26,785 nt of DNA from a virus. The stretch spans positions 1 through 26,785 of the IMG/VR virus record IMGVR_UViG_3300036861_000139; one strand, 5' to 3'. Each line of letters starts with the position of its first letter. Position 1 is the first letter of the stretch. A model generated the notes under the pieces. That model searched no databases, was not told the DNA's origin, and saw only the letters and a program-made list of their open reading frames with translations. Positions 1-26,785 of the stretch are shown here, piece after piece. The position numbers and the translations under genes were made by a program.

Positions 1-566
1 CCGCTCCGTCCAACCCGTACGCCGCGAGCAAGGCCGCGCAGGAAGCGATCTGCTTCAGCTACTGGCGCACCTTCGGCGTGCCGGTCGTGATCACGAACAC
101 GATGAACATCATCGGCGAGCTGCAGGACAAGGAGAAGTTCGTCCCCATGGTCATCCGCCGGACCCTGGACCGTGAGCCCATCACGGTCCACTGTGCACCG
201 GACGGCACGCCGGGCAGCCGGTTCTACCTCCATGCTCGCAACCTCGCCGACGCGTGGCTGTGGCTGGCCCAGAACCACACCCCGCAGGCGTACCCGCTTG
301 ACGACGAACCGTCCAGGTTCCACATAGTGGGCGAACGGGAGGTGGACAACGTGACCATGGTCGAAATGATCGCTGACGCCATGGGTGCGAAGGTCCCGGT
401 GATCGAGCGGGTTGACTTCCACGCCAGCAGGCCTGGCCATGACCTGCGCTATGCGCTCGACGGGAGCAAGCTGGCGCAGGCCGGCTGGAAGGCTCCGGTG
501 CCCTTTGACGAGTCGCTGCGCCGCGCGGTGCGCTGGACCCTGGAGCACGACGAATGGCTCTCATAA
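1..566 (+). CDS. RmlB-like NAD-dependent sugar-nucleotide dehydratase/epimerase, C-terminal part
   Basis: The reading frame is already open at the left edge (codons from position 3), so the N-terminal Rossmann half lies outside the window. The second visible residue block reads NPYAASKAA, which contains the YxxxK catalytic pair of extended short-chain dehydrogenases. The rest follows the C-terminal layout of dTDP-glucose 4,6-dehydratases: VITNTMNIIGE, then KFVPMVIRR, then a FYLHARNLADAW block, and a final SRPGHDLRYALDGSKL followed by GWKAP near the end, which closely matches RmlB. Such enzymes convert NDP-hexoses to 4-keto-6-deoxy intermediates or epimerise them, using bound NAD. The stop overlaps the next gene by 13 nt, and a glycosyltransferase follows, so a sugar-donor role for the module is likely. 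The exact substrate cannot be read from the sequence; another NDP-sugar epimerase is the main alternative. Confidence 0.85.
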   Translation, partial: APSNPYAASKAAQEAICFSYWRTFGVPVVITNTMNIIGELQDKEKFVPMVIRRTLDREPITVHCAPDGTPGSRFYLHARNLADAWLWLAQNHTPQAYPLDDEPSRFHIVGEREVDNVTMVEMIADAMGAKVPVIERVDFHASRPGHDLRYALDGSKLAQAGWKAPVPFDESLRRAVRWTLEHDEWLS

Positions 567-1198
567 TCCCCACCTACGCAGTCATCCCGTCCGAGGGACG
601 GCCCTGCGTGCACGATGCCCTGGCTGCGGTCCGGGAGCAGGTTGACCGGATCATCGTGGTGGCCAACAACGGGTACGCCGGGATGGACACGGGCGAGCGG
701 GTCAGCATCATGCGTGACCGTGAGCCACGGGCGAACATAAGCCGCTGGTGGAACATCGGGCTCGACGCCGTGGCGCGCCGTGCCGTTGACCGGGGCATCG
801 ACCAGTGGAACGTGATCATCCTCAACGATGACACGGTTCTGGCGCCTGGCTCGGTGGAGACGCTCACCAACGGTCTGCGGCGTCACCGGGGCGACCTGGC
901 GTTCTGCGGGCCGACCGAGCGTGTGCTGATCGCCCCGGGTCCGGACAGGATCACGGGCTGGTGCTTCGCGGTGCGCGGCGAGAGCGGGCTGCGGGCGGAC
1001 GAGGATCTGGTCTGGTGGTGCGGGGACAACGACCTGGACTGGCGGGCCCGCGCCGCAGGTGGGAGCGTCATGGTCCCCGGCGTGCACCACGAGCACCTGT
1101 ACCCCAACGGCTACACCGTGGGGAACGCAGACCTGAACCAGCAGGCCGGCAAGGACATGGAGCGGTTCACAGCGAAGTGGGGGCGCACCGCATGGTGA
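554..1198 (+). CDS. GT2-type glycosyltransferase (GT-A fold)
   Basis: The 214-residue product starts MALIIPTYAVIP, the beta-strand opening typical of family 2 glycosyltransferases. IILNDDTVL (NDD at residues 91-93) is the DxD-type metal and nucleotide-sugar motif. A later block WWCGDNDLDWRARAAGG resembles the GxxDLxWRxR acceptor or catalytic region of GT2 enzymes. The family transfers a sugar from an NDP donor to an acceptor in the cytoplasm. No membrane helix is visible, so it is probably soluble. The ATG overlaps the upstream epimerase gene by 13 nt and the stop overlaps the next start, so it sits in one translationally coupled operon. The acceptor (virion protein, DNA, host wall polymer) cannot be deduced. 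It is short for the family but covers the whole GT-A core. Confidence 0.8.
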   Translation: MALIIPTYAVIPSEGRPCVHDALAAVREQVDRIIVVANNGYAGMDTGERVSIMRDREPRANISRWWNIGLDAVARRAVDRGIDQWNVIILNDDTVLAPGSVETLTNGLRRHRGDLAFCGPTERVLIAPGPDRITGWCFAVRGESGLRADEDLVWWCGDNDLDWRARAAGGSVMVPGVHHEHLYPNGYTVGNADLNQQAGKDMERFTAKWGRTAW

Positions 1199-1713
1199 TG
1201 GAACGTGTACCCGCTGAGGACTGGGAGCAGCACGCCGGTCACGTGGCCAGGTACCGGTACGCGAGTGCCCACGTGCGGGCGGGTGAGTCGGTCAACGACG
1301 TGGCCTGCGGTTCCGGCTACGGGTCGCTGTTCCTGTTGAAGGGTCCGTACAGTGGCTATGACATGCCGGGCGTGCCGGACCCTACGTTCCCCGGTTCGTT
1401 CCACGCGGCCGACCTGGACGACCCGTCGTGGCTGCCAGAGCCGGCGGACGTGACCGTGTGCTTCGAGACCCTGGAGCACGTCAAGGACCCCGCGTGGCTG
1501 GCCCGGGTGATCGCTGCGACAACCCGCCGCGCGGTGTTCGTGTCGGTGCCCGTCGTCCCGACCAAGCACCTGAACCCTCATCACCTGCACGACTTCACTG
1601 TCAGTGACATTCCGGAGCTGTTCCCCGGGTGGACTGTCGCGGGGGACTGGCCACAGCCGGAGGAGCTGTCGCACGTGTGGATGCTGGTACGGACGGGGGT
1701 GCCCGGTGCCTGA
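1192..1713 (+). CDS. Class I SAM-dependent methyltransferase
   Basis: The 173-residue product has the SAM-binding glycine loop as DVACGSGYG at residues 36-44, preceded by an N-terminal helix segment with QHAGHVARYRYA, as in Methyltransf_11/23-type enzymes. A later VTVCFETLEHVKDP block corresponds to the motif IV region after the DLDDPSW acidic stretch. The reading frame is open far upstream, but the overlap with the glycosyltransferase puts the start at ATG 1192, about 8 nt after a G-rich ribosome binding stretch. ATG 1198 (TGATG overlap) is an equally legal start two codons later. The substrate is unknown. Being between two glycosyltransferase-type genes suggests O-methylation of a sugar or glycan. 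Small-molecule or protein methylation is not excluded. Confidence 0.78.
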   Translation: MVMERVPAEDWEQHAGHVARYRYASAHVRAGESVNDVACGSGYGSLFLLKGPYSGYDMPGVPDPTFPGSFHAADLDDPSWLPEPADVTVCFETLEHVKDPAWLARVIAATTRRAVFVSVPVVPTKHLNPHHLHDFTVSDIPELFPGWTVAGDWPQPEELSHVWMLVRTGVPGA

Positions 1714-2374
1714 CGCAGCGGTGGTGACCGCGATCTACGGAGGGTACGACACGGTCAAGCCTGTGGTCCCGCAGGACGGCCTCGATGTGGACTGGGTGCT
1801 GGTCACCGATGATCCGACGCTGAGGGGTGGCCTGCTGGGCTGGCGGGTGGTGTACCTGCCCCGTGCCAACCAGGGTGCCAACCGGGCAGCCAAGTGGCCC
1901 AAGCTGTTCCCGTGGGAGTACACCTCCGCGCCCGCGTCCGTGTGGATTGACGCCGCGTACCGGGTCATCTCCCCCGGCTTCGTCGCGGGTGCGCTGGCTG
2001 TGGCTGACCCGATCGCGCAGTTCGTCCATCCGTGGCGTGACTGTGTGTACACAGAGGCTGCGGTGTCGGAGCAGCTGGCCAAGTACGCGGGGGAGGACTT
2101 CGAGGCGCAGACCGGCGAGTACCGGGCGTTCGGCCACCCCGAGCACTGGGGCCTCTGGGCCTGCGGGGTGATCGCGCGCAGGCATGACGACCTGCGGGTG
2201 TTCGACTGCTCCGAGCACTGGGCGGAACTGATCGCACGGGGCACGGTCCAGGACCAGGTGAGCCAGCCGGTTGCTCTGCGTCACAACAAGCTGCGCCCGT
2301 CGAAGTTCCCGAACGATCACCTGTGTAATGACTGGCTGGTCCATGAGGGTCACTTGGAGGCTAACGATGAGTGA
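1706..2374 (+). CDS. DUF616-type glycosyltransferase-like protein
   Basis: The frame is open upstream, but GTG 1706, just after a GGGGG stretch and overlapping the methyltransferase stop by 8 nt, gives a 222-residue product starting at the conserved core. Motifs in order: AIYGGYD at 9-15, VTDD at 33-36, RAAKWPKLF around 60-68, and VWIDAAYRV around 79-87. This order matches the DUF616 (TOD1/MUCI70-like) family, in which the WxD block plays the part of the GT-A metal-binding motif. The family is regarded as glycosyltransferase-like. Donor and acceptor are unknown here. It lies inside the coupled sugar/methyl operon (ATGA-type overlap with the next gene), consistent with a role in glycan construction. 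Confidence 0.75.
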   Translation: MPDAAVVTAIYGGYDTVKPVVPQDGLDVDWVLVTDDPTLRGGLLGWRVVYLPRANQGANRAAKWPKLFPWEYTSAPASVWIDAAYRVISPGFVAGALAVADPIAQFVHPWRDCVYTEAAVSEQLAKYAGEDFEAQTGEYRAFGHPEHWGLWACGVIARRHDDLRVFDCSEHWAELIARGTVQDQVSQPVALRHNKLRPSKFPNDHLCNDWLVHEGHLEANDE

Positions 2375-2618
2375 GCAGACCCCGTCCGTGGGGCGCATCG
2401 TGCATTACGTCAGCTATGGCACCCCGGGAGGCGAGTACACCTCGCAGTGCCGGGCCGCAATCGTCACCGAGGTCGACGAGGTCAAGCCGTTCTGGGTGGG
2501 CCTCGCCGTCCTCAACCCGACGGGCCAGTTCTTCCACTCGCTGGACAGCGGCGGCTGTATGGCCGACTTCACCGAGAATCAGGGTGGCACGTGGCACTGG
2601 CCGGAGCGTGTGCGATGA
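2367..2618 (+). CDS. Small conserved protein of unknown function
   Basis: This 83-residue protein begins MSEQTPSVGRIVHYVSYG, followed by a TPGGEY segment and a short beta-rich body ending near TENQGGTWHWPERVR. The ATG lies 8 nt inside the preceding gene and the stop shares bases with the next ATG (ATGA), so it is translationally coupled on both sides. The opening GRIVHYVSYG is, from memory, a recurrent start among small actinobacteriophage proteins, but I know no assigned function. No cysteine cluster, signal peptide or membrane segment is visible. It is probably a small soluble beta-barrel-like protein. Codon use matches its neighbours, so it is very likely a true gene. Confidence 0.75.
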   Translation: MSEQTPSVGRIVHYVSYGTPGGEYTSQCRAAIVTEVDEVKPFWVGLAVLNPTGQFFHSLDSGGCMADFTENQGGTWHWPERVR

Positions 2619-3052
2619 ACATCGAGATCGGCGGGGGTCACATCGTCCCGCCCGGCTGGACGAACCTGGACACGGTCAACGGTGAAGGCGCGTGGAGGCG
2701 CCAGGCACAGGACACTCCGTGGCCGGTTGCGGACAACTCCGTGGACGCGATCCGGGCAGCCCACGTCATGGAGCACATACCGGCCGGCGAGCCCCGGATC
2801 TCGGTGATGAATGAGGCGCACCGTGTGCTGCGCCCCGGGGCGGTGTTCGAGATCCGGGTGCCCAACGCACTGTCGGGAACCTGGCACGCGTACGCGGACC
2901 CGACACACGTCAGTTTCTGGTGCCTGGAGTCGTTCCACTACTTCGATGGCCTGTTCGCCGCGAACGCGGACTACGGCATCGCCCCCTGGACCACACTGGA
3001 GCTGCTGGTCCAGGGTGACAACGAGATCCTGTGGAGAGGAGCACCGCGGTGA
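2615..3052 (+). CDS. Short SAM-dependent methyltransferase-like protein
   Basis: The 145-residue product starts MNIEIGGGHIVPPGWTNLD. This is a compact motif I and II: IEIGGG replaces the usual hxxxGxG loop and TNLD supplies the ribose-binding acid. It continues with PWPVADNSVDAIRAAHVMEHIP (motif IV region, residues 35-56) and then VMNEAHRVLRPGAVFEI, the hallmark of Methyltransf_11-like proteins such as predicted SAM-dependent methyltransferases near glycan genes. The protein begins directly at the SAM loop, so it lacks the usual N-terminal helix and may be a minimal enzyme or have lost activity. The ATG overlaps the preceding stop (ATGA), and its own stop overlaps the next GTG. The substrate is unknown; a sugar or glycan is suggested by context. 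Confidence 0.75.
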   Translation: MNIEIGGGHIVPPGWTNLDTVNGEGAWRRQAQDTPWPVADNSVDAIRAAHVMEHIPAGEPRISVMNEAHRVLRPGAVFEIRVPNALSGTWHAYADPTHVSFWCLESFHYFDGLFAANADYGIAPWTTLELLVQGDNEILWRGAPR

Positions 3053-3126
3053 GCCGTCTCCGTTTCGCTATGATCACGACAGGGATCATGTGGTTCAGGG
3101 TCGGTCTCATCTTGTTCGCGGAATAG
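3049..3126 (+). CDS. Possible 25-residue membrane peptide
   Basis: GTG 3049 overlaps the methyltransferase stop as GTGA, the same coupling used by the verified neighbours. It opens a 25-codon frame reading MSRLRFAMITTGIMWFRVGLILFAE. The central part is hydrophobic enough for one short transmembrane helix, with basic residues at the N-terminus. The length of 25 residues makes the call uncertain. The DNA includes an ATGATC/GATCAT inverted repeat (3070-3075 and 3084-3089), which could instead be a regulatory hairpin. No function can be assigned. Confidence 0.4.
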   Translation: MSRLRFAMITTGIMWFRVGLILFAE

Positions 3127-3138
3127 AGGGGTTCGTCA

Positions 3139-3384
3139 ATGAGTCGATTCCGTTTCGTTGAAATTCGTCGGTATTTGAAGGAAATGGCACATCGACGCGG
3201 CTGGATAGCATCGCCTAGCCTGGCCTTCAAAGGAATACCTTTCGGCCCGGAGCGGCGCGATCTGATGCTAGATGCTGTAAACGCTGCCACTGAGTCGCAT
3301 CGGAAAAGGCCCTGTTCTATCGGCTCGGATGAGTCTCGTTATCTGGCAGCGCATGCTGATGAGGTACGGGGGACGCCGCAGTGA
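3139..3384 (+). CDS. Small basic protein of unknown function, lower GC
   Basis: ATG 3139 lies 7 nt after an AGAGGGG ribosome binding site and encodes 81 residues starting MSRFRFVEIRRYLKEMAHRRG. The N-terminal third is strongly basic and helical, and the body has no motif I recognise. The gene is visibly less GC-rich than its neighbours and uses codons such as gta, tta-like and aaa-type third positions that are rare elsewhere in the window, suggesting recent acquisition. Its stop overlaps the next GTG (GTGA). The first residues resemble the start of the preceding 25-residue frame (MSRLRF versus MSRFRF), which may be coincidence. DNA or RNA binding is possible from charge alone but is not supported by a motif. 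Confidence 0.6.
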   Translation: MSRFRFVEIRRYLKEMAHRRGWIASPSLAFKGIPFGPERRDLMLDAVNAATESHRKRPCSIGSDESRYLAAHADEVRGTPQ

Positions 3385-3629
3385 TCCGTACACATACCCG
3401 GACCCATGTGTTCGTGTCGTTCGCCAACCCCTACCTGGCGTGCGGTCAATGCGGACAGTTCGTCCCCCGCTGGCACGACAACGCCAAGTGCGGCTGCAAC
3501 GCGAGCTTCTGGAATGAGCCTTGCGGGCACAAGGCAGACATCAACAGTGTCTGCCCGTCGTGGTCCCCGGTGGACGGCTGCATCTGCGCAGCCGTGCTTG
3601 GCACGGTTGAGCACTCGGAGCCCCGGTGA
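3381..3629 (+). CDS. Cysteine-rich small protein, zinc-ribbon-like
   Basis: GTG 3381 (GTGA overlap) encodes 82 residues containing eight cysteines at 21, 24, 37, 39, 48, 58, 67 and 69, plus His50. The CGQCG pair at 21-24 and the CGC at 37-39 look like two knuckles of a zinc ribbon. The later CPSW and CIC elements could form a second site. Small zinc-binding proteins of this sort are common in phage accessory regions and usually bind nucleic acid or protein partners, but no specific family was recognised. There is no signal peptide, so disulfides are less likely than metal binding in the cytoplasm. It is coupled at both ends to other small ORFs. Confidence 0.65.
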   Translation: MIRTHTRTHVFVSFANPYLACGQCGQFVPRWHDNAKCGCNASFWNEPCGHKADINSVCPSWSPVDGCICAAVLGTVEHSEPR

Positions 3630-3826
3630 GCGCCCGCGACGATCTCATGTCGGCGCTGTGGGACAACTACACCGTGGCCCAGAAGAACGCTGCTCTGGAT
3701 GCCTACGCCCACGAGCTTGCGGAGCAGCAGCGTGCGACGGGTCGGGATGATCCGTGCGCGGGTGTCGACTGCTGCCAACCGCATGGAGGAGTAGCCGACC
3801 TGATCGACCCGGAGGTGCAGCAGTGA
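3626..3826 (+). CDS. Small protein of unknown function
   Basis: GTG 3626 overlaps the preceding stop (GTGA) and encodes 66 residues starting MSARDDLMSALWDNYTVAQKN. The first 40 residues form a predicted amphipathic helical segment (ALDAYAHELAEQQ). The rest carries a CAGVDCCQPHGG cluster of three cysteines and a histidine, which could bind a metal. No family is recognised with confidence. Both ends are translationally coupled, and codon use agrees with the surrounding genes, so it is probably expressed together with them. Confidence 0.65.
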   Translation: MSARDDLMSALWDNYTVAQKNAALDAYAHELAEQQRATGRDDPCAGVDCCQPHGGVADLIDPEVQQ

Positions 3827-4002
3827 GCACGCCGCCCCCGTTCCCGCACCCGTCCGGCCACGTCATATCCATCGACCCCGAGGGCGCGGGCTGGAAGGCG
3901 TGGTGCCTGCCGCACGGGCTGCTGGGGCGATACGTGGACCACCTGTCCGCGTTCATCAAGGCAGCCGAGCACGACCGGGAGAACGGCGGGGACACGACGT
4001 GA
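3823..4002 (+). CDS. Small protein of unknown function
   Basis: The frame is open from further upstream, but the GTG at 3823, which overlaps the preceding stop as GTGA, gives a coherent 59-residue product beginning MSTPPPFPHPSGHVISIDPE. It contains a WKAWCLPHGLLGRY segment and a helical tail (SAFIKAAEHDREN). The HVISID then WxAWCxxHGxxG arrangement is one I associate with small actinobacteriophage proteins of unknown role. The coupled start and stop place it in the same transcript as the following glycosyltransferase. No membrane segment or catalytic motif is visible. Confidence 0.65.
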   Translation: MSTPPPFPHPSGHVISIDPEGAGWKAWCLPHGLLGRYVDHLSAFIKAAEHDRENGGDTT

Positions 4003-4631
4003 ACCCTAGAGTCACCTGCGTGATCCCCTTCCACCCGGCGCGGGAGACCAACGGGATGCTGGAGCGAGCAGCCGTGTCGGTGCGGGCGCAGACGTACCCC
4101 ACGGAGCTGGTCCTTGCCCGGGACGTACACGCCAAGGGCGCGGCGATGACGCGTCACTACGGGCTGATGGAAGTTCAGACCGAATGGACCGCGTTCCTGG
4201 ACAGCGATGACCACCTGGACCCCGACCACATCGAGGCTCTGGTCGCCTGCGCGCAGGAGACAGGGGCGGACTACATCTACCCCTGGTTCCGGGTCGAGGG
4301 CGGGTCCGACCCTTTCCCGATGTTCTTCGGCCGCCCGTGGGACGACGATGCGCCGCACCAGACGACGATCACGATCCTGGTCCGTACCGGTCTGGCCAGG
4401 TCGGTGGGCTTCATGAACGCACCCGATGACTCGCTGGCTCCGGACGGGAACCGGGGCGGGGAGGACTGGCACTTCACGCTGGGCTGCCTGGCCGCTGGCG
4501 CGCAGATCGTGCACCTGCCCAAGCGCAGCTGGACGTGGGTCCACGGGATTCAGAACAGCTCGGGCACTCCGGGGCGCGGTGACGCGTGGACGAACCAGCC
4601 GGTAGGGCGACGGGCACGCCAGCGGATATGA
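3999..4631 (+). CDS. GT2-type glycosyltransferase (second copy in the module)
   Basis: GTG 3999 overlaps the previous stop (GTGA) and encodes 210 residues opening MNPRVTCVIPFHPARE, a typical GT-A first strand. FLDSDDHLDPDHIEAL has the DxD motif (DSDD at 68-71), which binds the metal and NDP-sugar. The block GGEDWHFTLGCLAAG corresponds to the ED motif around the catalytic base in GT2 enzymes. It is about the minimal size for the fold, with no transmembrane segment. It differs clearly in sequence from the glycosyltransferase at 554-1198, so it is not a recent duplicate. It is the last gene of the sugar/methyl operon, and a GC-rich hairpin region follows. The acceptor is unknown. Confidence 0.82.
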   Translation: MNPRVTCVIPFHPARETNGMLERAAVSVRAQTYPTELVLARDVHAKGAAMTRHYGLMEVQTEWTAFLDSDDHLDPDHIEALVACAQETGADYIYPWFRVEGGSDPFPMFFGRPWDDDAPHQTTITILVRTGLARSVGFMNAPDDSLAPDGNRGGEDWHFTLGCLAAGAQIVHLPKRSWTWVHGIQNSSGTPGRGDAWTNQPVGRRARQRI

Positions 4632-4635
4632 AGAA

Positions 4636-4680
4636 GGCCACCCGCAACGTTGTCTAGGCGGGCGGGCGGCCCTGGCGCCC
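4636..4680 (+). terminator. GC-rich hairpin region, possible terminator
   Basis: Just after the glycosyltransferase stop, GGCCACCCGC can fold against GCGGGCGG with one mismatch, and GGGCG (4664-4668) can pair with CGCCC (4676-4680). No T-tract follows, so termination is uncertain. The 134-nt gap up to the terminase gene holds no convincing ORF. The structure marks a plausible boundary between the accessory operon and the packaging genes. Confidence 0.3.
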
Positions 4681-4765
4681 AGCTCCCTCACAAGAGGTGG
4701 GCACGCTCAGTGTACGGGACGGGCGGCCGGAGAACGACCCGCGCTGAGCAGGGCACACTCAACCC

Positions 4766-6133
4766 ATGACCAGTGACCGGGCGGCAGTGGCGCGGGCCGC
4801 AGCTGCAGCGCTCGCGGCCCGGTTCGCATCCCCCAAGTGGACCCCGCTCCCGCACCAGGTTCCTCCCCCGGGTGATTTCTACGGGTGGCTGCTCATGGCC
4901 GGCCGTGGCGCAGGCAAGACCGACGCGTGCGCGGCGTACATCGTGGACCACGTGAACGGGCCTCCGTGCCTGCCGGGACCTATCCCGCACTGGGTGGGGA
5001 TCATCGGGCCGACGCAGGGTGACGCGGTCACGTCCTGCGTGAACGGTCCGTCCGGCATCCGGGCGCATGACCCTACGGCCAGGCTGGTGACCACTGCGGG
5101 CGGCACGGTGGTGCGCTGGCCGAACGGGTCCGAGGCCAAGATCTTCGGGGCTCACACCCCGGATGACGTGGAACGACTACGCTCTGGTGGCAATCGTTGC
5201 GCTACGTGGCTGGAAGAATTGGCTGCGTGGCGCCATCTGGACGAGTGCTGGGACCATATGCGGTTCGGCCTGCGTGCCGGGCCGCGCCCGCACTGGGTCG
5301 GGTCCACGACCCCGAAGCCCAAGCCACTGATCAAGAAGCTCTCGCTGGGTGATGTCCCCGGTGTCGTGGTCACCTCCGGTGTCTCGACATACGATAACCC
5401 GCACCTGCCGCAGCAGATCCGGGACGCTCTGGAGGAGACGTACGCGGGCACGCAGCTCGGGTCGCAGGAGCTGCTTGGCAGGCTGCTGGAGGAAGACGAG
5501 AACGCTCTGTGGACCCGGGCGATGATCGACGCGGCCAGGGTGCGTCCGGATGCGGTGCCGGATCTGGTCAAGATCGTGGTGGGCGTGGACCCGTCCGGAG
5601 GTGCTGGCGAACAGGGCATCGTCGTGGCGGGCAAGTCGGGTCTCGTGATCCCCGGTGATGGGGGACGGCCCGTGGCCCACGGGTACGTGCTGGCGGACGA
5701 GACGTGCCACCTGTCCCCGGACGGATGGGGCAGGCGCGCGGTCCAGGCTGCCGTTGACTGGGACGCTGACGAGATCGTGGTGGAGACGAACTACGGAGGC
5801 GCCATGGCCGTGGCCACGCTGCGCACTGCGGCTGACGCGCTGAACGTCTCGGTCCCCATCCGCACAGTGACCGCTACCCGGGGCAAGGCAGTGCGGGCGC
5901 AGCCGGTGAGCGCGCTCACCGCGCAGGGCCGCTGGCACCATGCGGGTGTGTTCGAGGCGCTGGAGGACCAGCTGTGCACCTGGCATTCGGAGATCGGATG
6001 GTCACCGGACCGGCTGGACGCGATGGTGTGGACCGCATGGCAGATGAAGCTCGCGCGCACCGGGGGCGCCGGTGTCGGCGCGTTCGGCGGTGCGGCTGCG
6101 ACGCAGAACATCGGGGGCGGACCGCGCAGGTAG
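4766..6133 (+). CDS. terL: Terminase large subunit
   Basis: This 455-residue protein is the DNA-packaging motor and nuclease. The ATPase half has a Walker A loop AGRGAGKT (45-52), and a Walker B-type TWLEELAAW with the acidic pair E150-E151. An adjacent GSTTPKPKP segment acts as the coupling region. The RNase H-like nuclease half shows its acidic residues in GVDPSGG (D275), IVVETNYGG (E340) and DRLDAMVWT (D418), as in Terminase_6-type C-terminal domains. The length is normal for siphovirus enzymes. No Shine-Dalgarno sequence precedes the ATG; a weak -10-like hexamer sits 7 nt upstream, so a leaderless start is possible. No small terminase gene was recognised beside it. A membrane protein gene follows after 53 nt. 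Confidence 0.95.
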   Translation: MTSDRAAVARAAAAALAARFASPKWTPLPHQVPPPGDFYGWLLMAGRGAGKTDACAAYIVDHVNGPPCLPGPIPHWVGIIGPTQGDAVTSCVNGPSGIRAHDPTARLVTTAGGTVVRWPNGSEAKIFGAHTPDDVERLRSGGNRCATWLEELAAWRHLDECWDHMRFGLRAGPRPHWVGSTTPKPKPLIKKLSLGDVPGVVVTSGVSTYDNPHLPQQIRDALEETYAGTQLGSQELLGRLLEEDENALWTRAMIDAARVRPDAVPDLVKIVVGVDPSGGAGEQGIVVAGKSGLVIPGDGGRPVAHGYVLADETCHLSPDGWGRRAVQAAVDWDADEIVVETNYGGAMAVATLRTAADALNVSVPIRTVTATRGKAVRAQPVSALTAQGRWHHAGVFEALEDQLCTWHSEIGWSPDRLDAMVWTAWQMKLARTGGAGVGAFGGAAATQNIGGGPRR

Positions 6134-6186
6134 CTGCGCTCACAAAGAGTTACGATCATGCGCAAGAGCGAACGAAAGGCGCGCGT

Positions 6187-6510
6187 GTGAGCGACACGAG
6201 ATACACCCTGCTGCTGTCCCTGTGGAGAACCTTCATCCCCTACCTGGTCGGGTATCTGGGGGCACAGGCTGCCCGGTACGGGCTGGACATCGACGAAGCT
6301 TCTGTGGAGTCCTTCCTTGTCCTGTCCTTCGGCACGGTCTACTACGCTGCGGGCCGCTGGATGGAACAGAACGCGGACAAGCGCTGGGGCTGGTTCCTTG
6401 GCTACGCCAAGCAGCCGCTGTACCTGCGGGGGCGGCACCGCAAGCTCGTGGCGGAGGAGAAGGCTGGTCTCCCGATCGGGGTACCCGCCAGGACGGAGGA
6501 GAGCGCATGA
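6187..6510 (+). CDS. Small membrane protein with two predicted helices (holin-like topology)
   Basis: GTG 6187, seven nt after a GAAAGG ribosome binding site, gives 107 residues. Two hydrophobic stretches are visible: LSLWRTFIPYLVGYLGAQAA near 10-30, and VESFLVLSFGTVYYAAG near 39-56. They are joined by an acidic turn (LDIDEAS). The cytoplasmic-looking tail contains a GWFLGYAKQPLY element and a charged end. The layout resembles a family of small phage membrane proteins with a GWxLG tail motif. Its size and topology would suit a holin or holin-like protein, but no endolysin lies nearby, so that role is only inferred. The stop overlaps the next ATG (ATGA), coupling it to the DUF1360 gene. Confidence 0.65.
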   Translation: MSDTRYTLLLSLWRTFIPYLVGYLGAQAARYGLDIDEASVESFLVLSFGTVYYAAGRWMEQNADKRWGWFLGYAKQPLYLRGRHRKLVAEEKAGLPIGVPARTEESA

Positions 6511-6905
6511 GTCCTTGGTTCCTGCTGGCGGTCATGTCCCTGGCCACGTTCATGCTGACCCGGCTGGTGGTCGACCTGGACTTCCCGCCGGTGCTGTGGC
6601 TGCGTGACCGGGTCGTCGGCGGATGGCGTCCGATGACGGCGTCGGAGCACGCCGCGTACCGGCCCGACCGGGCGAACAAGCTGTTCAAGGTCATCGACGG
6701 GGAGGACTACCGGTGGATCGACCGCACCCCGTGGGTGCCCCTGTTCTTCTCCGACCTCATCTCCTGCCCGTGGTGCGCGGGAGGATGGCTGGCACTGGGG
6801 ATCACGGCGGGTACATGGTCAACCGTGGGCCTGCCGTTACCGCTGCTGATGTGGCCCGCCACGTGGGCTCTGGGCAGTTTGCTCGCAAGCCGCGACTGGG
6901 TTTAA
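6507..6905 (+). CDS. DUF1360 family membrane protein
   Basis: ATG 6507 (ATGA overlap) encodes 132 residues. An N-terminal transmembrane segment (WFLLAVMSLATFMLTRLVV) is followed by DFPPVLWLRDRV, then a polar region, then FFSDLISCPWCAGGWLALGI leading into one or two more hydrophobic stretches. A membrane segment followed by an LxxCPWCxGxW motif is the signature of DUF1360. Its function is not established; relatives occur in phages and in Bacillus. Here it is coupled to another membrane protein between terminase and portal, an unusual position in the virion cassette. A strong terminator follows 22 nt downstream. Confidence 0.75.
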   Translation: MSPWFLLAVMSLATFMLTRLVVDLDFPPVLWLRDRVVGGWRPMTASEHAAYRPDRANKLFKVIDGEDYRWIDRTPWVPLFFSDLISCPWCAGGWLALGITAGTWSTVGLPLPLLMWPATWALGSLLASRDWV

Positions 6906-6927
6906 CTGGCACCAGGTTCCATGCCCG

Positions 6928-6960
6928 AAACCCTCGGAGAGTCCCCCTCCCGAGGGCTTT
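6928..6960 (+). terminator. Rho-independent terminator after the terminase operon
   Basis: CCCTCGG (6931-6937) pairs perfectly with CCGAGGG (6950-6956). The stem is flanked by AAA upstream and CTTTG downstream, giving a GC-rich hairpin with a short T-run. It separates the terminase/membrane-protein operon from the portal gene. Confidence 0.75.
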
Positions 6961-6983
6961 GTGCTGTCCTGATCCGGCCAGGT

Positions 6984-6992
6984 AGCTACAGT
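6984..6992 (+). promoter_or_regulatory. Possible -10 element for the portal operon
   Basis: TACAGT at 6987-6992 matches the actinobacterial -10 pattern (TANNNT) and lies between the terminator and the portal ribosome binding site (GGAGG at 7012-7016). No good -35 box was found at normal spacing. The main argument is positional: a new promoter is needed after the terminator. Confidence 0.25.
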
Positions 6993-7022
6993 GAGTGCAG
7001 GCGACGACCCTGGAGGACCCGC

Positions 7023-8804
7023 ATGCCATGGTGGACGTTCGGTCTGGGGCAGCGTCCTGAAGTCCCCCGGGATGCCCTGGCAGCCGCGTACGAGCGATCG
7101 CTGACGGCAGCGGCCAGCCCCGTCGCGTCGCCTCAGTCATCGCTGCTGCGCAGCACGGAGAGCTGGCAGGATGAGGCCTGGCGGTACTACGACACGCTGG
7201 GCGAGTTCAACTACGCGGTCACCTGGATCGCAGCCATGCAGTCCAGGGTGCGCCTGTTCGCAGCAGAGCTGGTCCCCGGCCAGGACGAGCCGGTGCGCCT
7301 GGAGGACGGCCTTGCTGTTGACGTGATGAACAAGCTGGCCGGCGGTGTCTCGGGGCAGACCCAGCTGATGGCCAGCCTCGCCACGCAGCTCGCGGTGCCC
7401 GGGGAAGGGTACCTGGTCGGCGAGACCGTGGACGGGGTCGAGAAGTGGTCGGTGCGCTCCATCGACGAAGTGCAGTCCCGGCACAAGCAGTACGAGGTAC
7501 GGGATGAGAACCTTCCGCAGGGTGACCGGTGGCGCCCACTGGTCAACGGCCACGTGGTGCGGATCTGGCGCCCGCACAAGCGCTGGTACCACATGGCGGA
7601 TTCGTCCTCCCGTTCGGCCCGTTCCACCATGCGGGAACTGGAGCTGGTAAACCGCCATATTCTGGCCCAGTACCTGTCCCGGCTGGCGTCCGCCGGGGTC
7701 GTGATGTTCCCGGACGAGATCATGTTTCCTGTCCGGGAGGAGTTCGCGGAGGCCAACGATCCGTTCATGGCCGAATGGATCGAGATCGCTGCTACCGCGA
7801 TCCGTGAGCCGGGGGCGGCGTCGGCGATTATCCCCATCCCTATGCGGGTGCCCGCTGAGATGGTGGACAAGGTCAAGTTCCTGGACTTCACGCTGAAGAT
7901 CGATGAGAAGGTCATCGAGAAGCGTGACTCGGCCATCAAGCGTCTGGCCACACAGGTGAACATCCCTGCTGAGGTACTGCTCGGCATGGGAGACGTGAAC
8001 CACTGGGGAGCCTGGCAGATCGAAGAGGGGGCCCTGAAGACGACGATCGCTCCGGACGCGGAGCTGATCTCGGGCGCACTGACGACGGGCTATCTCCAGC
8101 CACGCATGGTCGCATCAGGTGAGACTGACGTATCCCGGTTCGTGGTCTGGTACGACATGTCCGAGCTGACCATGCGGCCGGACCGTTCCGGCGACGCCAT
8201 CCAGCTCTATGACCGGCTGGAGCTGAACGGCGAGGCTCTGCGCCGCGAGGCAGGTTTCGACGAAGCGGACAAGCCCACGGACGAAGACCTGAAGGAACAG
8301 GCGCTGAAGGTCATCATCAAGACACTGCCCTCGGGCGCGGCGTCGGCCCTGTCCCAGCTCATCGGCGAGGATGTGGCGCCCGTCATCCCGGTGTCCGCGC
8401 AGGCTCCGGACGTGGCCGAGACATCACAGAGCGATCTGCCTGCGTCCACCGGCGACGCCAACCAGGAGACAGGGCCGCCCAGCGGGGGCGAGGCACCGCC
8501 GGTGCCGGACGATGGCGCCGCTGCTGCGGCCCGTACCCAGCGGCTGATTCAGCAGGCGAAGGCACCGCACGCGATCCGGTTCGGACTGGGGGGTCAGTGG
8601 GAGCTGATGCATCCCTCCGCGTGCGAGAGCCACACCTACTCGTGCCCGTTCATGCAGTCGGCCCTGTCGCTCAAGCCGATGGCCACTCCGGGGCGCAGCG
8701 GTACCTACGAATGTTCCCTGGACGCGTTCGGCCGGCTGAGGATCGGGGATCTGTCCCCGCACAAGAACGCGAGCGACTACCGCATCACGCGGAGCATCCG
8801 GTGA
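7023..8804 (+). CDS. Portal protein
   Basis: The frame is open upstream, but GGAGG seven nt before ATG 7023 fixes the start, giving 593 residues. The central and C-terminal core contains KRLATQVNIPAEVLLGMGD followed by VNHWGAWQIEEG (roughly residues 307-338), the most conserved block of actinobacteriophage portals. The portal forms the dodecameric ring through which DNA enters the head. A low-complexity linker (about 465-510) leads to an extra C-terminal domain with HPSACESHTYSCPF and a TYECSLDAFGRLRIG segment. This extension recurs, from memory, in related portals, and its Cys/His pattern could bind metal. The stop overlaps the next GTG (GTGA), linking portal and MuF/protease expression. Confidence 0.93.
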   Translation: MPWWTFGLGQRPEVPRDALAAAYERSLTAAASPVASPQSSLLRSTESWQDEAWRYYDTLGEFNYAVTWIAAMQSRVRLFAAELVPGQDEPVRLEDGLAVDVMNKLAGGVSGQTQLMASLATQLAVPGEGYLVGETVDGVEKWSVRSIDEVQSRHKQYEVRDENLPQGDRWRPLVNGHVVRIWRPHKRWYHMADSSSRSARSTMRELELVNRHILAQYLSRLASAGVVMFPDEIMFPVREEFAEANDPFMAEWIEIAATAIREPGAASAIIPIPMRVPAEMVDKVKFLDFTLKIDEKVIEKRDSAIKRLATQVNIPAEVLLGMGDVNHWGAWQIEEGALKTTIAPDAELISGALTTGYLQPRMVASGETDVSRFVVWYDMSELTMRPDRSGDAIQLYDRLELNGEALRREAGFDEADKPTDEDLKEQALKVIIKTLPSGAASALSQLIGEDVAPVIPVSAQAPDVAETSQSDLPASTGDANQETGPPSGGEAPPVPDDGAAAAARTQRLIQQAKAPHAIRFGLGGQWELMHPSACESHTYSCPFMQSALSLKPMATPGRSGTYECSLDAFGRLRIGDLSPHKNASDYRITRSIR

Positions 8805-11800
8805 CCGCCACGTTCCACCTGAGGGGGCGGCACGTCCAGCACGCCCATGGACACCGAACGGTGGAGCTGGCGGACGGGGAGCATCTGGGCTGCGGGATGA
8901 TCGCGCTCATGCCGACCGCAGCGGACGCCAAGCGGCTGAAGCTGGCGGGTGGCGAGAGCGCCGAGGATCTGCACGTCACCCTGTTCTTCCTTGGCTGCGA
9001 CATGGCCGAGTGGACGCAGGATGACAAGGCTGCGCTCACCAACCGGGTCATGGACGCGGTCACCGCAGCAGCCCCGGCCACGGTGACCGGGAACGCCTTC
9101 GGGACCAATCACTGGAATGGCAACGGTGACAGCCCATGCTGGGTACTGGGCGTCGGAGATGTTCCGGCGGACGACCGGCCGGCTGACGGCGTGACTCTGG
9201 AGTCGGTGCGCGCCACCGTGGCGGAAGCGTTGGACGGACTCTCTGTCCCGCCCCAACACACCCCGTGGGCGCCTCATATCTGCATGGCGTACACGGGTGA
9301 TCTCACCCTGGCCAAGGAGCTGCAGAAGCGTCTCGGGCCGGTGGAGTTCGACCGGGTGCGGGTCGCCTTCGGTAACGACTACACCGACATCCCGCTGTCC
9401 GGTGCGCTCACCGCTGCGGCGGGCCCGCTGCGCCGGAACCTGACGGCCATGGAGCTGGCCGCGCACACGGACTTCGCCCGGATGCAGGACGCCTGGACCG
9501 ACGCGGTTGACGCGGTGCTGGCCGATCTGGAGCCTGCGTTCACCGCCCAGCGCGCGGACATCGTGGCGCAGGTGGCCGCAGCGGCTAAAGCGGACGACCT
9601 GACAGCCCTGGACGCCATCACGGTGGACGAAGAGGACGCGTATCAGGTGCTGCTCCCCCATCTGGTGAAGGCTGCGCAGGACGCTGCGGAGGCCCAGCAG
9701 GCAGAGGCGCAGGCGCAGGGGGTGACCGTTCCGGAGTGGTCGATCACCGCGTCGGGCGACGCGCTCACCGCTGCGGTCGGCAGAGACCTGCTCGACTCCG
9801 TGGCCCGCGTCACCGCCAGGCTCATGGCCACTTCCCTGGTCCAGAGCGCCACGCGCACCGCTCTGCGGCTGTTCGGCCGGGGGACGACCCCGGAGCTGGT
9901 CACAGCGGGCGTGGAACAGGGTCTGGAGGACCTTACAGACGCGGGCCCACGGGAATCGGTCGGCGGGGCGGTCACACAGGCGCAGAACGAGGGGCGCCGG
10001 ACCGTGCTCGCGGTTGCCCCGCCGGGCCGGTACTTCGCCAGCGAGGTGCTGGATCGCAACTCGTGCAAGCCGTGCCGGGACATCGACGGCACGGAGTACC
10101 CCTCGCTCGGCACCGCCATGGTGGCCTACCCGTCCGGCGGGTACCGCAAGTGTCTGGGCGGGTCCCGGTGCAGGGGCACGATCGTTACCGTATGGAGTCA
10201 GCCGGCCGGTGCAACCGCTTCGGCAGCCGTAACAGCAGAAGGAGCGGGTATGCCTTGGTCGGTGGTGGAGGGACATGACGGATGCGGCCCTGATGAGCCG
10301 TATGCCGTGGTCAAGGAGGCAGATGGCAGTGTCGAGGGCTGCCACGCCACGCAGGAGGAGGCGCAGGCGCAGGTGGACGCGCTGTATGCAGCCGAGAAGG
10401 ACGACATGCCGGACCAGTCGATGGACTACGCGGTGACCAGTGCGGCGGACGGAGACCAGACCGCCCCCTGGACCGGACCGCTCGCGGTCGAGGGCATCGT
10501 CACCGGGGACGGCAGGGAGTTCGCGTCCGGTGCGCTCACGTGGGCCGATCTCCCGGTGCCGCTGAGGTGGAACAAGGAGGACAGCCACGGGGGCGAGCCG
10601 CACACGGTGGCCGTCAACGTGGGCCGGATCGATAAGATCTGGCGCGACGGCGACAAGATCATGGGCTCCGGCGTGCTGAACCTGTCCGAGCCGGACGGCC
10701 AGCGGGTGTTCGACCTCATCAAGGGCAAGTTCCTGCGCGGCGTGTCCATCGATGCGGACAGCATCGGCGATGCGGACGTGGAGCTGGTCTGGCCCGAGGA
10801 CGGCACCGACGCCGAAGGCGACGATGACCCGCTGGCGCTGCTGTTCGGCGGGCCGCCCCCGGAGAAGATGATTTTTCATGCCGGCCGGATCAGGGCTGCG
10901 ACGCTGGTGGACATCCCGGCGTTTGCTGAGGCGTACATTGCGCTGACCGATGACAAGGGTGCAGTCGTCGCGGGCGGCGTGCCGTACCAGTTCGGGGCGG
11001 TGGGAGCGCACGATACGGCCACATCGGACGCCGAATGGGACGCCGGGGCGAACGAGAAGCGGCTTCCCTCCCCGCTCACGCTGGCTCAGGCCAGGGCTGC
11101 GTACGCATGGTTCGATGATGCGGCCGTGGAGGACGGGGAGATCCCCAAGACCGCGTGCAAGTTCCTGCACCACGAGATCAGCGCGGACGGGTCGGCGGGC
11201 GCTGCGAACCTGGCCGCGTGCTCGGCCACCATCGGGGCGCTGCATGGTGCGCGTACCCCGACCACGATTCCGGATGCGGACCGGCGCGGGGTCTACGACC
11301 ACGTGGCGGGTCACCTGCGGGACGCCGGGCAGGAGCCGGAGCCGTTCTCTGTGCGGCGTGCGGTGACCGCAGCGGTGTCCATGGCGGACCACCGGCCCCC
11401 GCTGGACTGGTTCACTGATCCGGGGCTGGCCGGGTACACCGGGATCGTGGTCACCGACGAAGGCCGCGTGTACGGTCACGTGGCGCCGTGGAACGCGTGC
11501 CACATCGGGTACGACGGGGAGTGCGTCACCGCTCCCCGGGAGGACGTGCACGATCACTACATGACCGGCGAGGTGGTCTGCTCTGACGGGTCGCGCTCGC
11601 AGGTCGGTCAGATCACGATCGGCACCGGCCACGCCTCGCTGTACATGAAGGCGCGCCCGGCGGCCGATCACTACGACAACACCGGCACGGCTATCGCTGA
11701 TGTGGCTGTGGGCAACGACAAGCACGGGATCTGGCTGGCGGGTGCGATCAGGCCGGGCGCCGACCCGCAGGCCGTGTTCGAGCTGCGTGCGGCGGGCCGT

Positions 11801-12043
11801 GTCTCCGGTGACTGGCGCAATATCGGGGGCAAGCTTCGGCTCGTGGCGCTGCTGGGGGTGAACGTTGCCGGGTTCCTCCAGAGCGACACGCGGACCCGGG
11901 CGCGGGTGGCCGGCGGTCAGCCCATGGCGCTGGTTGCGGCAGGTGTGGCGCCTGCGGTCTGGCATCCTGAGGCCATGGACCTGAAGAGGGCGTACCGCGT
12001 CATCATGGATGACCTGAAAGCCCGGGTTGACGGGGGGAGGTGA
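8801..12043 (+). CDS. MuF-like and capsid maturation protease fusion with N-terminal 2H phosphoesterase domain
   Basis: GTG 8801 (GTGA overlap with the portal) encodes 1080 residues. Residues about 30-205 form a 2H phosphoesterase/RNA-ligase-like domain with LHVTLFFLG (H58-x-T60) and PHICMAYTG (H159-x-C161; the second motif normally has Thr or Ser). Residues about 210-465 are MuF-like, ending with a C422-x2-C425 pair and C451/C457 in the GGSRCRGT region, probably zinc-binding. A short WSVVEGHDGC...GCHAT module (482-535) precedes a prohead-protease-like domain (about 550-710) with His596/His601 and Ser649 in LRGVSIDAD as candidate catalytic residues. A KFLHHEIS module (near 790) and a C-terminal domain with HYDNTGTAIADVAVG complete it. 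It probably assembles with the portal and cleaves capsid scaffold. No separate scaffold gene is present. Confidence 0.85.
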   Translation: MTATFHLRGRHVQHAHGHRTVELADGEHLGCGMIALMPTAADAKRLKLAGGESAEDLHVTLFFLGCDMAEWTQDDKAALTNRVMDAVTAAAPATVTGNAFGTNHWNGNGDSPCWVLGVGDVPADDRPADGVTLESVRATVAEALDGLSVPPQHTPWAPHICMAYTGDLTLAKELQKRLGPVEFDRVRVAFGNDYTDIPLSGALTAAAGPLRRNLTAMELAAHTDFARMQDAWTDAVDAVLADLEPAFTAQRADIVAQVAAAAKADDLTALDAITVDEEDAYQVLLPHLVKAAQDAAEAQQAEAQAQGVTVPEWSITASGDALTAAVGRDLLDSVARVTARLMATSLVQSATRTALRLFGRGTTPELVTAGVEQGLEDLTDAGPRESVGGAVTQAQNEGRRTVLAVAPPGRYFASEVLDRNSCKPCRDIDGTEYPSLGTAMVAYPSGGYRKCLGGSRCRGTIVTVWSQPAGATASAAVTAEGAGMPWSVVEGHDGCGPDEPYAVVKEADGSVEGCHATQEEAQAQVDALYAAEKDDMPDQSMDYAVTSAADGDQTAPWTGPLAVEGIVTGDGREFASGALTWADLPVPLRWNKEDSHGGEPHTVAVNVGRIDKIWRDGDKIMGSGVLNLSEPDGQRVFDLIKGKFLRGVSIDADSIGDADVELVWPEDGTDAEGDDDPLALLFGGPPPEKMIFHAGRIRAATLVDIPAFAEAYIALTDDKGAVVAGGVPYQFGAVGAHDTATSDAEWDAGANEKRLPSPLTLAQARAAYAWFDDAAVEDGEIPKTACKFLHHEISADGSAGAANLAACSATIGALHGARTPTTIPDADRRGVYDHVAGHLRDAGQEPEPFSVRRAVTAAVSMADHRPPLDWFTDPGLAGYTGIVVTDEGRVYGHVAPWNACHIGYDGECVTAPREDVHDHYMTGEVVCSDGSRSQVGQITIGTGHASLYMKARPAADHYDNTGTAIADVAVGNDKHGIWLAGAIRPGADPQAVFELRAAGRVSGDWRNIGGKLRLVALLGVNVAGFLQSDTRTRARVAGGQPMALVAAGVAPAVWHPEAMDLKRAYRVIMDDLKARVDGGR

Positions 12044-12045
12044 TC
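12036..12045 (+). promoter_or_regulatory. Perfect extended ribosome binding site of the 19-residue gene
   Basis: GGAGGTGATC is complementary over ten bases to the 3' end of 16S rRNA. It overlaps the stop codon of the fusion gene and lies 8 nt (from GGAGG) before ATG 12049. The same decamer precedes the gene at 14422. It decides that the tiny downstream frame is a real start. Confidence 0.75.
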
Positions 12046-12048
12046 GCC

Positions 12049-12108
12049 ATGTGCGCATGTGGCAAGAAGAAGGCTAAGCCCGTGATCCCCCCGCCCCAGT
12101 CAGTCTGA
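12049..12108 (+). CDS. Tiny CxC lysine/proline peptide (19 residues)
   Basis: ATG 12049 encodes MCACGKKKAKPVIPPPQSV and stops at 12106-12108, ahead of a strong terminator. The evidence that it is a gene is the perfect ten-base extended Shine-Dalgarno sequence and its placement between the capsid protease and capsid genes. From memory, many actinobacteriophages carry a comparably short CxCG plus lysine-rich frame near this point. The two cysteines and basic patch could bind a metal or nucleic acid, or the peptide could act in capsid assembly. No function is established. Translation could also serve to keep ribosomes close to the terminator hairpin, as in a leader peptide. Confidence 0.6.
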   Translation: MCACGKKKAKPVIPPPQSV

Positions 12109-12126
12109 CCACCTAGAGTCACACCT

Positions 12127-12161
12127 GAAAGCCACCGGATACTGGGTCTCCGGTGGCTTTC
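12127..12161 (+). terminator. Strong rho-independent terminator before the capsid gene
   Basis: GAAAGCCACCGG (12127-12138) pairs without mismatch with CCGGTGGCTTTC (12150-12161), a 12-bp stem with an 11-nt loop and A/T flanks that make it terminator-like on both strands. It closes the portal/protease transcript and isolates capsid expression. Confidence 0.85.
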
Positions 12162-12209
12162 GTGCTGCTGACCATTATGTTTAACCGATTTGACAAACCT
12201 AATTGATCT

Positions 12210-12238
12210 TTGCTCTCCCCGTAGCACGGTGCTAACTT
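12210..12238 (+). promoter_or_regulatory. Candidate capsid promoter in an AT-rich island
   Basis: The 130 bases after the terminator are clearly AT-richer than the window. TTGCTC (12210-12215) and TAACTT (12233-12238) are spaced by 17 nt, and a perfect TTGACA stands at 12190-12195 with no matching -10. The predicted leader of about 50 nt contains a TCGGA/TCCGA inverted repeat (12256-12260 and 12270-12274) and a strong AGGGAGGGA ribosome binding site 7 nt before ATG 12293. High-level capsid expression from this site is the natural reading. The exact boxes are uncertain. Confidence 0.5.
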
Positions 12239-12292
12239 GACCCTGAGTAGTGCCATCGGACTAGTTAGATCCGACTAGGGAGGGACCAGAAA

Positions 12293-14113
12293 ATGGCCCG
12301 TGATGAACTGTTTTCGGCCCCAGCGGATCTGACTCTGCTGAGCGTCGCCGACCTCACAGAGCTGCAGGACAAGGGCCGTGCGGAAATCGACCGGCTCAAC
12401 TCCGCAGACACCGAAGAGGTAAGCGGCGAGTCCGTCTCCCAGCGCATCGCCTACGCCAGCCGCGTGGCCGATGACCTGGACCGTATCTCCGCTGAACTGG
12501 AGGGCAAGCAGGCCACGGCCGCCAGGCTCGCTGAGCAGGCGCGCATCAAGGCAGCCGACCAGATGTCCGCCATCGCCGCGCGGGTCAACGGCCCGGTCGA
12601 GTCGGCCACCGAGACGGCGCCCGTCGCCGCTGCGGTAGACACCGAGGCCATCGCCAAGGCAACCGCGCAGGGAGTCACCGCCGCACTCGCCACGATGATG
12701 AGTGACCGGCGCGGCGGGCTCGACGCTGACACCATCTCCCGGCGTGCCACGGCTTCCCTGTCGGAGACCGCCCGCGTAGCCCCGGCCGCGCAGGTCTCCA
12801 CCCCGCGCCTCGCGGTCACCGCGTCGATCGACATTCCCGGTGTCAGCCACGGCTCCGAGCTCACCTCGATGGACTCCCTCGGCGAGGCCTTCGCCAAGAA
12901 GTCGCGGGCCATCCCGGTCAGTCGTTCTGGCTCGACCGACCAGGGTCACATCGTGGCCACGGTCAAGAACCGGTTCGACCACACGGTCGATGACCGTACC
13001 TCGTTCGCTCAGGTCGGCGAGCTGATCAACCACCTTACGCGGCAGGAGGTGAAGGAATCGCTCGTGGCCGGCGGTGGCTGGTGTGCCCCCTCCGAGACGC
13101 GCTACGACTTCTTCAACATCGCCTGTTCGGACGGCCTCATCGACCTGCCGACCGTGGGCATCACCCGGGGCGGCATCAAGTTCCCGATCTCCCCGTCGCT
13201 CGCCTCAGCTGTGGGCTCGACAGCTTTCGGTGGGTTCGCGGTCTCGTTCTCGAACACGTCGAACCCGTGGCTGTGGACCGAGGCCGATGACATTCTTACG
13301 GTCACCGGCTCGACCAACAAGCCGTGCATCCGGGTCCCTTGCCCGAGCTTCGACGAAGAGCGGCTTGAGTGCTACGGCATCTGCCTCACAGCAGGCAACC
13401 TGACCAACGACGCGTACCCCGAGGCCACCCAGAACACCATCCAGCTGCTCATGCAGGCGCACGAGCGGGCCATGAACGCCCGGCTCATCGCGCTCATGGT
13501 GGCCAACAGCTCTGCTGTCATCAGCACCAATGAGTTCGCCAACGGCGGTACGGCTGCCACGGCCAAGCCTGTCTTCCAACAGGTGTTGGGCGGCATCGAC
13601 CTCGGAGCCACCGACTACCGCGCCCGCTACGGCATGTGCACCGACGACATCCTTGAGGTCGTCGCTCCGTACTGGCTGCGCAACGTCATCCGCGCCGACC
13701 TGGCGTGGCGCACCGGCGTGGACATGCTCTCCGTCAGCGACCTGGCCATCACCTCGTTCTTCACGGACCGCAACCTGCGGGTCCAGTGGGTGAATGACTG
13801 GCAGGTGCGTGGGTCCGGCCAGTTCGGCAACGCCACCCCGATGACCGCGTGGCCGACCACAGCGGACGTGATGATCTTCGCGGCCGGTACGTTCATCCAT
13901 GGACAGGGAATGACCCTGGACCTCGGTGTCATCCGGGACAGTGTCCTGAACGCTGAGAACGACTACACCGCCGCGTGGAGCGAAGAGTGCCACCTCATCG
14001 CGGCCGTGGGCCACGAGTCGCGGCAGTACCGGATCACCTTCTCCGTGATGGGTGCCACCACCGTGGCGCAGGTGGTCCCGGGGACCAGCCTGGAATCCTT
14101 CCCCAACCTCTAG
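12293..14113 (+). CDS. Major capsid protein with N-terminal scaffold-like domain (HK97-type)
   Basis: This 606-residue protein lies directly downstream of the protease fusion, has its own terminator-promoter region, and has a strong ribosome binding site. Residues about 20-110 are a charged coiled-coil-like segment (DKGRAEIDRLNSAD and onwards), and the stretch to about 190 is Ala/Thr-rich. This is the expected layout of a cleavable scaffolding (delta) domain. From about residue 190 the sequence becomes a mixed alpha/beta body. It contains a long helix with ERAMNARLIALMVAN and a C-terminal part with WSEECHLIAAVGHESRQYRI, compatible with the HK97 fold. The capsid shell would be built from the processed C-terminal part. 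Assignment rests on position, size and layout rather than a diagnostic motif. Confidence 0.82.
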   Translation: MARDELFSAPADLTLLSVADLTELQDKGRAEIDRLNSADTEEVSGESVSQRIAYASRVADDLDRISAELEGKQATAARLAEQARIKAADQMSAIAARVNGPVESATETAPVAAAVDTEAIAKATAQGVTAALATMMSDRRGGLDADTISRRATASLSETARVAPAAQVSTPRLAVTASIDIPGVSHGSELTSMDSLGEAFAKKSRAIPVSRSGSTDQGHIVATVKNRFDHTVDDRTSFAQVGELINHLTRQEVKESLVAGGGWCAPSETRYDFFNIACSDGLIDLPTVGITRGGIKFPISPSLASAVGSTAFGGFAVSFSNTSNPWLWTEADDILTVTGSTNKPCIRVPCPSFDEERLECYGICLTAGNLTNDAYPEATQNTIQLLMQAHERAMNARLIALMVANSSAVISTNEFANGGTAATAKPVFQQVLGGIDLGATDYRARYGMCTDDILEVVAPYWLRNVIRADLAWRTGVDMLSVSDLAITSFFTDRNLRVQWVNDWQVRGSGQFGNATPMTAWPTTADVMIFAAGTFIHGQGMTLDLGVIRDSVLNAENDYTAAWSEECHLIAAVGHESRQYRITFSVMGATTVAQVVPGTSLESFPNL

Positions 14114-14139
14114 TCCGAACCTGAACCGGAGGTAGGCGC

Positions 14140-14400
14140 ATGGCTTCGTTCGACAGTCAGACACAGAGCATCCCCAACACAACTGCAACGAAGATCGTCA
14201 GTTCGGACAACTTCGATCGTCTCGTGTACATCCGTCAGTCCGTGGACACAAAGATGGCGTTCACCAGTGCGGGTGCGTCTACAGGAGCCGCTGTCTCTGT
14301 CGTGGGCGGGTCGTTTGTTCTTCCGGCTCGCGAAGAGTTGTGGGTCTACCACAGCTATGGGAGTACGCAACCTGTCGAGTTCGTAGTAACCGCTAAGTGA
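14140..14400 (+). CDS. Small beta-rich virion protein, possible capsid decoration
   Basis: ATG 14140, behind a GGAGGT site, gives 86 residues with no cysteine and an alternating polar/hydrophobic pattern: TATKIVSSDN, RLVYIRQSV, AAVSVVGGSF, ELWVYHSYG, VEFVVTAK. This suggests an all-beta sandwich. Small beta proteins immediately after the capsid gene are often decoration or head-fibre proteins, so that role is inferred from place and shape. The gene is less GC-rich than its neighbours. A few other phage families have similar small proteins of unknown role at this site, so the function remains open. Confidence 0.6.
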   Translation: MASFDSQTQSIPNTTATKIVSSDNFDRLVYIRQSVDTKMAFTSAGASTGAAVSVVGGSFVLPAREELWVYHSYGSTQPVEFVVTAK

Positions 14401-14407
14401 CTGCAGG

Positions 14408-14417
14408 GGAGGTGATC
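14408..14417 (+). promoter_or_regulatory. Perfect extended ribosome binding site
   Basis: GGAGGTGATC, fully complementary to the 16S rRNA 3' end, stands 9 nt (from GGAGG) before ATG 14422. It is the same decamer found before the 19-residue gene and implies heavy translation of the gene that follows. Confidence 0.75.
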
Positions 14418-14421
14418 GTCC

Positions 14422-15306
14422 ATGGCTATCGCACATAGCCCACTCGTTGACGCACCGGCGTTCACCCCCCTGCCCTATGGCCTGTGGGACACGGCGCAGC
14501 ACCCGGCTGCGCCCGCCCACTGGCAGCAAGGCGTCACGTGGATCGACCGGTGCCCCACCGGGGATACCACATACGACGAATGTCTCACGGTCACCGGAAC
14601 GGGCGAGGCGCCCCCTGCCCCGCCCGCCAAGACCGACAACGTCGTACAGACGCTGCGGGGAGCCACCGCGTTCACCGTGTTCGCCGAGTTCGACTGCTCT
14701 CCGGTCGGGCTCACGGACGCCGCGACAGTAGCGGCTGACTCCCTTGCCCGGGTGGAGCACTCGCAGGTCGAGGCTGCGTTCTGGACCGGCACGGCCGGCG
14801 GGCGCACCGTGGTGTTCCCGCATCTGGCGGCCAACGCCGAAGTGGTGGACTCCAGCGGCATCGTGCTCCAGCAGACCGCGACAGTCGCGGTCACCGGGGA
14901 TGACGTGGCCGTGAGTCTGGGCCAGCTGGAGCACCAGCTTGACCAGTGCCTGTCTGCCGAGGGAGTCATCCATATCCCCCGGTTCGCTCTCCCCACGTTC
15001 ACAGCGAACTTCCTGGTGACCGAAGTGAACGGCCAGCTGAGGACCCAGTCGGGGAACCTGGTGGTCGTCAGCGGCGACTACACCGGGTCGTCCCCGGCAG
15101 GTGCTGCTCCGGCTGCGGGCACGGCTTGGGTCTACGCCACCGGCCCGCTGTTCGCCTACCGGTCGGAGGTGTTCGCCACGCAGGTACCGGAGAGCTTCGA
15201 CCGCGCGGAGAACACGGTGAAGATGATCGCTGAGCGGACCTACGTAGTGGGATATTCTTGTTGCTTGCTGGCCACCCTGATTAATTTGGGGGTGCCGACA
15301 AGTTGA
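14422..15306 (+). CDS. Capsid-related virion protein; host gene of the endonuclease insertion
   Basis: This 294-residue protein opens MAIAHSPLVDAPAFTPLPYGLWD, and the PYGLW block is one I associate with actinobacteriophage virion proteins. The second half has an HK97-like rhythm: LGQLEHQLDQCL, VIHIPRFALPTF, LVVVSGDYTG, WVYATGPLFAYRSEVF, and AERTYVVGYSCC near the end. It could be a second capsid-type protein (for example a pentamer subunit), but I cannot prove this. It has six cysteines. The last 20 or so codons (from about 15240) switch to gta, gga, tat, tct, tgt, ttg, att, aat and aca, unlike the rest of the gene. The same 14-residue end is encoded again after the endonuclease, so this tail appears to be a recoded replacement. 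The stop lies 5 nt from the convergent endonuclease gene. Confidence 0.75.
   Translation: MAIAHSPLVDAPAFTPLPYGLWDTAQHPAAPAHWQQGVTWIDRCPTGDTTYDECLTVTGTGEAPPAPPAKTDNVVQTLRGATAFTVFAEFDCSPVGLTDAATVAADSLARVEHSQVEAAFWTGTAGGRTVVFPHLAANAEVVDSSGIVLQQTATVAVTGDDVAVSLGQLEHQLDQCLSAEGVIHIPRFALPTFTANFLVTEVNGQLRTQSGNLVVVSGDYTGSSPAGAAPAAGTAWVYATGPLFAYRSEVFATQVPESFDRAENTVKMIAERTYVVGYSCCLLATLINLGVPTS
15259..15300 (+). repeat. Recoded copy of the host gene tail (CCLLATLINLGVPT)
   Basis: These 14 in-frame codons encode CCLLATLINLGVPT, the same peptide encoded at 15918-15959 beyond the endonuclease gene. Eleven codons differ, by twelve base changes in all, every one synonymous (for example tgt/tgc, ttg/ctg, aat/aac, ttg/ctc, aca/acc). 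This copy is AT-richer than the surrounding phage DNA; the downstream copy has the normal GC-rich codons. Recoding probably starts near 15240, where gta, gtg, gga, tat and tct appear. Confidence 0.85.
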
Positions 15307-15311
15307 ATACC

Positions 15312-15890
15312 CTAAAGGACTCTCTTCCGACGCTTCCCGTTACGGATCTGTCCCACGGTGGTGGGGTGCAGCCCGAGGCGATCGGCTATGACGTAGGTCC
15401 GCTCAGAGCTGGCGCGGATTTCCCTGACAGTCTCGTCGGAGATGCGGAACTGAGGGATCTTGGACCCACGGGCGGTGCGTCCGTGGCGCTCCCGATCATC
15501 CGCGTTCTCCTGGTAGGACCCCGCCCGAAGGTGCCGGGGGTTGACGCAACTAGGTTCCCCGCAAAGATGCCGCGTTACCTGGCCGAGACTCGTCAGGGTA
15601 CCGCCTGCCAAGAGAAGTGCGGCCCGGTGCATTCCGAGCTTCCGCCCGTTCATTCGGACCGACCCGTACCCTGCGGGAGCTGGAGAGAACGGGTGTCTAA
15701 CACACTCCTCTGTAGGGGTTTCCAAAAGAAGGCGCACGGTGTCCTGAAGCCAGCGCAGGGCAGTTCCGCGCTCCGTGCCCCCGGCCAGCGGGTCTCCGTA
15801 TTTCCGGTTCCGCTGGTAATGGACCGAACAAAGACCCTGGGCGTAGTGGGCCCGGGCACAGCCGGCGAGCGAACACAGTCTCTTCGTCAT
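15312..15890 (-). CDS. HNH homing endonuclease
   Basis: This minus-strand gene encodes 192 residues. The N-terminus (CSLAGCARAHYAQGLCSVHY, residues 6-25) is a Cys/His knuckle common in phage HNH proteins. The nuclease core has GKRLG-like RKLGMHRAALLLAGG, then VTRHLCGEPSCVNPRHL (H108, N117, H120, with C110 and C115) and SYQENADDRERHGR. This is the HNH_3-type ββα-metal layout. The C-terminus (IPQFRISDETVREI, then YVIADRLGLHPTTVGQIRNGK) is a helix-turn-helix that would bind the target. The gene is inserted between two structural genes transcribed the other way and is flanked by two copies of the host gene's tail. It has no ribosome binding site, but an extended -10 lies 6 nt before its ATG, suggesting leaderless expression. 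It probably cuts endonuclease-free alleles near the native tail. Confidence 0.9.
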   Translation of the reverse strand: MTKRLCSLAGCARAHYAQGLCSVHYQRNRKYGDPLAGGTERGTALRWLQDTVRLLLETPTEECVRHPFSPAPAGYGSVRMNGRKLGMHRAALLLAGGTLTSLGQVTRHLCGEPSCVNPRHLRAGSYQENADDRERHGRTARGSKIPQFRISDETVREIRASSERTYVIADRLGLHPTTVGQIRNGKRRKRVL

Positions 15891-15896
15891 GGAGAG

Positions 15897-15905
15897 AGTA
15901 TATCA
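15897..15905 (-). promoter_or_regulatory. Extended -10 promoter of the endonuclease gene
   Basis: Read on the minus strand, TGATATACT contains TATACT preceded by TGN, an extended -10. Six bases (CTCTCC) separate it from ATG 15890, so transcription would begin at or next to the start codon and give a leaderless mRNA. No -35 box of note was seen, which is usual for extended -10 promoters. Confidence 0.6.
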
Positions 15906-15908
15906 AAC

Positions 15909-15965
15909 GGCACTCGGTGCTGCCTGCTGGCAACCCTCATCAACCTCGGTGTCCCCACCGCGTAA
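15909..15965 (+). pseudogene. Remnant of the original 3' end of the capsid-related gene
   Basis: Reading ggc act cgg and then CCLLATLINLGVPTA with a TAA stop, this fragment repeats the end of the gene that stops at 15306, but in the phage's ordinary GC-rich codons. It has no start of its own. Its last bases run into GGAG, the ribosome binding site of the tail tube gene, so the remnant also preserves the native junction to the next gene. A + strand frame opposite the endonuclease runs into it, but this looks incidental. Confidence 0.8.
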
Positions 15966-15974
15966 GGAGTTGAC

Positions 15975-16646
15975 GTGGCTACATCTACTTGCGCAACGCC
16001 CATCAAGGGCACCGTTTTGCGCATCGTTGCCCTGGATGCCTGCGGCACCCCGGTTACCGGCTCCTCCGGACTGGTGGCTTCCAGTGCGGGGTTTGTCCAG
16101 GTCGAGATGGAACCGCAGTACGAGGATGGGGAGGAGTTCTTCGAGCGCACCGCTTCCGGCGCGGCGTGCGTCAACCAGAAGGACGACCCGACCCTCAAGC
16201 GCATGCAGCTCACGGTGGACTGGTGTGAGATCAACGTCCTGCTGTCGTCCTACGTCATCGACGCACGCACGCTCGGGAGCGGCACGCCGGTCACCGGAAC
16301 GGGCTTCGCGGTGGCCGAGGGCAACGCCATCAACCGGTTCTCCATGGAAGTCTGGCAGCAGGTGGCCGGCTCCGGCGCCTGTGACGCGTCCGGCGCTCAG
16401 CGCTACATCTACAACGCGTGGCCGAACGTCGGCGCCACCCAGCTCGGTACGTACACCATCGAGAACGGCCGCTCCACGCTCCAGTTCATCTCCGAGACCA
16501 GGGGCGCCGGGCCGACGTGGGATACCCAGGTGGGAGCCAGCTGGCTCCCTGCCGGAGCATCCATCCTGACCGATGAGCACTGGATCTGGAATGTGACCAC
16601 CGTGGCGCCCCCGACTCCCGCGTGTGACACAACACTGCTGGTCTGA
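15975..16646 (+). CDS. Probable major tail (tube) protein
   Basis: GTG 15975, five nt after GGAG, encodes 223 residues starting MATSTCATPIKGTVLRIVAL. The pattern is FVQVEMEPQYEDGEEFFERTASGAACV, then LKRMQLTVDWCEIN, VTGTGFAVAEGNAINRFSMEVWQQ, and a C-terminal part with WDTQVGASWLP. It resembles actinobacteriophage tail tube proteins, which begin with a beta-strand carrying an EYxxGEE-type acidic loop and later have an EVW strand. The tube protein polymerises into the tail shaft. Assignment is from remembered pattern plus context and could be wrong in favour of another structural role. The ribosome binding site lies within the native tail left behind by the endonuclease insertion, so the insertion did not remove its translation signal. 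Confidence 0.65.
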   Translation: MATSTCATPIKGTVLRIVALDACGTPVTGSSGLVASSAGFVQVEMEPQYEDGEEFFERTASGAACVNQKDDPTLKRMQLTVDWCEINVLLSSYVIDARTLGSGTPVTGTGFAVAEGNAINRFSMEVWQQVAGSGACDASGAQRYIYNAWPNVGATQLGTYTIENGRSTLQFISETRGAGPTWDTQVGASWLPAGASILTDEHWIWNVTTVAPPTPACDTTLLV

Positions 16647-16652
16647 TGGCTG

Positions 16653-17954
16653 ATGGCGATCTCCGTCCCTACCGGTGACGCCTCGATCGTCACCGGGTCG
16701 TCAATCAGTCCCCTGCAGGCGTTTGCTCTGCTGTCCGACCCGCGCAGAGACAGGGCCTACACCGACCTATTCTCCGTTCCGGATCTGGCCGTGGCGGACT
16801 CGCTGTACGCGGGTACCGCCCCGGTGATCAGCACCGCGCAGACGACCACACCCCAGACCGGTTTCATCAAGTACGCGCCGGACCCGGTGGTGCTGACGGG
16901 TACCGATATCCGGGGTCCGTTCTCGTACCCGGGCGCGGGGAACTTCCAGGTCGGCACGGTGTCCCCGGATACGAACTACGCACTGCCCACCTCCAAGTAC
17001 CCGAACACGTACGCCTCCGGTCAGGGCACGTGGAGCGTTGAGTTCGACACCGACGCCCAGACGTTTCAGGTCCGGACGAAGAACATCAACGGTTCGAACA
17101 CCTACCGGCTGTCCATCGACGGCCGTAAGGTGACCGACCTGATGCAGTCGGCGAACACCACCGGCTCCGGCGCGGGGAACCTGGTCACCTTCGACCTCGG
17201 GTCAGCGGTGCCGCGCCGGATCAGGTTCGACTTCGCCACGTTCCCGTTCGGCGGGGTCTACATCCCGCCGACCCGCCGGATCTGGGGTGTGCCCGTTCCG
17301 GGGCGCCGGGTCGGTGTCCTCGGGGACAGCATCAGCGACGGGTCCACACAGAACGCAGGAGCCGGCTGCGGTACGTGGGTGGACCGCTACGCCCGGCTCA
17401 TGGGGTACCCCGACATATGGCGTCAGGGACGCGGCGGCACGGGTTACATCACTGCCGGGAGTTTCGCCACATTCCAGACCCGGGCCACCCTGGACATCCT
17501 GCCGTGGGCCTTCGACGACCTGATCATCTGGGGCGGGTACAACGATTCAGCGGGGAGCCAGAGCGAGGTGGCAGCCGCAGCGAACCTGCTGTACGCCACA
17601 ATCCAGAGTGCCCTCCGGAACTGCAAAATGATCGTCATGGGGTGCTGGTCTCCGACCGGGTCACCGGGCACCGGACAGGTCAACACGAACGTGACGCTGC
17701 GCGCGGCTGCGCTCAACAACGGTCTGCCGTTCATCGACGTGCAGTCGGGCGAGGTACGGGACACCGCCGGTACCGTGATCGCATCACAGGGTCAGTGGAT
17801 CACAGGCACGGGCAACACGGGAGCACCGACCGGCACGGGCAACGCCGACCTCTACATCGGGCCGGACGGGGTCCATCCCAACGATGCCGGGCACCTGTAC
17901 CTGTCCCGCAGGGTTTATGAGGCCCGTCTCGCACTGCTGGCCAGGGGGGTGTAG
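16653..17954 (+). CDS. SGNH/GDSL hydrolase, probable virion-associated esterase
   Basis: The 433-residue product has a beta-rich N-terminal half (about 1-210, with TWSVEFDTDAQTFQVR and YRLSIDGRKV), followed by an SGNH hydrolase domain. Block I is GVLGDSISDGS with Ser226; block II is GRGGTGY (near 261); block III is GGYND with Asn297; block V is DGVHPNDAGH with Asp405 and His408. All catalytic residues are present. A jelly-roll-like domain before the hydrolase recalls CE2 carbohydrate esterases. The enzyme likely removes acetyl or other ester groups from a host surface glycan. Being within the virion cassette, it may be a tail-borne depolymerase helper. No ribosome binding site is evident at ATG 16653, so translation is probably coupled to the upstream gene (6 nt away). 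Confidence 0.88.
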   Translation: MAISVPTGDASIVTGSSISPLQAFALLSDPRRDRAYTDLFSVPDLAVADSLYAGTAPVISTAQTTTPQTGFIKYAPDPVVLTGTDIRGPFSYPGAGNFQVGTVSPDTNYALPTSKYPNTYASGQGTWSVEFDTDAQTFQVRTKNINGSNTYRLSIDGRKVTDLMQSANTTGSGAGNLVTFDLGSAVPRRIRFDFATFPFGGVYIPPTRRIWGVPVPGRRVGVLGDSISDGSTQNAGAGCGTWVDRYARLMGYPDIWRQGRGGTGYITAGSFATFQTRATLDILPWAFDDLIIWGGYNDSAGSQSEVAAAANLLYATIQSALRNCKMIVMGCWSPTGSPGTGQVNTNVTLRAAALNNGLPFIDVQSGEVRDTAGTVIASQGQWITGTGNTGAPTGTGNADLYIGPDGVHPNDAGHLYLSRRVYEARLALLARGV

Positions 17955-17956
17955 GG

Positions 17957-19135
17957 ATGACGCTCCAGCGGTACACAGATACGTACTGGTACCCCAACGG
18001 GCAGATCGCGGGCAACGTGCCCGCAGCGATCTTCACCGAGACCAACAGCGCGTTCGCGTCCGTCTTCGCTGACGCTGCCGGCCTGATACCGCTGACCAAC
18101 CCGCTGCTCACCACCGGTACCGGCCTGCTGGACTTCTGGGCCGAGACAGGCGACTACTGGATTCACCTGGACACCGAAACGTTCCCTGTCTCAATCGGCA
18201 TGTCGCAGGAGGAAGCCGACCTGTCCACCGGCATCGCGTCCGGAGGGGAGATCAACGTCAACGCGGTCAACCCCCTGGCGATCGACATCAGCGCCACGGA
18301 CGGTTGGATCGTCGATTACACCGCCGGGACGCAGGCCAAGCCGGGCATCACCCGCATCAAGACTGCCGCGCAGACCGTGGCGCTGGACGCAGCTGCGCTG
18401 CTGCGCACTCTGACGTGGTGGCTCTACGACTCGACCGGCGCCGTGGTCCAGCAGCCGAACCGCCCCAGTAACGCGCAAGGCCGCACCCATCTGGTGCTGG
18501 GGGTCACCGCGCTGGTGGGCGGTGCCATCGTCACCGACCAGACGCTCCCGCTGATCCTGCCTCAGGTCGGCAACCAGCTGTCCGACCTGATGGATTCCCT
18601 CGGGCCGTTCGTCATCACCGGGAACATCATCACCCCCAACGGCGCCAACCTGAAGCTGAACGCGTCCACGGGCCCGTTCTTCGCGCGGGCGTGGAATCAC
18701 TTCGCAGGGCCGTTGCTGACCAACGACCCGCACGTCTCCCAGACGATCGCCCAGTCCCCGGCCCAGTGGCGCTACGGGACGCAGAGCACAACGGCGTTCG
18801 GCGCCCCGGTCAGTGATGTGGACGTGGCGAACTACGATGTCGGTGGTGTGATCACTCCGCTGGGCGGCGGTGCGAACACGTCATCGATCCACCGGCTGTG
18901 GCTGTTCGCGGCCAACACGCCGGCTGAGCAGATGACCATGCAGTACGGGCAGACAGCGTATTCGTCCCTGTCCGCAGCGGTCAACGCGATCGGGTCCGGC
19001 GCCTACGTCACCAACCCGGCGTTCTTGACCAACGGCGCTCTGGTCGCCTACATCGTGGCCACGCGCACCGCGACCAACCTGTCAGACCCGACACAGGGCA
19101 TGATCGTGACAGCCCCGAAGTTCTCGACCACCTGA
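17957..19135 (+). CDS. Tail fibre-like or minor structural protein
   Basis: ATG 17957 follows a G-rich ribosome binding stretch 2 nt after the previous stop and gives 392 residues. The N-terminus (YWYPNGQIAGNVPAAIF, then ALFAD-like FASVFADAAGLIPLTNPLLTTG, then GDYWIHLD) is a module I know from phage fibre and collar proteins. NPLAIDISATDGWIVDYTAG starts a beta-rich middle domain. The C-terminal region (AYSSLSAAVNAIGSGAYVTNPAFL) could be receptor-binding. It sits immediately after the SGNH esterase, which supports a host-contact role. The partition between fibre, collar and other virion protein is not resolvable from the sequence alone. Confidence 0.6.
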   Translation: MTLQRYTDTYWYPNGQIAGNVPAAIFTETNSAFASVFADAAGLIPLTNPLLTTGTGLLDFWAETGDYWIHLDTETFPVSIGMSQEEADLSTGIASGGEINVNAVNPLAIDISATDGWIVDYTAGTQAKPGITRIKTAAQTVALDAAALLRTLTWWLYDSTGAVVQQPNRPSNAQGRTHLVLGVTALVGGAIVTDQTLPLILPQVGNQLSDLMDSLGPFVITGNIITPNGANLKLNASTGPFFARAWNHFAGPLLTNDPHVSQTIAQSPAQWRYGTQSTTAFGAPVSDVDVANYDVGGVITPLGGGANTSSIHRLWLFAANTPAEQMTMQYGQTAYSSLSAAVNAIGSGAYVTNPAFLTNGALVAYIVATRTATNLSDPTQGMIVTAPKFSTT

Positions 19136-19145
19136 GGAGGGGACC

Positions 19146-19991
19146 ATGCCGGTCATCAACCCGACACCGCAGACCGGCGTTGGCCCGGGCGAAGGCGCCG
19201 ATTTCGGTCCGTGCGAAGACTGGCCGATCGAGTGGGTCTGCACGGATCTGCTGGCCACCGCCAGCCCTGTGCTGACCGGCCTGGCGGTGGCCACCGCAAC
19301 CGAAGTGCTCTGGGCCATGACCGGGATGCGGTTCGGTCTGTGCAACGTCACGCTGCGCCCGTGCCGCAGGGAGTGCCACTCGGGGTTCCTGACCGGTGAC
19401 TTCGGCCCGTCGTGGAGCTCCGGCTATTACCCGCAGCCCGCGCTCATCGGCGGGCTCTGGTTCAACCTGGTGTGCGGCGGGTGCGGGTCCGACTGCTCCT
19501 GTACGTCGGTGTCGGAGTTCGTGCTACCCGCTCCGGTGCACGAGATCATCGAGATCAAGATCGACGGCACGCCGATGGTCACCGGCTCGTACCGACTGGA
19601 CAACAACCGGATCGTGGTGCGCACCGATGGCGGGGAGTGGCCGCGCTGCAACGACCTGAACCTCGACGACACCGAAGTCGGTACATGGTCGGTGACGGCC
19701 ACCTACGGAGAGGTGGTGCCGGACAGTGCCAAGCTGGCCATGGGTGCGCTCGCGTGCGAGATCCTGCGCGGAGCTTCGGGCGGGGACTGCAAGCTCCCTG
19801 CCGGCCTCCAGCAGCTCGTGCGGCAGGGTGTGACGATCAGCTATCCGGACGTGGGTGCGCTGTTCCGGGACGGCCGTACGGGTTTGTACCTGGTGGACCT
19901 GTTCCTCGCCACGTGGAACCCGTACAACCTGCGGATGAGATCCCGGGTGTACAACGTGGACCGCCCCACGGTCCGCAGAGCGGGGACGTGA
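19146..19991 (+). CDS. Head-to-tail connector (adaptor) protein, cysteine-rich
   Basis: ATG 19146, behind GGAGGGG, encodes 281 residues. The N-terminal half has an ALxWxMTGMRFGLC block, then LRPCRRECHSG and VCGGCGSDCSC. The second half carries VLPAPVHEIIEIKIDGTPMV, YRLDNNRIVVRTDGGEWPRC, GTWSVTATYGEVVP and the helical ending LVDLFLATWNPYN. This string of motifs is the pattern of actinobacteriophage head-tail adaptors that bind under the portal. There are twelve cysteines, mostly within residues 20-125, which is high for a cytoplasmically assembled virion protein and suggests a structural metal or disulfides formed in the particle. A second connector gene begins 1 nt after its stop. Confidence 0.75.
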   Translation: MPVINPTPQTGVGPGEGADFGPCEDWPIEWVCTDLLATASPVLTGLAVATATEVLWAMTGMRFGLCNVTLRPCRRECHSGFLTGDFGPSWSSGYYPQPALIGGLWFNLVCGGCGSDCSCTSVSEFVLPAPVHEIIEIKIDGTPMVTGSYRLDNNRIVVRTDGGEWPRCNDLNLDDTEVGTWSVTATYGEVVPDSAKLAMGALACEILRGASGGDCKLPAGLQQLVRQGVTISYPDVGALFRDGRTGLYLVDLFLATWNPYNLRMRSRVYNVDRPTVRRAGT

Positions 19992-19992
19992 C

Positions 19993-20502
19993 ATGCCGCT
20001 CATCACCGGGCCATTGAAGTGGTACACCGTGGCGGAGACCGTGCGCCTGGCGATCATGGCCGATCTGACCACGCTGCCGGACCGGTCGTCCGTCGTGCCC
20101 GGAGCCATCGCATGGGACGAGTGCGACTGCGGACTTCTGGCCGTCTCGGTGGCCAGGGTGTACCTCTCCGACGTCTTCCCCAACCCGCAGACCACGAAAG
20201 TCGGCATCCGGTGCGACGCGGCATGGGAAGTAGCCGAGATCGTGGTCCAGCTCATCCGCTGCGCACCCGGGGCGGACGGAGTGACCAGCCTCGCCCCCAC
20301 GGTTGCCGCTCTGGACGCGTCGGCGCAGGAGATCCTGCGGGACGCGTACGAGCTGCTGAAGTCGGTGACCGAGACCCTGTGCCAGCTGAACGACGCACAG
20401 TCCATCATCGACTTCTTCGTCAACCCGCTCACCGCGCAGGGACCCTCGGGCCAGTGCGTCGGCAACGAGCTGCGCTTCCTGGTCGCACTGGCGAGGAACT
20501 GA
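19993..20502 (+). CDS. Head-tail connector / neck protein
   Basis: The 169-residue product starts MPLITGPLKWYTVAETVRLAIM one nt after the previous stop. It contains a CDCGLLAVSVARVYLSDVFP strand-helix region, a conserved-looking RCDAAWEVAEIVVQLIRCAPG, and a helical C-terminal half (QEILRDAYELLKSVTETL). I do not have a diagnostic motif. The assignment to neck or stopper relies on size and on its position between the adaptor and an HK97 gp10-like gene. Four of the cysteines are paired with charged neighbours as in the adaptor upstream. A tail terminator is the main alternative. Confidence 0.6.
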   Translation: MPLITGPLKWYTVAETVRLAIMADLTTLPDRSSVVPGAIAWDECDCGLLAVSVARVYLSDVFPNPQTTKVGIRCDAAWEVAEIVVQLIRCAPGADGVTSLAPTVAALDASAQEILRDAYELLKSVTETLCQLNDAQSIIDFFVNPLTAQGPSGQCVGNELRFLVALARN

Positions 20503-20503
20503 C

Positions 20504-20896
20504 ATGCCCTCCAGCGTCTCTACGTCGTTCAACCTGAACCGTGGCCGTATAGCGAGTCTCCTGCGCCTTCCGGGCGGTCTGGTGGACAGGAACCTCAGGA
20601 AACGCGTGGAACGCGTCCAGGCAGCCGCTGAGCGCCTTGCACCGGGGTCTATGGGACGCAGCATCAGCTCCAGTTTCCGGTACGAAGCGGACGGGCCCGT
20701 TGGAGTGATCACGCTCCGGCATCCTGCGGCGGTCTACGTGACCGGCGGGACACGGCCCCACGTCATCCGCCCGCGCAACCCGAACGGCGTGCTCCGGTTC
20801 GAGATCAACGGCCGGGTGGTCTATGCGAAGTTCGTGAACCACCCCGGCACGCGGCCGAACCGGTTCATGATCGATGCACTCCGGCAGGCGCTGTAG
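20504..20896 (+). CDS. HK97 gp10-like neck/tail completion protein
   Basis: This 130-residue basic protein starts 1 nt after the preceding stop (MPSSVSTSFNLNRGRIASLL). A helical N-terminal part (VERVQAAAERLAPGSMG) precedes the signature block GGTRPHVIRPRNPNGVLRF, then VVYAKFVNHPGTRPNRFMIDAL. The GTxPHxIxP and HPGTxxNxFM motifs are characteristic of the HK97 gp10 family, which completes the head-tail joining. The stop touches the stop of the convergent minus-strand gene with no gap. No terminator hairpin is evident here. Confidence 0.82.
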   Translation: MPSSVSTSFNLNRGRIASLLRLPGGLVDRNLRKRVERVQAAAERLAPGSMGRSISSSFRYEADGPVGVITLRHPAAVYVTGGTRPHVIRPRNPNGVLRFEINGRVVYAKFVNHPGTRPNRFMIDALRQAL

Positions 20897-21172
20897 CTAC
20901 CGGAGCCGGCACCCCGGTTCGGTGCAGTGACCGGGCAGCCGGTGCCAGACCTTGAGGAAGTTGTCCGCGTGCCCGCCGATCCCGCAGTGCCGGTTGGCGT
21001 CGAGACCCTTCAGAACGCACACAGCGCGCCGCAGACCCTTGATCTCCGCTTGGAGGTCCCGCCGGAGCTCTGCGGTCACATCGTCCGCCACAGCGCCGCT
21101 CAGGCGTGCTGCGGCGTGCATGAGCGCCACGGCCTGCTGGCACACCCGGTCGGTCATCGTCCCGTTCGTCAT
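20897..21172 (-). CDS. Minus-strand gene inside the structural region (moron-like), unknown function
   Basis: The frame opens at 21211, but the ATG at 21172, eight nt after GGAGG on the minus strand, is the better start and gives 91 residues (MTNGTMTDRVCQQAVALMHA). A helical N-terminal half with a leucine/valine register (DDVTAELRRDLQAEIKGLRRAV) is followed by a Cys/His-rich tail: RHCGIGGHADNFLKVWHR, then GHCTEPGC. The tail could bind zinc. It is transcribed against the virion genes, convergent with the neck gene (zero-nt gap) and divergent from the tail chaperone. That placement is typical of independently expressed inserted genes (morons). I do not recognise a family. Regulation may come from the repeat-rich region upstream. 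Confidence 0.65.
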   Translation of the reverse strand: MTNGTMTDRVCQQAVALMHAAARLSGAVADDVTAELRRDLQAEIKGLRRAVCVLKGLDANRHCGIGGHADNFLKVWHRLPGHCTEPGCRLR

Positions 21173-21569
21173 CGTCTCTTCCTCCGTCAGTAGGTCATTT
21201 GAGTAAACCACGGAGTTGGCGGTGACTGACCGTAACCGGAGCCCAACGTCGGGAGAGTGGGCAGAGTGGAGAGAGTGGGCAACGGCCCTATTGCTCCCAT
21301 GCCTCTGGGACTCAACACCCCTTCAGACCATGATCATTAAAGCTGACTCCCGCACGTATGGATAAGGTGTTCCGTTGGCCACTCTACCCACACTCTCGAC
21401 ACCCCCGGCTGTCCTACCCTGCACAGCTGTGTCCGCTTATGCCCAGGTGTGCGTTTCAGACTTAGCTAATTCGCCGCTCCCCACACTCCACACCGAACCC
21501 CACTCTCACGCGGCGTAACCCACACCGCTCCGGAAAGATCTTGCTCCGTGCGCGCGTAGCGTCTGACCC
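21173..21569. other. Gene-free regulatory-looking intergenic region
   Basis: Nearly 400 nt without a convincing ORF separates the divergent minus-strand gene and the tail chaperone gene. It contains the AGAGTGG repeats and inverted repeat listed separately, the 8-bp palindrome ATGATCAT (about 21329-21336), the 10-bp palindrome CACAGCTGTG (about 21422-21431), and several CCACACT/CCACTCT elements on the right side. Base composition is more AT-rich in the middle. A bidirectional control region is the simplest reading; a replication origin is an alternative. Confidence 0.5.
21253..21397. repeat. AGAGTGG iterons with flanking inverted copy
   Basis: AGAGTGG occurs at 21254-21260, 21263-21269 and 21272-21278, an exact 9-nt spacing. 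GAGAGTGGGC is repeated at 21253-21262 and 21271-21280. The complement CCACTCT appears at 21379-21385, with CACTCT at 21391-21396 and another CCACTCT at 21500-21506. The left arm ending in CAACGG (21253-21285) and the right arm beginning CCGTTGG (21372-21397) form an imperfect inverted repeat around an 86-nt centre. Confidence 0.65.
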
Positions 21570-22001
21570 ATGAGCGAGAAGGACTTCACACGCAAGCGTG
21601 AACAGATCCGGTTCACCATCGACGGGGACAGGTTCGAAGCGGCGCCCGCCGTCCCCGCCGAAGTGCTGGTCGAGTTCGCCAACCGGTTCTCCGGCACCAG
21701 CGCAGGAGTCGGCGACTCAGCAGACACGTTCGGCACGGTCATGTCCGTACTCGAACTGGTGCTGGTGCCCGAGTCGTACGAGCGGCTGAGAGCCCGTGCC
21801 GGTGACCGGGTGAATCCCGTGGAGATCGACCAGCTGAGTGACGTGATCCTGTGGCTGCTGGAGCAGTACGGGCTGCGCCCTACACAGCCGCCCTCCAGCT
21901 CTGCCACTGGGCCGGCCAGCCTGGCGTCTGGCACGAGCTCGATGGCGAGTACACCGGGCGTGGTATCGACCTCCTCTCCCTCCCTGTTGACCGCTTCCTG
22001 A
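21570..22001 (+). CDS. Tail assembly chaperone, upstream frame (gpG-like)
   Basis: The 143-residue product starts MSEKDFTRKREQIRFTIDGD and carries a beta N-terminus (FEAAPAVPAEVLVEF) followed by helices (VMSVLELVLVPESYERLRARA, then IDQLSDVILWLLEQYG). It then ends in a Ser/Thr/Pro-rich tail (PTQPPSSSATGP). This is the usual layout of the shorter chaperone that coats the tape measure during tail assembly. The last 150 nt overlap a second frame in the -1 register, as expected for the gpG/gpGT pair. The ATG has no Shine-Dalgarno sequence; a TAGCGT -10-like hexamer ends 8 nt upstream, so it may be leaderless or depend on a leader I cannot see. The tape measure gene follows downstream. Confidence 0.82.
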   Translation: MSEKDFTRKREQIRFTIDGDRFEAAPAVPAEVLVEFANRFSGTSAGVGDSADTFGTVMSVLELVLVPESYERLRARAGDRVNPVEIDQLSDVILWLLEQYGLRPTQPPSSSATGPASLASGTSSMASTPGVVSTSSPSLLTAS

Positions 22002-22225
22002 ACCTGGTCTACTTCGAGATGCTGCAGCGGGTGCGGACACGGGAGGGACAGAGCGCGGAGAACGCGCGCAAGTCCCTTGACGCGATGCTGGCCGTATCCG
22101 GATGGACCGTGCCGGGGTCCAAGCCCCGCGAGACCGCCCCGCGCGATCCCCGGGCGCCATATTGGTGGTACGACGAAGAGGACGCCTCACAGTCGTTCCT
22201 GAAGTCCATGGGGGTGAACCTGTGA
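21851..22225 (+). CDS. Tail assembly chaperone, downstream -1 frame (gpT-like)
   Basis: This frame lies in the -1 register relative to the upstream chaperone and continues to the tape measure start (4-nt overlap). Its conserved part begins near ALQLCHWAGQPGVWHELDG and continues DLLSLPVDRFLNLVYFEMLQRV, then a C-terminal acidic WWYDEEDASQSFLKSMGVNL. That is the normal gpT arrangement, expressed as a fusion after a programmed -1 frameshift. A free start (GTG 21851) exists but has no ribosome binding site, so the fusion is preferred. A canonical XXXYYYZ slippery heptamer is not visible in the overlap. Confidence 0.75.
   Translation: MAAGAVRAAPYTAALQLCHWAGQPGVWHELDGEYTGRGIDLLSLPVDRFLNLVYFEMLQRVRTREGQSAENARKSLDAMLAVSGWTVPGSKPRETAPRDPRAPYWWYDEEDASQSFLKSMGVNL
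21878..21884 (+). other. Candidate frameshift site (CCC-TACA)
   Basis: In the upstream frame the codons read cgc cct aca. A tRNA-Pro on cct (21879-21881) can slip back one base onto ccc (21878-21880) with full pairing, giving -1 reading tac aca gcc gcc ctc and hence RP-YTAALQLCHW. The A-site codon would not re-pair, so this would be a single-tRNA slip, and the assignment is weak. Confidence 0.25.
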
Positions 22226-25200
22226 GCACACCCGGCGGTGAGCTTCTGGGCGAAGCGCACATCGACATCGACATGGACGTTGACCCGGCGACCCGGGCGC
22301 TTCGTGAGTTCGGCCGGGATGCTGACCGCCAGCTGCGGGAAACGGGGCGCCGGTTCGAGCAGGAGACGGACATCTGGACCCGCGAGCTCGCGGCCATCCG
22401 GGGGACGCCGCTGGACGTTGACACACGGCCTGCGGAGCAGTCTCTGCACGAGTTCGGCGAGGGTGCCCGCCGCGAACTGGAGGAGACTAGCAACCGGTTC
22501 GAGACCGAAGGGCGGCGGATCTCCCAGTCCCTGGAGCGCAGCACCCAGGACACCGACCGGTTCGGGATATCCCTGCGGGGACTCGCCCGTGTCGCGCCGG
22601 TACTGGCCCGTGTGGGCCTGGCAATCGGTGCCGTGGGCGCAGCGGCGGGCTCATCGCTCCCGCTGGTGGCCGGTCTGGTCACCGCGCTGGAGAACATTGC
22701 CCCCGCCGCTACCGTGGCCGCTACGGGCCTGCTGGCCATCAGCCAGGCGTCCGCTGTGGTCAAGCTCAGCATGGTCGGTGTCGGGGACGCCGTCACAGCT
22801 GCGTTCAACACGTCCGACAAGGGCGCGAAGAAGTTCGATGAGTCGCTGAAGAAGCTCGCCCCCTCCGCCCGCGAGTTCGCTCTCACGGTGCGGGACCTGG
22901 CGCCTGCGTTCACCCGTTTCCAGCAGAGCATCCAGAACACGGTGTTCACCGGATTCTCCGGTGCGCTGGAGAAGCTGTCCACGTCCGTCCTCCCCGTCCT
23001 GAAGACGAACCTGAGTGCCACGGCCGTCACGCTCAACACCCTGGCGCTGGGGGCCGCTGCGGCAGCCACACAGCTGAGCACCAGCGGCACGCTGGGCGTC
23101 GCCATGGCGGGCGCCAATGCAGGCCTGAAAAACCTGTCAGGGCTTCCCGCGCAGGTGGTCACCGCGCTGGGCCAGCTGGCCGCAGCGGGCGCACCTGCGT
23201 TCGACCGGCTGACCAACGCTGCGGCCGGCGTGGCGACGAAGATCTCCGGCAAGCTGTCCGAAGCGTTCAAGTCGGGTGCCCTTGAGGACTCGGTGAACAC
23301 CGCCATTGACGTGCTGAAAGACCTTGGCGGGATCATCGGCAACGTCTTCGGCACGCTGAAGAACGTCCTTGACGCCGCTGGCGCGGCCGGTGGCGGGACC
23401 TTCCAGGTGCTGACCAGCATCACGCAGGCGCTCCAGGACGCGACGGCCACGAAGGGTTTTCAGGAAGCCATCGGTGCGCTGGTCCAGACGATGGGCGTTC
23501 TGGGGCAGACCCTCGGCCCGCTGATCGGTGAAGCTCTGGCAGCTCTCGGGCCGGTTCTCGTCGCTCTGGCGGCACCGACCCAGATCCTGATCGAAGCACT
23601 GGGGTCCGCGCTGACACCGATCATCCAGGCGCTCGGGCCCGTGCTGGAGGCCGCTGCGGAAGCGCTCGGTGCGCTGGTCACCGCAGTGGCTCCGCTGCTT
23701 CCGGTTATCGGCACGCTGGTGGGCGCGCTGCTCCCCGCGCTGACGCCGCTGTTCGATGTGCTGACCACGACGTTCACCCAGCTGGCGCCCATCGTGGCGC
23801 AGGTCGGGACGACACTCGCAGCGGTGCTGGCGCCGATCATCGCGTCACTGCCTGCGATCCTCCAGCCGCTGATCGACAATATCTCGCAGGTCTCCGCAGC
23901 GATCCTGCCGCTGGCGAGCCAGGTACTGACGGCACTGACTCCCGCACTGGTCCAGCTCGGGGGAGCCGTGGCGGAACTGGCGGTGGCTCTGGCTCCGGTG
24001 CTGGTTCTGGTCAGCGGTCTGGCAGCCAGGCTGCTGGTCAAGCTCATGCCGATCATTACTCCGCTGATCACGCTGGTGGGGAAGCTGGCGTCGGTCCTGG
24101 CGAGCATCCTGGCCGGTGCGATCACCAACGTGGTCGTGCCCGCTATCAACATCATCACGAGCCTGCTCACCGGCCGGTTCACCGCTGCGGGCAAAGCTGT
24201 GACCGCTCTGGTAACGGGTATCGGACGGCAGTTCGCCACCACGTTCCGAGGCGTCAGGACAGCTGTCTCAACTGCGATCACCACTGCGATCGGTCTGCTC
24301 AAGCGGCTGCCCGGCCAGGTGAAGTCCGCTCTGGCCGGTGCGGGAAAGCTTCTGGTCAGCGCGGGCCGGGAGATCGTCCGGGGTCTGATCAACGGCATTG
24401 GTTCGATGGCGGGTGCGCTGAAGCAGAAGGCTCTCTCGCTGGCCAGCTCGGTGAAGGACTCCATCTCCGGTGCGCTGGGGATCAGCTCCCCGTCCAGGGT
24501 CATGATCGCGCTGGGCCGGTTCATCGGCGACGGCCTCATCAAGGGACTGACCCAGTCGGCTGCCGGAATCAAGGCTGCGGCCAAGAGGCTGGCTCAGCTT
24601 CTGCGTGACGCGGTCGAGAGCAAGGGGATCTCGCGGCGGGAGAACTCGCTGCTGCGCCGGGTGGCGCGGGACTCCGCGCAGCTGAAGCGACTGGCCTCCG
24701 ACCGCGACAAGATCGCGGGCCAGCTGAAGAACGCGAACGCCAAGCTGCAGGCGATCGAGCAGAAGTACGCGCAGGTACGCAGCAGCATCGCCGACCAGAT
24801 CCTGTCGTCCGGGGCAATCGTCCAGCAGGGCACTGCACCGGTTGACGCGAGCGGGCTCCTGGCGTCGCTGCGCGCGTCGGTCAAGGCTGCACAGGACTTC
24901 CAGAAGGCTCTGGCCACTCTGAAGGCCCGTGGCCTGCGGGCTGATCTCCTGGAGCAGATCGCATCGGCCGGCGTCGAAGCGGGGTCGGCCACGGCCACGG
25001 CTCTGGTCAACGCCACGCCGGGGCAGATCAGTGCGATCAACAAGGCGCAGGGACAGCTTGCGTCCATCGCCAAGAAGACCGGCACCACCGTGGCGGACGC
25101 GCTGTACAAGGCAGGCATCAAGGCCGCGCAGGGATTGGTGGACGGGCTCGCCTCGCAGGAAGCGGCCATTCAGAAGCAAATGGACAAGATCGCCAGAGGC

Positions 25201-25572
25201 ATGATCCGTGCGATCAAAAAGGCGCTGAAGATCAAATCTCCGTCCCGGGTGGCGCAGTCGCTGGGCGGGAACTTCGGAGACGGGCTGGTGCGGGGACTGG
25301 AGCAGTCCCTTACCCCAGTGAAGGTTGCCAGTGACCGTCTCAGCGAAGCTGTGGGCATGACGCGCACCTCAGGGCCCGGCGCTCCGGTCACGCTCTCCCA
25401 GAGCGCTGCAACGGCGCTGGTGGCCGCGAACCGGTCATCGCCGGTGTCCGTGGCCGCCCCGAGGGTCACCGTGATGATCGGCAACCGGGTGGTGGACGAA
25501 CACGTGCGGGTCATCGTGGACCGGGCCAATGAGGACGCCGCCCGCCAGCAGCTTCAGGGGGTGCGACGGTAA
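22222..25572 (+). CDS. Tape measure protein
   Basis: GTG 22222, seven nt after GGGGGTGA, encodes 1116 residues, the longest protein in the window. The N-terminal 110 residues are charged and coiled-coil-like (LREFGRDADRQLRETGRRF). The centre (about 120-700) is a very hydrophobic Ala/Leu/Val-rich series of helices. The C-terminal third contains two copies of a recognisable tape-measure element, ISSPSRVMIALGRFIGDGL (from residue 754) and IKSPSRVAQSLGGNFGDGL (from about 1004), separated by a coiled coil (LKRLASDRDKIAGQLKNANA). The tape measure sets tail length and is ejected ahead of the DNA. A length near 1100 residues predicts a tail somewhat above 150 nm by the usual helical rule. The stop overlaps the next ATG (TAATG). 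Confidence 0.93.
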   Translation: MSTPGGELLGEAHIDIDMDVDPATRALREFGRDADRQLRETGRRFEQETDIWTRELAAIRGTPLDVDTRPAEQSLHEFGEGARRELEETSNRFETEGRRISQSLERSTQDTDRFGISLRGLARVAPVLARVGLAIGAVGAAAGSSLPLVAGLVTALENIAPAATVAATGLLAISQASAVVKLSMVGVGDAVTAAFNTSDKGAKKFDESLKKLAPSAREFALTVRDLAPAFTRFQQSIQNTVFTGFSGALEKLSTSVLPVLKTNLSATAVTLNTLALGAAAAATQLSTSGTLGVAMAGANAGLKNLSGLPAQVVTALGQLAAAGAPAFDRLTNAAAGVATKISGKLSEAFKSGALEDSVNTAIDVLKDLGGIIGNVFGTLKNVLDAAGAAGGGTFQVLTSITQALQDATATKGFQEAIGALVQTMGVLGQTLGPLIGEALAALGPVLVALAAPTQILIEALGSALTPIIQALGPVLEAAAEALGALVTAVAPLLPVIGTLVGALLPALTPLFDVLTTTFTQLAPIVAQVGTTLAAVLAPIIASLPAILQPLIDNISQVSAAILPLASQVLTALTPALVQLGGAVAELAVALAPVLVLVSGLAARLLVKLMPIITPLITLVGKLASVLASILAGAITNVVVPAINIITSLLTGRFTAAGKAVTALVTGIGRQFATTFRGVRTAVSTAITTAIGLLKRLPGQVKSALAGAGKLLVSAGREIVRGLINGIGSMAGALKQKALSLASSVKDSISGALGISSPSRVMIALGRFIGDGLIKGLTQSAAGIKAAAKRLAQLLRDAVESKGISRRENSLLRRVARDSAQLKRLASDRDKIAGQLKNANAKLQAIEQKYAQVRSSIADQILSSGAIVQQGTAPVDASGLLASLRASVKAAQDFQKALATLKARGLRADLLEQIASAGVEAGSATATALVNATPGQISAINKAQGQLASIAKKTGTTVADALYKAGIKAAQGLVDGLASQEAAIQKQMDKIARGMIRAIKKALKIKSPSRVAQSLGGNFGDGLVRGLEQSLTPVKVASDRLSEAVGMTRTSGPGAPVTLSQSAATALVAANRSSPVSVAAPRVTVMIGNRVVDEHVRVIVDRANEDAARQQLQGVRR

Positions 25573-26501
25573 TGGCGTCACTGACGGCCGTAGCGAACAA
25601 CGACACCGCGTCCGTTGAGCTGACGATCGACTTCGACATGTTCCTGGTGGAGAACCAAGTCACCATCGTGCGCGTGGAGCCGGACGGCACCGAGCATGTG
25701 GTGCGCGGCGGATACCGGATCATGATGTTCCCGGTCACCCTGGACTACTTCCTCATCGACTCCGAAGCGCCGCTCGATGTGGTCCTGACCTACCGCGCCT
25801 TCGAGGACACGACCGGCCTGGACCAGCACGCGAACGAGATCATCTCCAACCCGGTCACGCTGGCCTCCAGCGGCTTCAACTGGTTCAAGGACCCAGCGCG
25901 CCCGTGGGCCAACATCCGGGTGGACCTGTGCCCGTACAACGCACCCTGTACGGGCACGGACGGGGTATCACTGATCCGTCTCGGGGACAAGACCCGGGCA
26001 TCGGACGCCAACCTGATCCCGGTCCTGGACCGCGAGCTCCCTGCCGACATCTGGGCGCGGCGCAAGGGCATCGTCTCGTCCGTCACGTTCCTGACACGGA
26101 GCCTGGCTGCCATCGACAGTGTCTACGACCTGTTCACAGCGGGCGGCCCGCTGCTGCTGCAGTTCCAAGCGCTGTTCGGGTGGGATGACGCGTACTGGCA
26201 ACCGGGTGAACTGACCGAGACCTACACCGGGTCGGCGGATCAGCGGCTCCCTTACAGGCTGTGGAGCGTTCCCCTGACACAGGTGGACCAGCCTTCCCCC
26301 GCGCAGGCCGCGCAGGGTACGGCCTGCTCCAACTGGTGCACGGTCGAGGACACGTACGCCACGAGCCAGGATCTGGCGGACACCGGTCTCACGTGGCAGG
26401 ACGTAGCGGACTGCACGGCCACGGTCCTCCCTGTCTCGGGGTACGGCTTCGGGCCCCCGGGCCTCGGGTACGGATTCGGCCCTTACGGAAACGGAGGCTA
26501 G
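25572..26501 (+). CDS. Minor tail protein, distal-tail-like
   Basis: ATG 25572 shares one base with the tape measure stop. The 309-residue product has a beta-rich N-terminal half (VELTIDFDMFLVENQVTIVR, YRIMMFPVTLDYFLID), then a middle with VLDRELPADIWARRKGIVSSV and WDDAYWQPGELTETYTG. It ends in a glycine/tyrosine-rich tail with two GYGFGP repeats. The gene immediately after the tape measure normally encodes the distal tail protein or first minor tail protein, and the size and beta content fit. No enzyme motif is visible. The GYGFGP tail is a low-complexity end of unknown purpose. Confidence 0.7.
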   Translation: MASLTAVANNDTASVELTIDFDMFLVENQVTIVRVEPDGTEHVVRGGYRIMMFPVTLDYFLIDSEAPLDVVLTYRAFEDTTGLDQHANEIISNPVTLASSGFNWFKDPARPWANIRVDLCPYNAPCTGTDGVSLIRLGDKTRASDANLIPVLDRELPADIWARRKGIVSSVTFLTRSLAAIDSVYDLFTAGGPLLLQFQALFGWDDAYWQPGELTETYTGSADQRLPYRLWSVPLTQVDQPSPAQAAQGTACSNWCTVEDTYATSQDLADTGLTWQDVADCTATVLPVSGYGFGPPGLGYGFGPYGNGG

Positions 26502-26503
26502 GC

Positions 26504-26785
26504 GTGATCACTTTCCCGACTATCGGACAGGACCCGTGGGGTGTTGACCTCAACACGGTCCTTGCCCAGCTGTCCGCTGAGTACCAGCCGGACGACCACA
26601 ACCTTGCGGCGTGGGCGTACCAGCCTCCGCTTGCCACCGGCTCTACGGTTCTCACCGGTGGCACGGTCACCCTGTCCGGACTGAAGATCCGGAAAGACGC
26701 CACGATCAACAATATCTACTGGCAGATTCAGACCATCGCGTCCACGGTCACAGCCGGACAGAACTTCATCGGCATCTACAGTTCG
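26504..26785 (+). CDS. Minor tail or fibre protein, N-terminal part (runs off the window)
   Basis: GTG 26504 lies 5 nt after GGAGG (26494-26498) and the frame stays open to the last base, giving 94 residues. It starts MITFPTIGQDPWGVDLNTVL and continues LAAWAYQPPLATGSTVLTGG and a beta-sandwich-like run (TVTLSGLKIRKDATINNIYW, QNFIGIYSS). The LAAWAYxP followed by IRKxxTIxNIYW pattern resembles N-terminal virion-facing domains of Streptomyces-phage tail proteins, from memory. The C-terminal receptor or enzymatic part is outside the window, so the role cannot be fixed. Confidence 0.65.
   Translation, partial: MITFPTIGQDPWGVDLNTVLAQLSAEYQPDDHNLAAWAYQPPLATGSTVLTGGTVTLSGLKIRKDATINNIYWQIQTIASTVTAGQNFIGIYSS

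Follow-up and report, generated by a model that had tools for sequence, protein, structure and literature searches.

A phage HNH gene that lies between two synonymous copies of the end of a capsid gene

Homing genes that lie in coding sequence are usually thought to survive by splicing, by taking up an intergenic position, or by splitting a gene that tolerates it. Mobile open reading frames (ORFs) that replace the C-terminus of their host gene are known from fungal mitochondria: they have been described in atp6 of Allomyces macrogynus and in atp6, atp9, cox2, and nad3 of Glomus sp. (PMC3630166). In Glomus, the native C-terminus that is left stranded is 91-98% identical to empty relatives at the nucleotide level, versus 64-81% for the imported C-terminus; in the fungal atp6 copies, 91% of amino acids are conserved, and transcription of the imported end was shown by RT-PCR (PMC3630166). 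HomeR is an engineered Cas9 split home-and-rescue drive in Drosophila (PMC7968924). As for phages, T4-like phages contain the free-standing HNH genes mobA and mobE (PMC2988022), and in ShiLan, an HNH gene of 195 amino acids is inserted out of frame in an actinobacteriophage methylase gene (PMC11855218).

We analyzed a stretch of viral DNA of 26,785 nucleotides (IMG/VR record IMGVR_UViG_3300036861_000139; hereafter, the window), in which the peptide CCLLATLINLGVPT is encoded twice, on either side of an antisense HNH gene. The features of this region are listed below in window coordinates. Related loci without the insertion are termed empty alleles, and L052 is a second filled allele.

12293-14113, plus strand: major head protein (phrog_777), 606 amino acids, by PHROG match
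14422-15245, plus strand: body of the capsid gene, with a predicted HK97 fold (phrog_779, E = 2e-44; AlphaFold and Foldseek); its codon divergence from the empty allele L021 is 33-40%, as for ordinary relatives
15246-15306, plus strand: replacement (recoded) 3' end of the capsid gene, VGYS + CCLLATLINLGVPTS + TGA, identified by its codons; the left edge is approximate
15312-15890, minus strand: HNH homing-endonuclease-like gene, 192 amino acids, of the HNH_3/phrog_59 type (beta-beta-alpha-Me), identified by profiles, motifs, and Foldseek
15897-15902, minus strand: -10 element TATACT, identified by sequence, just ahead of the HNH gene's ATG; the extended form is TGATATACT at 15897-15905
15906-15912, no strand: right end of the element, AACGGCA, from comparing the window to L052, where it is conserved
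15918-15965, plus strand: stranded native 3' end of the capsid gene, CCLLATLINLGVPTA + TAA, identified by its match to empty alleles and its position relative to the next gene
15975-16646, plus strand: next late gene, the major tail protein (phrog_792), which in nearly every empty allele comes directly after the capsid gene

CCLLATLINLGVPT corresponds to the last 14 codons ahead of the final serine codon of the capsid gene (14422-15306). The upstream copy is at 15259-15300 (TGTTGCTTGCTGGCCACCCTGATTAATTTGGGGGTGCCGACA) and the downstream copy is at 15918-15959 (TGCTGCCTGCTGGCAACCCTCATCAACCTCGGTGTCCCCACC); both read CCLLATLINLGVPT, with 12 of the 42 bases changed, in 11 of the 14 codons, and every change synonymous. 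An initial, sequence-only reading of the window had reported the duplicated end, these counts, and the HNH gene at 15312-15890 on the minus strand, all correctly. In a stop-anchored scan, the pair of tails scored 79, versus a background maximum of 53 from 402 random placements (excluding the window's self-matches), so the pair did not arise by chance. The same reading had also remarked on AT-rich codons in the upstream copy. The codons here are rare for the window phage (P = 5e-6 for the 20 codons at 15244-15303), and the atypical ones begin slightly before the duplicated peptide, at around 15244-15246, where GTA is the first. On the other side of the HNH gene, in both the window and L052, AACGGCA is followed by five variable bases and then by native TGCTGY. 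In the window, the native tail's stop codon is followed by GGAG and then by the GTG start at 15975.

The window also contains an exact inverted repeat of 16 nt, CTGAGCGGACCTACGT, with one arm in the capsid gene just 5' of the recoded tail (15230-15245, plus strand) and the other in the HNH gene (15391-15406, minus strand). Both arms read ERTYV in frame. Among the loci that we fetched, only the window's own record has this repeat, which may be due to chance, a template switch, or the capture of a fragment of the target.

The capsid gene is placed between the major head protein and a small ORF on one side and the major tail protein on the other. An AlphaFold model of its protein (28 relatives; mean pLDDT of 72) matched HK97 heads and proheads in Foldseek with E values of about 1e-6 (the best was 6.5e-7, for an HK97 head); according to this model, the protein has the HK97 fold. 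The tail is modelled as the last beta strand (residues 282-288, in a block with pLDDT of 89), which a truncated protein would lose. The gene is presumably essential, and a relative from Gordonia is annotated as "major capsid pentamer protein." The region 12293-16646 includes two capsid genes, which encode the 606-amino-acid major head protein and, after the small ORF, the second HK97-fold protein. The latter belongs to phrog_779, whose function is listed as unknown in PHROGs, and it is possibly a separate pentamer protein.

We collected relatives of the capsid gene: 71 came from IMG/VR, and to these we added 80 rows of a profile scan and four contigs from Streptomyces. The 157 loci with the capsid gene, which include repeats of the same contigs, reduce to 90 distinct intact empty alleles. 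Just two of the 157 loci, the window and L052, have an HNH-bearing insertion at the end of the capsid gene; in other words, the insertion is optional at one fixed site (2 filled and 90 empty alleles). In nearly all of the empty alleles, the gap from the capsid gene's stop codon to the next gene is 0-40 nt, and two of them instead have an extra small gene there. Empty alleles end like the downstream copy, with CCLLAA..LGVPT., a stop codon, GGAG.., and a start codon. In particular, over 48 bases, the five closest of them share 37-40 with the downstream copy, versus 27-30 with the upstream copy. Relative to the next gene, the stranded tail is also positioned like the tails of the empty alleles, and it has the same GGAG-type context. 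From the resemblance of the tails, we conclude that the native tail of the gene is the one downstream and that the upstream copy is a newcomer that replaced it. When the window is compared to its empty relative L021, 86% of the codons for identical amino acids differ in the replacement tail, versus 33-40% upstream of it.

That the element inserted before the original tail and brought a replacement had been proposed from the window alone, and the empty alleles and the second filled allele support this. The proposal predicted empty alleles that run from native codons directly into the downstream tail and the next gene's GGAG, which is what we see in all relatives whose 3' end is complete, except L052. 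Nor did the patterns that would have spoken against it turn up: the 90 distinct empty alleles include neither an AT-rich tail of the upstream type nor a tail that is tandemly duplicated without an endonuclease. We did not find a near-identical empty allele of the window phage, so the exact left boundary and the adjoining native bases cannot be read from the window. In a tree of the capsid gene without its tail (92 rows), the window groups with L021 and L052 groups with L123 and L119. The starred branches of this tree force two changes between the empty and filled states, and each filled allele groups with empty relatives.

The second filled allele (L052) is in the phage-plasmid pS1D4-14.2 of Streptomyces sp. 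S1D4-14 (NZ_CP041606.1), a linear record of 98.8 kb with phage head and tail genes. Its HNH gene is not annotated in the gene table of this record. The HNH protein is 59% identical to the window's, and the gene is at the same codon position and in the same antisense orientation. It is flanked by two copies of CCHLAALLNLGVPT, which differs from the window's tail peptide; between the copies, 12 of the 42 bases and 12 of the 14 codons have changed, again synonymously, and the stop codons differ as well. An empty relative of L052 (L051) has the same tail peptide in a protein that is 85% identical. Between these two, codon divergence is 27-33% in the gene body and 32% in the downstream tail, versus 68% in the upstream tail. 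We considered whether the arrangement might be an assembly artefact, which is ruled out by its presence in the complete plasmid of an isolate. We found only these two filled alleles of the element. At E <= 1e-15, the HNH protein had no match among 393 Streptomyces genomes (this search had no positive control), and a scan of genome contigs did not find further filled alleles. Sixteen of the 393 genomes have a relative of the capsid gene, mostly a distant one, and we looked at a minority of these one by one.

Both replacement tails end with GGG GTG CCG ACA and TGA, with one additional serine codon before the stop codon in the window. At the same positions, the native copies have GGT GTC CCC ACC and GGC GTT CCC ACC, with TAA, and among 81 empty tails, GGG is present in 2 and CCG in 4. 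Since these codons are common to both replacement tails, the replacement tail probably shares descent with the endonuclease and travels with the element, with the caveat that four codons are a small sample. As a reference for the extent of recoding, we took the 363 pairs of empty alleles in which 12 or all 13 of the tail residues agree. In these pairs, an average of 19% of codons differ (at most 8 of 12), versus 10 of 13 and 11 of 13 in the two filled alleles: the replacement tails differ more than any natural pair that we found in this capsid gene family. Given the codon usage of the window phage, the base differences have P = 0.0009 for the window and P = 0.006 for L052 (using the same usage table). 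Under unbiased codon choice, they are no more than expected from saturation (P = 0.25 and 0.22, respectively). Selection for difference is thus unproved, because long evolution without codon bias would give equal divergence. The longest identical run in register between the two copies is 7 bases in the window and 5 bases in L052, which is far below the usual requirement for homologous recombination. Searching for the recoded tail as the ordinary tail of a known relative gave little: a degenerate peptide pattern matched only the contig of L013 in IMG/VR, and the shared recoded end matched only L052 and unrelated sequences.

The window's HNH protein has an N-terminal Cys/His motif, an HNH core with all three catalytic residues (H88, N117, and H120), and a C-terminal HTH. 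It matches phrog_59 ("HNH endonuclease") with E = 4e-19 and Pfam's HNH_3 below the gathering cutoff, and its best matches in Foldseek are I-HmuI (1u3e) and I-PpoI (1evw), both weak. The PHROG and Pfam matches, the Cys/His motif, and the catalytic residues are consistent with a beta-beta-alpha-Me homing endonuclease. In L052, the first histidine (H88 in the window) is replaced by cysteine, so the L052 enzyme may be inactive; a few homologs have tyrosine or serine in this column. Both filled alleles have a -10 element just 5' of the HNH gene's ATG, and the window's HNH transcript is predicted to be leaderless. A consensus scan of the window did not find a paired -35 and -10. The predicted promoter of the L052 endonuclease is GTGACA-18-TATAAT (11 of 12 bases match; 6473-6502 of NZ_CP041606.1, minus strand). 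Its -35 box (GTGACA) falls within the native tail that the insertion stranded, so it seems that this displaced sequence has been put to new use as part of a promoter.

Antisense to the HNH gene, there is an open frame at 15303-15965 (plus strand) in the window, with a counterpart in L052 that ends at 6538 (plus strand). In both alleles, this frame overlaps the capsid gene's stop codon (TTGA/ATGA), in the -1 phase, and is in frame with the stranded native tail. We considered it as a read-through product and judged that it is probably a by-product of codon bias.

Our main explanation, to which we assign a probability of roughly 0.8, is that the HNH gene invaded the 3' end of the capsid gene with its own replacement tail, which left the native tail stranded and a recoded tail to rescue the capsid protein. 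We propose that a free-standing HNH gene would insert into the capsid gene of a Streptomyces-type phage, just 5' of the codons for the last beta strand. The mobile unit would comprise a replacement 3' end that includes a stop codon, together with a convergent endonuclease gene that has a promoter of its own. The native tail would be left behind this promoter and the imported synonymous tail would complete the capsid protein; the stop codon in the replacement tail implies that only the imported C-terminus would be expressed with the gene body. The enzyme would then cut the empty alleles of co-infecting phages near the Ser/Glu-Cys-Cys junction, and repair templated by the filled allele would copy the unit into the cut allele. 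With a recoded tail, the capsid would remain functional, the cut site would not be rebuilt, and the imported tail would be too diverged to recombine out with the native one. From the sequences, we infer cleavage, homing, and immunity due to the recoded tail, as well as selection for codon divergence, against recombination or self-cleavage. The arrangement and its direction have strong support, and of the functional readings of this locus, a working "home-and-rescue" drive is the best one.

An alternative has the same insertion but takes the upstream tail to be the natural tail of a donor phage, which was co-converted with the endonuclease gene, so that the recoding was not selected. In the donor, the endonuclease would have been harmless because it was after the gene; one junction would have formed by homology and the other would be illegitimate. 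Co-conversion is the standard explanation for the mobile ORFs of fungi, in which the inserted C-terminus is interpreted as foreign (PMC3630166), and the empty allele L013 does share AAT, GTG CCG, and the Ser-TGA end with the window's upstream tail. However, no empty tail is near the upstream copies: the best cases differ at 4 of 9 and 5 of 9 codons for identical amino acids, and empty alleles with the same tail peptide never reach 10 of 13 codon differences. Also, both filled alleles match their host's own tail exactly in amino acids but not in codons. We consider a donor's natural tail to be unlikely, though it deserves to be taken seriously. Could the synonymous changes have been made by mutagenic repair of a double-strand break beside the insertion, with neither selection nor a donor? 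Repair after cutting has been proposed to raise polymorphism near intron sites (PMC5378118), but it should have hit the adjoining downstream copy too, which is native-like, and it would leave GGG GTG CCG ACA in two distant elements unexplained. This origin seems quite improbable.

The geometry of direct repeats would also fit a target-site or tandem duplication of the tail that later drifted, with the HNH gene arriving separately. However, none of the empty alleles has a duplicated tail, and the downstream copy, which is not translated, has no nonsynonymous changes while the upstream copy is saturated with synonymous ones. Because the untranslated copy still encodes the host's tail peptide, it has not been redundant for long, and we give such a history almost no weight. 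It would be nearly as surprising if the insertion were spliced or read through, as with a group I intron, an intein, or an out-of-frame HNH gene like ShiLan's, and if the match between the tails were incidental. In ShiLan, an in-frame insertion that conceals an HNH has been documented (PMC11855218), and the window and L052 both have an open frame on the strand opposite the HNH gene that runs into the native tail. But this frame is codon-aligned with the HNH gene, as expected in GC-rich DNA, and is in the -1 phase to the capsid gene, which has a complete tail and a stop codon before the HNH gene. We also did not recognize a group I intron or intein splicing element in either filled allele, and neither has an intron match in Rfam.

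We surveyed other HNH genes for synonymous tail duplicates, as the sequence-only reading had suggested. We applied the stop-anchored scan to 134 HNH places, which belong to 128 loci. Apart from the window, it picked up a duplicated tail in just the L052 element and, with a weaker score below the background maximum, in Rhizobium phage RHph_Y25. (An ungapped peptide scan without stop-codon anchoring was too noisy, with the 95% level of its background at 71.) L246 had a high scan score, and we set it aside as a probable tandem-HNH repeat. In RHph_Y25 (MN988538.1, 2300-3115), the HNH protein ends in TAQAEWERQRKERGE, which is fused in frame; in the empty relatives RHph_N2 and RHph_Y1_10, almost identical DNA forms the last part of a short gene that immediately precedes xis. 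However, the gene upstream of the HNH gene in RHph_Y25 has a different body, and the changes in its tail are not all synonymous. The annotated start of this HNH gene (2615) misses an in-frame ATG at 2354. In L316 (actinobacterial genome G624, 1393-1941), a RuvC-like gene ends with HPIDDLPKSHLDAMTKVQWPE.. and the next gene, which encodes an HNH protein, ends with HVLDDLPAAHLAAMAKVEWPE.., with a score of 84 in the class-level search. Other RuvC-like genes have a comparable end motif. L316 is possibly a tail-displacing insertion in a RuvC-like resolvase gene, with the second copy of the tail fused to the C-terminus of the HNH protein. RHph_Y25 and L316 suggest that tail duplication recurs in this HNH clade; they are leads, not proof. 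More broadly, there might be a class of phage homing genes whose rescue tails are selected for the same protein but different DNA, as natural home-and-rescue drives, which would recur in the capsid gene (twice), a RuvC-like gene (L316), and the gene before xis (RHph_Y25). In such a class, displaced tails could be reused, as the -35 box of L052 or as the C-terminus of the endonuclease in L316 and RHph_Y25. We hold this generalization only tentatively, at somewhat below even odds.

If the main explanation is correct, then importing its own gene end would be a further route by which a phage homing gene can persist. Such an element could occupy a conserved capsid gene without splicing, at a site where escape mutations should be costly, by the same logic as engineered home-and-rescue drives. 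Because the plasmid with one of the filled alleles belongs to a Streptomyces isolate that has been sequenced, cleavage, immunity of the tail, and homing are directly testable. Also, tail swaps can mislead annotation and phylogeny at the ends of genes.

In the open-licence literature (mostly titles and abstracts), we did not find a phage case of a homing gene with a replacement tail, and the sequence-only reading had not known of one either. It had named the mobile ORF in fungal mitochondrial atp6 as the closest precedent, which is the right one and a closer match than it had suggested (PMC3630166). As in the fungal cases, a conserved gene has an endonuclease ORF close to its 3' end, the part of the gene upstream of this ORF is completed by an imported C-terminus, and the native C-terminus, which is stranded downstream, is closest to empty relatives. 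The fungal ORFs are mitochondrial, encode LAGLIDADG or GIY-YIG proteins, and are sometimes fused in frame with the host gene; in contrast, the phage element is in a capsid gene, encodes an HNH protein, is antisense with its own promoter, and has a wholly synonymous tail. Unlike them, it was found twice at one site with common tail codons. Given the different endonuclease family and the lack of a mitochondrial lineage, the phage and fungal elements are alike in how they work, not in descent.

Like HomeR, the phage element is directed at the 3' end of the coding sequence of an important gene, relies on that gene's promoter, and has a recoded 3' end that would restore the gene (PMC7968924). HomeR was designed, whereas the phage element is natural, with a putative cleavage activity. 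As with mobA and mobE, the HNH gene lacks an intron or intein and the insertion is missing from relatives; the T4 genes split the host gene into two polypeptides, and no replacement 3' end is described in the available part of that report (PMC2988022). ShiLan resembles our locus in having an HNH gene within the gene for a phage protein, no splicing element, a host function that is apparently spared, and a proposed leaderless start, but its host frame is open through the insert and no tail duplication was reported (PMC11855218). Overall, the phage capsid case is a further variant of an architecture that is known from fungal mitochondria and is paralleled by engineered drives.
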